From positions 1 to 51,280 of the IMG/VR virus record IMGVR_UViG_3300037155_000067: a stretch of DNA of 51,280 nt. One strand, written 5' to 3'. This stretch comes from a virus. The notes below the pieces were generated by a model that saw only the letters and a program-made list of their open reading frames with translations, had not been told where the DNA came from and searched no databases. The translations under genes were made by a program, and so were the position numbers. Position 1 is the stretch's first letter, and every line of letters starts with the position of its first letter. Positions 1 to 51,280 of the stretch are shown here, piece after piece.

Positions 1-127
1 GCGATTCGAGATGCCGTTCCGTCAAAGGATTACGAGGCCATCGCGATGAATTTCAAGAAAATGGTGAGAATTTGGCGTGGAACGAGCATTGAATCCGGTA
101 TGACACGGCGCCGGCTTGCTGAGGCCG
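1..127. repeat. Terminal direct repeat, left copy
   Basis: These 127 bases are identical to 51154-51280. An exact terminal overlap of 127 bases is typical of a circular contig assembled with a k-mer of 127, and the endolysin reading frame continues correctly across the join. It is therefore most likely an assembly overlap on a circular or circularly permuted genome, not a biological terminal repeat, although a short true repeat cannot be excluded from sequence alone. Confidence 0.95.
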
Positions 128-147
128 CTCTAGTGCTGACTCCTTAA
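1..147 (+). CDS. Endolysin, C-terminal end (continues from 50515)
   Basis: This is the tail of the endolysin gene that starts at 50515 and crosses the circular junction. Frame 1 reads AIRDAVPSKDY onward and ends ALVLTP with TAA at 145-147. Joined to the right-hand part it gives 261 residues. Its stop overlaps the stop of the convergent terminase gene: the palindrome TTAA at 144-147 supplies both stop codons. Domain details are given under the right-hand part. Confidence 0.9.
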   Translation, partial: AIRDAVPSKDYEAIAMNFKKMVRIWRGTSIESGMTRRRLAEAALVLTP

Positions 148-1955
148 AAATATTCTGTCTCCACCTCAAAATCTTCCGTATAGCATTCTCCACCGTCGAA
201 ATCTTGCTCGATCACTTCGCGTTCCAGGGCTTTATTTGATTCGCTTTTCATTGGTGTTTTGATGCTGGCATGAACACCTTTTCGTCTCAGCAATTCGATG
301 TAAAATGAGAGCGCGTCGGCCTCATTCGGGCTTGATGGAAGCTCGTCCTTTTTCTGGATAGCTTTCTTTTTCTTGGAAGGGTCCCATTTTCTTTGGCAGA
401 GTTGGATGGCCGTCGTGTCGTCCATGCCCCTGATGATATCCGCCTCGACGTATTCTCGAATCGACCCGTAAAGCTCGGACACGCGGCGATCGTAAATTTC
501 CTTCGCCGGCCGCGGATCTTCTTCCGACACGATCATGTCCGACGGCGCCCCTCCTTCTTCGCAGGTGTGAATTAGTGGCGACCATTCGCGCTGGCAGGTT
601 GCAGCAACACCCGAGCCGATTCCCGTTGTTCCTGCGATGAATTCATCCGGTCGAATGCCTCGAGATAGGCAGAGCGATTTTACCTTTTCGGCGATTTGGT
701 ATTCCGCCGGGTTATTCGGATCATCGACAATGATCGGAATGCCGATAACTTCGTCCAGCAACGCGCGGAAAACGTTGTCGGTGTCTATCCCGCGTTTGAA
801 CGTTCGGAAACAGCATTTGTCACCCCCGAAACCTGGATCGAGGGAAGCCGAGACAACAAATCCGCTTTTCCATATCACTTTATCGAAAGCTTTATGCGAA
901 TGTAGAAGCGCCTCGGAAAGAACGGTGTCGTCAACTCCTTCAGGTGGCGGCAAGCCCTTCACCATGATGTAATATGTCCGCGTGTTTCTTCCTCCGGACT
1001 GCCGTTCGATGTCGGCGCGATCTTCCTCGGTCATTAGGCCGGTCCATTTGCCTTTGTCCTTGATGTTTGGGGATTGCTCGCCGTCGAAGCGCAAACACTT
1101 CACGCCCTTTGCCGACATCCATTCGGTCCCCATCGCTTCGGTGATCGGTCGGCCTGGAGCGGTTTCCATTTGTTTTCCGAGCGGATTCAGGGACGACGGA
1201 AGGTTGCCGAGGTCAATTGTCTGAAATTCTTCCGTGCCGATGCGCAGGTTGGATTCCACATCGATAATCGCCTGGCTCACGGCGTCGCTTTCGTCTCGCA
1301 CGATCAAAACCCTGCGCGCGTGATAACCCTTGATCGCCCCCACGGCTTTCTCAATGTCGCCTTGCTCGACCGGCACGACATAGATCCCGTGGACGAAATC
1401 ACCTGGCGTGCTACGAATTGCGGGCTTTGGCGCTCCGACGATCATGCTCGTGCCCATCTTACCGACCCGCCGCGAAACTTCTGCGTAAGCCGTGCTGATG
1501 CTCTTCCAGATACGCTTGCGAGCTGCGTCAATCGAAGTCGAAGCGATCACGACCGCCGTCTCGTCCGCGGCGCACATCCAGAATTTGAATGCGTAATCGC
1601 CGGCCGTATAGCTTTTCGAGGAGCCGCCGCCGCCACACAGGGCTGACCGTTGATTTTCACAAAATGCTTTGTCGGCGTCTATCGCCCACGGATTCCATTC
1701 GAAGTTTGGCCGCATCATTTCGGTCAAAATGCGCGAGTGCTGATGTCTGCCCATGCCGCTATATGGCGATTCGGCTTCTCGGTCGTGATCCGCCATATCC
1801 CATCGGCCATCGCGCAGAGTTGGGCGCCAGAGAGGTTTTACCTGCAACTTTGGCGCACACCGGAACAGCATGAGCTGCGCGTATAACGGATGCGTGCCAG
1901 CGGGAAACTTCACACCGTCAATCACCAGCATTTCGTTAGACTTCGCTTTTCCCAT
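144..1955 (-). CDS. terL: Terminase large subunit (TerL)
   Basis: This is the DNA-packaging ATPase and nuclease that pumps phage DNA through the portal. The 603-residue protein has a P-loop variant CGGGGSSKS at about 107-115 and a Walker B strand RVLIVRDES at about 215-223. The RNase H-like nuclease domain shows SLDPGFGGD (Asp 373) and the C-terminal acidic site SPNEADALS (Asp 547). Length and motif order fit a full-length TerL. It is the only gene on the minus strand. It converges on the endolysin gene with overlapping stops and diverges from the operon starting at 2006 across about 50 bases. No obvious small terminase lies next to it; the best candidate is the distant protein at 28489. No clear Shine-Dalgarno precedes the ATG. 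Confidence 0.95.
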   Translation of the reverse strand: MGKAKSNEMLVIDGVKFPAGTHPLYAQLMLFRCAPKLQVKPLWRPTLRDGRWDMADHDREAESPYSGMGRHQHSRILTEMMRPNFEWNPWAIDADKAFCENQRSALCGGGGSSKSYTAGDYAFKFWMCAADETAVVIASTSIDAARKRIWKSISTAYAEVSRRVGKMGTSMIVGAPKPAIRSTPGDFVHGIYVVPVEQGDIEKAVGAIKGYHARRVLIVRDESDAVSQAIIDVESNLRIGTEEFQTIDLGNLPSSLNPLGKQMETAPGRPITEAMGTEWMSAKGVKCLRFDGEQSPNIKDKGKWTGLMTEEDRADIERQSGGRNTRTYYIMVKGLPPPEGVDDTVLSEALLHSHKAFDKVIWKSGFVVSASLDPGFGGDKCCFRTFKRGIDTDNVFRALLDEVIGIPIIVDDPNNPAEYQIAEKVKSLCLSRGIRPDEFIAGTTGIGSGVAATCQREWSPLIHTCEEGGAPSDMIVSEEDPRPAKEIYDRRVSELYGSIREYVEADIIRGMDDTTAIQLCQRKWDPSKKKKAIQKKDELPSSPNEADALSFYIELLRRKGVHASIKTPMKSESNKALEREVIEQDFDGGECYTEDFEVETEYF

Positions 1956-1963
1956 TATTTTTG

Positions 1964-1992
1964 TTGACGTATGTTACCAGTTCTGATTGAAT
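1964..1992 (+). promoter_or_regulatory. Candidate sigma70-type promoter
   Basis: TTGACG (1964-1969), a 17-base spacer and TTGAAT (1987-1992) lie in the short gap between the divergent terminase gene and the operon beginning at 2006. The -10 match is four of six. The expected start of transcription is very close to the ATG at 2006, leaving little or no leader. This is inferred from pattern only. Confidence 0.4.
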
Positions 1993-2005
1993 GCGTCCAC
2001 AGTAG

Positions 2006-2140
2006 ATGCAAACCGTGCAAGTGAAACTGGCAGGTAAAACTCTTTGGGCACTCGTCGTAAAAGAGAATCGACTCACCATTTGGGTGCGGCTTCCAGACGG
2101 CAACGTGATCAAGCGTCACAAGAAAAAGCATCTCGTATGA
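2006..2140 (+). CDS. Small basic protein, 44 aa
   Basis: An ATG at 2006 opens a 44-codon frame beginning MQTVQVKLAGKT and ending in the basic run KRHKKKHLV. Its TGA overlaps the ATG of the glycosyltransferase at 2137 (ATGA), the same junction used throughout this operon, which is the main reason to believe it. The alternating hydrophobic and polar pattern suggests a small beta-barrel such as an SH3-like fold, but no family is recognised. It is the first gene of the accessory operon. Confidence 0.6.
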   Translation: MQTVQVKLAGKTLWALVVKENRLTIWVRLPDGNVIKRHKKKHLV

Positions 2141-3099
2141 GCCTCACGATTGCCTACATTTCGGCCCGTCGTAATAATCGCATCGAGTGGTTTTTCGATT
2201 CTCTGGCAAAGCAGGTCAAAAAGCTTCAGGAACACGTCATCGTTGTTGATCACTTCGAGAATGAATTTGGACGTAGCGAGGAAATCTTTCATAAATTCGC
2301 TAAGTCATTTACGGTGCCGCTACACATCGAGCACGAAGAAAAAGGCAACGTCCCGTCCAAATTCTTTACGCACGTCGAGCCGAAGCCTAACGTGTGGTCA
2401 GGAGATCATCGCTTGACAAAAGAGAATTGGTTTTCCGTAGCATCGTCAAGGAATAGCGCGATATGTCTTTGTCGAACAAGCCATATTGCGTTCGTGGATG
2501 ATTTGTCAGTATTGTGTCCTGGGTGGTGGCAGGCAGCGCAAGAGGCCGTAGCGGGCAGTTATATCGGGCTGGGCGCCTACCGAAAGGTCAACAATCTCCT
2601 CGTTGAGAATGGCGAGATAATCGAGTTTACGGCGACCGATGCTGGAATTGATGACCGCCTGAAGCGCGTGGATAAGGACGTGAGTGAATGCGACGGAGGT
2701 TGGCTCTATGGATGCAGCTTTGTCGCGCCTCTCGAAGATTTACTGGAAGTTGGAGGGTTTCCAGAGTTTTGTGATTCGCTCGGCGGGGAGGACTATTGCC
2801 TTGGTATCGCTCTCCGAAACGCTGGCAAGCATCTAAAGTTTGACCGGCGCATGATGACCCTCGAATCCGAGGAACTGCATTTCGTCGAGCCTGCCATGAA
2901 GCGCACCGACAAAGGCGTATCGCCTAACGACAAGTCACACGCTGCTCTCAGGATTGCGCAAGGGAGCGTCTATTACCCAAATTACTACGAAGGCGGCATC
3001 AGGGCTTTGCGCGATCATGTTCTAGCCGGTAATCCATTCCCAATTGTGCAGATACCCACTCACGACTGGTTTGACGGGCAGCCGATATCGGAGATGTAA
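2137..3099 (+). CDS. GT-A fold glycosyltransferase (family 2-like)
   Basis: Probably transfers a sugar from a nucleotide donor. The 320-residue protein opens with a beta strand (MSLTIAYIS) and a nucleotide-binding-like strand VIVVDHF near 34-40. It has a DxD-like acidic pair in AFVDDLSVLCPGWW (Asp 121-122) and a late acidic motif GGEDYCLGIALRNAG at about 216-230, as in the C-terminal half of family 2 and polypeptide GalNAc-transferase-like enzymes. I start it at ATG 2137, which overlaps the previous stop; an upstream in-frame start at 2044 would run through the preceding gene. The target is unknown: host surface glycan, virion protein or modified DNA base are all possible. Confidence 0.75.
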   Translation: MSLTIAYISARRNNRIEWFFDSLAKQVKKLQEHVIVVDHFENEFGRSEEIFHKFAKSFTVPLHIEHEEKGNVPSKFFTHVEPKPNVWSGDHRLTKENWFSVASSRNSAICLCRTSHIAFVDDLSVLCPGWWQAAQEAVAGSYIGLGAYRKVNNLLVENGEIIEFTATDAGIDDRLKRVDKDVSECDGGWLYGCSFVAPLEDLLEVGGFPEFCDSLGGEDYCLGIALRNAGKHLKFDRRMMTLESEELHFVEPAMKRTDKGVSPNDKSHAALRIAQGSVYYPNYYEGGIRALRDHVLAGNPFPIVQIPTHDWFDGQPISEM

Positions 3100-3100
3100 A

Positions 3101-3625
3101 ATGGGTGCCATATCAATCAATGAAGTTACTCAGCCTGTCATCGGAAGGTTCTATGTCGTACCCACTGTGTTTAATGCAGGCTGGAAGATCAATGTGCCGA
3201 TTTATGGTCCACCACATAACGATAAGGAATATCTGGATTTCGAAGAAGAACATTATCATGTCGATTGGAGATTCGTGGGGAATCGGTTTTATCGTTACCG
3301 ATTATCCACTAGATTTGCGACCGACTGTGATCCTTCGTATTTTCTTCATGGCATTGTGACGTGTTTGAAATTCGGCAACGAAGTCCGTCCTATGCGTCTC
3401 AGAATGAAACGCGAGACTCCTAGTTATCCGCCACCTGACAAAATACCCTGGTTGAAGAAATTAGAAAATGCTTACAATTTTCACCGTTTACCGAAATGCA
3501 GAACTTGCCCGCACAAAGGGATTTCACTTTGCCACGTCAAACCCGATAATAACGGATTGATCACATGCCCTGGTCACGGTCTAACGTGGCATTCTGTTAC
3601 CGGCGCTTTAGTAAGGGGAACATGA
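3101..3625 (+). CDS. Rieske-motif [2Fe-2S] protein
   Basis: The 174-residue protein carries near its C terminus a motif matching the Rieske iron-sulfur signature C-x-H-x(15-17)-C-x2-H. Cys136-Pro-His138, then 17 residues, then Cys156-Pro-Gly-His159, followed by GLTWHSVTG as in classical Rieske domains. In such proteins the two Cys and two His ligate a 2Fe-2S cluster. The N-terminal 120 residues match nothing I know; they are rich in aromatic and charged residues. Additional Cys 133 and 144 lie around the motif. ATG 3101 follows the previous stop by one base; an upstream frame extension overlaps the glycosyltransferase and is unlikely. Function as an electron carrier, oxygenase component or structural cluster is not resolvable. 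Confidence 0.7.
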   Translation: MGAISINEVTQPVIGRFYVVPTVFNAGWKINVPIYGPPHNDKEYLDFEEEHYHVDWRFVGNRFYRYRLSTRFATDCDPSYFLHGIVTCLKFGNEVRPMRLRMKRETPSYPPPDKIPWLKKLENAYNFHRLPKCRTCPHKGISLCHVKPDNNGLITCPGHGLTWHSVTGALVRGT

Positions 3626-3750
3626 GACGAACAATCTCCAAACTACTTAAGTCGTCCTCGCGCGATCACCGGCATTACCGGAAGCTGAAGCGGCTCTGGC
3701 ACAAGATACCACGTCCAATGCGCGGCAAAGAGAGAAAGGCGATGCAGTGA
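3622..3750 (+). CDS. Small basic protein, 42 aa
   Basis: ATG 3622 overlaps the TGA of the Rieske gene, and its own TGA overlaps the GTG start of the next gene, so it is embedded in a coupled series. The peptide is strongly basic (MRRTISKLLKSSSRDHRHYR and onward, with KIPRPMRGKERKAMQ at the end) and has no membrane segment. It may bind nucleic acid or a phage partner; no family is recognised. An upstream in-frame ATG at 3565 lies inside the Rieske motif region and is less likely. Confidence 0.5.
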   Translation: MRRTISKLLKSSSRDHRHYRKLKRLWHKIPRPMRGKERKAMQ

Positions 3751-4034
3751 ACCTTTGCCTACGACTACCGTGGTTTAACCGTCGCCGTCCGTTTGTAGCG
3801 CTCCATTTTGTCCGGTGGGGCACTGAGTATAGGTCGTTTTACCGGAATAGTAGGACGGTATGGAAGATTGGTGTTGGAGCAGGAAGAGACACAACAGATA
3901 TAGTTGTGCAAGTTGTGGCGGAAGCCCTTGCATTTTCTTCTGGACTTGAAATTAATTCAATTACTGTTACGCCACCAAAAATCACCGAAATGGGACACTG
4001 GAAATGGCTTTATCTGCGCGGGAGGTGGAAATGA
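3747..4034 (+). CDS. Hypothetical protein, 95 aa
   Basis: A GTG start at 3747 overlaps the previous TGA (GTGA). The protein begins MNLCLRLPWFNRRRPFVALHF and ends HWKWLYLRGRWK. That last segment is encoded by a 41-bp sequence repeated at 4213-4253, where it ends a 20-residue peptide. The middle is soluble-looking and no family is recognised. Its stop overlaps the ATG at 4031. Confidence 0.55.
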   Translation: MNLCLRLPWFNRRRPFVALHFVRWGTEYRSFYRNSRTVWKIGVGAGRDTTDIVVQVVAEALAFSSGLEINSITVTPPKITEMGHWKWLYLRGRWK

Positions 4035-4036
4035 AT
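3996..4036 (+). repeat. 41-bp direct repeat, copy 1
   Basis: This copy matches 4213-4253 at 39 of 41 positions. It encodes HWKWLYLRGRWK plus the ATGA junction with the next gene. The two mismatches are third-codon positions (CTT/CTG for Leu and TAT/TAC for Tyr), so the peptide is unchanged. Confidence 0.9.
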
Positions 4037-4192
4037 ATACTTTGCGGATTGGGCGTTATAATCGGTCTTCTCGTGCTTGTATTGGCCGCGGTTAATTTGA
4101 GCCTTATGGCATGGGATGATCTCGAAGGGAAAAAACATCAACGAATGCTTGAACGTCTTCGGGCCGAAAAACGTTCAGACGAAATAATATGA
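4031..4192 (+). CDS. Small single-pass membrane protein, 53 aa
   Basis: ATG 4031 overlaps the previous TGA. Residues about 3-27 (ILCGLGVIIGLLVLVLAAVN onward) form a clear transmembrane helix. A charged helical tail follows (DDLEGKKHQRMLERLRAEKR). This is a typical phage inner-membrane peptide of unknown role. An ATG at 4004 in the same frame would add nine residues overlapping the previous gene and is not needed. Confidence 0.55.
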   Translation: MNILCGLGVIIGLLVLVLAAVNLSLMAWDDLEGKKHQRMLERLRAEKRSDEII

Positions 4193-4251
4193 GCCTACGC
4201 GATCACATCAACCACTGGAAATGGCTGTACCTGCGCGGGAGGTGGAAATGA
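4189..4251 (+). CDS. 20-residue micro-ORF ending in HWKWLYLRGRWK
   Basis: ATG 4189 overlaps the previous TGA and its own TGA overlaps the ATG at 4248, so it occupies a gene slot in the coupled series. The peptide is MSLRDHINHWKWLYLRGRWK. Its last 12 residues are identical to the end of the 95-residue protein upstream. It may be a duplicated peptide module or simply a duplicated translation-coupling sequence; which is not known. Confidence 0.45.
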   Translation: MSLRDHINHWKWLYLRGRWK

Positions 4252-4253
4252 AT
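4213..4253 (+). repeat. 41-bp direct repeat, copy 2
   Basis: Second copy of the 3996-4036 repeat, offset by 217 bases, with two synonymous differences. Both copies end at an ATGA junction that starts a small membrane protein gene, so the duplicated unit may be the end-peptide plus start-codon context. Confidence 0.9.
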
Positions 4254-4487
4254 TCGCTACGGAACAGAAAAATCCATGAGCGTATGAGCGGAACTAAAGT
4301 AGGGGTTGTTTGCGCAATTTATCTTTTTGGAAGCATCTGTCTGTATTTTGGAATAGCGATTTGGTTAGCGATGTGGATTTTCCATCAAACTGGAAGTTGT
4401 TTGGCCGGTCTGATCTCTCCACTGTTTTCGGCAATCACATGGGTCACGTCATTGCACTATTTCAGAGAGTGGGTTTTGAAACAATGA
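4248..4487 (+). CDS. Small membrane protein, 79 aa
   Basis: ATG 4248 overlaps the micro-ORF stop. After a basic N terminus (MNSLRNRKIHERMSG) there are two hydrophobic stretches, about 17-45 and 50-70, giving a likely two-helix membrane protein ending YFREWVLKQ. The gene before the previous micro-ORF is also a small membrane protein, so this pair may derive from a duplication that carried the 41-bp repeat. No family is recognised. Confidence 0.55.
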   Translation: MNSLRNRKIHERMSGTKVGVVCAIYLFGSICLYFGIAIWLAMWIFHQTGSCLAGLISPLFSAITWVTSLHYFREWVLKQ

Positions 4488-5092
4488 GCCTTCCAAGTCA
4501 CATCAAGGACGCGATTGATAGTTACATCCCAACGTATGAGGGGTGGAGTACGCCAGAACGTTGCTGCGAAATGGCAGAGACGATCATCGATACTCAGCCG
4601 CTCGTTTGTGTGGATATCGGCGTGTTCGCAGGAAGGTCAACAATTTCACAAGGATTTGCGCTCAGAGAAAATCACTATGGCATGACATACGGTATAGATC
4701 CGTGGTCTCCCGAGGTTGCCTATAAAGGCGATGATGTTGAGGAGAGCGCTAAGTGGTGGAAAGAGAAATCGAACCTCGAAGAAATGCACCGGCAGGCAAT
4801 GAAGGCCGTTTGGGATCACAAACTCGAACCGTGGGTGACTATGATTAGGGCGCGCTCCGAGAATGTGATTCAATTATTCCCGCGTATCGGGTGGCTGAAC
4901 ATAGACGGAGGCCACGGCGAAGAATCCAGTTGCCGAGATGTCGAGCTTTACGTTCCAAAACTCGGTAGCGGAGGTTATCTCTTTTTTGACGACACCGACT
5001 GGCAGAGCACGCAGAAAGCTCTCGCACTAATCGAACAATCCTGCGACCTCGTGAACGACACGGGAAAAGCTAGGACTTACAGGAAACGATGA
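4484..5092 (+). CDS. Class I SAM-dependent methyltransferase (Methyltransf_24-like)
   Basis: The 202-residue protein has the glycine-rich SAM-binding loop VCVDIGVFAGRST at about 41-53, an acidic strand end in TYGIDPWSP (69-76), DGGHGEESSCRD at about 141-152 and LFFDDTDW near 166-173. This order fits the TylF / Methyltransf_24 type, which methylates small molecules or sugars using a metal held by the later Asp residues. ATG 4484 overlaps the previous stop. Its neighbours (glycosyltransferase, GH130-like protein) suggest a role in making or changing a glycan, but that is inference. The real protein starts 58 residues after the longest frame, which would run through the membrane protein gene. 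Confidence 0.75.
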   Translation: MSLPSHIKDAIDSYIPTYEGWSTPERCCEMAETIIDTQPLVCVDIGVFAGRSTISQGFALRENHYGMTYGIDPWSPEVAYKGDDVEESAKWWKEKSNLEEMHRQAMKAVWDHKLEPWVTMIRARSENVIQLFPRIGWLNIDGGHGEESSCRDVELYVPKLGSGGYLFFDDTDWQSTQKALALIEQSCDLVNDTGKARTYRKR

Positions 5093-5298
5093 TGGACTCA
5101 AATACTTCTAGAGTCAGGCGCAACGCAAAATTTCGGTTCGCTCCGTGCGGTGATTCGTCTGCGACAGAAGATGTCGAGCGGACGTTTCGGGTATCTGTTT
5201 GTGCGCGCGGATTCACCTCTGACTTCGCGCTTCCGACAAGGTTTTTTAACGGACTGACCTCATTTTTGGCTCGGCGGGCAGAAAAGCCACGAACTTAA
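5089..5298 (+). CDS. Hypothetical protein, 69 aa
   Basis: ATG 5089 overlaps the methyltransferase stop and the TAA at 5296-5298 overlaps the next ATG. The product (MMDSNTSRVRRNAKFRFAPC and onward) is basic with no membrane segment or known motif. Its composition is less protein-like than its neighbours, so it could be a spacer frame, but the overlaps on both sides favour translation. Confidence 0.4.
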   Translation: MMDSNTSRVRRNAKFRFAPCGDSSATEDVERTFRVSVCARGFTSDFALPTRFFNGLTSFLARRAEKPRT

Positions 5299-6638
5299 TG
5301 GACTTCGAAGAAGAACAGCCAGTAGCCGTCGGGGATGACACGCCAAAAATTCAGGATCAGGCAAAATCTCACGGCTGGGCGTGCGACATCTTCAATTTCG
5401 GTAAAGCCGAGCAACAAGGCACTGATCTTTTTAATCCCGGTCTAGTCCGTCGTCCTGATGGCCTGTGGCTTCTCGTGCGTCGGTCTGAAGCGATGTCCGG
5501 TATGCCGTACGGGATGAATAAAATCGTGGCGTTTAAGCTCGATCAAGACCGAAAGCCAACCGTCGGTGTGCCGTTGAATTTCCCTGATTCGAAAGATTCC
5601 GAACAGTTCGAAGATCCGCGCGGAGTTTTTTGGAATAACCAGACATGGATCGGGGTAGTGAATTTCGAGTGGTTCCCGAACGGAAGCTGGACCGGCGCCC
5701 ATCAGGCCATTGGGATTTTTCAAGATCAGTCGAACGATTCGATGGTCGAGCAAGAAAAATGGCTATCGAGCTGGAGGCCGATTGGTCGTCGTGATCCGAT
5801 TGTCGGGACGAACAAAGGCGCGGCTGGGCACACCGACGGACGACATAACAAAAATCTGACATATTTTTTCCTTCACGACAAATTGCACTGCGTCTACACG
5901 TCTGACCCGTGGTTAGTCGTAGAATTTGGGAACAAATGGGAAGAACAAGTTCATCATGTCGGCGAGGGTCCGAAATGGAAATACGGTCTGATCCGCGGGG
6001 GCACTCCGCCGGTCTTAGTTGGCGATAAATTCTACACCTTTTTTCATTCGAGCCTTCCGTGGCGCGGTCGGTATCGACGATATTACATGGGCGCGCTGGC
6101 GTTCGAAGCAACGCCGCCATTCAAGCCAGTGCTCTGGACGCAAGAACCGTTGCTGATCGGCAGCCAGAACGATTTTTGGCATCAACAAAAGCCGTTGGTA
6201 GTATTCCCGTGCGGCGCCGTCATGGAAAATGGAAAATGGCTTGTAACTTTTGGAGTCAACGACTTGAAATCCGCATGGATCGAGATTCCGCACGAGGATT
6301 TACAGAAAATGCTCGACCCGATTCCTGCTGTGCCAGGTATATCACTTTTGTCTGATCAGACCGTCAGACCAGTTTACGAACCTATTCCTTCTGAAGATTT
6401 GAGCGGCAGCACGGAAAGGCTTGCTGGAGCGAAACCAGATAGCCAACGCAGACACGCGGGAATGGTCGGAGCTGCGCAGCCCGACTTGAACAAGAGCGAG
6501 AGTAGCGACTCGCCCGCTCAATCTCTTCCGAAGCCACGAGGCCGCCCGCGCAAAGACGGATTGCCTCCGGGATCGGTGCAGAAACCGAAACGTAAACGCA
6601 GACGTCGGAAGAAAAAAGCGTTGAAGTTGGGCGAGTAA
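5298..6638 (+). CDS. GH130-like five-bladed beta-propeller protein with C-terminal AT-hook
   Basis: Residues 30-335 resemble the GH130 mannoside phosphorylase/hydrolase propeller: FNPGLVRRPDGLWLLVRR near 45-62, FEDPRGVFW at 104-112, YGLIRGGTPP at 229-238, and VVFPCGAVMENGKWLVTFGVND at 301-322, where family members have a conserved substrate-pocket strand. Whether it is active cannot be told. Residues 340-446 form a low-complexity, Ser/Pro-rich tail with an AT-hook (PKPRGRPRK, about 411-419) and a dense basic end (KRKRRRRKKK). That suggests DNA or other polyanion binding and is unusual on such an enzyme. It is the last gene of the accessory operon. An alternative is a structural propeller attached to the virion. 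Confidence 0.65.
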   Translation: MDFEEEQPVAVGDDTPKIQDQAKSHGWACDIFNFGKAEQQGTDLFNPGLVRRPDGLWLLVRRSEAMSGMPYGMNKIVAFKLDQDRKPTVGVPLNFPDSKDSEQFEDPRGVFWNNQTWIGVVNFEWFPNGSWTGAHQAIGIFQDQSNDSMVEQEKWLSSWRPIGRRDPIVGTNKGAAGHTDGRHNKNLTYFFLHDKLHCVYTSDPWLVVEFGNKWEEQVHHVGEGPKWKYGLIRGGTPPVLVGDKFYTFFHSSLPWRGRYRRYYMGALAFEATPPFKPVLWTQEPLLIGSQNDFWHQQKPLVVFPCGAVMENGKWLVTFGVNDLKSAWIEIPHEDLQKMLDPIPAVPGISLLSDQTVRPVYEPIPSEDLSGSTERLAGAKPDSQRRHAGMVGAAQPDLNKSESSDSPAQSLPKPRGRPRKDGLPPGSVQKPKRKRRRRKKKALKLGE

Positions 6639-6656
6639 AGGCGTAAACGCTCAAGC

Positions 6657-7391
6657 GTGAGCACGCTTACAGACGCCAGAACTTTTTTGAGCCGCTATGG
6701 TGGCGCTGGCAATTCCTTTGTAGACCGCCTAAATTTCGTAATTGCGCGCCTATTGCCCGAGGTGAATTCCAAAGGCACGAAAGTCCCTGCGCGCTTCGCC
6801 GTTTACACCGATAACGACGGCAATTCGGTCGTCACGTTGCCAAGAGAACTGGAGTCGATTCTGGCCGGCGCATGGCAATCGCCAGTGCAAAATGCCGTGC
6901 CGGGAACGTTTTTCTGTGGGCGACCGTTGCCAGTTCGGAATGACTGGTTCGAATTCACGACCTCTGGCCCAGGTGATCACGTCGGCTCAGATACCCGACG
7001 TGGCATCATACCGTTGAACGGACGTTTCACGACATTCGCCGATTGGAACACGCCACTGTTGCTTCGTGTGAAGCTGGAACAAACCGAAGTCGCCGGGAAA
7101 ATTATTCTTCGCGGAATGGTGGGCGGTCAGAAGGTTTACTCGACCGATAGCGGCAATAATTGGATCGAAGGCGTCGAGCTTCTGTTCACGAACGCGACCG
7201 TGACGACAACACAGTTTTTCGATTCGCCTCCGTATGAAATCGTGAAAACTATCACGAAAGGGCGCGTGCAACTCTACACCGTGGACACCAATGCGATCGA
7301 GACGCTCGTGGGGTACTATGAGCCACAGGAGACGAATCCATCGTATCAGCGGTATGCCGTGCCTCGATGTCCAGTGCTGACAACTCCGTAA
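6657..7391 (+). CDS. Putative virion structural protein, 244 aa
   Basis: GTG start at 6657, 18 bases after the GH130-like gene, opening the structural region. The start MSTLTDARTFLSRYGGAGNSFVDRLNFVIARLLP is helical. The rest is beta-rich (for example LLLRVKLEQTEVAGKIILRG and TITKGRVQLYTVDT), as in head-tail joining or tail-collar proteins. No family is recognised. With the next gene it precedes the ejection proteins, which favours a neck or tail position. Confidence 0.55.
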   Translation: MSTLTDARTFLSRYGGAGNSFVDRLNFVIARLLPEVNSKGTKVPARFAVYTDNDGNSVVTLPRELESILAGAWQSPVQNAVPGTFFCGRPLPVRNDWFEFTTSGPGDHVGSDTRRGIIPLNGRFTTFADWNTPLLLRVKLEQTEVAGKIILRGMVGGQKVYSTDSGNNWIEGVELLFTNATVTTTQFFDSPPYEIVKTITKGRVQLYTVDTNAIETLVGYYEPQETNPSYQRYAVPRCPVLTTP

Positions 7392-7392
7392 A

Positions 7393-7689
7393 ATGTCAAC
7401 TTTATTGCAGCCTGTTTCGACCGCGTTTGTGGCGATTTGCAAAAAATCGTACGTGGCGGCCGTGAACGATAATGACGAACTCCTGATCTCAAACTGGGGC
7501 GCGTTGCGGCTTGGTTTGCAGGCTATGCTTTCCGAGGATGCGAACGATTTTGTGCGCGCTGGTCAACTTTGGGGTGAAGCGAAACGGTTATTGATTGCGG
7601 AGGAGGAAAACCGAGTCGGAGCAGGGGCGCAGGGCTCAATTCAAATGGCCGACGACTTTGAAATGGAGTGTTTTCCAATTGGGCTATGA
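7393..7689 (+). CDS. Putative head-tail joining protein, 98 aa
   Basis: Starts ATG one base after the previous stop. A short N-terminal strand region is followed by an all-helical stretch: ALRLGLQAMLSEDANDFVRAGQLWGEAKRLLIAEEENR. Helical proteins of this size next to tail genes are often adaptor or connector proteins, but this one is not matched to a family. Its stop overlaps the next ATG, so the two are probably translated together. Confidence 0.5.
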   Translation: MSTLLQPVSTAFVAICKKSYVAAVNDNDELLISNWGALRLGLQAMLSEDANDFVRAGQLWGEAKRLLIAEEENRVGAGAQGSIQMADDFEMECFPIGL

Positions 7690-8120
7690 ACGAAAACCCA
7701 ATCAATTTCTCTCGTCAGTTTCGCCCTCCCGGTTTGGCTGGGCAGACTTCCGCGCCGGCCAATGTCGAGCAGGAACCGGATGTACCGCCAGGGGCGCCAC
7801 CATACGAATCAGGTCCGCTGGCTAACGGTCCAAAGCCATCTCCTACGCCCGCGCCGCCCTCACTCTCGACATTGGCCGATGGAGGAACGAATCACCAGAC
7901 CGCCTGGATGAGCGGTCAGTCGGCTCCGCAACAATTGCCAGAGCAGAAACCGTTTGCGGCCGTCGAGGATGATTCGCCACCGGGAGCAGCTCCGTACTCG
8001 AGTGGTCCACTTGCGGTTGGTCCGAAACCGTCACCAACGCCGCGGCCACAGTCGATCGATCCTGCGGCCATCAAGCATTTCGGTTGGTCGAGCGCCTTCG
8101 ATCAGGCACCAGCATATTGA
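7686..8120 (+). CDS. Proline-rich protein with two internal repeats
   Basis: ATG 7686 overlaps the previous stop; 144 residues. Two copies of a Pro-rich module are clear: PPGAPPYESGPLANGPKPSPTP at about 38-59 and PPGAAPYSSGPLAVGPKPSP at about 99-118. The rest is low complexity with Gln, Ser and Pro. It is probably extended or disordered and may be a linker on the virion, given its place between joining and ejection proteins. No family is known. Confidence 0.55.
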   Translation: MNENPINFSRQFRPPGLAGQTSAPANVEQEPDVPPGAPPYESGPLANGPKPSPTPAPPSLSTLADGGTNHQTAWMSGQSAPQQLPEQKPFAAVEDDSPPGAAPYSSGPLAVGPKPSPTPRPQSIDPAAIKHFGWSSAFDQAPAY

Positions 8121-8121
8121 T

Positions 8122-9183
8122 ATGGCACTCGATCCATTTCCTACGAACGATCAGGGGCAGCTCGTCAACCCTGATTACATCCAAAAAGAGGGTGACAGGA
8201 TTCGTGCGAGCATTGCGGCTGGTACGTACGGAGCTGGAACGCAGCAGCAGGGCGCAACTGCTCCAATAATTGCTCCCGTGGCACCGGGCGTCACGACTGG
8301 TCCATTTGGTGATTCGTTTTTTCATCAGCCTTCGATGTGGGAGCAGAACCAGAATCCTGCGCAGTTACGGCAGGGTTTGAAGCTAAGCGAGCTGGTGACG
8401 AGCGCTGCGTCGCACAAGTTTGCTCTCGAAGAGGCGCAGAAGAACGCGCCAGTTAAAGATGCGTACGAATTGGCTAAACTTGCCCACGAAACTGCCGCGA
8501 CGAACGCAGTTGGCAGTACGGCTACGTTCCATCGCAATCAAGACGCGCAGGTAATGCAGCACGTCACTGGATTCGCGGATTACATGCAGGGCGCGCCACC
8601 GGTCGATTCTCCTGATTACGCTCCGTACGTGTTGCAGGGTGTGAAGCAATTTCCTCGCATTGCGGCAACAGGATGGGGTAAACAGACACTCGGCAAGATC
8701 GCGCAGGAACACGACACAATTGCCGGTTTGACAGCGCAGATCCCGCCGGGATTCGAGGTGTCGTCCGTTACGGCCGGAGGAGGGAAACAGACGAAAGTAT
8801 CAGCGCAACGCATCGGGGGAGCCGCTGATGCCAAAACTTTCAAATCTACGTACGGATTTCCCAAGACGGCATTGGATGACGCAACTGTATTGGTTGGAAA
8901 TTACGACCCAAATACCAGACAGTTCAAACAGGACAATAACGGAACGCACGTTTCCGTTACGACCTCTGGAGATAAAGGTAAAACTGCGATAATGACGACC
9001 TCTGCGTACGAGTCCAATGGCGGAAAATATTCCGGCGATACAAAAAAGGCTCGTGACGCCGCTGCGTCTGCCGCCCCAACGCTCAGCGAAACTCCAGTTA
9101 AGGTGAGTACGCCAGCCGAAGCTCAAAAATTACCCGTTGGGCAGCATTATTTAGATCCAGACGGCAAATTGCGCGTAAGATGA
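8122..9183 (+). CDS. Putative internal virion (ejection) protein, 353 aa
   Basis: ATG 8122 follows the previous stop by one base. An N-terminal disordered stretch (Gly, Ala, Gln rich) leads to a helical, Ala-rich middle with KFALEEAQKNAPVKDAYELA near 100-120. The protein ends STPAEAQKLPVGQHYLDPDG and a basic tail, a short motif common at the C termini of podovirus internal proteins and minor head proteins. It is the first of three consecutive large, low-cysteine proteins, which is the usual arrangement of ejection proteins that leave the capsid with the DNA. The function is inferred. Confidence 0.5.
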   Translation: MALDPFPTNDQGQLVNPDYIQKEGDRIRASIAAGTYGAGTQQQGATAPIIAPVAPGVTTGPFGDSFFHQPSMWEQNQNPAQLRQGLKLSELVTSAASHKFALEEAQKNAPVKDAYELAKLAHETAATNAVGSTATFHRNQDAQVMQHVTGFADYMQGAPPVDSPDYAPYVLQGVKQFPRIAATGWGKQTLGKIAQEHDTIAGLTAQIPPGFEVSSVTAGGGKQTKVSAQRIGGAADAKTFKSTYGFPKTALDDATVLVGNYDPNTRQFKQDNNGTHVSVTTSGDKGKTAIMTTSAYESNGGKYSGDTKKARDAAASAAPTLSETPVKVSTPAEAQKLPVGQHYLDPDGKLRVR

Positions 9184-9184
9184 C

Positions 9185-11017
9185 ATGGCTGATGTATCAG
9201 AGTGGCCTGGAACAGCGGTGCAAGAATCTGATTGGCCCGGCGCCGCTATTCAGGAATCCGATTGGCCAGGTCAAGCCGTAGCGAAGAAACAGCCGGCTGC
9301 ATCTCCGGTTAAATCGGGCGAGTTGCCGAATCTTGCGTTGATGCGCGGCGGGAACGTCACAAGCAAGACCGATCCGACCGCGGCGATTCAACTCGGTAAA
9401 ATCCTAGATGTCGGCAAAGAGACGCTGAACACGGCGCTCCCTGGGTTTTACGAGCAGGCGACGACATCTCCGTTGCCAGCTACGCATTTGCAGCCGACAG
9501 CGACCGATTCGACCGCAACGGCAGCAGGAAAAGCCGCAATGAACACGCTGACTGGCACGATTGAGGCTTTAACGAGTCCCGCAATGTTAGCAACTGTCGC
9601 AGCCGGTGGTGCATTTCCTGAAGTCGGAAAGGTGCTAGGCGCAGGTTTTGGCGTTCAACAAGCCGCTGAAATACCCAGCCAGATCGAGCAGGCCGTCACC
9701 GCACCGACAACTCAGGGAAAGATCGAGGGCGGTCTTGGCGCTGCGCTGTCGTCACTTTTCGCCGTTGGCGGCGCCAAAGTAGCCGGTGGTCTTTCTGAAT
9801 CGTTGAAGCCAATTTTAGGAGAAACCGCAACACCAGAGGAGGTGATCGCCAGTGAAGGGAAAAATGAAGCCCAAAGCCAAGGGCAAGAAAAAGCCAAAGA
9901 TGGGGTACTAACCGAACCGGCACCGAGCGTTCAATCCGCTGCGGAGCCCGTAGCAGGCACGCGCATCTCTGGCCCGGCGCTTGTGGACACCGAGGGCAAC
10001 ATTATCGCACAGGGTAAACTTGGCGAGACGCACGCCGATTTGTTGAAACAAGCGATGGCCGGCGACGATCCAGAAAAGGCTCTGGAAGCGTTTACGAACG
10101 ATGCGCAACACGTTTTTGTCGATGATCAGGGGAATAAACTCGACCGCACACAGGCTGCCGAACTGGGGGTGAAAAGTGGGCAAGTTCCCGAGGGCACTAC
10201 GAAGGTCGAAAGCCAGATGCTCAAACCAGATGAAACTATCGCCAGCTCAGAGGGAACAGGAGGAGAAGCACCAGCGAGTACAACAGGCGCTACTGTGGGT
10301 GCGCAAGATGAACCGGCTGCACAGCCTACAGAGCCGGGCACTGAGCCGAAACCCGAAGGTGAAACAACTGGTGAGGAATCGACAACGGGCATTGCTCAGC
10401 GGGTCCACGAACAGCGCGCACCAGGCGAAATAGTTCCAGGTGAAGGCAGTTCTCCGTCCGATCTTGTGCAGCGCGGCCGAGAGTTACTGCAAGGCGGCGC
10501 AGATCCCGAGAAGATTATTGCTGGTGTCAACGAAGGCAAAGCTGTCACTGGCGATGAGATGGCCGTCCTACGCGCGAAGGTCGAGGAATTCAGTAAAGTC
10601 ACCGATCAGACCGGGGAAGCGTTGCGCAAGAATCCGAACGACCCAGTTTTGAAACAGGCTGCCGCCGATGCGATCAAGGCCGAGACTGATTTCCGTAAAC
10701 GAATCAAGCCAGCGGCAACGGAAGCGAGCGAGGTGTTTCGGGCACTCCAGGGAGAAACCGAAGTGGAAACTGGAACTTTCGTTGGATTGCGCAGAGCATT
10801 TGTAGAACGCACTGGTCGCGACGTAACCCCCGGCGAATCTGTGACGCTTGAAAAGACTGCCGAAAAAGTTCAGAAAACCAATGCCGAAGTTGAAAAAACG
10901 AAGGCTGATTTTAGTGAGGTCGTGAAGCGCGAAACCAAGGGTCGCAAAGTGAAAACGGCGGAAGAACTACGCGCCGCGTTCGCGGAGAAGTTCAAAAAAA
11001 TGCTACCTTGCGACTAA
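9185..11017 (+). CDS. Putative ejection protein, N-terminal part, 610 aa
   Basis: Starts at ATG 9185, one base after the previous stop. The N terminus has three copies of a DWPG-type repeat (SEWPGTAVQ, SDWPGAAIQ, SDWPGQAVA). A Gly/Ala-rich hydrophobic stretch follows at about 120-200 and may insert into membranes. Then comes a long Glu/Thr/Gly-rich low-complexity region and a helical, coiled-coil-like end (EKVQKTNAEVEKTKADFSEV). The TAA at 11015-11017 is followed by two codons and then the ATG of the next gene in the same frame; an A7 run (10994-11000) lies just upstream. The two may once have been, or still be, one protein. Confidence 0.6.
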   Translation: MADVSEWPGTAVQESDWPGAAIQESDWPGQAVAKKQPAASPVKSGELPNLALMRGGNVTSKTDPTAAIQLGKILDVGKETLNTALPGFYEQATTSPLPATHLQPTATDSTATAAGKAAMNTLTGTIEALTSPAMLATVAAGGAFPEVGKVLGAGFGVQQAAEIPSQIEQAVTAPTTQGKIEGGLGAALSSLFAVGGAKVAGGLSESLKPILGETATPEEVIASEGKNEAQSQGQEKAKDGVLTEPAPSVQSAAEPVAGTRISGPALVDTEGNIIAQGKLGETHADLLKQAMAGDDPEKALEAFTNDAQHVFVDDQGNKLDRTQAAELGVKSGQVPEGTTKVESQMLKPDETIASSEGTGGEAPASTTGATVGAQDEPAAQPTEPGTEPKPEGETTGEESTTGIAQRVHEQRAPGEIVPGEGSSPSDLVQRGRELLQGGADPEKIIAGVNEGKAVTGDEMAVLRAKVEEFSKVTDQTGEALRKNPNDPVLKQAAADAIKAETDFRKRIKPAATEASEVFRALQGETEVETGTFVGLRRAFVERTGRDVTPGESVTLEKTAEKVQKTNAEVEKTKADFSEVVKRETKGRKVKTAEELRAAFAEKFKKMLPCD

Positions 11018-11023
11018 ATCATC

Positions 11024-12580
11024 ATGGCCTCTCCCTGCTATCCCAGTCAGTTGCAAGATCCAAAATTCTCGAACGAGGAATCGCGGGATATCTGGAATTA
11101 CGCGCGCGTCACGTACATCGACAAAGGCGTTGAGATTTCCGACACGATTAAAAACGTAGCGACCGATCTTGGATTGAAACCGGAGTGGGTCGCAAAAGCG
11201 TTCACCGAACCGAAAGCAATTCGCAGCATCACGAACGAGATGTACAAAAAGATGTCCGATCGGCGCAGGGTCGTGCAAGACGCCAAGGACATCGTGAACG
11301 GTCTGGACAAATCTCCGATTCGTAAAGTTTTCGACACCATCTGGAGAACTCCGTTTGCCATTGCGGTTGCTGGTCATGGCACTGTTGGAATGCAGACTCA
11401 CGCCGGAGCCGCCCTGTTTCGTCCGTCAACTTGGAACACGTATTTTACGAACTTCGGTCGGCAATACAAATATTCGTATAACAAAGCCGCGCACGAAGCC
11501 GCCATGCAGGAATTGGTGCGCGATCCGAATTTCATCACGGCCAAGCGCGCCGGGCTAGCTAATGATCCGTCGGCCACATACACGGATTACGGAGTTTACG
11601 CAAAATGGATTCCAAAGGTGCTTGGCAAGGCTATCGGTCAGCGCGGATTCGACGTTCTAAAAAAGTATCGTCAGGACGCTTTCAATAACGAATGGAGCAA
11701 GGTTTCTGAGTCGATCAAATCCGATCCGCAAGCCACGAAAGATTTGGCGAAGAACCTGGCGGAGATGATCAATCATTCAAGCGGTGTGGCCGATATCGGT
11801 CACGGGCCAGTCCCGACTGGAATAAGCACGCTGACGTTTGCAGCGCGTCTGGAGGCGTCGCGTTGGGCGCGCATCATTGGCGATCCGATCAAAACCGTTG
11901 GAACTTTTACGGATTGGAAGAACTCGAGCGCGGCTGATCGGCATGTCGCTGTTATCAGGCTCCGCCACGCTGCGGAGTTTACCGGATTCTACGTTGCCAC
12001 ATTGATTGCTAATCAGGCCATGTTGTCGGCATCGGGCAGCAAAGATCAGATCAATTTTACCGACCCGTCAAAGAGCGATTGGTTGAGGCATAAGATCGCA
12101 GGACGCACCATCGGACTGGAGGGAAATCTCATGGCCCCAATTCGTCTGTTGGGTCAACTCATTTACAACGCATTCGGGCCGCGGCAACCATATCAGCGAA
12201 TGGAGAGCCGGTTTGAATCCGAGACGAAAACCGTTGGCGGTTATGTGCGTGGCAAACTTTCTCCGGCAGCCGGAATAGCCGTTGATGTCGCTACGCAAAG
12301 CGATTTTATGGGCAACCCGTTGCCGTTCTCGAAAGACAAACCAAAAGCCGGAAAGCATCAGTTGGCCATTGGTGAATATCTCGGTCAACGCGGTCCAATT
12401 CCACTTTCAGGCGCAATTCGAGAAGTCTACGATAATTTCAAAGAGCAGGGCATGGACGCTGCAACGGCAACCAACTTGATTCGAGGCTTGGCCGTGCTTG
12501 GCGCTGAAACGACCGGTGCTAAAGTTGGCATGGAACCGAAACCAAAGTCGAAACGCAACACGTTTTCAATCGTAAAATGA
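11024..12580 (+). CDS. Putative ejection protein, C-terminal part, 518 aa
   Basis: This frame is continuous with the previous gene except for the single TAA, and begins MASPCYPSQLQDPKFSNEES. It is mostly helical and basic, with an apparent membrane-active segment near 105-125 (IWRTPFAIAVAGHGTVGMQT) and another near 310-330 (FTGFYVATLIANQAML). The position after two other large internal-type proteins fits an ejection role; proteins of this kind also occur as the C-terminal half of large polyvalent phage proteins. No enzymatic motif is seen. No Shine-Dalgarno is visible before the ATG, so expression may depend on coupling or read-through. Confidence 0.55.
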   Translation: MASPCYPSQLQDPKFSNEESRDIWNYARVTYIDKGVEISDTIKNVATDLGLKPEWVAKAFTEPKAIRSITNEMYKKMSDRRRVVQDAKDIVNGLDKSPIRKVFDTIWRTPFAIAVAGHGTVGMQTHAGAALFRPSTWNTYFTNFGRQYKYSYNKAAHEAAMQELVRDPNFITAKRAGLANDPSATYTDYGVYAKWIPKVLGKAIGQRGFDVLKKYRQDAFNNEWSKVSESIKSDPQATKDLAKNLAEMINHSSGVADIGHGPVPTGISTLTFAARLEASRWARIIGDPIKTVGTFTDWKNSSAADRHVAVIRLRHAAEFTGFYVATLIANQAMLSASGSKDQINFTDPSKSDWLRHKIAGRTIGLEGNLMAPIRLLGQLIYNAFGPRQPYQRMESRFESETKTVGGYVRGKLSPAAGIAVDVATQSDFMGNPLPFSKDKPKAGKHQLAIGEYLGQRGPIPLSGAIREVYDNFKEQGMDAATATNLIRGLAVLGAETTGAKVGMEPKPKSKRNTFSIVK

Positions 12581-13845
12581 GCGAGATTTCTTCAAAGTCG
12601 ATCTTGGTGGTAGACAATGGCCTTTTTTGCAGCCTGGCCGTCCGTCTCGCGCAAGATTTCGGAAAAGTATATTACTGTTGCCCGTCATGGGTCGATGCGT
12701 TCCCGAAGATGAACAAAGCGATGATCGGACACGGGTACGATGAGATCGAAGTTGTAGATGACGTGTTCGGACCGCACTTCGACGAGATCGACCTCTTCGT
12801 TTTTCCTGATGTTTACTTTGGTGAGCTCCAGGTGTGGCTTGAATCTCAGGACAAACTCGTGTGGGGCGCGCGCATGGGAGAGGAACTGGAATTATCTAGG
12901 GATGGGATGAAGAAACTAATGACGAAACTCGGGCTACCCGTTGGCCAGTGGGAAAAGGTGCGCGGCATGGATAAGCTGCGCGAGTTTCTGAAAGCGAACA
13001 AGAATCAGCACGTCAAAGTCAATAAATGGCGCGGCATTCTCGAAACGTTTCTCTCCAAAGATTACCGGAGCGTCGAACCGAAGCTGGACGAAGTGGAGTA
13101 CAACCTCGGCGCGTTCAAGAGCATTATTGATTTCGTCATCGAGGAAGATTTGCCGGATAAGGTCGAGATTGGCGTGGACGCTTTCACCGTTGACGGCGCG
13201 TTTCCGACAAAGTTGCTCGCCGGCATCGAGGTCAAGGACGCCGGGTACGTCGGGATGTTTCAAAACTATGCGGATTTACCACGAGAATTGACCGAGTTCG
13301 ATGAGAAAATGGCCCCCACGTTGAAGGCGTACGGGTATCGCGGTTTTTATTCCACGGAAGTTCGAACCGGTAAAGACCACAAGGGTTACATGATAGATTT
13401 CTGCGCCAGGGCTGGCTCACCTCCGTCTGAGGTCTATTGCGAATTCTACAAGAACCTTTCAGATATTATTTGGGACGGCGCAAACGGGAAAGTAACGGAC
13501 CCAATACCCGAAGCGAAGTACGCGGCAGAACTGCTCATTCATTCGTCTTGGGCGGATAAAAATTTCCAACCTGTCGATTTTCCAAAGGACATCAACCGGT
13601 TCATAAAACTTCGCAACGCCATGAAGATCAATGGTCGCAATTACGTCATTCCTCAGGTCGTAGGGCTTCCAGAGATCGGAGCTTGCATAGGTTTTGGCAA
13701 CACGCTGAAGGACGCCATGAAAATGGCCGAGGATGTCGCGGATCAAATCGAGGGCTATTATATCCGTGTGCCTAAAGAATCATTCGAGGAAGCGCAGGGC
13801 GAGATTGCCAAGCTGGAGAAAATCGGCATCACGACGATGTTTTGA
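12577..13845 (+). CDS. ATP-grasp superfamily protein (PurD/GARS-like)
   Basis: 422 residues; ATG 12577 overlaps the previous stop. The N-terminal Rossmann-like part opens SILVVDNGLFCSLAVRLAQ. The central part shows an ATP-grasp arrangement: KVNKWRGILETF near 148-159, an acidic strand FVIEEDLPD near 187-195, then YRGFYSTEVRTGKDHKGYMI and DFCARAGSPPSE near 250-285. The last matches the metal-binding strand of glycinamide ribonucleotide synthetase, although the usual Asn is Cys here. Family members join a carboxylate to an amine using ATP. The substrate is unknown; it lies among virion genes, so it could modify a structural protein or a host metabolite. Confidence 0.65.
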   Translation: MSEISSKSILVVDNGLFCSLAVRLAQDFGKVYYCCPSWVDAFPKMNKAMIGHGYDEIEVVDDVFGPHFDEIDLFVFPDVYFGELQVWLESQDKLVWGARMGEELELSRDGMKKLMTKLGLPVGQWEKVRGMDKLREFLKANKNQHVKVNKWRGILETFLSKDYRSVEPKLDEVEYNLGAFKSIIDFVIEEDLPDKVEIGVDAFTVDGAFPTKLLAGIEVKDAGYVGMFQNYADLPRELTEFDEKMAPTLKAYGYRGFYSTEVRTGKDHKGYMIDFCARAGSPPSEVYCEFYKNLSDIIWDGANGKVTDPIPEAKYAAELLIHSSWADKNFQPVDFPKDINRFIKLRNAMKINGRNYVIPQVVGLPEIGACIGFGNTLKDAMKMAEDVADQIEGYYIRVPKESFEEAQGEIAKLEKIGITTMF

Positions 13846-13847
13846 TA

Positions 13848-13955
13848 ATGAACAGGTTTTACGATAAAATGGCGTTACTGCTCGCCGTTATGCTTCTGCT
13901 CGGTGCGTTCGTGATCGTGATTTGCAAAATTCCACTGCCAGTTTTTCACAGATGA
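13848..13955 (+). CDS. Single-pass membrane peptide, 35 aa
   Basis: ATG 13848 lies two bases after the ATP-grasp stop, and its TGA overlaps the next ATG. The peptide MNRFYDKMALLLAVMLLLGA and onward contains one strong transmembrane helix at about 8-27. Role unknown. The precise fit between two genes with a four-base overlap supports it. Confidence 0.5.
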   Translation: MNRFYDKMALLLAVMLLLGAFVIVICKIPLPVFHR

Positions 13956-14338
13956 AAATTGTTCTAAGGACACTCAAGGACAGCGAGGAGATGCCGTACC
14001 CGACTTGTGGAAATTGGGAGCATTGGACCAACGGCGACATTGAATGCACGGTCGTTCCACTCGACGACCCTGACGCTGAATTTCTAGTCCTACTCCACGA
14101 GCTTTGCGAATCGTACCTTTGTCGAAAGCACGGAGTAAAAGCTGAGGATGTCTGTGAGCACGATATTAAATTTGAATCCGAACGAGAGATGGGCAAACAC
14201 TCCGAGATGGCCGAGCCTGGCGATGATGAGCGAGCACCGTACCGCAGGGAACACCAGTTTGCTACCATGATGGAAATGATCATGCTGCACGAACTTGGCG
14301 GATCGTGGCCGGATCACTGCCAAAGTATTTTGAAATAG
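13952..14338 (+). CDS. Putative metallopeptidase-like protein, 128 aa
   Basis: ATG 13952 overlaps the previous stop. A motif FLVLLHELCESYLCRKHGV (about 48-66) contains His-Glu-x-x-Glu in a helix, as in small phage and bacterial zinc-metallopeptidase-like proteins that use HExxE or HExxH to hold zinc. A second HEL appears later in MLHELGGSWPDHC. The protein is strongly acidic. Active-site assignment is by motif only; a non-catalytic metal-binding protein is possible. Confidence 0.45.
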   Translation: MKIVLRTLKDSEEMPYPTCGNWEHWTNGDIECTVVPLDDPDAEFLVLLHELCESYLCRKHGVKAEDVCEHDIKFESEREMGKHSEMAEPGDDERAPYRREHQFATMMEMIMLHELGGSWPDHCQSILK

Positions 14339-14341
14339 CGT

Positions 14342-16561
14342 ATGGCTGAACAACCTATCCAGCCGCCATTAGGAGCGATGGTCCGCGAGCTTCTGGCTCC
14401 CGACCACACGCAGACATTTTTTCGTGAGTTAGTGGCTCGCAATAGCGACCGGTTCCAAAACAACACTCCGATCAAGCGCGGAGTTCTGTACTCCAGTTTG
14501 CAGGGCGCTGATGTGCGGATTTCCAAGGCGTTCCCGGCGCTCTATTTCTGCAAGGAAACCGTGCCATCTGGTTCCAATACGGTGGCCGGAATGAACCAAG
14601 ATTTGTATGTGATCTGGAATTGGTCGTCCGGAGAGGATTCGGAATCGACGTACAACGCGGAGATTTCGCAGCTCGCGGATGCCACGACCAACGCAGTCTT
14701 TGCTCGGTCGTATAACGTCCGGCGAGATGATTACGAGGCTTCTCCTTACATCCTGACAGGAACGCCTCTGACTGCGCTGATTGGTGTCGAGATAACGCAA
14801 AGCGGGAACGGCTACACGCACGCTGAAGCGGAGTTCGACTGTAATGGTGACGGCGCCGCAATTGATTTCGTCATCGCGAACGGCCAGATAATTTCTGCCA
14901 TCGTAATCAAAGAAGGGGAAAACTTCGATCTTGGCTCGGTCATTAACATCATTGGCGATGGGTCCGGCGCGAAGTGCGTTCCCATCATTCAGCCGGTCGA
15001 GGCCGTCTTGACGAGTCAAAAGAAGATGGAGCTGCCGGACAGCGATCCGATGAGCCACGAGTTCGTACGGGTTCTTCGCGTCTACGAGGTGCTTCCAGGT
15101 CCGTGGGTGCCTGCGACTCGCTATGATGATCGGCTCGGGCCAATTCAGATGCGCCGGCGCGCGGTGCTAAACACTGGTCAGATCGGCGGAATTGTGCTGC
15201 CGACTGGGACTGTTAATTTTGAAGGCCGCGACGGCAGCTCAGTCGTCTCGATCGAGATACAGGAGAATTTCAGCAACGGCACGGGGTTGCCAGGTGATCC
15301 GATCAATCCTCCGTACCCGGTTATGCGTTGGGCCGTTTACCAAGATGAGCGCGGCGACGTGCATCGGACATCGCAGATTGTTGTCGAGAGTTCGTTCCAC
15401 GATGAGAATGCGACGTTCGTTCGGCAATTCGGGAACGTGATCAAAACTTGGTACGAAGCGTACCCGAATAATCCGTTTCTCTGGACGAAATTTATCGAAA
15501 CGTGGGTCGAAGTCACGATCAACGATCAGATCAAGACGAGTGAGTTTGGCGGTGGAGTGGCCGACGTAACGGAGCGGACCGACGAGCCGGGAGTGCAAGT
15601 TCCCGAGACTGGCCTCATGGTGATTTCTTCCGAGACGCGAACGAAAAGTCCAAACGAACAGACACTTAAAACTGTCAAAAATCCCGCGGAGGCGTGGCCG
15701 ATCAATCACGGCATCCACACGGACGAAACGACTGGCATCGTGATCAATTTTACGAAACAAGTTATTCAGACCGGTACGCCATATCCCGGCATAAATGCGC
15801 AGAACGACAATTGCGCGTTGATGCAAATAACTGGGCCGTTCATCGAGGATCAGCCGTACGACGAGGATAAGACGATCAGGATAATTTCTTTTGTCGATCT
15901 GAGCACGATCCCGAAGAAACAATGCCGAACGATATCGCACCCGGTTAATTTCCCGCCGCAACTATTGTCGATTGAGGCTATCTGGACCGATACGGTGTCG
16001 AAACTGGCTAACGCGCAGGCAACGAGCGCCAACGTGTCGGCAAGCTCGGGGTCGGCCGGCGGCATCATTCCAACGAGTAAGACTGGCTTCCACGGGTACG
16101 CAAGCGCGCGACTGGAGCGATCGTACTTTTACGGACAACCGAACGCCGGTCTTGTCCCGACGCCACTGAAAATCTTTCCGTCGTCTGGAGCGGTCGTTCT
16201 GACGCAGACGCACTCGAGCACGAGCTTCCAGAACGGGGACGATGGCGGGACGGAATTCTCAGATAGCTTTCAAATCAGGGTCGATGCTTTAGACATCCGT
16301 GATCATCTCGTGAATTTGGCTACGCTAATAATTCTCAACGCGACGCATCACTCACCGGCGCAGAACGCAATCGCCGTGTCGGGCGGTGGCACGACGGCAG
16401 CTATTGCCGACGCGGGTACGCTTTCCACAATGGATGTTCGAATTCCTCAGAGCACTCCACCTTCGCTCATCTCGGGTCAGGAAATAGTTTACGAGGTGGA
16501 TGTGCGCGAGCATCCGTTTAACATTTTCGAGATGAATGTGATTTTCGTGACCATCCCGTGA
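14342..16561 (+). CDS. Large structural protein, probably tail, 739 aa
   Basis: Starts ATG 14342 and begins MAEQPIQPPLGAMVRELLAP. The protein is rich in beta-strand patterns, Thr, Asn and Gly, and has no enzymatic motif. A segment around 160-220 (GVEITQSGNGYTHAEAEF and VIANGQIISAIVIKEGENFD) resembles a short beta-rich repeat domain seen in tail and baseplate proteins. Followed by two more beta-rich proteins and a fibre, it is best read as a tail tube, nozzle or hub protein. No family is recognised. Confidence 0.55.
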   Translation: MAEQPIQPPLGAMVRELLAPDHTQTFFRELVARNSDRFQNNTPIKRGVLYSSLQGADVRISKAFPALYFCKETVPSGSNTVAGMNQDLYVIWNWSSGEDSESTYNAEISQLADATTNAVFARSYNVRRDDYEASPYILTGTPLTALIGVEITQSGNGYTHAEAEFDCNGDGAAIDFVIANGQIISAIVIKEGENFDLGSVINIIGDGSGAKCVPIIQPVEAVLTSQKKMELPDSDPMSHEFVRVLRVYEVLPGPWVPATRYDDRLGPIQMRRRAVLNTGQIGGIVLPTGTVNFEGRDGSSVVSIEIQENFSNGTGLPGDPINPPYPVMRWAVYQDERGDVHRTSQIVVESSFHDENATFVRQFGNVIKTWYEAYPNNPFLWTKFIETWVEVTINDQIKTSEFGGGVADVTERTDEPGVQVPETGLMVISSETRTKSPNEQTLKTVKNPAEAWPINHGIHTDETTGIVINFTKQVIQTGTPYPGINAQNDNCALMQITGPFIEDQPYDEDKTIRIISFVDLSTIPKKQCRTISHPVNFPPQLLSIEAIWTDTVSKLANAQATSANVSASSGSAGGIIPTSKTGFHGYASARLERSYFYGQPNAGLVPTPLKIFPSSGAVVLTQTHSSTSFQNGDDGGTEFSDSFQIRVDALDIRDHLVNLATLIILNATHHSPAQNAIAVSGGGTTAAIADAGTLSTMDVRIPQSTPPSLISGQEIVYEVDVREHPFNIFEMNVIFVTIP

Positions 16562-16562
16562 T

Positions 16563-17342
16563 ATGGCCGATGACGAGCAGCTTGATTCTTCGGGGCGGCA
16601 ATTTTCCAAAGACTTCTTCGGAACTCCGCAAGAGGACATCACGAAAGAAAGTCGAGATTTTCTCGAACAGAAAAGATTGCAGGACGCTCTACGCGATGCC
16701 AAGCCAGCAATTCTAAAGGATCGCCGAGGAGTTTTCGAGTCCGCACCGTTACCACCGTCAAGGACGCAGAATCAGCCGCTACGAAGTGATTTCGGTAACG
16801 GCTCGGTAAATCGTCAGCCGCCGAAATCCGATTTTCCTGAACTGACTACGGCATCCGTTACGCAAGTTAAGGGCGTGTCGATACCGAAGATCACCTTCAT
16901 TTGCAGCGACGTTTCGGTTGCGGAAGGTGATCCGCCGGTTGTTTCGAATAAAGTCCACGTCGCCGATGGTGAAATTAACGGTGAATTGCCTGCCGGGATG
17001 GGGGCGGGTAATTTCGTACTCGATCTCACGGACCCGACGGACCAGTTCATTTACGCATACGTGACGTTCGATCCCGAAACGCTCGCCATCACGTCGCGCA
17101 CCGTGGCGGCCACCGACGTAGGATCAATGCCCGAATCGCGCGTTGACGAAGGCGGTGGATTCCTCGTTTACATATTGGCTGAAGCGTTCATGGACGATAA
17201 TGTGCCGCCAAAGTTTCAGGTCGTGAACCGGCGCGTTGGGGATATCAATTTCGAGCTGGTTTACGGATCGCTCAACGGTCAGCCGGCGCTCCTACCGGTC
17301 ACTTCCGAACCTGGCTTCCTCGATCTAACCAGTCTACTTTAA
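16563..17342 (+). CDS. Structural protein, probably tail, 259 aa
   Basis: ATG 16563 lies one base after the previous stop. The first 100 residues are polar and probably extended. The remainder (from GVSIPKITFICSDVSVAEG) is beta-rich, with repeated Gly/Asp turns, as in fibre-attachment proteins. Its TAA overlaps the next ATG. Context between a large tail protein and a collagen-like fibre suggests it links fibre to tail; this is inference. Confidence 0.5.
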   Translation: MADDEQLDSSGRQFSKDFFGTPQEDITKESRDFLEQKRLQDALRDAKPAILKDRRGVFESAPLPPSRTQNQPLRSDFGNGSVNRQPPKSDFPELTTASVTQVKGVSIPKITFICSDVSVAEGDPPVVSNKVHVADGEINGELPAGMGAGNFVLDLTDPTDQFIYAYVTFDPETLAITSRTVAATDVGSMPESRVDEGGGFLVYILAEAFMDDNVPPKFQVVNRRVGDINFELVYGSLNGQPALLPVTSEPGFLDLTSLL

Positions 17343-18373
17343 TGGCAGTAACTCACTGCAAGGTTCCATATCTGGTTGGAACGAAGGTGCTGCGCGATCA
17401 CCAGTACATGCCGACGCTGACCAAGGACGAATACATAATTCTTTTCGGTGGAACGCCGGGCAACCCAGCAGACGAAGCGTCATATAATTTCAACCATCCG
17501 ATTGGGGTAAGCCTCGAAATGATGCAGCGCTTAGCTTGGCGTGTTCGGGAATGGACGATAGCGGCAGGATCATGGTCGAGTCGGTTCATCATTATCGATG
17601 GACCGATTCAAGAACCAGGAAATTTCGCTTTTGTTGACGCAACGGGCACTACGGCAGAATTCAGTTTTGGTCAGAGAATGACGGCAGCTAACGACGATCC
17701 TGACGTATTCGGGAAAAGCGAACGTTCAATCATTGGGCCGTGGGAACTTCAGTCATTGCGAGGTGATTTTTTCCCACGTTTACCTGCACCGAGTCAATTT
17801 ATTTGGAAAACTCTCAGAAATCGCGGGGTAGACGCAAAAGTTGATTCTACTTATCCGGCAGATTTAGGTCACCCGAGAATGAATCATCTCACCTCTTATT
17901 TCATTGAACCCGATCCTCCGCATCCTCCTTTTGATCCCGTTACGGAAACTAACGGAGGCGGATTCGCGCATACATTAGGAATGGAGATCAGGTTTAGAAT
18001 GCTCAGCGATTACGTCGTGTTCGATCCAGTCACCAAATTATTCTACCCTAATATGATTTTCGGTGTGTTTGTTGAGACGGTTCCCGATGGTTCAATAATC
18101 CCCGATGGAATAATATTCAACGCAGAATTTCAGTCCGAATTTGAGGCCGACGGATCGCCTGGAGGAAGTCACGGAAGCGGAACGTTCACGATAGACGCCG
18201 GAGAAGGAAATACGGTCGATGTGCCGATAGCTGTGGCGAATGGCGGACGTTTTACCGCGGGCGCATACGGCGTGACCATGACGGCCACAAAGTTTTGGGA
18301 ATTTAGAAATTCACTCGGGCAACCCGTTTATGATGAACTGACGGGAGTGCAGATCGCTGATCCGTTCGCTTGA
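17342..18373 (+). CDS. Structural protein, probably tail, 343 aa
   Basis: ATG 17342 overlaps the previous TAA. The protein is rich in Phe, Tyr, Trp, Pro and Asp, beta-rich, with no known motif. It includes an aromatic segment MMQRLAWRVREWTIAAGSW near 60-78. Codon use is slightly more AT-rich than its neighbours. It sits immediately before the collagen-like fibre and is likely part of the same tail appendage. Confidence 0.5.
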   Translation: MAVTHCKVPYLVGTKVLRDHQYMPTLTKDEYIILFGGTPGNPADEASYNFNHPIGVSLEMMQRLAWRVREWTIAAGSWSSRFIIIDGPIQEPGNFAFVDATGTTAEFSFGQRMTAANDDPDVFGKSERSIIGPWELQSLRGDFFPRLPAPSQFIWKTLRNRGVDAKVDSTYPADLGHPRMNHLTSYFIEPDPPHPPFDPVTETNGGGFAHTLGMEIRFRMLSDYVVFDPVTKLFYPNMIFGVFVETVPDGSIIPDGIIFNAEFQSEFEADGSPGGSHGSGTFTIDAGEGNTVDVPIAVANGGRFTAGAYGVTMTATKFWEFRNSLGQPVYDELTGVQIADPFA

Positions 18374-18403
18374 CATGTCAATTACAGCCGATGAACCAAT
18401 TTC

Positions 18404-19486
18404 ATGGCTTGCATCGGCCCAACGGGAGCAACTGGCGTCACCGGTCCAACTGGACCAACTGGAGCGTCGTCAACGGGCGCGACTGGGCCAACAGGAATTA
18501 AGGGCGTAACGGGCGTAACGGGATCTTCAGGGGTCACGGGCGTCACCGGAGCGAACGGTCTAACCGGCGCCACGGGACCGAGCGGAGCCACTGGAAGTAC
18601 TGGCCCAACGGGAATTTCAGGTCCGATTGGCACCACGGGTGCCGGCGTTACGGGCGCAACTGGCGCGAGTGGCGTCACGGGTCCAACTGGCGTCACTGGT
18701 CCATCTGGAGGTCCGACCGGGACGACTGGTCCGACTGGGCCGCAAGGAAATACTGGCGTCACGGGAACAACTGGGCCAACTGGGCCATCTGGAGGGCCAA
18801 CAGGGGCCACTGGGCCAACTGGGCCTACTGGAGTGACGGGAGCGAGCGGGACCACGGGCCCAACGGGCATCGGCACGACGGGCACAACGGGCGTTACGGG
18901 TTCAACTGGTCCGTCCGGAGGACCAACGGGCGTTACTGGAGCCACTGGGGCCACTGGTCCCGCGGGAATCACGGGAGCGACAGGTCCGACCGGGGCGGGC
19001 GTCACGGGAGCCACGGGCCCAACTGGCGGCGGCGGCGGCGGCGTGTCCTATATTCTCGTCGAAGATCAGAAAACGACCAATACAAATGGCGGAGATTTCA
19101 ATAGTGGTGCCTGGCAAACACGGGATTTGAACACAAAAGTTGCCGATACTGGAAGTAATGCCTCGGTCGCCTCGAACCAAATCACGCTCGCGGCCGGCAC
19201 GTATCGAGTTTTCGCATCGGCTCCGGCCTACGCGGTTGGACGACATCAAACCCGACTTCAAGATATTACCAACTCGGCAACACTCATCATGGGAACGTGC
19301 GAGTACGGCCAGGGATTAGCCGAAGGAAGATCGTTTATCGCAGGACGATTCACGTTGAGCGGAAGTACGATTATCGAATTGCAACATCAGGGAGAAACGA
19401 CCAGCGGCGGCGGGTTGGGATTCGGTATTGCGACTAATTTCGGGACGCACGAAACCTATTCGCAGGTGCAGCTCGGCAAAGAATAG
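18404..19486 (+). CDS. Collagen-like tail fibre with globular C-terminal head
   Basis: 360 residues. Residues about 4-210 are an almost unbroken Gly-X-Thr/Gly-X-Y collagen repeat ([16 protein letters not shown] type), expected to form a trimeric triple helix. A glycine stretch (GGGGGG) hinges into a 145-residue beta-rich head: [50 protein letters not shown]. This resembles the C1q-like or jelly-roll heads common on phage fibres, which bind the host surface. Minus-strand frames rich in Pro-Val-Thr across this gene are shadows of the repeat. Confidence 0.8.
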
Positions 19487-19499
19487 TTTACGATTTTCG

Positions 19500-19541
19500 T
19501 TGACGGAATTCAGTGAGAGTGATTCACTATGATTCACCGTG
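19500..19541 (+). promoter_or_regulatory. Candidate promoter/operator before the early region
   Basis: TTGACG (19500-19505) is followed by the palindrome AGTGATTCACT (19518-19528). That overlaps TATGAT (19528-19533), a good -10 match, although the spacing between the two boxes (22 bases) is longer than usual. The hexamer GATTCA recurs directly next to it (19521 and 19531). A palindrome lying across a -10 box just before a winged-helix-like gene fits a self-regulated operator; this is inferred. Confidence 0.35.
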
Positions 19542-19787
19542 ACTGAAATTTCGCTACCGGAGCAGCTCCTCAGAACGCTAAAATCTGTTCAATCTGGACT
19601 CGAAACTAGCGAGCAGATTTATCGTCACGACAAAGACCGCCGGGTTATCGGTCGCGGCGCGATCAACAAACGGCTGGAGAAATTGCGTGCGTTAGGATTT
19701 ATCACGCGAGAGCGCATAGGCGTTTTTATTAAATACAAACCTTCAAACCTTCGTGGGACAAGAAACCTAAGCGTCAAGCGCAAGTAA
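19539..19787 (+). CDS. Winged-helix-like DNA-binding protein, 82 aa
   Basis: GTG start at 19539. The protein (MTEISLPEQLLRTLKSVQSG and onward) has helix-rich N and middle parts followed by INKRLEKLRALGFITRERIGVFIKYKPS. This is a recognition-helix-then-wing pattern as in small winged-helix regulators: a helix ending KLRALGFI, then a beta hairpin. It is the first gene of the early region, directly after a palindrome that could be its operator. Regulatory role inferred. Confidence 0.5.
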   Translation: MTEISLPEQLLRTLKSVQSGLETSEQIYRHDKDRRVIGRGAINKRLEKLRALGFITRERIGVFIKYKPSNLRGTRNLSVKRK

Positions 19788-19828
19788 CATTCTCACCGTT
19801 GCGCTGTGCCAGCCCCGCGAACTTTTTT

Positions 19829-20017
19829 ATGATAACCGAAACCGCAACTCAACCTAAGCGAACCAAGCGCTCTACGCTCGCCAAAGAGCTGGATGCGCTC
19901 AGTGAGCTAATTAAACTGCTGAAACCACTGACTAAAGATCAGCGGGACAAAATCATCTCTGCCGCGCAGGAAATGCTGGCACCGAGCGAGCTGGAGAAAA
20001 GTATGGATGTTGGATAA
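19829..20017 (+). CDS. Hypothetical protein, 62 aa
   Basis: I start at ATG 19829 (MITETATQPKRTKRSTLAKE); the frame extends to a TTG at 19799 but that adds a less convincing start. The product is a basic N terminus plus helices (LDALSELIKLLKPLTKDQRD and SELEKSMDVG), possibly a small dimer. It lies just before the RecT gene and may be co-transcribed. No family is recognised. Confidence 0.5.
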   Translation: MITETATQPKRTKRSTLAKELDALSELIKLLKPLTKDQRDKIISAAQEMLAPSELEKSMDVG

Positions 20018-20022
20018 TAATT

Positions 20023-21057
20023 ATGAACGAACTAGCCGAAAAACGTAAAGACATCCGATCCGTAATGGAAGGAATGAAAGGGCAATTTGCCCTCGCCCTT
20101 CCAAAGATGATGACCATTGACCGATTCCTTCGAGTCGCGCTGACGTGCGTGAATAAGAATCCTAAGCTGCTTCTCTGCACTCAAGAGAGTTTACTTGCGT
20201 GCCTTCTGGACTGCGCAGCTCTCGGAATCGAACCGGATGGTCGGCGCGCGCATCTGATACCTTACGGGCAAGTCTGCACGTTGATCATCGATTACAAAGG
20301 AATTGCCGAGCTTGTCCGTAGGTCTGGAGAGGTATCGACCTTGCATTGCGGCATCGTTTATCCGTCGGACGATTTCGATTACGCTTTCGGAACCGGCCAG
20401 TTTCTAAAGCACCGTCCAACGATGATGCCGCGCGAAGGCGAAAAGCCACTGTGCGTTTACTCATACGTGAAACTCAAGGACGGACAGGAAGATTTCGATG
20501 TCATGTCGATAGAAGATGTCGAACGTGTTCGGAAACGGAGTCGCGCTGGCACAAATGGACCTTGGGTAACGGACTTTGACGAGATGGCGAAAAAGACGGT
20601 TTTCCGTCGGCATTCAAAATGGTTGCCGCTATCTCCAGAGCTACGCGACAAGCTGGAAAAAGACGACGAGCCTTTAACCGAGCAGGAACGTTTAGCCGCG
20701 GCTAAACCAGCGCAAGTGTCTAATATTCAATTCGGAGAAGCGTTATCTCCGGAAGCAACGGAAACCGCAGCAGGGAATGCGGCAACTCCAAAGCGAAACA
20801 GACGGACAAAGGCCGAGATGGAAGCTGCCAGAGCGAAGGAAGAAAAACCAGAAGCGCCTGCAACCGCGACGCCGCTGGAGGGTCTAACAAATCTAATGAG
20901 GACCAGCTTAATTTTGGAAAAGGATTTGCTCGTTTATCTTTTCGCCCAGCTTGTAATCGAGCAAGGCGATACACTCGCGACGTTATCAGAAGAAAAGATC
21001 AAGTACGTCGTCGATAACTGGGTTGATATCGCGCAGGCGATTAAGAGAGACGAATGA
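20023..21057 (+). CDS. recT: RecT-family single-strand annealing protein
   Basis: 344 residues. The N-terminal 215 residues match the RecT annealing core: MTIDRFLRVALTCVNKNPKL, ESLLACLLDCAALGIEPDGR, HLIPYGQVCTLIIDYKGIAE, and MAKKTVFRRHSKWLPLSPEL. RecT proteins coat single-stranded DNA and pair complementary strands in phage recombination and replication. The C-terminal 120 residues form a charged linker (KRNRRTKAEMEAARAKEEKP) and a small helical domain. Its stop overlaps the start of the exonuclease that should supply its substrate, the usual two-gene system. Confidence 0.9.
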   Translation: MNELAEKRKDIRSVMEGMKGQFALALPKMMTIDRFLRVALTCVNKNPKLLLCTQESLLACLLDCAALGIEPDGRRAHLIPYGQVCTLIIDYKGIAELVRRSGEVSTLHCGIVYPSDDFDYAFGTGQFLKHRPTMMPREGEKPLCVYSYVKLKDGQEDFDVMSIEDVERVRKRSRAGTNGPWVTDFDEMAKKTVFRRHSKWLPLSPELRDKLEKDDEPLTEQERLAAAKPAQVSNIQFGEALSPEATETAAGNAATPKRNRRTKAEMEAARAKEEKPEAPATATPLEGLTNLMRTSLILEKDLLVYLFAQLVIEQGDTLATLSEEKIKYVVDNWVDIAQAIKRDE

Positions 21058-21923
21058 GAACTGGAATTTTCGAAATGCCGATGGCTCAGTACCTCACTGA
21101 GCACGGGGTAAGTCAGAGCGCTTTGAAGCACCTCGCGCGTTCTCCGGCCCACTTGCGCGAATATCTCGACCACCCGAAGCCTTCGACGCCGGATCAGATT
21201 ATAGGAACATTGGAACATCTTCTAGTATTTCAAGATGGACTTTTCGAGTCGTCACACTGGGTTAAGCCTGCTACCTACACGAACAAGAAAGGCGAAATCA
21301 AAAAGTGGAATGGGAACGCTACGGAGTGCAAGGACTGGCTTTACGCTCACGAAGATAGACCGGTAATTTCTCAAGATAGCTACGAGTCGATCATCGCGAT
21401 GCAGAACGAGGTGTTCTTGCATCCGGCAGCCGCGTTGGCCCTCACTCAAGGTAAACCTGAGCAATCGCTTTTCTGTGAGGATGCTGAGACAGGCTTGCAG
21501 CTCAAGTGTCGTTGCGACTGGATGAGCGGAAACTCGATCGTGGACCTCAAAAAATGCCAGGACGCGAGCCCGAACGGATTCGCAAAGACGGTCGCGAATT
21601 ATGGGTATGATCTGCAAGCCGCGGTGAATCTTGAAATCTGCCGCGTGCTCGAGCTAGGTAAGGAGAATTTTATCTTCATAGCCGTCGAGGACAAGCCGCC
21701 GTTTGCCGTTGGGGTCTACCAGCTTGACGCGGCATCGGTTGCAGTTGGTTATTCAAAGTTTCGGCGATTGCTCACGAAATATCTCGAATGCGTCTCGACT
21801 GACCGATGGCCCGCATACAGTTCAAACATCGAATACCTGAGCTTGCCAAAATGGGCATCTACGGTTGAATTCAACGCGCAGCTTCTCGAAGATCAGCCGG
21901 CTGTTCCCGCTTTGGAGGTATGA
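21054..21923 (+). CDS. RecE-like PD-(D/E)xK exonuclease
   Basis: 289 residues; ATG 21054 overlaps the recT stop. It resembles the nuclease domain of exonuclease VIII (RecE / PDDEXK_1). There is an early GTLEHLLVF (51-59), EQSLF at 136-140, then LKCRCDWMSG with Asp155 and IVDLKKCQDA with Asp164 and Lys166 as the D...DxK core, and YGYDLQAAVN (183-192) as the conserved last helix. These enzymes resect one strand of linear double-stranded DNA, producing the tails used by RecT. Pairing with RecT makes the assignment strong. Confidence 0.85.
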   Translation: MRTGIFEMPMAQYLTEHGVSQSALKHLARSPAHLREYLDHPKPSTPDQIIGTLEHLLVFQDGLFESSHWVKPATYTNKKGEIKKWNGNATECKDWLYAHEDRPVISQDSYESIIAMQNEVFLHPAAALALTQGKPEQSLFCEDAETGLQLKCRCDWMSGNSIVDLKKCQDASPNGFAKTVANYGYDLQAAVNLEICRVLELGKENFIFIAVEDKPPFAVGVYQLDAASVAVGYSKFRRLLTKYLECVSTDRWPAYSSNIEYLSLPKWASTVEFNAQLLEDQPAVPALEV

Positions 21924-22027
21924 ACCTATTTATTGGAGTGAGTATTGGACTATGGCTACTTGGATTTGCCATTTATGTTACCAGTCTTGAAGAACGAATT
22001 AAAGCTTTAGAAAAGAAGTTGAGATGA
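21920..22027 (+). CDS. Single-pass membrane peptide, 35 aa
   Basis: ATG 21920 overlaps the exonuclease stop; its TGA overlaps the next ATG. MNLFIGVSIGLWLLGFAIYV forms a transmembrane helix and the rest (TSLEERIKALEKKLR) is a short amphipathic helix. Size and layout are typical of phage small membrane proteins; role unknown. Confidence 0.5.
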   Translation: MNLFIGVSIGLWLLGFAIYVTSLEERIKALEKKLR

Positions 22028-22227
22028 CCGACTACGAACGCGCTGACCACGAGGAGCTTGAAGAAGTTGAAGTCACACGAAAATGCGGCCGCTGTTCGGA
22101 CGAATTCCTGAGCGTGCCTCGCAGGGTTCGGCCACTATTCATCCCGCTAATGTGCGATAGCTGTAATAAAATTATTGGCGATGAACGCAAAAATACAAAG
22201 CTATGTCCGACATCGGCACAATCCTAG
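22024..22227 (+). CDS. Small zinc-ribbon protein, 67 aa
   Basis: Acidic N terminus (MTDYERADHEELEEVEV), then two Cys pairs CGRC and CDSC separated by about 20 residues, as in a zinc ribbon. It could bind nucleic acid or a protein. The last 25 bases overlap the next gene in another frame. Start overlaps the previous stop. Confidence 0.55.
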   Translation: MTDYERADHEELEEVEVTRKCGRCSDEFLSVPRRVRPLFIPLMCDSCNKIIGDERKNTKLCPTSAQS

Positions 22228-22526
22228 ATACAATTAGCAAGAGAGCGGAAGCAGCGACACCGGGGCCGTGGGAGTTTGAAAATCGACCTGATAATCAATT
22301 TGTGAACGCCGGAAACATTAACATTTGCGCCCTAGCTGGAATCTTTGCGCACACAGAGGATTTTCAATTCATCGCAGCCGCCAGAACAGACGTACCCGCG
22401 CTAGACAAAGCACTGCGAAGAGCAATGGAATGCGTGAATTACATGGCAGTTTCAGGAACATTCTGCACGCGAGCACTTGAAACGAAAGACGAGATCGCTT
22501 CAATCCTTTCGGGTGGAAAGCCATGA
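22203..22526 (+). CDS. Phage Ead/Ea22-type small protein (TPGPWE motif), copy A
   Basis: 107 residues. It has the widespread phage signature RAEAATPGPWEFEN at about 17-30 and FQFIAAARTDVPALDKALRR at about 58-77, found in many accessory early-region proteins of unknown function. A second, diverged copy lies at 22822-23307 with matching ends. The start overlaps the previous gene by 25 bases. Confidence 0.65.
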   Translation: MSDIGTILDTISKRAEAATPGPWEFENRPDNQFVNAGNINICALAGIFAHTEDFQFIAAARTDVPALDKALRRAMECVNYMAVSGTFCTRALETKDEIASILSGGKP

Positions 22527-22825
22527 CCACCAAAAATAAACAACAGCAGCACACGCCGACGCCGTGTTGTGAGCACGACCATAATAAAGACGGGAATTGC
22601 GACCGACATCCAGAAGGGAGGCCAAGGGTGTTTGACGACGAGAAACAACAGCGGCAAGCGGAAATTAAACACCTCACTGAATCGAGAAAAGCGCTGCTTG
22701 AGGCGTGCAAAAAGCTCGCATCCAGACTCGATGGAAGTCCTCGGAACATGACATATCAAATTACTGACCCTGAATTAGTGTCGATAGCTGACGCAGCCAT
22801 AGCATTGGCAGAGGAAAAGCCATGA
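22523..22825 (+). CDS. Hypothetical early protein, 100 aa
   Basis: Begins MTTKNKQQQHTPTPCCEHDH, with a Cys/His cluster (CCEHDHNKDGNCDRH) that could hold a metal. A helix with coiled-coil character follows (KQQRQAEIKHLTESRKALLE) and then a C-terminal segment ending ADAAIALAEEKP. ATG overlaps the previous stop and its TGA overlaps the next ATG. No family is recognised; it belongs to the accessory cluster. Confidence 0.55.
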   Translation: MTTKNKQQQHTPTPCCEHDHNKDGNCDRHPEGRPRVFDDEKQQRQAEIKHLTESRKALLEACKKLASRLDGSPRNMTYQITDPELVSIADAAIALAEEKP

Positions 22826-23307
22826 ACGACATCGACACAATCCTGAACGCTCTCAGCCAGAGAGCGGAAGTGGCGACATCGGGGCCATGCGAACAAAAAT
22901 GGGAGAAGTCTAATCTCAATTACTGGCATGGAGAATACCAAGCCCGACTTAGATATATGGCGGAAGCCTTAGAGGAAAGCGAAATTTGGTTGCTCTACGT
23001 CACGTCCACGACAGACAGTGATACTTACCTGAAAGCTGATAGCACACTCCAAAAAGTAAGATCATCCCTGCAATATAAACCAAGCAACGAAGTTTTGGAA
23101 GGCGAGAAAAGGAAAACGAAACCGATCCTTTGCCATCGGCAGCCAGAATCAGACGTGCCCGCTCTAGTCAAAGCAGTGCGAAGGCAAAGAACTATTATTT
23201 CGGGTTTGATGTTGTCGCTTCGAGATCCACGCGCGGAAATGTATGACGCCGAGATCGCTTCAATCCTTTCAGGGAATGAAAATAGTAAGCCACCTGCTCG
23301 ACATTAA
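22822..23307 (+). CDS. Phage Ead/Ea22-type small protein, diverged copy B
   Basis: 161 residues. The start (MNDIDTILNALSQRAEVATS) and the end (SDVPALVKAVRRQ ... AEIASILSG) match copy A at 22203 at both protein and DNA level, while the middle 70 residues are unrelated and longer. The core TPGPWE has become TSGPCE, losing the conserved Trp. Most likely a tandem duplication in which the middle was replaced. Confidence 0.6.
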   Translation: MNDIDTILNALSQRAEVATSGPCEQKWEKSNLNYWHGEYQARLRYMAEALEESEIWLLYVTSTTDSDTYLKADSTLQKVRSSLQYKPSNEVLEGEKRKTKPILCHRQPESDVPALVKAVRRQRTIISGLMLSLRDPRAEMYDAEIASILSGNENSKPPARH

Positions 23308-23500
23308 CGGCAACTGTTCCCGGTGCGCATTGCGACTCAACGGTCTGCCACTGCACGCCATAGTTCCGGCTGAAATTGGCGACCGAATTGGTGTCATATC
23401 GGATCTCAAAACTAGCGAGAATAGTGCATACATCATTTTGAAACCTGAGCACGACTCGAACCAGCTTTGCATCCCGGTCGCGAAGGAGTCCATCCCGTGA
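23276..23500 (+). CDS. Small Cys-pair protein, 74 aa
   Basis: ATG 23276 lies inside the end of the previous gene (32-base overlap). The protein (MKIVSHLLDINGNCSRCALR onward) has a CxxC followed by a beta-rich stretch (HAIVPAEIGDRIGVISDLKT). This could be a small OB- or SH3-like domain. Role unknown. Confidence 0.5.
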   Translation: MKIVSHLLDINGNCSRCALRLNGLPLHAIVPAEIGDRIGVISDLKTSENSAYIILKPEHDSNQLCIPVAKESIP

Positions 23501-23520
23501 AAATAAAGCTTGCTGGCGTA

Positions 23521-23535
23521 ATATTATAGTAATAT
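23521..23535. promoter_or_regulatory. AT-rich palindrome
   Basis: ATATTA-TAG-TAATAT is a perfect inverted repeat in the short gap before the replication initiator-like gene. It could be an operator or part of an origin. No good paired -35 box is seen. Confidence 0.3.
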
Positions 23536-23545
23536 ATGACGGATT

Positions 23546-24334
23546 ATGTATTGCAAGCTCTTCGCTTCTCTCTATCAAGGAACGTTGCGCGGGGCGTCGC
23601 ATGAAATTCTGGTTTTCACCAATCTGCTGGCCCACGCCGGCCGGGATGGCGTGGTCGACAAGCATTTTCGGGCCATCTCCGAAGAGACGGGATTGACGGT
23701 CAACGAGGTGAAGCAGGCCATACTCACGCTCGAGTCTCCAGATCCGGAAAGTCGCTCTCCCGACGAGGACGGCGCCCGCATTGTTCGGATGGACGAACAC
23801 CGCGTATGGGGTTGGCGGGTAGTTAATTACGGGAAATATAGAGCCATACGAAGCGAAGAAGATCGGGCCGAACAAAACAGAATTTCGCAACAGCGATGGC
23901 GTAATAAAAATAAGCCAGCGTCAGCCACAGTAAGCCATGATAAGCCACGGTCAGCCCAAGGAGAGGGAGAAGCAGAAGCAGATGGAGAGAGAAGAGGCGC
24001 GAACAAGTCGCGCGCGCCCTCAGATGATTTGGAATGGATGGCCGGACTCCGAGACGATCCTGCCTACAAGGGCGTCGACGTTGCCCGTGAGCACGCAAAA
24101 GCCGTACGGTGGTGCAAGGAGAATCGTCGGCAGCTCAGCCGGAGGTTTTTTATCAACTGGCTCAACAATGCTGATCGGAACCTCGATGTAAAATTCAAGC
24201 CGGGGTCGACGACCGTTAAACCGGTGCCATGTCGACCAAAAGAATTGACTGACGAGCAGATCGAGAAAAATAAGGCGTTCATCAGGAAGAGCGTCGGAAA
24301 GCTAAAAACTCAGATGGGAGATTCACTTTTATGA
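23546..24334 (+). CDS. Replication initiator-like winged-helix protein (DnaD-like)
   Basis: 262 residues. The first 95 form a winged-helix domain: MYCKLFASLYQGTLRGASHE, ILVFTNLLAHAGRDGVVDKH, SEETGLTVNEVKQAILTLES and HRVWGWRVVNYGKYR. This is the layout of phage replisome organiser proteins that sample host DnaD/DnaB loaders. A charged low-complexity linker (about 108-155) follows, with a C-terminal helical domain (EWMAGLRDDPAYKGV, WCKENRRQLSRRFFINWLN). It probably recruits the host helicase, as the phage has no polymerase or helicase of its own. Confidence 0.65.
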   Translation: MYCKLFASLYQGTLRGASHEILVFTNLLAHAGRDGVVDKHFRAISEETGLTVNEVKQAILTLESPDPESRSPDEDGARIVRMDEHRVWGWRVVNYGKYRAIRSEEDRAEQNRISQQRWRNKNKPASATVSHDKPRSAQGEGEAEADGERRGANKSRAPSDDLEWMAGLRDDPAYKGVDVAREHAKAVRWCKENRRQLSRRFFINWLNNADRNLDVKFKPGSTTVKPVPCRPKELTDEQIEKNKAFIRKSVGKLKTQMGDSLL

Positions 24335-24930
24335 AAATCGAAAATGGAATGGTGATCGACGAAACGCGTCCGTGGCTCGGCGGGTTCAAACCCGGTCCGC
24401 TTGGTGATGAGGCAACGTATTTCCCTAGCCTGTGGATTTACCTCGTGGAAAAAATGGGCATCAAATCGGTCTGCGACATAGGGTGCGGAGCGGGAATAGC
24501 CGTCAAATTCTTCGAGGAATTGCTAGAGCCCAGTGACGTCATGGGAATTGACGGAATCGCGCAGGATCACCCGTCAATCCTTGAGCACGATTACACGCTC
24601 GGCCCGTTCGTACCTCTCGGCGGCGATTACGATTTAGTGTGGTGTTGCGAATTTTTAGAGCACCTGGCCGAGCAATACCTGCCAAACATCCTTTCGACGA
24701 TTCGATGCGGGAAACTAGTATTGTTGACGCACGCGGAGCCGGGACAAGCAGGGCATCACCACGTCAATTGCCAGACCGCAGATTACTGGAAAGGCGTCAT
24801 GGCCTCGATCGGTTACCGATATGACATCAACGTGACGCAAGTGTGCCGACTGAAAGCTGCCGAAAATACGTCGCCCTGGAATCACTTCACCCGCTCCGGC
24901 ATGGCTTTTGCGCGACATGAAATTTTATGA
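24331..24930 (+). CDS. Class I SAM-dependent methyltransferase
   Basis: 199 residues; start overlaps the previous stop. SAM-binding loop SVCDIGCGAGIAVKFFEE at about 46-63, acidic strand end DVMGIDGI at 69-76, and YDLVWCCEFLEHLAEQYLP at about 99-117 as the post-motif region. No target-recognition domain or DPPY-type motif is present, so a small molecule, glycan or protein target is likelier than DNA. Placed between replication genes and a nuclease. It is not closely similar to the other methyltransferase at 4484. Confidence 0.75.
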   Translation: MKIENGMVIDETRPWLGGFKPGPLGDEATYFPSLWIYLVEKMGIKSVCDIGCGAGIAVKFFEELLEPSDVMGIDGIAQDHPSILEHDYTLGPFVPLGGDYDLVWCCEFLEHLAEQYLPNILSTIRCGKLVLLTHAEPGQAGHHHVNCQTADYWKGVMASIGYRYDINVTQVCRLKAAENTSPWNHFTRSGMAFARHEIL

Positions 24931-25205
24931 ATAAAACAGCGATCATCTATAGCAAAGAAGAAGCTCTAGCGATGGAGCCGCAAAATCGGCCAATGAATTA
25001 TCGCGTTCCCTCGAAAATCTATCACGACGCATTTGAATTCGCTGGGTCTGCTTCGATGTGCTGGAAACCAATACCAAGTGGAGTATTTTCGTCTGAGGAA
25101 GCGGAGAAGTTTACGATAGACTTTCTATTCAAGGTCGCAGCCGAACTTGAAAAAGGTGGGCTTAAATATGAAAATTGGCCGAAGGCGTGGAAGGAGCCCA
25201 CATAA
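24927..25205 (+). CDS. Hypothetical protein, 92 aa
   Basis: ATG overlaps the methyltransferase stop. Mixed charged and aromatic protein (MNKTAIIYSKEEALAMEPQN), with a helical end (EEAEKFTIDFLFKVAAELEK). It contains a YENWPKAW segment. No family is recognised. Confidence 0.5.
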   Translation: MNKTAIIYSKEEALAMEPQNRPMNYRVPSKIYHDAFEFAGSASMCWKPIPSGVFSSEEAEKFTIDFLFKVAAELEKGGLKYENWPKAWKEPT

Positions 25206-25225
25206 AACGCGGTCTTGAGATCACG

Positions 25226-25699
25226 ATGGCACAGGCGCAAGCGCACGCCACACGGCACGGGTACCAGCTCGACAGTTTCCGGAATACTCCGACGTCGGCG
25301 GCGGCTTCCCAACTCGATAGCGGTCATCCTAGAACGTCCAATATAGCCAAAATCGTCAAAAAAGACCGAATGACGCGGCCGGAGCGCGAAATGGCCCTTA
25401 TTCTCGAAGCGAAAAAACGGCGTGGCGAGATCCTGGAATGGCGGTTCGAGGGTATTTCGCTGGCTTGGGGCGTAGATCCTGAGAATGGAAAGCAAATGTG
25501 GTACACGCCGGATTTTTACGTAGTGAAGGAAGAATTACGAGCTAAAAGCTTTTCGTCGTACGTGTGCCTACTTGAAACTAAAGGGGCTAAACTTTTCAAC
25601 GCGCAGCTTGTCCGGTTCCGCGGTTGTCGCGCCTGCTGGCCGAACTTCCATTTTGAACTACACCAGCTCGAAAAAGGAACGTGGAGTCGCGTCGAATGA
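25226..25699 (+). CDS. PD-(D/E)xK nuclease-like protein (DUF1064 type)
   Basis: 157 residues from ATG 25226; the frame could begin at a TTG 51 bases upstream, overlapping the previous gene. The core reads MTRPEREMALILEAKKRRGE, WRFEGISLAWG, WYTPDFYVV, VCLLETKGAK and WPNFHFELHQLEKGTW. The YTPDF Asp and the ETK pair fit the D...ExK nuclease site of the DUF1064 / resolvase-like family, expected to cut branched or recombining DNA. Fits the recombination module. Confidence 0.65.
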   Translation: MAQAQAHATRHGYQLDSFRNTPTSAAASQLDSGHPRTSNIAKIVKKDRMTRPEREMALILEAKKRRGEILEWRFEGISLAWGVDPENGKQMWYTPDFYVVKEELRAKSFSSYVCLLETKGAKLFNAQLVRFRGCRACWPNFHFELHQLEKGTWSRVE

Positions 25700-25920
25700 C
25701 CTCCCTCGAATACCCAAAAAACTCCGGACATCTTTACACCTGCGAGCACGTTGCCGGCAATGTCGTGTGCGTCACTGCTAAAGTTGGCGTCATTACGTGG
25801 AAAATTACGACAATCGCTCCAAGAGCAATTTCTTGGCTGTGCGACCGGTCCCTGAAACGCTCCAAAGCAACGCAGCTAGTCGAATCGTGCCTGGCGCCGG
25901 ATGAAACTATTTCCATATGA
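25696..25920 (+). CDS. Hypothetical protein, 74 aa
   Basis: ATG 25696 overlaps the nuclease stop; TGA overlaps the next ATG. Contains three Cys (YTCEHVAGNVVCVTA and SWLCDRS) and a beta-rich centre. Possibly metal-binding; not recognised. Confidence 0.5.
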   Translation: MTSLEYPKNSGHLYTCEHVAGNVVCVTAKVGVITWKITTIAPRAISWLCDRSLKRSKATQLVESCLAPDETISI

Positions 25921-26267
25921 ATGATATTTCCCTGCTTACCGATGAGGAACTGAACACCAAGATTTCGGAGTGGTGTGGATTTACCAACGTTCATCCAGTC
26001 ATCGTTAAGAACGTCAAGTTTCACGGTGACGATAGAAAGTGTGGAATCACGTCAGATCAAGGTTGGATTCCCGACTACTGCCATTCCCTGGACGCAATGC
26101 ACAAAGTTGAGAAGTTACTCGACTCAGAGGATCAACAGCGGAATTACGTCTGCGCATTAGTTCAACTTCCCTGGAGTAGCGCATGGAGTTTCACGGATGC
26201 AGCAAAAGCGGTAACGGCAACCGCAAGACAGCGAGCCGAGGCTTTTGTTTTAACGATGCAGCCGTGA
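25917..26267 (+). CDS. Phage ABA-sandwich domain protein
   Basis: 116 residues. The segment WIPDYCHSLDAMHKVEKLL (about 49-67) followed by TATARQRAEAFVLTM near the end matches the Phage_ABA_S domain, a small alpha-beta-alpha fold common in early regions and of unknown function. The N terminus starts LLTDEELNTKISEW, which fits the usual opening of that family. Confidence 0.7.
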   Translation: MNDISLLTDEELNTKISEWCGFTNVHPVIVKNVKFHGDDRKCGITSDQGWIPDYCHSLDAMHKVEKLLDSEDQQRNYVCALVQLPWSSAWSFTDAAKAVTATARQRAEAFVLTMQP

Positions 26268-26491
26268 AACGACTCCTTAACAGATTGGTTCTTGCGCGCT
26301 CGCCCAAACAGCCGTATTGGCCTTCCATTATGGCTAACTTGAACTTGATACTTTTGGTATTTTCTTTTGTGCTCTTTTTTATCGCGTGCTGGCCGGCCGC
26401 TGGTCCGTACTGGAATCGCCTCATTGCCGCTGGTCTGACGTTCTTCGTTGCGGCCGAGCTGTTCGGCGGGATCTCGCATTTCATTCACTAA
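26264..26491 (+). CDS. Small membrane protein
   Basis: A GTG at 26264 overlaps the previous TGA, giving 75 residues with a basic start (VKRLLNRLVLARSPKQPY). An ATG at 26330 would give 53 residues (MANLNLILLVFSFVLFFIAC onward) and is an equally reasonable start. Two transmembrane helices are clear at either choice. Role unknown. Confidence 0.5.
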   Translation: MKRLLNRLVLARSPKQPYWPSIMANLNLILLVFSFVLFFIACWPAAGPYWNRLIAAGLTFFVAAELFGGISHFIH

Positions 26492-26511
26492 AATAACGCT
26501 TGACTTATTGC

Positions 26512-26533
26512 CAGACTTCGATCAATCTGGCGT
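26512..26533. promoter_or_regulatory. Small inverted repeat after TTGACT
   Basis: TTGACT (26500-26505) is followed by GCCAGA at 26511-26516 and TCTGGC at 26526-26531, a 6-bp inverted repeat with a short loop, in the gap before the next gene. Could be an operator or a weak hairpin; no clear -10 box. Confidence 0.25.
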
Positions 26534-26535
26534 AA

Positions 26536-26928
26536 GTGAAAGACACTCTAGGTCGAAACAACCGCATTCTCGCGGATCGCAATTGCCATAAATGTGGAAA
26601 AATCTTTCGACCCGTTCGAAGATCATCCAAATATTGCAGTTTGCCCTGCATGTGGTCGAACAACGGGGGCCAGAATCGAAAAGAAGTAGTATGCTGGTGG
26701 AAGAATAAGAAGGGGTATATCGAGGGTCGCGTTTGGATTAACGACCGTGCCGTTCATTCTGCGAGAAATGCCAAACGCCCGCCGTCTGCTACCGATCGAC
26801 TTGCACCAAGCCGGCCAAAATCAAACTGTGCAGGTGGTGCAAATGATACGATTTATCTTGCATATACGTTTCCGGTGGTCTATTCTCGTGTCCATGAACA
26901 ACACAACTGGCGCACAACGCCACAATAA
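26536..26928 (+). pseudogene. Decayed HNH endonuclease fragment / zinc finger
   Basis: A GTG start opens a frame with a convincing zinc finger (NCHKCGKIFRPVRRSSKYCS followed by LPCMW) and GYIEGRVWIND, the typical start of a phage HNH homing endonuclease. Beyond about 26745 the frame loses its family character. From 26742 the -1 frame instead reads a Cys-rich stretch (FCEKCQTPAVCYRSTC, LCRWCK) without a start codon. The +1 frame has LREMPNARRLLPIDLHQ, faintly like the next HNH segment. This looks like a frameshifted or fused remnant. Whether the first 70 residues are still made is unknown. Confidence 0.45.
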
Positions 26929-27040
26929 AAGGCAGGATGCAATCTGGGAAAAAGCGAAGGCGATTGAAGCGGCTAAGAAAGAATTGCCAGCGTTTAAAGT
27001 GGTTTACGACGACGGCTCAAGCTACGTCACGTCAATATGA
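26894..27040 (+). CDS. Hypothetical protein, 48 aa
   Basis: ATG 26894 opens MNNTTGAQRHNKRQDAIWEK and onward, a helical, charged peptide ending VVYDDGSSYVTSI. TTGCAT (26858), 17 bases and TATTCT (26881) form a possible promoter just upstream, which would give an almost leaderless message. Not recognised. Confidence 0.4.
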   Translation: MNNTTGAQRHNKRQDAIWEKAKAIEAAKKELPAFKVVYDDGSSYVTSI

Positions 27041-27064
27041 GCCACGTAACCTAGAACAGATTCG

Positions 27065-27268
27065 ATGCGCAAGAATATCGTGCCGGATTTGAGCGTGTGC
27101 ATCAAATACCAGCTTGGAGGCAATCACGTTCCTACAGCGGTGGCAGAACTGCGCAATATCATCGACGTTTGCGCAACTGCTCCGAGTCGCGGTTACGAGA
27201 CAGCTATTGACGACGTTCACAGATGCGCTGCTCATGGCCTAAAGGCGCTAGGAGCCGATCATCTATGA
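27065..27268 (+). CDS. Hypothetical protein, 67 aa
   Basis: Starts MRKNIVPDLSVCIKYQLGGN; mixed alpha/beta with three Cys, ending AAHGLKALGADHL. Its stop overlaps the next ATG. No family is recognised. Confidence 0.5.
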   Translation: MRKNIVPDLSVCIKYQLGGNHVPTAVAELRNIIDVCATAPSRGYETAIDDVHRCAAHGLKALGADHL

Positions 27269-27345
27269 TCTTCGGTATCGTTATTATCCTCGCAGGAGTT
27301 TGTGCCATCATCGCAACAATTTATCAGGACCGGGACAAGCCATGA
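27265..27345 (+). CDS. 26-residue membrane peptide
   Basis: ATG 27265 overlaps the previous stop and its TGA overlaps the next ATG. MIFGIVIILAGVCAIIATIY then QDRDKP is a single transmembrane helix with a charged end. Its fit between two genes supports translation. Confidence 0.45.
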   Translation: MIFGIVIILAGVCAIIATIYQDRDKP

Positions 27346-27512
27346 CGACAAAACGCAAGCGCAGACACGTAATCTGGCCTCTGCGCTTCACTGCTGCGGA
27401 CATGCGTCTAATTGCCAGAGCGTCGAAGAAACGCGGCCGGTTGCGCGGCCAATGGATGAGGGAAGCGATCCTGCACGCTGCTATGCACGAAGTTTCAATT
27501 CCATCGATCTAA
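27342..27512 (+). CDS. Ribbon-helix-helix-like DNA-binding protein, 56 aa
   Basis: ATG 27342 overlaps the previous stop. After a basic start (MTTKRKRRHVIW) comes PLRFTAADMRLIARASKKRG then GQWMREAILHAAM. A short strand followed by two helices, with the second ending in an REAIL-type pattern, is seen in CopG/Arc-type proteins. It may regulate early genes. Its TAA overlaps the next start. Confidence 0.5.
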   Translation: MTTKRKRRHVIWPLRFTAADMRLIARASKKRGRLRGQWMREAILHAAMHEVSIPSI

Positions 27513-27742
27513 TGCCGCTTGACCTGTGTTTTACGTCCAACTGGAAAGGCAAAAGCTTCGCCCGTATCGAATTCGACGAATCAATCGAAAAGCAGATCGG
27601 CCGCTCAGATTGCCGATTGGGCGAGCTACGCTGCCCCTGGCCACCCGGATCCGACGCAAAGCAATGGCAGGCCGGATTCGATCAAGAGCGCGCTTCATGG
27701 CCCCAACCGCCAGAGCCAAAGAAAAGACGAAAATCTTATTGA
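27512..27742 (+). CDS. Hypothetical protein, 76 aa
   Basis: ATG 27512 overlaps the TAA of the previous gene. Product begins MPLDLCFTSNWKGKSFARIE and ends PPEPKKRRKSY; acidic centre and basic end, with several Trp. Last gene before a 530-base stretch without genes. Not recognised. Confidence 0.5.
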   Translation: MPLDLCFTSNWKGKSFARIEFDESIEKQIGRSDCRLGELRCPWPPGSDAKQWQAGFDQERASWPQPPEPKKRRKSY

Positions 27743-27767
27743 CAGCGCCCTCGCCCTTCCGTATTCG
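27739..27767 (+). promoter_or_regulatory. Candidate promoter
   Basis: A consensus TTGACA (27739-27744) overlaps the stop of the previous gene and is followed after 17 bases by TATTCG (27762-27767), a weak -10 match. If used, it would transcribe the structured, gene-free stretch that follows. Confidence 0.35.
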
Positions 27768-27829
27768 TCCAGTAATTCAGAGCCGGAACGCTCAGAAACA
27801 AACTCGCACAATGACCACACTTTTTATAT

Positions 27830-27905
27830 GCCGCTCGGGAGAGGCTTCAAGCCTCGGGGTCCGCGATTACCTTTCTGAACCCGAGCGGCGCCTTTAACTG
27901 GGCGC
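27830..27905 (+). ncRNA. Putative structured RNA
   Basis: A perfect 10-bp outer stem, GCCGCTCGGG (27830-27839) with CCCGAGCGGC (27880-27889), encloses the hairpin GAGGC-TTCAA-GCCTC (27841-27855) and about 24 more bases including a weak GGT/ACC pairing. A second hairpin, GCGCC/GGCGC, follows directly. It lacks a T-loop and other tRNA features. It could act as an antiterminator RNA, a regulator, or a DNA cruciform at an origin. Confidence 0.4.
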
Positions 27906-28080
27906 GCCCTTTCTGGATCGGTAGCACCTCGGCGAATCGAGTAATCAGTGGGTCTCTTGGTCGGCGCCGTTGTGGGTCAGGGATTCAGCGAATACCCGGC
28001 ATGAAATTAACCGCTAGCCGGCACTCAGCTTTCCCGGCGGTAACGGTCTCCGCTCTCAGTTTTAACTTTTGGGGCAAATT

Positions 28081-28114
28081 TACCCTTTATCCCTTTTGGG
28101 GGATAGAGGGGGTA
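28081..28114. other. Long imperfect hairpin
   Basis: TACCCTTTATCCC (28081-28093) can pair with GGGATAGAGGGGGTA (28100-28114), giving about 13 pairs with a two-base bulge and a six-base loop. There is no T-run after it on either strand, so it is not a standard terminator. Confidence 0.5.
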
Positions 28115-28276
28115 CGTACTTGCCTTGCGCATTCTCGATCCGAACCGTCAACTCTCCAGACAGGGAGGAAAACTTCGAGTGTGCTCTCGATTTACCGCTT
28201 TCATCAAAAAACGACGCTCCACGTTTGCCCATACGTCGCTTGACTGACACCTCCCTACCCTTTACCCTCGGTTTTA

Positions 28277-28492
28277 ATGAACCCAGACCGACCAGCCGAA
28301 TTAATCGCCGAGCTTCCGCCAGTCAGTTTCTCGGAACGTACTTACCAACTCCGGCAACTTGGCCCCGATCGCTTCGCCTGGGTTTGGGATGATTCCAGAG
28401 AATTGATTGGACCAATCTTCGTAACGGCCGGACAAGCTCAACTGTGGCAGCAAAATCGAATCGGTCATCGTTATCTAACCAAAATCACATGA
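28277..28492 (+). CDS. Hypothetical protein, 71 aa
   Basis: ATG 28277 opens MNPDRPAELIAELPPVSFSE followed by RTYQLRQLGPDRFAWVWDD, a beta-rich small protein ending GHRYLTKIT. The stop overlaps the next start. No family is recognised; it may be regulatory or an adaptor to the next gene. Confidence 0.5.
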   Translation: MNPDRPAELIAELPPVSFSERTYQLRQLGPDRFAWVWDDSRELIGPIFVTAGQAQLWQQNRIGHRYLTKIT

Positions 28493-28962
28493 CGGACGAG
28501 ATAGATTGGCCTGGCATCCGCGCCAACGCTGTCCATGTTGGTGTCCGCGAAGCCGCTCGCCAAGCTGGCGCCGATCTCTCGCCCATCGAACAAAACCGTT
28601 TCGTCGAACGAGTTATGAAACGCTCTGGCCGCGAAGGATGGATTCAACACCTCGCCGAAGCTAAAGCCGCGGCCGCCATCTCGCCGGCCAGTTCGCTCCC
28701 GTTGTCCGCATCCGTCCGCACAGGTGCCGATTCGGCCTCTATTGCCTTAGCTGAAGCCTCAAAAGAGACTAAAGCTAACCTTGTCAAAGCCGCCGGCAAC
28801 GCTGCCAAAGTGTTTGCAAGTCGCACAGGCTCAAAGGTTATCGAGTCAGCGCAAGCACTGAGGCACATCACTGCGGCCGCCAGTACGCTGCACGGCTGGG
28901 AAGAGAAGAAGGATGCCGGGCTCACATTGCAGCTCGGCATCTCGGTCGGCGGCATGCAATGA
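28489..28962 (+). CDS. Helix-turn-helix protein, candidate small terminase
   Basis: 157 residues from ATG 28489. Residues 5-35 (IDWPGIRANAVHVGVREAARQ and onward) read as a helix-turn-helix. A long Ala/Ser-rich helical part follows, with KETKANLVKAAGNAAKVFAS near 98-117, then a short end (WEEKKDAGLTLQLG). DNA-binding head plus helical oligomerisation core is the general plan of small terminase subunits, and repeats that could be recognition sites lie on both sides. No conserved TerS motif is certain and the large subunit is far away, so a transcription regulator remains possible. Confidence 0.4.
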   Translation: MTDEIDWPGIRANAVHVGVREAARQAGADLSPIEQNRFVERVMKRSGREGWIQHLAEAKAAAAISPASSLPLSASVRTGADSASIALAEASKETKANLVKAAGNAAKVFASRTGSKVIESAQALRHITAAASTLHGWEEKKDAGLTLQLGISVGGMQ

Positions 28963-29374
28963 ACTGTGTATCAGTGGGTTAAAGTAGTCCGCGCCGTCCG
29001 CAACGCTCTCAAGTCTGATAAGTGCAATACAATAATGGTCATATAAAATAGAGTTGTAAACCATTGGAGATCAATGGTCTGTTCTCATCCCTGCAAGTAA
29101 CAGTGGGTAAACGGACTTCTTACGTAGCCTCATCCGTGCGAATGGTTAGCGTCGCCATGCCACGCGTGCCAACAGCCTGGCAGCTCAAGCTCGATCGATG
29201 ATCACGATGCCCATCGCCGCGACCACGTTGACCGCTACAGACCTTAAAAGAGATTCCTTTGTGACCGGTGGGGGCCGGCAGGGTGGACGCCCCCATGTGC
29301 GGCCAGAGCGGAGTAGAAGCCCGTGTAAAATTTTTCTTGCCCAAAAGGAATGAGTAAGATACGGTGGTGACCAA
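28963..29374 (+). other. Gene-free region with repeats and hairpins
   Basis: About 410 bases without a convincing gene; the minus-strand frame at 29120-29548 looks like chance. It contains GTATCAGTGGGT (28968) and GTAACAGTGGGT (29097), copies of a motif also at 27941. There is a perfect 7-bp hairpin ACCATTG-gagat-CAATGGT (29060-29078), and TGGGGGC/GCCCCCA (29269-29295) with a 13-base loop. A TATAAA (29042) lies upstream of the first hairpin but has no good -35 partner. Confidence 0.45.
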
Positions 29375-29620
29375 ATGAGATGTACCGAGTGCGGGAAGAA
29401 GGTAGGCGGGTTGTTTAGCGACGGGCGGTGTTTTGGGTGTCACCAGACAAACGTGGTGGTGCCGTTTGGGCCGGAAGGGGAAGAGAATCCAAAGGTGGAG
29501 CGAGTGGCGAAGCGGCATGCCAGGCGGATTGGCGAACCTGTGGACCACGAGAAGAAGGCACGGGATTACATAGCAGATCAGCAGTCAATGGAATTTCAGG
29601 TAGTGGGCTACTTTGAATGA
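29375..29620 (+). CDS. Zinc-ribbon protein, 3' end altered by insertion
   Basis: The frame starts MRCTECGKKVGGLFSDGRCF and has CxxC pairs (CTEC, CFGC), a compact zinc-ribbon, then a charged helical part. Its last seven codons (from QVVGYFE) lie inside the inverted repeat of the inserted cassette. Taking the cassette and one target repeat out restores a reading frame ending MEFHIGPPQESD with TGA at 30590-30592, for 83 residues. So the present C terminus is probably secondary. Whether the altered protein works is unknown. Confidence 0.6.
   Translation: MRCTECGKKVGGLFSDGRCFGCHQTNVVVPFGPEGEENPKVERVAKRHARRIGEPVDHEKKARDYIADQQSMEFQVVGYFE
29591..29598 (+). repeat. 8-bp target-site duplication, left
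   Basis: GAATTTCA immediately outside the left inverted repeat, repeated exactly at 30557-30564 immediately outside the right one, as expected from staggered cutting on transposon insertion. Confidence 0.8.
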
Positions 29621-30556
29621 CAACACGGCACATCATCCCAATTTCCGGTAAAGATTCGCTCGCGACCGCGATTTGGCAGACCGCGCACGAGCCTGAGTTG
29701 CCCTACGAATTTGCGTTCAACGACACGCGCGCGGAACTGCCGGAAACCTATGAGTGGTTGGCGCGCGTCGAGAAGGTGCTCGGCATCACAATCATCCGTA
29801 TCGGGAAATCGCTAGAGCAGGTGATTGACGAACAAGGCATCCTGCCGTCTCCGCGCATACGGTTCTGCACCGAACGGTCAAAGATTCGCCCGATGGATAG
29901 GTTCATCGGGAGCGACAACGCCATCGTCTATTTCGGCCTTCGTGCTGATGAACCCGAACGGGTGGGAGCATTCAAGACGGCAAAACTGACCCCGCGTTAT
30001 CCGCTCCGCGATGCTGGCATTGGCCTGTCCGTCGTCTATCGCATCGTGGAAGCACGGGAGCTGATGCCTCCGGCCTTCTTCTGGCAGAGGCTTTACGACG
30101 CCGTAGCGAAGCAAATGGGCGAGGTAATGGCGGTCGTGGAGTCTTGGCCCGCGTGGATGAAGGCGCGTGTGTTCGCGTGGCGCTCCCGGCCCAACTGCTA
30201 CTTCTGTTTTTTCCAGCGACGTTATGAGTGGGTCGGTTTACTGGAGTTCCACCCTGAGCTTTTCGACAGAGCGGAGGCGATTGAGCTTCGTGTCGGCAAC
30301 GGTCCTGAGTTGAGGCGATCCACTGGATTCCAGTGGATCGCAGAAGGCTACCCGCTCTCAAAGATCAGAGAGAACGCCGAGGCCATCTTCGTGAAGCGGG
30401 TGGCGGCCATCTGCAAGCTGATTAACGACGCCCGCCAAGGCGATCTATTTCAGGCTGCGCTTGATGAAATGGACATGGCGGGAACGTCGTGCGGACTGCT
30501 CTGCGGGAAATAAAACCCATGCCAAACAATGAACAAAATCAAAGTAGCCCACTACC
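29599..30556 (+). mobile_element. Transposase-less insertion cassette carrying a PAPS-reductase-like gene
   Basis: The 958-bp unit has perfect 18-bp terminal inverted repeats, GGTAGTGGGCTACTTTGA (29599-29616) and TCAAAGTAGCCCACTACC (30539-30556), flanked by the 8-bp direct repeat GAATTTCA on each side. The only gene inside is 29617-30513, whose ATG directly follows the left repeat. No transposase is present, so it fits the class called mobile insertion cassettes, which are moved by an enzyme supplied elsewhere. An 8-bp duplication and ends starting GG occur in several IS families (for example IS1595), but I cannot assign one. Excision in silico repairs the flanking gene. Confidence 0.75.
29617..30513 (+). 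CDS. PAPS reductase / DndC-like PP-loop ATPase
   Basis: 298 residues. The ATP-pyrophosphatase loop is ISGKDSLATAIW (9-20; a compact SGKDS rather than SGGKDS). RIRFCTERSKIRPM at about 80-93 matches the RxCT...KxxP site of phosphoadenosine phosphosulfate reductases, and YFGLRADEPERVG (105-117) their GxRxxES-like motif. NCYFCF (193-198) and a C-terminal GTSCGLLCGK add four Cys that could bind a metal or cluster. Family members activate or reduce sulfur or adenylate substrates, including enzymes of DNA sulfur modification. No dnd partners are present. It is the sole cargo of the cassette; its ATG overlaps the stop of the interrupted gene (ATGA), so it may be expressed by coupling. Confidence 0.75.
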   Translation: MTTRHIIPISGKDSLATAIWQTAHEPELPYEFAFNDTRAELPETYEWLARVEKVLGITIIRIGKSLEQVIDEQGILPSPRIRFCTERSKIRPMDRFIGSDNAIVYFGLRADEPERVGAFKTAKLTPRYPLRDAGIGLSVVYRIVEARELMPPAFFWQRLYDAVAKQMGEVMAVVESWPAWMKARVFAWRSRPNCYFCFFQRRYEWVGLLEFHPELFDRAEAIELRVGNGPELRRSTGFQWIAEGYPLSKIRENAEAIFVKRVAAICKLINDARQGDLFQAALDEMDMAGTSCGLLCGK

Positions 30557-30564
30557 GAATTTCA
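30557..30564 (+). repeat. 8-bp target-site duplication, right
   Basis: GAATTTCA, the right-hand copy, followed by the displaced end of the interrupted zinc-ribbon gene (frame to TGA at 30590-30592). Confidence 0.8.
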
Positions 30565-30615
30565 CATAGGCCCGCCGCAAGAGAGTGATTGACATTGGTG
30601 GGTGAGTCTGCGTTG

Positions 30616-30744
30616 ATGGGTGGCGTTGTGGAGAAGAAAAAGATCAGTCGGCAAGAGCGTTGGAGGCGTAAGAACAAGAATCACGTAGCGGCGTACATGA
30701 GGCGGTGGCGGGCGAAGAGGAAGCGGAAGAAGGGATTGGTTTAA
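30616..30744 (+). CDS. Small basic protein, 42 aa
   Basis: ATG 30616 opens MGGVVEKKKISRQERWRRKN, continuing to YMRRWRAKRKRKKGLV with TAA at 30742-30744. Highly basic with a Trp/Tyr pattern (RWRRKN ... YMRRWR) often found in tiny phage proteins next to HNH endonucleases. Probable nucleic-acid binder; not recognised. Confidence 0.45.
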   Translation: MGGVVEKKKISRQERWRRKNKNHVAAYMRRWRAKRKRKKGLV

Positions 30745-30750
30745 TGGGAT

Positions 30751-31353
30751 ATGGCACTTGTAAAATCAAAATTACAATTTGGAAGAGAGCCAACGGAATT
30801 CACCGATCTGCAACTTCATAAATTTTGGTCTAAAGTTGACTTCAGTGGTGAATGTTGGGTTTGGACTGCATGCAGAATCAAGGATGGCTATGGACTAGTT
30901 TTACTTGGGGGTTCTTGCCAACTAGCCCATCGAATCAGTTTTGTGTTATCGAACGGACCAATACCCCGCGGATTGTACGTTTTGCACAAATGCGATAAGC
31001 CGGCGTGCGTAAACATCGATCATTTGTTTCTCGGTACGCAATCCGACAACATGCGAGACATGCGAGCGAAGGGAAGAAACTCTCCTCCTAAAACGGGCGA
31101 CCAGCATTGGACAAGAATTCATCCTGATAAAGTCCCGCGAGGATCGAGCCACTATTTAAAAAATCATCCCTGGTTGGCAGCAAGAGGAGAACGGAACGGA
31201 CAAGCAAAACTCACCTCCCAACAGGTCGCAAAAATTCGATTATTACATGCGGCTGGAAACGATACTTTTAGAAGTCTTGGCGTAAAATTCAAACTCGACC
31301 GAAGCACTATTGGCGACATTGTTCACCGCCAAATTTGGAAGCACGTTCAATGA
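30751..31353 (+). CDS. HNH homing endonuclease
   Basis: 200 residues. FWSKVDFSGECWVWTACRIK (25-44) opens the domain, and the HNH site reads LHKCDKPACVNIDHLFLGTQ then SDNMRD, with His79, Asn88, His91 and Asn100 in the expected order and Cys81/86 probably holding zinc. The C-terminal 50 residues (AKLTSQQVAKIRLLHAAGND, LDRSTIGDIVHRQIWKHV) form a helix-turn-helix that helps choose the target. It is free-standing, between small genes, and related to the copy at 34502. Its stop overlaps the next start. Confidence 0.85.
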   Translation: MALVKSKLQFGREPTEFTDLQLHKFWSKVDFSGECWVWTACRIKDGYGLVLLGGSCQLAHRISFVLSNGPIPRGLYVLHKCDKPACVNIDHLFLGTQSDNMRDMRAKGRNSPPKTGDQHWTRIHPDKVPRGSSHYLKNHPWLAARGERNGQAKLTSQQVAKIRLLHAAGNDTFRSLGVKFKLDRSTIGDIVHRQIWKHVQ

Positions 31354-31646
31354 GCTTAGTGATTCGCGACACGAGTTCGGTTCCGCCTGATCGGTGGAGC
31401 TATTACGTTGCGGCGACGTTGCACAGAATCGAGTCTCCAAACTGGAATGCGCTGTACGATTTGGTGTCGAGGCATTGCGTTGTGAACGGTGTGCCGGTGC
31501 CGAGTTTGCAGGATGTTGTCGATCAGGTGTGCCGCGAACTTCACGTAAATTGCTACGATGATCAGACGCGGCAGCCGTTGGTGAACAAGTTTTCGTTGGG
31601 GTTGCCGCACAAACCGAGTTCGTGTTGTTCGAAAACCTTAAAATAG
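31350..31646 (+). CDS. Hypothetical protein, 98 aa
   Basis: ATG 31350 overlaps the HNH stop. Begins MSLVIRDTSSVPPDRWSYYV. The sequence ATLHRIESPNWNALYDLVSR is helical and later LQDVVDQVCRELHVNC. The last 25 bases overlap the next gene. No family is recognised, but it precedes head genes and may be a head completion or packaging factor. Confidence 0.5.
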   Translation: MSLVIRDTSSVPPDRWSYYVAATLHRIESPNWNALYDLVSRHCVVNGVPVPSLQDVVDQVCRELHVNCYDDQTRQPLVNKFSLGLPHKPSSCCSKTLK

Positions 31647-31939
31647 TGACGATCTTCCAATTTTGCCTGGCCAGTTTGGCGACGTATAGACTTGTTGTGC
31701 TTTTCGCAAGGGACGCGGGTCCGTTCGGTCTTTTCAAGAAACTGCGCGCGCTGAAGGGAATCGGGCCGATGGTTGGCTGCCCGTATTGCATTTCGATTTG
31801 GCTGTCGGCAAATATCGAAGCGGCGTTCTTCGTCTCTGGCGTTCGCGACATTCTTGTGGTAAGCATCGCAATCGTGTTTGCGCTCTCCGCCGTTTCGCTA
31901 ATTTTGGATCGCACATTTACTTCCGATTTTCAGAACTGA
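31622..31939 (+). CDS. DUF1360-like membrane protein
   Basis: GTG start at 31622; 105 residues. LASLATYRLVVLFARDAGPF (17-36), LFKKLRALKGIG and GCPYCISIWLSANIEAAFF match the DUF1360 family pattern (LATYRLxxLxxxDxGPF ... CPYCxSxW), found in phages and of unknown function. Two or three membrane segments. Possibly involved in lysis or exclusion; not resolved. Confidence 0.7.
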   Translation: MLFENLKIVTIFQFCLASLATYRLVVLFARDAGPFGLFKKLRALKGIGPMVGCPYCISIWLSANIEAAFFVSGVRDILVVSIAIVFALSAVSLILDRTFTSDFQN

Positions 31940-31963
31940 TATGGGATATCAATTTTCTCTCTT

Positions 31964-32215
31964 ATGATCACACCGACCAAAGGCCGATTGATCGTTTCGG
32001 TTCCGTTGCCCGACAAGATGTCGAGCGTGATCGAGGTGCCTGATCAGTTCAAACAATCGCAGACGGCCCGAGTTGTATCGGCCAATTCGAAGTTGCCAGT
32101 CAAGACTGGCGACAATGTTTTGCTTCATCCTAACGCCGCATGGACGAACATTGTGCATGACGGCGAACCGATGAGAGTAGTCCTCGAGGAATACGTTCTT
32201 GCGGTCATGGAATAA
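31964..32215 (+). CDS. GroES-like co-chaperonin
   Basis: 83 residues. MITPTKGRLIVSVPLPDK, SVIEVPDQFKQSQTARVV, VKTGDNVLLHPNAAW and EEYVLAVME follow the GroES beta-barrel order, with VIEV at the place of the mobile-loop hydrophobic tripeptide that docks on GroEL and a final ILA-like segment. It is a little shorter than bacterial GroES. It sits directly before portal and capsid genes, so, like T4 gp31, it probably adapts host GroEL for folding the phage capsid protein. Confidence 0.7.
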   Translation: MITPTKGRLIVSVPLPDKMSSVIEVPDQFKQSQTARVVSANSKLPVKTGDNVLLHPNAAWTNIVHDGEPMRVVLEEYVLAVME

Positions 32216-32218
32216 TTT

Positions 32219-34498
32219 ATGGCCCAGGGCGAGATTCCACGGGATTTTGAAGATCAAGAGGGTGGCGGCGTAATTGTCTCTCCGGAGCGCTTTAAGAATG
32301 CGGGAGAAATTGCAGATTGCTGTAACGAAATGGTCGATGCCGACCGTCAACGGGCGCCTTGGAGAGCGTCGATCGATGGTCTAATTGACGGCAACGCGAC
32401 TTTCAAGCTTTCAACACTCAAGGCAAAAGGCCAGGCGTGGCGCGCGAGGTGCAACTACCGCGGCGCCGAGGGCGCGCTGCAATCCGTTCAGACTCCGTTC
32501 TACGATCTCGTAACTGAAGTCGATCCGTGCGTCGAGGTAATGCTCGACTTTGGGAAAGGGGTCGATCAAGCCGATTGGGCGAATGCGATCGCGTCAGATT
32601 TCCATTGGATGTTGATGAAAAAATGGCGTGAAAGTTTTAATTTCCACATCCAACTTCAACAGCTCGAAATGTTAAAGCACGGCCTCGGTTGCCATATCTG
32701 GCCGGGGAAAAAGAGTTGCTGGTGCCCGGACACGCCAGCGACCGGCATGGTCCTCTTTCCCGATGGAGTAACGATCAATCTCAAGGAAAAGCTAGATTAC
32801 TTCATGCTGCGCGATTTCCTGCCAGGGTTCGCGCTTTACAAACACATCCGAAACGAAGAGGCCGCTACGAAGCTTGGTTGGAACGTCGATACGGTTTGGC
32901 AGGCGCTCGCGCAATCGAGTAAAAACCAGTATCGCACCACGGGCGGCACGGGTCGCTACACGGCAGAGCAGGCGCAGCGCGAGTATAAAGCGGGCGACAT
33001 CGGGACGAGTAACAGCCATCAATCGGGCATCTGGTTGAACCACCTTTTTGTAAAAGAGATCGAGACTGGCATGATCAGCCAGTACACGGTCGCCGAGGGA
33101 ATCGTGGTCAATGGCCCGACTGGCGGCAAGACGGACGATCCGTGGGCGAGCTGTCTTTTTCGTAAACGGAACAAGTTCGACGAGTGGCCGCTCGTCATTT
33201 TCCCCTATGGAATAGGGAACGCCGGACTAATCCATACGATTCGCGGCCTCGGTGCGCGCACGAAAGATTTCTTCGAACTAATGAACCGATTGACCAACGC
33301 GGAGGTTGATCAAGTTCTCGTCGGGTCGTTAATGACAGTCAAACAAACGGGTGCGCAAGATCCCGATAAACTCAGACTAACTCGGATCGGCATGATGAAC
33401 ATTATCCCGCAAGGTCTTGAGATTGTGCCAGGTGTTCAATTCCCGCCACTCGACAAGGGTCCGATTGCGCTCATCCAGCAACTTGAGCGCGGCTATCAGA
33501 CGAACAATCAATCGTATTTGCAGGGAACGCCGGAGCCGGTTGACCGCGAGACTGCTACATCATTCTCCTCGCGTACGCAGAATTCAGGTCAAGTTTCGAA
33601 AGGAATCCATTCGCTTTACGCTGGCAATTGGCAGCAGGCGCTTGAGCGTATGCTCGTCACGGCCGCGAGTCCGCAAGCTGCCGTTGGAGACAGCTACGAT
33701 GCGGAACTTGCCAGGGCGTTTCAGGAACGCTGCATCCGGCACGGTGTCCCAAAAGAGGCGTTGGTTCACATCGAGGAAGTAAACGAAGTCTTGAGCACCG
33801 GCGCCGGGAGTCCTGCGGCACGTATCGACGCGCTATCGACGATCTTCGAAAGAATTTATCCAACGACGACCGAGCCCCGAAAAATCAACATTGAACGAGA
33901 TTTGGTGGCGACGTTGGTTTCGAGTTCGAAAGTTGATCGGTATGCGCGCAGCCATGACGACAATAATTTACCTGACGAAGATTCGTCTTTGGCCGTTGTG
34001 GAAAACAACGGGCTCGCGAGTGGTGGCGATGCGCTCGTGTCGCCGCAACAAAATCACGTCGAACATCTGACCGAGCACGGGAAGAAGGCGCAGGAGATCG
34101 TTCAGGCCGTAATGGCTGGTCAAATGGACCCCGAGCAGGCGTTGGCGATCATTCAGAAGTTTGGCGCGCACATGGCGGATCACTTGAAGGCTTTGTCGGG
34201 CAATCCTATGAGAAAGGCCGAATTCGAGCAGCTTCGTAAGGAGTGGGTCGCTCTTAGCGTCATCGCAGACAAGTTGCAGCAGCAAATTTCTCAACATCAA
34301 AATTCGAACAAACAACCGCCAAAAGAACAGATATCGGATTCGCTAAAAATCGGTCAGGCCAAGGTCGCGGCCTCGGAGCGAATCGGCATGGCGAAAGTAG
34401 CATCCAAGGGTCGAATTGACTTGAGTAAATTAGCAATAGACTCGAAAATAAAAGCAGCCGAACTGGCAATGAACGGCAGCCGGAAAGTTGCAGCATAA
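32219..34498 (+). CDS. Portal protein
   Basis: 759 residues, the usual size for podovirus portals. N-terminal part: GEIADCCNEMVDADRQRAPW, WRASIDGLIDGN, then alpha/beta stretches including LQQLEMLKHGLGCHIWPG and FHWMLMKKWRESFNFH. The middle (GIGNAGLIHTIRGLGARTKD, FFELMNRLTNAEVDQVLVGS) and ATSFSSRTQNSGQVSKGIHS are typical of portal stem/wing regions. The last 150 residues are Gln-rich and coiled-coil-like (ALSVIADKLQQQISQHQNSN), matching a C-terminal barrel. It forms the dodecameric DNA gate with terminase. The HNH gene follows closely. Confidence 0.85.
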   Translation: MAQGEIPRDFEDQEGGGVIVSPERFKNAGEIADCCNEMVDADRQRAPWRASIDGLIDGNATFKLSTLKAKGQAWRARCNYRGAEGALQSVQTPFYDLVTEVDPCVEVMLDFGKGVDQADWANAIASDFHWMLMKKWRESFNFHIQLQQLEMLKHGLGCHIWPGKKSCWCPDTPATGMVLFPDGVTINLKEKLDYFMLRDFLPGFALYKHIRNEEAATKLGWNVDTVWQALAQSSKNQYRTTGGTGRYTAEQAQREYKAGDIGTSNSHQSGIWLNHLFVKEIETGMISQYTVAEGIVVNGPTGGKTDDPWASCLFRKRNKFDEWPLVIFPYGIGNAGLIHTIRGLGARTKDFFELMNRLTNAEVDQVLVGSLMTVKQTGAQDPDKLRLTRIGMMNIIPQGLEIVPGVQFPPLDKGPIALIQQLERGYQTNNQSYLQGTPEPVDRETATSFSSRTQNSGQVSKGIHSLYAGNWQQALERMLVTAASPQAAVGDSYDAELARAFQERCIRHGVPKEALVHIEEVNEVLSTGAGSPAARIDALSTIFERIYPTTTEPRKINIERDLVATLVSSSKVDRYARSHDDNNLPDEDSSLAVVENNGLASGGDALVSPQQNHVEHLTEHGKKAQEIVQAVMAGQMDPEQALAIIQKFGAHMADHLKALSGNPMRKAEFEQLRKEWVALSVIADKLQQQISQHQNSNKQPPKEQISDSLKIGQAKVAASERIGMAKVASKGRIDLSKLAIDSKIKAAELAMNGSRKVAA

Positions 34499-34501
34499 TT
34501 T

Positions 34502-35026
34502 GTGACTCCACATCAACGTAATCACCGGTTCACCGGCATCAAAACGTTTGAGCAAAGTGTTGAAGATTTTTGGACAAAAGTTGATTCTAAAAATTTAGCT
34601 GATCCAACGAAATGCTGGGAGTGGACTGGGTTCAAAACACCATTCGGACACGGTGTAGCAAGTTTCCAAGGGAAACAAATCGGAGCGCATAGAGCCTCTT
34701 TTTTAGTTCACCACGGTGCCATTCCAGATGGATTATTTGTTTGCCACCGCTGCGATGTTCCAGCATGCGTAAATCCAAATCATCTCTTCCTTGGGACTCA
34801 ACGCGACAACATGATCGACTGTCGTGACAAAAAACGGTTGCGTGGATTTATTACAAGCCCAGTCCGAGGAGAGGCGACAAAGCATAATAAACTCAACGAG
34901 ATTCAGGTTCGTGAAATCCTTACCTCGAAAGATGCCGGTCGGACATTCGCCAGAAAATTCAAAGTTGCAGAAGCGACAATTTCAAGAATTCGAAATCGAG
35001 TGAACTGGAAGCATATTTCGGTATGA
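34502..35026 (+). CDS. HNH homing endonuclease
   Basis: GTG start; 174 residues. FWTKVDSKNL and CWEWTGFKTPFGHGVASFQG lead to the HNH core HRCDVPACVNPNHLFLGTQR then DNMID, and a C-terminal helix-turn-helix (KLNEIQVREILTSKDAG, VAEATISRIRNRVNWKHI). Same family as 30751. It lies precisely between portal and the following gene, whose ATG overlaps its stop, so it is a free-standing insert in the head operon. AT-richer than its neighbours, a sign of recent arrival. Confidence 0.85.
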   Translation: MTPHQRNHRFTGIKTFEQSVEDFWTKVDSKNLADPTKCWEWTGFKTPFGHGVASFQGKQIGAHRASFLVHHGAIPDGLFVCHRCDVPACVNPNHLFLGTQRDNMIDCRDKKRLRGFITSPVRGEATKHNKLNEIQVREILTSKDAGRTFARKFKVAEATISRIRNRVNWKHISV

Positions 35027-35445
35027 GTCCACTCGAAACCTTCCAAAACCAATTCGGGCGCGACTGGGCAGAACTCGTCGGCACACCGGCTTTCTCCGCC
35101 GCGCTCGCGTTGGCGCACAGCGAACGGATTCAGAAGATAACGATTCTGACCGATGACGAGATTGCGATGCGCGGCCAAATTATTCTGGCCGATCTGCGCG
35201 GGCATTTGCTTTACGAATCTGCGCTGCTCGGACTGCACGAGAAAAAAGAATTCGTCTTTCAGTCGTTAGGCGAGGAAGAATATCCTGATCCCATCAAGGA
35301 AGCGCGCGAGGAAAACATCATCGCGCAGCAAGAGGAATCTCAGTCCACGAGTGTCGCAGGCCCCTCTATTCACGAGCAGATTTTTCCCGAACCTAAACCA
35401 AAACGCCGTGGTAGGCCGCCCGGTAAAAGTAAGAAAAAGAAATGA
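35023..35445 (+). CDS. Hypothetical protein with C-terminal AT-hook, 140 aa
   Basis: Begins MSPLETFQNQFGRDWAELVG. Residues 1-95 are helical (TPAFSAALALAHSERIQKIT, ILADLRGHLLYESALLGL). The tail contains an AT-hook, KPKRRGRPPGKSKKKK (125-140). In this position, between portal and scaffold, it could link DNA to the procapsid. A similar AT-hook ends the GH130-like protein at 6638. Start overlaps the HNH stop. Confidence 0.55.
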   Translation: MSPLETFQNQFGRDWAELVGTPAFSAALALAHSERIQKITILTDDEIAMRGQIILADLRGHLLYESALLGLHEKKEFVFQSLGEEEYPDPIKEAREENIIAQQEESQSTSVAGPSIHEQIFPEPKPKRRGRPPGKSKKKK

Positions 35446-35645
35446 CGCAAGGCGAAACGCGCGAATCAGAAGTGGTAGAATGGGACGACGAGAGTTTTAA
35501 TCACATCTCGCCTCCGCCGCATGATTCAGCGTATTGCGGCCTTCTCCGTGCAGTTAAAGATAGAGGAACGTGGTTGCACAACAGGCCATGCTGCCCAATT
35601 TGCTACGCTTTACACAAACAATCAGGACGTAAATTAAGAATATGA
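35442..35645 (+). CDS. Hypothetical protein, 67 aa
   Basis: ATG 35442 overlaps the previous stop. Acidic start (MTQGETRESEVVEWDDESFN), then HISPPPHDSAYCGLLRAVKD and NRPCCPICYALHKQSGRKL, with a CCPIC cluster suggesting metal binding. The stop overlaps the scaffold start. Not recognised. Confidence 0.5.
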   Translation: MTQGETRESEVVEWDDESFNHISPPPHDSAYCGLLRAVKDRGTWLHNRPCCPICYALHKQSGRKLRI

Positions 35646-36964
35646 TCACGCGCAACCGAATGAAATTCATGGAAGGCAATAGCGACGGGTTCGGTGGGAG
35701 TGTCGCCGTGGCCGAGCCGCCACCAGCCATGACGCCGTTGGCCGAGATTTACAACAAGTCTCTGGCTGAAGCACAAGGGGAAAAGCACGCACCTTCCGCC
35801 AGTGGCCCAACAGGACCGGCAGGAACAACTGGAGCGACAGGACATCAAGACGTTTCGGGTCCGTCAGGTCCAGCCGCTAGTGGAGCAACCGGCCCGGCAC
35901 CGAAAGAAAAGCCTGCCAGCGCGCTCGACGCCGTTCTGGACGATGCGCCAGCCAGCACGGTCGCAACCGGACCCGCCGTAGCTGATGAGAACGAGTTCTT
36001 GAACGAATTGCCCGAAACCCTACCGCGCGAAGGTCGTGGCGCCCATTGGGAGAAGGCCAGGGGCGCGATCAAGACGCAGGGCGCCACCATCTCGCAGCTC
36101 ACCAAGGAAAGCCGAGAGAAGGACGCGAAGATTCAACAATTGGAAACCGCGCCACCAAAAAACTCAGATGAGGTCGCCGCACTCCAAAAACAGCTCGACG
36201 AGTACAAAGACGCCGTGGTGGCGATCAACGTCGAATACGATCCCGAGCACCGGAAAAAGTTCGTGGACGGCCGGTCAGCGCTCATTTCCAAGGCTGCGGT
36301 CAAGCTTGACGCGTTCGGCGGCAAAGGCGAACTGATCAAGTCCGCTCTCGAGATGTCCGAAGGCCGTGGCCGCACACAAGCGATCAAGGAAGCGTTGGCC
36401 GATCTCGAACCCGTTGAACAAAACCGCGTCTTGCAATTCGTCGGTGAAGTCGAAAAGCTCGACGACGAGAAGGCCGAGATAATGAAAGATCCACAGGGCG
36501 CATGGAATAAGCTCCAGAAATCGCAGTCCGACGCGCGACAAGTCGCCGCGCAACAGGCTGAGGAGTACAAAAAAACCGTGTTCGAATCCGTTAGTAAAAC
36601 GTTGCCATCCAAGATTTTCCTACTTAGACCGGTCGATTCGTCCCTCCCTGACGCTACAGAGCACAACGCCGCAATCGAACAAATCAAGGCCGATGCGTTC
36701 AAACTCCTTCAGCCTGATGCCAAACCGGAAGATTTGGTCGAAGCCGCCTACGCCAAACAGGTCGTGCCTAAGTTGCAGCAGTTCTTGATCGACACCCGCG
36801 CCGAACTCAAAGCCGCTCGCGCCGCCCTCAAGGAATACGAAGGTGCCGAACCCGGCTTCCGTGGAGGCAAACCCAAAGCCAAGAGCGAGGCCGAACAAAA
36901 ACTGGATAAGACCCCGGGTCAGCTTTTCACTGAGTCGCTCCGTGAGTCGCGCAGTCACGAATAA
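35642..36964 (+). CDS. Scaffold-like head protein with a collagen-like insert
   Basis: 440 residues. Residues 1-52 are extended, then a short collagen-like tract ([34 protein letters not shown]) at about 53-92. From about 130 the protein is long alpha-helical and charged (TISQLTKESREKDAKIQQLE, LQKQLDEYKDAVVAIN) with coiled coils, as in scaffolding proteins that line the procapsid before the capsid gene. The end is low-complexity and charged (PKAKSEAEQKLDKTPGQL). The collagen-like piece is unusual in such a protein. Start overlaps the previous stop. Confidence 0.65.
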   Translation: MITRNRMKFMEGNSDGFGGSVAVAEPPPAMTPLAEIYNKSLAEAQGEKHAPSASGPTGPAGTTGATGHQDVSGPSGPAASGATGPAPKEKPASALDAVLDDAPASTVATGPAVADENEFLNELPETLPREGRGAHWEKARGAIKTQGATISQLTKESREKDAKIQQLETAPPKNSDEVAALQKQLDEYKDAVVAINVEYDPEHRKKFVDGRSALISKAAVKLDAFGGKGELIKSALEMSEGRGRTQAIKEALADLEPVEQNRVLQFVGEVEKLDDEKAEIMKDPQGAWNKLQKSQSDARQVAAQQAEEYKKTVFESVSKTLPSKIFLLRPVDSSLPDATEHNAAIEQIKADAFKLLQPDAKPEDLVEAAYAKQVVPKLQQFLIDTRAELKAARAALKEYEGAEPGFRGGKPKAKSEAEQKLDKTPGQLFTESLRESRSHE

Positions 36965-36965
36965 T

Positions 36966-37006
36966 TTGACTTGCGTTATCCGGCGGAACAGTAGAATAGG
37001 AGAACA
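36966..37006 (+). promoter_or_regulatory. Candidate promoter and Shine-Dalgarno
   Basis: TTGACT (36966-36971) lies 20 bases before TAGAAT (36992-36997); the spacing is long. A good Shine-Dalgarno (AGGAG) ends about five bases before the ATG at 37007. It would boost the downstream structural protein. Confidence 0.35.
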
Positions 37007-38140
37007 ATGAACGGCGCAGAGTTTGAACTAGCGCAGCAAGTACTCCGTGCAAATCCGGGCCAGCCCACTTGGGCACGGTGCAATCAGTGCAATGATCCGG
37101 CCACGCAGTTTGTGCAGACAGGCCCAGACGAGTTCATTCTTTTCGATGACATGCACGCGCCAGCCTACGCTGAATCTTTGAATCTGAGTGTCGGTCCCGC
37201 AATAACTTTGAGTCTGAATGCGACCCCAATAATCTCCGGTGCTCGCCCCTTTCCTAGCAATCCGGCGGCGCTAAGAGAAGCATTGCTGCCGTCCAATCTG
37301 ACAGATACGGTTTCCAAACTAAGTGGTCCCGGTTTTGCTAAACTTCGTTCCTTAATGAGCGGCAAATTCGGAATCCGCTACCAGTCCACGGGGGTCGCTG
37401 CGAACCGCGCTCAAACTCGTATACTCATGCAGACCGTCTACGCATCGACCAAGAATCCCTACATGGTGAATTTTGACCAAGTCATCCTCGACCCATTCAC
37501 AGGAACGGATGTCGCTGCCACTGGCGTCTTGACGAGCGACAACACTGCACCAGCGGACGGCGCTACGGTGACGATCGGCACGAAGGTCTACACGTTCAAG
37601 ACGACGCTGACGCCGACCGAGGGTCAGGTTCTTATCAACTCGACGGCAGACGCGGCGCTCCTCAATTTGATTCGGGCGATCAACCACACCGGCACGGCAA
37701 ACACAGATTATAAATGCGCGGCTGCTAATCCTGACGTAACCGCGGCGAGCAGTGTGACGGCTCACGCTTTCCAAGTGACAGCGACCATACCGGGGGTATC
37801 GACCGTGGCGACCACGGAAACCTCGGCTCATTTGAGCTGGGGAGCGGTGACGCTCGTAGGTGGCTCGCGCGCCGGCCAATTCGATCTCGTGGAACGCAAT
37901 TCGAGCGATGTTGTTACTTTTGATGACTATGGAAACATCGTGCCCGGCGGAAGCCAAGTAACACTCGCAACCAAATCCGGGTTCACGGGCGGGAACACCA
38001 CGGGCAATTGGTCGAGTCTCGCCAAAGTAATTACGGTCGATAAAACTTATAGTGTCGTTTTTGTTCCAGGTGCGGCTGGCGACGGCAGCTTTTCGATAAG
38101 CATTCGGGGGTTAAACACTATAGCCTTGGCGGAGGCATAA
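37007..38140 (+). CDS. Virion decoration/structural protein, 377 aa
   Basis: Strong Shine-Dalgarno before the ATG. Residues about 183-270 contain ADGATVTIGTKVYTFKTTLT, LINSTADAALLNLIRAINHT and AHAFQVTATIPGVSTVATTE, a beta-rich domain frequent in phage tail and capsid-surface proteins. The N terminus (MNGAEFELAQQVLRANPGQP, CNQCNDPATQF) has a Cys pair. Placed between scaffold and major capsid genes, it is probably a head fibre or decoration protein. No enzymatic motif. Confidence 0.6.
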   Translation: MNGAEFELAQQVLRANPGQPTWARCNQCNDPATQFVQTGPDEFILFDDMHAPAYAESLNLSVGPAITLSLNATPIISGARPFPSNPAALREALLPSNLTDTVSKLSGPGFAKLRSLMSGKFGIRYQSTGVAANRAQTRILMQTVYASTKNPYMVNFDQVILDPFTGTDVAATGVLTSDNTAPADGATVTIGTKVYTFKTTLTPTEGQVLINSTADAALLNLIRAINHTGTANTDYKCAAANPDVTAASSVTAHAFQVTATIPGVSTVATTETSAHLSWGAVTLVGGSRAGQFDLVERNSSDVVTFDDYGNIVPGGSQVTLATKSGFTGGNTTGNWSSLAKVITVDKTYSVVFVPGAAGDGSFSISIRGLNTIALAEA

Positions 38141-38142
38141 TT

Positions 38143-38613
38143 ATGGCTGATTTCGGACCTGGGTACGACCCCACTCAAGCCAATTACCTAACAGCCGACG
38201 ACCAAGCCATCGGCGCATTGATTGGTCTGGCAGCCCTTGGGATGATAGGTATTGGCGCATTTTTTGCAGTGGAACTAACAGTGGCCGAAATCGAGGTTTC
38301 AATCGGGGATGAGTTGGTTATTGGTATCAACGGCGGTGAGTACTTTGGAGTCACCCAGGCGGAAGCCGATCTATTTGATACGATGGAGACCGCGGAGGGG
38401 CAGTATCTGACCGCAGACGAGGCTACTCAGTTAAATGAACTCTCCAATACAGGGGACGGGGCGCCTCTGTTTAGAGACACGGCGGTTGTTGTAGCCCTCG
38501 ACCAGTATGATGACTCGTTCAATCAGGATGACGCTAACAGTATGAACGACTACCTTGATAACAGTGTCAGCGGGGATTGTTATAGTGATCCTCCTACTTA
38601 TTGCGAGGAGTAA
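38143..38613 (+). CDS. Acidic protein with one hydrophobic segment, 156 aa
   Basis: Begins MADFGPGYDPTQANYLTADD; residues about 23-47 (IGALIGLAALGMIGIGAFFA) are hydrophobic. The rest is very acidic and Asn/Thr-rich (EADLFDTMETAEGQYLTADE, ALDQYDDSFNQDDANSMNDY). May be a membrane-linked or capsid-lining protein. Two Cys near the end. Not recognised. Confidence 0.5.
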   Translation: MADFGPGYDPTQANYLTADDQAIGALIGLAALGMIGIGAFFAVELTVAEIEVSIGDELVIGINGGEYFGVTQAEADLFDTMETAEGQYLTADEATQLNELSNTGDGAPLFRDTAVVVALDQYDDSFNQDDANSMNDYLDNSVSGDCYSDPPTYCEE

Positions 38614-38616
38614 AAT

Positions 38617-38997
38617 ATGAGCCAACCCCAACATTTACCTTTCCTCAACCGCTTGCTTGTAAATCACGTTATCAGAACGGCTACGACTCGTTCGGTATCA
38701 TACGTGAACCAAATTGCCGACCAAAATTACACCCGTTCGGCTTACATTCTCAGGATTCTCAGAGCTTCCGTTGGCGTGCAATTGATTGTCTTACGTTTAT
38801 GCAACGCATCTAGCGAAGCGGGCCAAAAGCAACTTGCGGTTATCTTAACTCTGTTTTTCACTTTGACCCCTGCTAAAAAGGCGGCATTTATCGACTCTTT
38901 TAGAACTACTGCTTCGATGGCTGGTGATTCCCTGGTAGATATTGCCCTTGGTACAACCTATGACCAGGGTCACGTTCCGCCGAGATTGCCGCCCTAA
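38617..38997 (+). CDS. Hypothetical protein, 126 aa
   Basis: Begins MSQPQHLPFLNRLLVNHVIR. Basic and helical, with a hydrophobic stretch (AYILRILRASVGVQLIVLRL). Cys-poor. It immediately precedes the structured non-coding stretch and the capsid gene. No family is recognised. Confidence 0.5.
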   Translation: MSQPQHLPFLNRLLVNHVIRTATTRSVSYVNQIADQNYTRSAYILRILRASVGVQLIVLRLCNASSEAGQKQLAVILTLFFTLTPAKKAAFIDSFRTTASMAGDSLVDIALGTTYDQGHVPPRLPP

Positions 38998-39006
38998 AGA
39001 TTTTTG

Positions 39007-39012
39007 TTGACA
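39007..39012 (+). promoter_or_regulatory. Consensus -35 box before the capsid leader
   Basis: TTGACA at 39007-39012 begins the 190-base gap before the major capsid gene. The expected -10 positions (TAGCGG at 39030) match poorly, so this is a partial promoter call. It would place the structured stretch in a 5' leader. Confidence 0.35.
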
Positions 39013-39068
39013 CGCTGAAAAATTTGTCGTAGCGGTCTTTTCGAGGCCAGTAGTGTCCGGCTCTTGGA

Positions 39069-39173
39069 GTGCGGTGCTCATCACCGCACGGAAGGCACTG
39101 GTTAAAGGTGTCGGGATTCATCCTTCCCGATAAGCGCGGCGGTCGCATTCCGCCATGCAGCCAACCTTTAACC
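39069..39173 (+). ncRNA. Structured leader RNA upstream of the major capsid gene
   Basis: Four perfect stems can be read directly. GTGCGGTG-ctcat-CACCGCAC is an 8-bp hairpin (39069-39089). GGTTAAAGGT (39100-39109) pairs with ACCTTTAACC (39164-39173), a 10-bp stem. Enclosed by it are TCGGG/CCCGA (39111-39130) and GGCGG/CCGCC (39138-39154, extendable past one mismatch). This makes a three-way junction ending 13 bases before the ATG. It could set translation or stability of the most abundant virion protein. No known riboswitch class is recognised. Confidence 0.6.
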
Positions 39174-39186
39174 AACGAACCAACCA

Positions 39187-40530
39187 ATGAAACATCTCTT
39201 CAAACTCGCAGCTTATCTCATTGCGCTCGTGACAGTATTTTGCCTGTCCGGGCAGCATTCCGCCGCTGAAAACACTTTCGCCATCGTCGCCCTGATTGGC
39301 GGCATGGGCTTCACGCCATCGCTCGTAATGGGCGTTTGCGCCGAATTAACCGCGTTCCGAACGGCTGTGGAATCACTCGATCAACGTGTCCTGAGAAGCC
39401 CACGCCTCGGTCGCGCTAATTTTTGGCGTAACATGGTTCCACGTGGAACGTTTATGAAAAACGTCGGTGTCACGCGATCGACGTTCCAAATCAAAGCTTC
39501 CGAGCCGCAGGATAACCAGGCGCTTTGGCAGGCAATCACGCTCTCGGCTGGGCTGCCATTGCCAGCTTGCGACACCAATTACGAAGATGTCGGAGTCGGC
39601 TACTACGAGCGCACCTGGAGCCCGAAACAGCGCCGGTTCGAGGGTCCGGTAATTTGTAAAGCCGATCTGACGTATCTGCACGAACCCGAGCAGTTCCTCA
39701 ACGATTACGTGGACGAAATGGGCCGATATATGGCGCGCGTGTGGGAATTCAGTCTGCGCGCCGATATGCTCTATTTCGCCAACTGGTACGTGGACGGATC
39801 GAAATACTCCGGGCCGAACGCGCTGGCCACTCTCCCAATCGCTTCACAGGGCATCAGCCAGACGAACCTCAACCTGATGGCCACGGGCCAGATCAACGTC
39901 GGCGCCGGGTCGGACCCCGATGGCGGTTACACAGTCCTCGGTCCGAACGGTCCGATTTTCCCGCTCGAGATAGACATGAACGATTCCGAGAAGATCCTCA
40001 TGGCAAATCCGACGATCCGCGATGACGCTCGGTTCGCCTCGATGGGGCACGACAGCAAGGCCGATTTCGGTCTGTGGCGCGCGATCGGTTGCGAACGGGT
40101 GATCGGCAATTACCGGCACGTTCCGACCAACATCTCGCCGCGGTTCAACTTTACCGGTGACGTCTACGTCGGGGTCAGCCCGTTCAAGGACGTTTCGGTA
40201 GTCGGTACTGATGGCGTGATCCTGACGGACGCGTACATCGGAGCTGCGTACCACACCGCGATTCAGTTCACGCCGCAGGCATTCACTGCCGAAGTCGTGC
40301 TGCCAACCGATTGGAAATGGCCGAACGCGCAAAATTACAATGGCGAATGGGACTTTGAGATCGGTGGGTACCGGATCTGCAACCCAGCCCGGTTCGATCC
40401 AGAAGGAGAACTCGGACGGCATTTCGCGAAATTGGTCTACGCCGCAAAGCCAGAGCACCCGTACCTCGCCGCAGCGTATATGTACAAAAACTGCCCAGCG
40501 ACATCGAACGCGATCATATTCTGCAGTTGA
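39187..40530 (+). CDS. Major capsid protein
   Basis: 447 residues, soluble and beta-rich from about residue 50, with no enzymatic motif. LRSPRLGRANFWRNMVPRGT, QALWQAITLSAGLPLPACDT, YYERTWSPKQRRFEGPVICK and PEQFLNDYVDEMGRYMARVW fit an HK97-type capsid subunit of this phage group, and gene order after scaffold supports it. Unexpectedly the first 28 residues (MKHLFKLAAYLIALVTVFCL, SGQHSAA) look like a secretion signal. Methionines at 40 and 48 (39304, 39328) are alternative starts. No Shine-Dalgarno precedes the annotated start. Confidence 0.75.
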   Translation: MKHLFKLAAYLIALVTVFCLSGQHSAAENTFAIVALIGGMGFTPSLVMGVCAELTAFRTAVESLDQRVLRSPRLGRANFWRNMVPRGTFMKNVGVTRSTFQIKASEPQDNQALWQAITLSAGLPLPACDTNYEDVGVGYYERTWSPKQRRFEGPVICKADLTYLHEPEQFLNDYVDEMGRYMARVWEFSLRADMLYFANWYVDGSKYSGPNALATLPIASQGISQTNLNLMATGQINVGAGSDPDGGYTVLGPNGPIFPLEIDMNDSEKILMANPTIRDDARFASMGHDSKADFGLWRAIGCERVIGNYRHVPTNISPRFNFTGDVYVGVSPFKDVSVVGTDGVILTDAYIGAAYHTAIQFTPQAFTAEVVLPTDWKWPNAQNYNGEWDFEIGGYRICNPARFDPEGELGRHFAKLVYAAKPEHPYLAAAYMYKNCPATSNAIIFCS

Positions 40531-40550
40531 TCACGTAAGAAGTAAACCTA

Positions 40551-40592
40551 AGCTGCCGGTGGGCGTAAAATCCTACCGGCGGCTTCCTTCTT
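40551..40592 (+). terminator. Rho-independent-type terminator after the capsid gene
   Basis: AGCTGCCGGTGGG (40551-40563) pairs with CCTACCGGCGGCT (40572-40584): 13 pairs with two G-T wobbles and an 8-base loop, followed by TCCTTCTT. The tail is pyrimidine-rich rather than pure T, so termination may be partial. It abuts the next ATG at 40593, where it could also hide the ribosome site. Confidence 0.6.
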
Positions 40593-40943
40593 ATGAGTTG
40601 CGATCCAGCCTATTACCCGCTGAAAATACGGCGGGAAATCACGTTTGGTCCGCTCACGGTCACATGCCAGGACGTAAATGCCGTCCCCGTAGACCTCACG
40701 GGGTTTCTGGTGTTCGCGTTGGCCAGGCCTGAGCTTGAATCGACAACGAACATCGACCTCGGGCCAGTGATAACCGATCCGGTCAACGGCGTCATCACGA
40801 TAGCCTTCACCGACGAGCAGACGGCCGCGTTTGCGCTTGGCGAGTACGTGTACGACATCGTGCTGGAAGATGGCAGCGGCAACCGGTTGAACCCGATTTT
40901 AGCTGGTCCACTATCGATTATCGACGTTGTAAGCCGGGAATAG
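40593..40943 (+). CDS. BppU-N-like baseplate/fibre attachment protein, 116 aa
   Basis: Starts [20 protein letters not shown]. The order of strands ([60 protein letters not shown] and a terminal VVSRE) follows the N-terminal domain of phage upper baseplate proteins, which anchor receptor-binding fibres. It directly precedes a large collagen-like fibre. Start site just after a strong hairpin. Confidence 0.6.
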
Positions 40944-40947
40944 CGGT

Positions 40948-43575
40948 ATGAGTGACATCGCGATCGTAGTCGTCACCGAACCCTGTGCCGAGGTGGTACA
41001 GATTGTTCTCGAGAGCCCGTGCCCACCGTCGTTTAACGTTACGTTCCCGGCAACGGGACCGAAAGGGTTAACCGGGGTTACGGGTGTCACGGGTGTGACT
41101 GGCGCGACGGGAGCAACCGGCCCGACGGGACCAACAGGTCCTACGGGTGCGGGTGTGAGCGGAGTAACTGGGGTGACTGGCAACACGGGTCCAACGGGAC
41201 CGATAGGTATTTCAGGCGTCACTGGGGTGACTGGGGCCACGGGCGCGATTGGAATTAGCGGGGTGACGGGCGTGACTGGCCCCACGGGACCGACCGGCCC
41301 AACTGGGATTGGCACGACCGGAGCCACTGGCGTTGGCATCACGGGCGTCACTGGAGCCACAGGCCCGGCGGGCGCAACTGGTCCAACTGGCATTGGGACA
41401 ACGGGCGCGAGCGGCGTCGGCACGACCGGCACAACCGGCGTTACCGGGGTCACAGGGTCTACAGGACCAACCGGGTCTGGCGTGACTGGCGCCACAGGCC
41501 CGACCGGCGAAACCGGCTCTGCCGGAGCAATTGGTCAAACCGGCGTGACGGGTCCGACTGGAATCGGCGTGACTGGAGCAACGGGAGTTTCGGGGGCTGC
41601 TGGTGGTGTCGGGGTAACAGGATCGACCGGTCCCACTGGAGGAACGGGCGCAGCCGGTGCGCAGGGTGTGACTGGAGTAACCGGAGCGGGAACAACTGGA
41701 GTGACCGGGGTGACAGGCCCAACTGGAGCGGGCGTCACCGGAGTTACGGGCGTCACTGGACCAATTGGCGTTACGGGTGCGGGTGTGACGGGGGATACAG
41801 GTCCGACCGGGGGTACAGGCGCGGCGGGCACGCAAGGCGTGACTGGCGCTACCGGTGTGACTGGAGCTGGAGTCACAGGAGCAACCGGACCAGCGGGAAC
41901 TCAGGGAGTCACTGGGGTAACTGGCGTGACAGGTTCGGCGGGATCAACCGGAGCAGATGGATCTAATGGTGATAATGGCGCAAATGGCGCAACAGGACCA
42001 ACAGGTCCGATTGGTGTAACGGGAGCGGCAGGCGCGCAGGGTGTCACTGGAGTGACCGGCTCGGGAACAACCGGTGTCACGGGTGCTACAGGGCCGACGG
42101 GAGTGGGTGTAACGGGTGTGACGGGCGTTACGGGTGTCACTGGAAACACTGGCACGACGGGAGCCGGGGTTACGGGGGTCACTGGGGAAACGGGACCAAT
42201 TGGCGTCACGGGTGCTGGAGTTACGGGCGCAACGGGGCCAACAGGGGGCACAGGTGCAGCAGGAGCGCAAGGAGTTACCGGTGTCACGGGCGTTACTGGA
42301 GCAGGAACCACGGGAGCCACGGGAGCCACGGGAGCCACGGGACCGACCGGACCTACGGGTGTGACAGGGGTTACTGGAAACGCTGGCGTAACTGGTGTCA
42401 CGGGAGTTACTGGACCAACATCAGTTGGCACGGCCCTATTTTCCGCTACGGCTGACGGAACTAATAATGCGACTGCATCTGACGTTAGCCTCATCGGAAC
42501 TGGAGTTGGATCAAAGACGACTTCCGCAAATTACTTTTCTGCTGGTACATCTCTGATAATGGTTGCGAAAGGAACTGTATCGACGGCAATCACGCCAGCT
42601 AATCTTACGATCAACATAAAGGCTGGTTCGGTAGTAGTCGCTACGGCTTCGAGTATTGGGCTAACGGGCGCTCTATCGGGTTCAAACTGGGAGCTATATG
42701 CTCTTATTACCTGCCGAACTACCGGCGGAACTGGCACTTTCAAATGTAACGCTCTTTTTGCCGCTACGGGATCAGCTTTAACGCCTCTCGAAGCAAAGAT
42801 CGTTGATTCTGGAAATACGGTCGATACAACAGGAACTATCGCTTGGGATTTAACAGCCGCATGGGCAAGCACGACGGCAGGCGATATCATTACGGGAACG
42901 AATTTCGTCATGTTCACTCCCGGCGCGGCCGTAGCAGGCTCGTACCTTAACCGTCAGATTCTAATAAGCGGTACGACTTATACTCCCACGAGCGGAACGA
43001 AAACCATTTTAGTAAGGGTATTTGGCGCTGGCGGTGGTGGCGGGGGTGCGCTTGGCGGTTCATCTACGGCTGGCATCGGAGGAGGCGGCGGTGCTGGCGC
43101 ATACATTGAAGTAAGAATTACAGGCGTAACTAGCACGTATGCTTATACGATTGGCGCAGGCGGATTAGCTGGAGCCATCACGGGAGCTACTGGCGGAACT
43201 GGCGGAAACTCAACTTTTGTCAATGGCGCAACCACCTACACGGCAGCAGGTGGTGTCGGTGGAGGGTCACTCGCTGCTGGCTCCACTGCAAATTTTGCGC
43301 TAGTCGGCGCAGGAGGAGCACCTACAAATGGAGACTTACAAATAACAGGCTGCGCAGGCTGGGGAGGACTTCGCGTCTCTGGAACTAATGCAACTGCCGG
43401 GAATGGCGGCTGCAATTTTAACGGTGCGTCAGGTGCAGGCAAACAATCAACAGCGGGAGCAGGGGGAACACCGAGTTACGGAGGTGGAGGAGGCGGAGCT
43501 TTGAGCCTTACTGCCGTAGGACAACTTGGCGGAGTTGGAGGCGCTGGACTTATCGTAATCGACGAATTTCAATAG
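40948..43575 (+). CDS. Large collagen-like tail fibre with glycine-rich tip
   Basis: 875 residues. After an N-terminal 36-residue domain ([20 protein letters not shown]), residues about 37-492 are Gly-X-Thr/Val collagen repeats with short breaks (for example [14 protein letters not shown] and SNGDNGANG). A beta-rich domain follows (residues about 493-670), then a very glycine-rich end ([33 protein letters not shown]) resembling polyglycine tips of fibre adhesins. This is the best candidate for the main receptor-binding fibre. Repeats at DNA level make recombination with the other collagen-like genes possible. Confidence 0.75.
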
Positions 43576-43598
43576 CAGTAAATAAAAGAAGGAATACC

Positions 43599-43772
43599 AT
43601 GAACGCATCAATTCAAAAACAAGTTCTGTTTGCATTAAACGAGCCACCGCAAATTAGTTGGACGGTGGCCACTCAATTTGGGGAATTATCTCAATCTATT
43701 ATTTGCGAGACATTGCCCGAAGCTCTGGATGCAGTGGAAACATACTTTTCACAGATACCTGATCCAGCGTAA
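43599..43772 (+). CDS. Small protein, 57 aa
   Basis: ATG 43599 is preceded by a clear Shine-Dalgarno (AAGAAGGA). MNASIQKQVLFALNEPPQIS and onward is helical, with QFGELSQSIICETLPEALDA, ending DPA. The TAA is followed directly by the next ATG. It may be a chaperone for the adjacent fibre or spike. No family recognised. Confidence 0.6.
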   Translation: MNASIQKQVLFALNEPPQISWTVATQFGELSQSIICETLPEALDAVETYFSQIPDPA

Positions 43773-45617
43773 ATGAACATCACCGCGGCCAGTGTCAATC
43801 AGCCTGATGTGTTGGCGGCTATCAATTCAGCTTCGGATGGTGACACGATAGTTCTACCTGCCGGTACGGCGAGTTGGACTGCGGGTATTACCATCACTAA
43901 AGGCATCACGTTGCAAGGTGCGAACGTGAATCCCGGTGATGATCTGACCGTTATTCTCGATGACGTGGCCAGAGGTCTACCTTACTCTTCTACAGCTATT
44001 AAAATAAGGGTAAATGCCGCGCAATCATTTCGTCTCACTGGAATTACTTTCCGAAACGGTTCGCTCACATCGACTGGAGCTAATGGAATCGTTACTGGAA
44101 GTACTTTGACCGGTCCTTGCCGATCTTTCAGGGTTGATCATTGCCATTTCGATCAGCTTTATCAGGACAATAACCTGTATATTGCTGGCTGGATATATGG
44201 AGTAATCGATCATTGCATTTTTGACGGACGATCTGACGCTTCCAATCTATCTATCCTAGTGCAACATACCACTTGGGGAGGAGGAACGAACCAGTTCGGC
44301 GATGGTTCCTGGGCTGACTATCCGTATTACGGAACTGAGAAGTTCGTCTTTGTTGAGGATTGTGTATTCAACAACCCTAACCCACATACTCACGTCAATA
44401 TGAGTGGCCCGGATTGCTACGGAGGCGGCAGATACGTTTTCCGAAACAACACTAGTTACAGTTGCGCATTTGGTGGCGGAGATCACGGAACCGAGTCGGG
44501 CGGACGTTTACGGGGCGGACGGTGCAATGAGGTTTACAATAACATCATTAACGATTCACACATAGGAGATAACGGCGGAGAGTTACGAGGCGGAGGTTCT
44601 CTTTACCACGATAACGTCGTAAACGGAATTACTAACCCGACAAAATCTATTTCTCAATATCGCGAGTGGTGGCCTTTTCCAAAGTTTGGAGGAACAGCGG
44701 GAACATCTGGAGATCCCGCGCTCTCGGCGGCTGGAACAAGTCCTTGGGATTTGAATGACACGGAGGGAAATGGAACAAACGTACCCGGTCATAGCCCATA
44801 CCTGTATCTCAGTGGAACGCATAATGGCGGTAACGGATCGGCCACTCTAGTCGATACAACTAAGAGTTGGACGACGAATCAGTGGGTAGGATGGAGTATT
44901 TCAAACATGACGCAGTTGGTTACTCTTACGGGAGCGATTGGTCGTTACGGCTCCTTCATTAAGTCGAACACCGCTACCACGATCACTTTCTACGTGGACG
45001 GTTCATTTGGAACGCCGATGTTTTTCAACGCCGGAGATGGATATGCAATACACAAAATTCTCAGGTCGCTAGATCAAGGCGCGGCCGGTAAAGGCGATTT
45101 ATTGAAAGGCCAAACTCCGGTCAATACCGCAATGGGAAACACGGCCGCATGGACACACGAAGCTCTGGAGCCGATTTACTACTGGAACAACACCGGCACG
45201 AGCGGAATGACGATCGCAACCATTTTCCCGTCATTCGAGGAGAACCGGGATTATTTCAACCTCGGCAACAGTTTTCCCGCGAATTCGACTCCTGCGGCGG
45301 TATCGGCCATGTACGTCGCGGCGCTCAATGGAGTGGATTACACCGGCCCCTACGTTTACCCACACCCGCTCGTCACGGGAATTCCAGGCCCAACGGGCCC
45401 GACCGGACCAACTGGACCAACTGGCGCCACAGGACCGAGCGGAACAGGTGGAACCGGCACCGGAGCGACCGGCACAGGCTCAACGGGCACCGGGGCCACA
45501 GGAACGGGCGCAACCGGAACTGGGGCTACAGGCACAGGCGCGACAGGCACAGGTGCCACGGGACCAACCGGTATTCATTCAGGAATTCGCTCGACAACAT
45601 TCAAGCTTTGCGATTAG
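43773..45617 (+). CDS. Beta-helix tail spike with collagen-like C terminus
   Basis: 614 residues. Residues about 1-330 are a right-handed parallel beta-helix: DVLAAINSASDGDTIVLPAG at the start, then Asn/Gly-rich rungs (RVDHCHFDQLYQDNN, GVIDHCIFDGRSDAS, YVFRNNTSYSC), as in pectate-lyase-like phage spikes that bind or cut surface polysaccharide. A second beta domain follows and the last 70 residues are GxT collagen-like ([13 protein letters not shown] then repeated GTGATGTG). Enzymatic activity is possible but no catalytic set can be assigned. Confidence 0.75.
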   Translation: MNITAASVNQPDVLAAINSASDGDTIVLPAGTASWTAGITITKGITLQGANVNPGDDLTVILDDVARGLPYSSTAIKIRVNAAQSFRLTGITFRNGSLTSTGANGIVTGSTLTGPCRSFRVDHCHFDQLYQDNNLYIAGWIYGVIDHCIFDGRSDASNLSILVQHTTWGGGTNQFGDGSWADYPYYGTEKFVFVEDCVFNNPNPHTHVNMSGPDCYGGGRYVFRNNTSYSCAFGGGDHGTESGGRLRGGRCNEVYNNIINDSHIGDNGGELRGGGSLYHDNVVNGITNPTKSISQYREWWPFPKFGGTAGTSGDPALSAAGTSPWDLNDTEGNGTNVPGHSPYLYLSGTHNGGNGSATLVDTTKSWTTNQWVGWSISNMTQLVTLTGAIGRYGSFIKSNTATTITFYVDGSFGTPMFFNAGDGYAIHKILRSLDQGAAGKGDLLKGQTPVNTAMGNTAAWTHEALEPIYYWNNTGTSGMTIATIFPSFEENRDYFNLGNSFPANSTPAAVSAMYVAALNGVDYTGPYVYPHPLVTGIPGPTGPTGPTGPTGATGPSGTGGTGTGATGTGSTGTGATGTGATGTGATGTGATGTGATGPTGIHSGIRSTTFKLCD

Positions 45618-45628
45618 GGTTTTGGTGA

Positions 45629-46723
45629 ATGTCCGTTCTTCACCTCGTCGCGCTGCCCCACGTAAAATTAGGCACCGCTGAGACATGTCTTTGCGCTTAT
45701 TCCGGCAAGTGCGAAAAATTCGTCCGCATGATGAAAGACAGGCACGAAGTCGTCGTTTATGGCGTAGAGGGGCCTGAATTGCCCGGCGCTACACTCGTGC
45801 AATGCCTGAGCGATGCCGAGCGCGTTAAAACGTTCGGCGCAGACGATCCGAACCGATTACCAGATTGGCCGACGGACGCGCAATCGCTTCAGTTTAATCT
45901 CAACGCCGCGGCGGAACTCCAAAAACGCGCGAAACCGGACGAACTTATACTTCTCTCGGGCGGCCTTACGAATCTGCCGATTTTCAAGGCTCTACCGGGT
46001 CGATTATTCTGCGAGCCTTTCGTCGGGTATTTTGGGGTCATCGGTGGGAATTCTTGGGCAGCTTTTGAGAGCTATTTCCACATGTCCCAAACTTACTGTA
46101 AAAACGGGACTAATGATATTCGTTGGTTCGATACCGTGGTCCCGCCATTCTGCGACAAAGCTGAATTCCCAAACGTCAATACCGGAAACGGTGATTACCT
46201 CCTTTTTGTCGGCCGCTTGATCAGCCGAAAGGGGCCGACAATTGCCCTAGAAATCGCCAAGGCCGCCGGTTTGCCGCTGTATGTCGCCGGCTCAGGCGGC
46301 CGCATGGAGGGCGACGTTCTGGTTGGTCAGGATGTGCGCCTTGATGGGAACGTGAAATACTTCGGACCTGTCGGAGTCGAAAAACGTTCCGAACTGATGT
46401 CGGGAGCGATAGCGCTTGTTTGTCCTACGACGTACTTCGAACCTGGCGGGAACATCGCGATTGAGGCAATGATGGCCGGAACTCCTGTAATTGCACCAGA
46501 CTCGGGTGTTTTTTCCGAGACGGTTCAGGACGGCGTCAGTGGATTCCATTTTCGAATGCTCCGTGAAGCCGTCGAGGCCGTGAAACTGTGCGATACGCTC
46601 GATCCGGAAGAGATTCGGAAATATGCCAGCGATCGGTACTCACTGGAAGCCATCGCGCCGCGGTTTGAACACTGGTTCGAAAATCTCCGGCTGCTTTTTG
46701 GCAAGGGTTGGTACTCGGAATAA
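45629..46723 (+). CDS. GT-B glycosyltransferase (GT4-like)
   Basis: 364 residues. The C-terminal donor domain is clear: DYLLFVGRLISRKGPTIALE near 188-207, LPLYVAGSGG, VKYFGPVGVEKRSELMSGAI, and the signature PTTYFEPGGNIAIEAMMAGT PVIA near 271-293 with the catalytic E-x7-E-like pair. Such enzymes move a sugar from a nucleotide donor. Placed just after the spike, it may decorate fibres or change host surface sugars. The other glycosyltransferase at 2137 is of a different fold. Confidence 0.8.
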   Translation: MSVLHLVALPHVKLGTAETCLCAYSGKCEKFVRMMKDRHEVVVYGVEGPELPGATLVQCLSDAERVKTFGADDPNRLPDWPTDAQSLQFNLNAAAELQKRAKPDELILLSGGLTNLPIFKALPGRLFCEPFVGYFGVIGGNSWAAFESYFHMSQTYCKNGTNDIRWFDTVVPPFCDKAEFPNVNTGNGDYLLFVGRLISRKGPTIALEIAKAAGLPLYVAGSGGRMEGDVLVGQDVRLDGNVKYFGPVGVEKRSELMSGAIALVCPTTYFEPGGNIAIEAMMAGTPVIAPDSGVFSETVQDGVSGFHFRMLREAVEAVKLCDTLDPEEIRKYASDRYSLEAIAPRFEHWFENLRLLFGKGWYSE

Positions 46724-46729
46724 AACCGA

Positions 46730-46757
46730 TTGCGGCAACGGGCTGCCATAGTAAAAT
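46730..46757 (+). promoter_or_regulatory. Candidate promoter before the lysis module
   Basis: TTGCGG (46730-46735), 16 bases, TAAAAT (46752-46757), with the ATG at 46764 only six bases beyond, so a transcript from here would be nearly leaderless. Confidence 0.4.
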
Positions 46758-46763
46758 CCGGGC

Positions 46764-47372
46764 ATGTTTCGGTTATTCGTCTTGCTCGGGATCGTGGCGA
46801 TTCAGACGACCGTTCTTGCTCAGGTGAGCAGCGGCGGCAACACTGCCGCGAATCCATCTTCTTGGACGATTGACAGCCTGAAGTCGCATTACGACCAATT
46901 ATTGCTGAAAGACGCTGAGATTCTGGCGCTCCACAAAGAGATATCGGCCCTGAACGACAAGCACGCCGCAGAACTCAGGGCAGCAGCCGACGTTCGATAT
47001 GATCAACGGTTCAACGCTCAGGAAGCGGCCAGCACGTACACGCGCACGATTCAGAACGAGTTTCGAGCTTCGTTGAACGATCTTTCCAACACAAAAGTTC
47101 CGCGAACGGAATTCGATGCAGCACTGAAAGCCATCTCTGGGCAGATTGACGGGATTGGGAAAGTCAGTTCAGAAAAGCTCGATGCAGTTTTGAAAAATAA
47201 CACAGCGGCGTTTACCGACATTCAGCATCGTCTCGATCTTAAAGAAGGAAGTTCACAGGGGTCAAACGCACTTGTTGGTAATACATCAACATTACTTGTC
47301 GCTATTTCAGCAGTCATCGGTTGCATTTTCCTTTTCGTAACTCGAAACAGGAAGCAGACGACAGGGAGATAA
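46764..47372 (+). CDS. Signal-peptide protein with coiled coil and C-terminal membrane anchor
   Basis: 202 residues. Signal peptide MFRLFVLLGIVAIQTTVLAQ, then a helical coiled coil (LLLKDAEILALHKEISALND, KHAAELRAAADVR), and a C-terminal transmembrane helix (LLVAISAVIGCIFLFV) ending in RNRKQTTGR. Topology (outside N part, inner-membrane anchor) resembles a spanin-like lysis protein, but it lacks a lipobox. Could act with the lipoprotein at 49026. Confidence 0.55.
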   Translation: MFRLFVLLGIVAIQTTVLAQVSSGGNTAANPSSWTIDSLKSHYDQLLLKDAEILALHKEISALNDKHAAELRAAADVRYDQRFNAQEAASTYTRTIQNEFRASLNDLSNTKVPRTEFDAALKAISGQIDGIGKVSSEKLDAVLKNNTAAFTDIQHRLDLKEGSSQGSNALVGNTSTLLVAISAVIGCIFLFVTRNRKQTTGR

Positions 47373-47396
47373 AACCGGTGTATATTGCCTCAACAA

Positions 47397-47549
47397 ATGA
47401 CCAATGGAGAGCAGCAATATTGGAATCACAGGTTTGAACGGATCGAGCATCTGCTCAAACAAATTCTCGCTGCCATCACGCATAAATCTCAGTCTAAACC
47501 ACGGTTCGACTTCGGTGTTGGGCCGGTAACAAACAAAGCTGAGAAATGA
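47397..47549 (+). CDS. Small protein, 50 aa
   Basis: ATG 47397 opens MTNGEQQYWNHRFERIEHLL and onward, a short helical peptide ending GPVTNKAEK. A TATATT lies nine bases upstream. Its TGA overlaps the HNH start. Not recognised. Confidence 0.5.
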   Translation: MTNGEQQYWNHRFERIEHLLKQILAAITHKSQSKPRFDFGVGPVTNKAEK

Positions 47550-48175
47550 GATTTCAGGATTTAACTGGCCAGACATTCGGTCGCCTGCTCGTTTTATCAC
47601 TTGATAGTAAAACTCCGACGTACTGGAGTTGCATCTGCTCTTGTTCTCGAAAAATATCTGCGTGGGCAGGAAATCTGAAAAACGGAACGACGAAAAGCTG
47701 CGGGTGCTTAAACAGAGAATTGTCGTCTAAAAGCAGGTTCACTCACGGACATACACTTGGAGGAATGCACTCGAAAACGTATAGGTGCTGGGCAAACATG
47801 CGTCAGCGTTGCGAGAATTACAAAAACGGCTCTTTCATGGATTACGGACATCGAGGTATTTCAGTATGTGAACGCTGGAATTCTTTTGAGAATTTTTTGG
47901 AAGACATGGGAGAAAAGCCGGTCGGATTGACCATTGAACGCAAGGACAACAACGGAAATTACGATTCTAAGAATTGCATTTGGGCAACGCGAAAAGAGCA
48001 AACCCGAAATAGGCGAAATCGCCGCAGCTTGACCATCAATAATGAAACTCGCAGTGTTTCAGATTGGGCGAGCTTAAGCGGTATTCGTTATGGGACTATA
48101 ATTTACAGACTCAAAAAAGGATGGGATGCTAAACGCGCGGCATTTGATCCGTTATTGACAGCGCGTCACCAATAA
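47546..48175 (+). CDS. HNH-type homing endonuclease with N-terminal zinc ribbon
   Basis: 209 residues. The N-terminal zinc ribbon (YWSCICSCSRK ... SCGCLNRE) is followed by the family signature DYGHRGISVCERWNSFENFL, MGEKPVGLTIERKDNNGNYD and KNCIWATRKEQTRNRR, typical of phage endonucleases that differ from the other two HNH genes here. A C-terminal helical part (RSVSDWASLSGIRYGTIIYR) helps binding. It is inserted between a small peptide and an Ig-like protein in the lysis module and is AT-richer than neighbours. Confidence 0.85.
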   Translation: MRFQDLTGQTFGRLLVLSLDSKTPTYWSCICSCSRKISAWAGNLKNGTTKSCGCLNRELSSKSRFTHGHTLGGMHSKTYRCWANMRQRCENYKNGSFMDYGHRGISVCERWNSFENFLEDMGEKPVGLTIERKDNNGNYDSKNCIWATRKEQTRNRRNRRSLTINNETRSVSDWASLSGIRYGTIIYRLKKGWDAKRAAFDPLLTARHQ

Positions 48176-48193
48176 AAATTAAGGAAATTCATC

Positions 48194-48523
48194 ATGCCAT
48201 TATCTATACAAATTAATAATCTGCAAAAAGTTAACGTCACCCTCACGCCGGTTGACAACGAAGTTCCGCCACAGCCCGCGCCCGTAGACGGCGTTCCGGT
48301 CTGGTCGGTCGTCAGCGGCGATTCGACCGTTGTACCGGCGGCCGACGGACTCTCCGCCGAACTCGTCAGCGGAACGGCCATCGCCGACACGGTGTTCAAC
48401 GTTTCGGCTGACGTTGATCCGGGTCCAGGCGTCCAGACGATTCAGGATCAGATCACGCTGACCGTCACGCATCCGTTCGCGACGAATCTCGGGCTCGCTG
48501 CTGGCGCGCCAGAGAACAAGTAA
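48194..48523 (+). CDS. Ig-like structural protein, 109 aa
   Basis: Good Shine-Dalgarno (AAGGA). MPLSIQINNLQKVNVTLTPV, then VPVWSVVSGDSTVVPAADGL and AELVSGTAIADTVFNVSADV, QTIQDQITLTVTHPFATNLG: an eight-strand-like beta sandwich, as in Ig-like decoration domains on phage surfaces. Its place beyond the tail genes suggests a surface decoration protein. Confidence 0.55.
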   Translation: MPLSIQINNLQKVNVTLTPVDNEVPPQPAPVDGVPVWSVVSGDSTVVPAADGLSAELVSGTAIADTVFNVSADVDPGPGVQTIQDQITLTVTHPFATNLGLAAGAPENK

Positions 48524-48538
48524 TTGCCCATGCCCAAA

Positions 48539-48575
48539 GGCTGCGTCGGGGTGCCATCCTCACCTCGGCGCAGCC
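48539..48575 (+). terminator. Strong hairpin, possible terminator
   Basis: GGCTGCGTCGGGGTG (48539-48553) pairs with CACCTCGGCGCAGCC (48561-48575): 15 pairs with two G-T wobbles, loop CCATCCT. No T-run follows, so termination may be factor-dependent. An outer pair TAATTG/CAATTA (48521 and 48587) could extend it. Confidence 0.5.
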
Positions 48576-48637
48576 ATCTTGGCGTCAATTACGAATAATC
48601 TTGACATCTTCGCGCCGGTCTGATTTGCTGACCGACG

Positions 48638-48832
48638 TTGAACACGACTTGGCTCTACTCGATTCTTGCCGCTGCTATTATCGGAGCAGGCGGAATCATG
48701 GTCACGATCACGACCAGTTGGGTCAACGGCGTCAACGCTGATCGTGCCGTGGTTCACCAACTTCAGTGGAGGTCGCAATATCTTCACGGGAAAATTTCTG
48801 CCGCTCCAGTCAAGGAAGTCTCGAAACAATGA
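48638..48832 (+). CDS. Small membrane protein, possible holin component, 64 aa
   Basis: TTG start at 48638. One transmembrane helix (YSILAAAIIGAGGIMVTITT) followed by a polar tail (VNADRAVVHQLQWRSQYLHG). TTGACA (48601) lies upstream without a good -10. Later in-frame ATGs would remove the membrane segment. Proximity to the spanin and endolysin suggests a holin or antiholin; this is inference. Confidence 0.5.
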   Translation: MNTTWLYSILAAAIIGAGGIMVTITTSWVNGVNADRAVVHQLQWRSQYLHGKISAAPVKEVSKQ

Positions 48833-49029
48833 GAGAAGCGTTTCCAGGTCCGCTGAGCGAATATTCGAAAGACGGAATGAGTTTGCTGGAATGGTACGCA
48901 GGCATGGCATTAGTGGGACTTTTAGCTGGATGGCCGCAGGGAAATGCGGCCAATTCCGTTGAACTCTCGGAAGCATCTTTCAAATTTGCGGAAGAAATGA
49001 TGAAATCAGCAGAAGTAAGACGGACATGA
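48829..49029 (+). CDS. Small phage protein, 66 aa
   Basis: ATG 48829 overlaps the previous stop. MREAFPGPLSEYSKDGMSLL then EWYAGMALVGLLAGWPQ, a pattern (GMSLxxxYAGxALxGLLA) seen in many small phage proteins of unknown function. Its stop overlaps the lipoprotein start. Confidence 0.6.
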   Translation: MREAFPGPLSEYSKDGMSLLEWYAGMALVGLLAGWPQGNAANSVELSEASFKFAEEMMKSAEVRRT

Positions 49030-49673
49030 AGCAAATAATTACGGTTATCGGTATCGGAATTCTCCTTTCGTCATGCGTAAGCGCGCGAAAGACGTATCAG
49101 CCGCCCAGTAACGCAAAAGTCACCGCCTCGACGCAACGGGTCAAATCTGATATCACAACGGCACATCAGACGGCCCGTACAGCCAAAACGCACGTCACTG
49201 ACGCGCAAAAAAGCGCTGACAAAATCTCCGTGCTCTCCCTTACCGTTCAGCAAAAGCTCGACGTAATTATCAAAGCTGCGCCACCGGAACTCCAGTCGGC
49301 ACTCACGGCCGTCAAACTCGACGTAACGAATATGCAGACCGAGGAAGGCGTTCAGCACGGATCTCTGGCTAACGCGCAGAAAACCCAAGATTCGCTAGAA
49401 AAACAGTTGACCGATCTCGAGACGCACGAAACCGACTTGGAGGCCCAGCAAGCCGCGTATTACATGAATGCTCAGGGGCTTGCCGATTCGGCTACGAAGG
49501 AGCGCTCGAACCTAATTACCACGCAGAAAGAACTATTGGCATCCAGGTTTGGTGGGATCATAGCGAAAATACTCATCGTTTTAGCCGGTGTTGTTCTCGT
49601 TGGGCTGGCCGTCCTGTGGTTTCTTGGAAAAATCTCCATCGGAGCCGCCGGAGTAGCGTCTAAATTGCCTTGA
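49026..49673 (+). CDS. Unimolecular spanin-like lipoprotein
   Basis: 215 residues. N-terminal lipoprotein signal MKQIITVIGIGILLSSC with the acylated Cys predicted at 17. A long helical periplasmic part follows (THVTDAQKSADKISVLSLTV, DSLEKQLTDLETHETDLEAQ), then a transmembrane helix at about 178-200 (IIAKILIVLAGVVLVGLAVL). Lipid anchor in the outer membrane plus an inner-membrane helix is the layout of u-spanins such as T1 gp11, which fuse the two membranes at the last step of lysis. Supports a Gram-negative host. Confidence 0.65.
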   Translation: MKQIITVIGIGILLSSCVSARKTYQPPSNAKVTASTQRVKSDITTAHQTARTAKTHVTDAQKSADKISVLSLTVQQKLDVIIKAAPPELQSALTAVKLDVTNMQTEEGVQHGSLANAQKTQDSLEKQLTDLETHETDLEAQQAAYYMNAQGLADSATKERSNLITTQKELLASRFGGIIAKILIVLAGVVLVGLAVLWFLGKISIGAAGVASKLP

Positions 49674-49674
49674 C

Positions 49675-49700
49675 ACGCCAGAATTACGTACATAAATAAC
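49675..49700 (+). repeat. 26-bp direct repeat, copy 1
   Basis: Matches 49820-49845 at 22 of 26 positions, including ACGTACA-n-AAATAAC, and follows TTGACA (49670-49675). A TAAATA lies 17 bases after that box. Part of a possible duplicated promoter. Confidence 0.7.
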
Positions 49701-49819
49701 TATAAAAATTAAGCAAAGAGGTCCGTGGCAGCCATTCGCCTATCTGTTTTTTCTCATAATCACGTACAGGATAGGGCAAGCGATATTTGGTTGGTAGGAG
49801 CTCAAATTACCTTGATAAA

Positions 49820-49845
49820 ACGCCAAAAAGACGTACAGAAATAAC
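49820..49845 (+). repeat. 26-bp direct repeat, copy 2
   Basis: Second copy, ending one base before the ATG at 49847 and preceded by TTGATA. The two copies bound a 119-base stretch (49701-49819) with no recognised gene, which holds a third partial ACGTACAG near 49760. Confidence 0.7.
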
Positions 49846-49846
49846 C

Positions 49847-50068
49847 ATGGCCACATCAATTCCACCTGTCTCCGGGTTTCATAAAGTGCTCTTAAGCATC
49901 GAACATCTCGTCGGGTATCACCCGGACGACCCCAATTACGCGAAAGTCAAAGCCGAGATTGCCAAGATTCAAGGCGACCATCTGACCGCTCCCGAATCAC
50001 TCCAGCTTGACGCCACAATCAAGGCAATCGAGACCGCGCGCGCTACGCCGCCTGTCGCGCCTAAGTAA
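49847..50068 (+). CDS. Hypothetical protein, 73 aa
   Basis: ATG 49847. MATSIPPVSGFHKVLLSIEH then VKAEIAKIQGDHLTAPESLQ and ATIKAIETARATPPVAPK. Helical, soluble, Ala/Pro end. An upstream in-frame start at 49787 would cross the second promoter-like repeat and is less likely. Not recognised. Confidence 0.5.
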   Translation: MATSIPPVSGFHKVLLSIEHLVGYHPDDPNYAKVKAEIAKIQGDHLTAPESLQLDATIKAIETARATPPVAPK

Positions 50069-50075
50069 AAGTAGA

Positions 50076-50162
50076 GTGAATCCACTTGGCATCATCGTCA
50101 TCATTAGTGTGATGATAGTATTCCTAGTGGCTGTTGTGGTCATTTGCTGGAGGAGTGGATGA
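50076..50162 (+). CDS. 28-residue membrane peptide
   Basis: GTG start at 50076; one transmembrane helix (NPLGIIVIISVMIVFLVAVV) with a short basic end (CWRSG). The TGA overlaps the next ATG. Possible lysis regulator; not recognised. Confidence 0.45.
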   Translation: MNPLGIIVIISVMIVFLVAVVVICWRSG

Positions 50163-50545
50163 TCGAGCCCACGACCACTCCACCGGCCGCAAAGACCGAG
50201 CCAGTGCCGCCACTTACGGGATGGTCGGCCGTGTGGCGAGTTTTTTATAATTGGCGCGAGATCACGCTATTCTTGCCGCTATCTCTATTTTCCATTTGGG
50301 CCTTTGCTCAAGGTGCGTACTGGGCCAGTGGCCGGCGACCAACGGAAAATGTGGATTACGTGGTTGGCATGTCGATCAATCTGGTAAAACTCGTTTTTCT
50401 GATCGTTTTCCTTTCAATTTTGCGCGAATCAACTGGAATGTGGATGACCAAAGAGGAGAAATTGGAGAATCCGTCGATCGTTTGGGCACAGACAGTTGGA
50501 AGCAGTGTGGCCCTATGCGTTGCTGCCTGGGTTTTACAGCACTAA
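50159..50545 (+). CDS. Holin-like protein, three membrane segments, 128 aa
   Basis: ATG 50159 overlaps the previous stop. After a Pro/Thr-rich start there are three hydrophobic segments at about 37-58 (ITLFLPLSLFSIWAFAQG), 72-93 (VGMSINLVKLVFLIVFLSIL) and 107-126 (VWAQTVGSSVALCVAAWVL). Small size, three helices and position directly before the endolysin are typical of a class I holin, though no family motif is definite. The last 31 bases overlap the endolysin gene. Confidence 0.55.
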   Translation: MIEPTTTPPAAKTEPVPPLTGWSAVWRVFYNWREITLFLPLSLFSIWAFAQGAYWASGRRPTENVDYVVGMSINLVKLVFLIVFLSILRESTGMWMTKEEKLENPSIVWAQTVGSSVALCVAAWVLQH

Positions 50546-51280
50546 TCCTCGCGGCCTGCTCGCCGCCCGAGCCCATTCTGGCGCCATCTACGCCACACCA
50601 CGCGATCGAGGCCGATGTCGTCCCGTCAACTGAGCCCGATGTCGAGGTTATCCAGACGCCAACGCCCGCGCCAACGGTGCCCGAATCGGAAAAGCCCGTA
50701 ATCGCGCTGCCGACACCACCGGAAACGCTCACTTCGGCCGGATTTAAGCTCATCACGGATTTCGAAGGGTGGGCCGCGCGCGCAGAACTGCCAGATTTGC
50801 GCTACAGTGGAGTTTCCTGGGCCTGGGGCTACGACAGCCATCAGAACAGCCGGGTCAATATCCTGCTGGACTGGGCGGCACTTCCAGCGCCTCAACCGGT
50901 GCGTCTGGCCGCCACTCAGCCTTTTTTTGGTAGATCGGCCGTTCAACCGACAAAAGACGTTCACGACATCGTAATTCCTCATTTTGTCGGCGATGACGTT
51001 TTTATCCGGGTCGATATGGCCAGGACATTCGATCAGTGTCGGCGCGCGATGCCTGGGTTTGACGATCTTCGACCAAACGCGCAATCAGCCATTGCCAGCC
51101 TAATTTTCAACCGCGGACCCGGCATGTCGGGAGTTAATAGGACAGAAATGAGAGCGATTCGAGATGCCGTTCCGTCAAAGGATTACGAGGCCATCGCGAT
51201 GAATTTCAAGAAAATGGTGAGAATTTGGCGTGGAACGAGCATTGAATCCGGTATGACACGGCGCCGGCTTGCTGAGGCCG
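50515..51280 (+). CDS. Endolysin (lysozyme-like) with lipoprotein signal; continues at 1-147
   Basis: The gene continues across the circular junction for 261 residues in all. MRCCLGFTALILAACSPPEP has a lipobox LAAC (Cys15). A Pro-rich linker runs to about 75. The catalytic part begins LITDFEGWAARAE with Glu84 in the lysozyme position, followed by LRYSGVSWAWGYDS, DQCRRAMPGFDDLRPNAQSA and IASLIFNRGPGMSG, then a helical end with RRRLAEA. This fits the T4/P22-type muramidase fold (GH24-like). It should cut peptidoglycan glycan strands. A lipoprotein signal on an endolysin is unusual and suggests export before lysis. Confidence 0.75.
   Translation, partial: MRCCLGFTALILAACSPPEPILAPSTPHHAIEADVVPSTEPDVEVIQTPTPAPTVPESEKPVIALPTPPETLTSAGFKLITDFEGWAARAELPDLRYSGVSWAWGYDSHQNSRVNILLDWAALPAPQPVRLAATQPFFGRSAVQPTKDVHDIVIPHFVGDDVFIRVDMARTFDQCRRAMPGFDDLRPNAQSAIASLIFNRGPGMSGVNRTEMRAIRDAVPSKDYEAIAMNFKKMVRIWRGTSIESGMTRRRLAEA
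51154..51280. repeat. Terminal direct repeat, right copy
   Basis: Identical to 1-127; see the left copy. It lies inside the endolysin gene. Confidence 0.95.

Follow-up and report, generated by a model that had tools for sequence, protein, structure and literature searches.

Mobile insertion cassettes (MICs), transposase-less derivatives of insertion sequences (IS) that carry passenger genes, have been described in ISsaga (PMC3129680), and MIC231 of Bacillus cereus is the subject of papers cited in PMC2266710. An IS which carries passenger genes in addition to its transposase is referred to as tIS (PMC3129680, PMC9330008). Among the described passenger-carrying elements of the MIC/tIS kind is also a plasmid example (PMC5444012). 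We analysed a stretch of 51,280 bases, an IMG/VR virus record which we refer to as the window. It contains, at 29591–30564, a unit which an earlier note had considered 'not a described element', a view that the existing descriptions of MICs contradict. We interpret the unit as a non-autonomous MIC of the IS1 family, which would be served by a transposase acting in trans and would express its SspD-like cargo gene by coupling to an operon. We assign this reading a probability of about 0.87.

Structure and phage context of the unit

The element and the gene that received it have the following features.

29375–29620, + strand: recipient ORF, small zinc-ribbon-like protein (two CxxC, by eye)
29591–29598, no strand: left 8-bp target-site duplication GAATTTCA, exact match to the right copy
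29599–29616, + strand: left terminal inverted repeat GGTAGTGGGCTACTTTGA, 18 bp
29617–30513, + strand: cargo gene, 298 aa, SspD-like PP-loop protein (PAPS-reductase superfamily) according to profile matches and motif alignment
30529–30556, + strand: extended right end ATGAACAAAATCAAAGTAGCCCACTACC, 28 bp identical to the ends of L026 and L051
30539–30556, − strand: right terminal inverted repeat, 18 bp, 100% complementary to the left one
30557–30564, no strand: right 8-bp target-site duplication GAATTTCA, exact match to the left copy

Between the duplications, whose outer edges are the exact limits of the finding (29591–30564), the unit comprises 958 bp with a single ORF. The perfect 18-bp inverted repeats and exact 8-bp direct repeats around one gene, as seen in the earlier note, were confirmed. 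About 0.002 perfect 18-bp arm pairs within 3 kb are expected by chance per 51 kb, and the 8-bp direct repeat adds a factor of 1.6e-5 to this expectation. No further copy of GGTAGTGGGCTACTTTGA was found in the window at up to three mismatches (0 in shuffles). The unit encodes no transposase, and tblastn and genome searches for an IS1-type transposase elsewhere in the record gave nothing significant. The earlier description of a transposition product without transposase was thus right.

When the flanks are joined with one copy of GAATTTCA, a continuous frame of 83 aa is restored which ends in MEFHIGPPQESD and a stop codon. The insertion replaced the final nine residues of the recipient ORF (HIGPPQESD) by the element-encoded QVVGYFE. 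The stop codon TGA of the interrupted ORF overlaps the ATG of the cargo gene (ATGA). Within the cargo gene there is a perfect 13-bp hairpin at 30315–30341 (GCGATCCACTGGA / TCCAGTGGATCGC, 1-nt loop).

The window encodes a terminase-like protein, tail fibre proteins and a RecT gene, which supports its phage nature; in the window and the sister contigs taken together, the phage context consists of terminase, portal, helicase and tail genes. An ORF for an HNH endonuclease (PF13392) is located just downstream of the cassette at 30751–31353, and the ORF at 34502–35026 looks similar to it by eye. Both are possibly homing endonucleases. Comparison of the window DNA with sequenced phages gave no match, nor did comparison of the restored recipient protein with phages, and no relatives of the cargo protein or of a 759-aa window protein were found in viral contigs. 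For the cassette of contig L025, a search for relatives of its phage returned only that phage itself and hence no empty site.

The repeat family and its transposase

The exact 18-bp repeat GGTAGTGGGCTACTTTGA is present in 51 stretches of viral DNA. At least 118 bacterial stretches contain its 16-bp core, many of them from Acidobacteria and Verrucomicrobia MAGs, although the exact 18-mer was found in only two of 297 sampled genomes from the phylum of one repeat-bearing bacterial genome. Of 46 convergent repeat pairs, a count in which one element is entered twice (L037 and L044), 27 are flanked by exact 8-bp duplications, as compared with 0.0 after permutation of the partners. The duplications have an AT-rich middle. 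No exact duplication is seen in the other 19 pairs, which may have decayed, recombined or been mis-paired. The repeats enclose other genes and also a transposase; re-use of this kind had been predicted in the earlier note.

These data bear on the possibility that a phage gene has the repeats as a resident regulatory structure, which does not move, and that the direct repeat arose by chance. No empty site is known for the window insertion, as the searches revealed no related phage, and this would be compatible with a resident structure. For the family, this explanation is refuted by the 27 exact duplications, found around different genes in unrelated contexts where about none are expected, and for the window unit we consider it extremely improbable.

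Copies of the repeat number 11 in L187 (IMGVR_UViG_3300047576_000022) and seven in L188 (3300037150_000037), both of them phage-like contigs with a length of about 40 kb. Several of these flank different small genes, including by eye a methyltransferase-like and a radical-SAM-like ORF. A sister branch with the ends GGTAGTGTCTCAGTTTGA or GGTAGTGGGTCAGTTTGA is commoner in viral contigs among the matches listed. The sister branch L207–L286 (ends GGTAGTGKSTCAGTTTGA), widespread in viral contigs and accompanied by 8-bp duplications, includes elements with and without transposase. For 21 sister-branch pairs the selection had allowed one mismatch in the duplication, but the duplication was exact in all 21; a gene start at the repeat is rare among them.

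Smaller members of the family, among them the window unit, have no transposase. In larger members there is a gene for a protein of about 280–320 aa (shorter in some copies) that combines an HTH with an IS1-type DDE domain. Its best NCBIfam match is transpos_IS1 (NF033558) with E-values of 5e-14 to 8e-17, the scores being below the curated IS1 cut-off of NCBIfam. With Pfam DDE_Tnp_IS1 (PF03400), the proteins of L037 and L048 are above the gathering score, that of L066 is just below and that of L166 below. Plasmid relatives of the transposase with 51–53% identity are annotated as 'IS1 family transposase'. They are accompanied by further genes and lie between GGTAGTG...TTTGA ends that have perfect 8-bp duplications. 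An IS1595-type parent, our first guess, was dropped because the transposase matches IS1 best. Duplications generated by IS1 elements are usually 9 bp long, with a range of about 8–10 bp, into which the 8 bp of this family fit.

Over its right 28 bp the window unit is identical to the ends of L026 and L051, which both carry a transposase, and a transposase like theirs would be expected to recognise the unit. Autonomous relatives with passenger genes are L026, L037, L048, L051, L066, L160 and L166. Bacterial or plasmid elements with these or related ends (L066, L053, L166, L105 and L204) carry as passengers, among others and judged by eye, Clp/SppA-like proteases and a Fic-like protein, and also a RES/Xre pair adjoining an annotated IS1 family transposase.

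Re-use of a cassette is seen in L004 and L021, where the same cassette with a methyltransferase gene is present at 95.5% identity over 555 bp. The homology extends no further than the outer edge of the left repeat, and the flanking sequences are unrelated; dN/dS of the methyltransferase gene is 0.38. The two copies differ in their right ends, and cassettes may therefore be re-cut. In L004 (9945–10519) the right repeat directly follows the stop codon, and in L021 (1210–1914) it is found about 150 bp later. These positions give a hint of the way in which cassettes form or are trimmed.

The window unit might alternatively be a decayed autonomous element, that is, a transporter IS with transposase and cargo which lost the transposase by deletion and is now immobile. 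The autonomous relatives with passengers, and the ends which they share with the window unit, are in accordance with this. Its cargo gene, however, spans the unit from end to end, the ends are intact and the duplication is exact. Several unrelated one-gene cassettes have an equally compact layout, and the cassette of L004 and L021 is found at two sites that are unrelated. We regard such a decayed element as improbable, and movement of the cassette in trans as most likely.

Cargo genes and their proposed expression

The earlier assignment of the cargo as 'PAPS-reductase-like' could be sharpened to SspD-like by profile matches. The PADLOC profile for SspD (PDLC02782) matches at 5.4e-52 as compared with 2.3e-4 for DndC, Pfam PF01507 at 2.8e-6 and phrog_424 at 1.6e-28. 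SspD proteins of Acidobacteria are 33–40% identical to the window cargo over residues 4–223 and are encoded in ssp operons, together with SspA, SspB and SspC in L200 and with SspB and SspC in L201. Like the operonic proteins, the cargo contains the PP-loop SGxDS and the CT...K, CxxC and C-terminal cysteine motifs, and it resembles the SspD of the SspABCD system for DNA phosphorothioation. It differs from this system in an insertion of about 30 residues, which is absent from the operonic SspD proteins compared, and in the lack of SspA, SspB and SspC in the cassette. As the gene stands alone there, we call the cargo SspD-like and do not regard it as an Ssp system. A sequence search for solved structures returned only a weak match to PptA (E 0.051), which was not used. 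The AlphaFold model, computed from a three-sequence alignment, had a mean pLDDT of 37 and was discarded.

Among the other one-gene cassettes in phages, L024 and L034 encode PAPS-reductase-like proteins, L025, L004 and L021 DNA methyltransferases, and L014 a phrog_12600 protein. The window protein shows only 22–31% identity to the cargoes of L034 and L024, and the PP-loop cargoes therefore do not derive from recent copying of a single cassette. What these genes probably have in common is a role in DNA modification or counter-defence.

The earlier note had also considered that the cargo protein takes part in the movement of its own cassette. It is the only gene in the unit, and PP-loop cargoes occur in three separate cassettes (window, L024, L034), as might be expected in that case. 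The identical ends, however, also surround methyltransferases and other unrelated genes such as that for the phrog_12600 protein, and the larger relatives encode an IS1-related transposase, which makes such a role unnecessary. We know of no recombinase role in the PP-loop family and consider this possibility very remote.

At 12 cassette junctions, the cargo ATG is located 0–4 nt past the repeat. The cassette is unlikely to contain a promoter of its own for the cargo, with 0–4 nt between repeat and ATG. Two reading frames of the repeat GGTAGTGGGCTACTTTGA contain a stop codon, TAG and TGA respectively, and at 11 of the 12 junctions the remaining frame is also closed, within 17 nt. In control genes, such closure was found in 55% for ATGA starts and in 22% for the AAAATG type. 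As a sign of coupling it is suggestive only, being common by chance for the ATGA type. A single gene directly after a stop-carrying repeat suggests, from the sequence arrangement, promoter-less and translationally coupled expression. By inspection, the cargo is codirectional with the neighbouring genes in seven of eight cassettes, the exception being L034.

At the right end, all eight one-gene cassettes considered (window at 30529–30556, L014, L021, L004, L024, L025, L034 and L045) have an ATG at most 14 nt before the repeat, in a frame that is open through the repeat into the flank. This ATG could be a restart site. It could also be merely part of a conserved end, because transposase-bearing elements have it as well.

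We propose that the window unit is composed of two transposon ends (GGTAGTGGGCTACTTTGA, with 8-bp target duplications) and a single gene captured between them. The ends would be recognised, and the unit moved, by an IS1-related transposase which a host IS or a copy on another phage supplies in the same cell. Here, the unit would have inserted close to the 3' end of a small gene of the phage. The stop codons of the repeat close two frames and the ATGA overlap the third. The cargo gene has no room for a promoter or ribosome site of its own and thus would probably be transcribed from the phage operon, with its translation coupled to the interrupted upstream gene. Its product, a predicted stand-alone SspD-like ATP-pyrophosphatase with sulfur/adenylate chemistry, would most likely act in nucleic-acid modification or counter host defence.

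Comparison with described elements

No account of IS1-type cassettes with single DNA-modification genes in phages was found in the literature searched, which consisted mostly of papers available without subscription. The recurrent use by phages of a one-gene cassette, with a start codon 0–4 nt after a stop-carrying repeat, may be new. More tentatively, and with rather less than even odds, we suggest a cassette economy of phages, in which an IS1-type transposase acting in trans would move single accessory genes (SspD-like enzymes and DNA methyltransferases) between unrelated phages. The repeats would double as frame-independent translation couplers, with stop codons followed by ATG at the left end and an outward-reading ATG at the right end. 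If this is true, promoter-less genes would be expressed wherever they land, and phages would have a route to swap counter-defence or DNA-modification genes that requires neither homologous recombination nor a transposase of their own. The 18-bp repeat would serve as a sequence handle for listing such cargo genes, many of them of unknown function, whose products would be candidates for a role in anti-restriction or modification.

The Tn3 family generates duplications of 5 bp. TIMEs, which are Tn3-derived elements (PMC4133298), resemble the window unit in being mobile non-autonomous transposons which form mosaics, but they belong to the Tn3 family whereas the window unit is IS1-type. The tIS class has the same ends and duplications, and L026, L037, L048, L066, L160 and L166 fit into it, as do the plasmid elements L203–L205 with related ends; the window unit differs in having no transposase. 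The window unit corresponds to MICs, in which IS-family ends surround one or more passenger genes, a transposase is absent and activation by the cognate transposase is expected in trans. The window unit has IS-family ends, a passenger without transposase and a duplication of the parental length. While MIC231 belongs to the IS231 group of the IS4 family and is found in Bacillus, the window unit combines IS1-type ends, phage hosts and a start codon which abuts the repeat.
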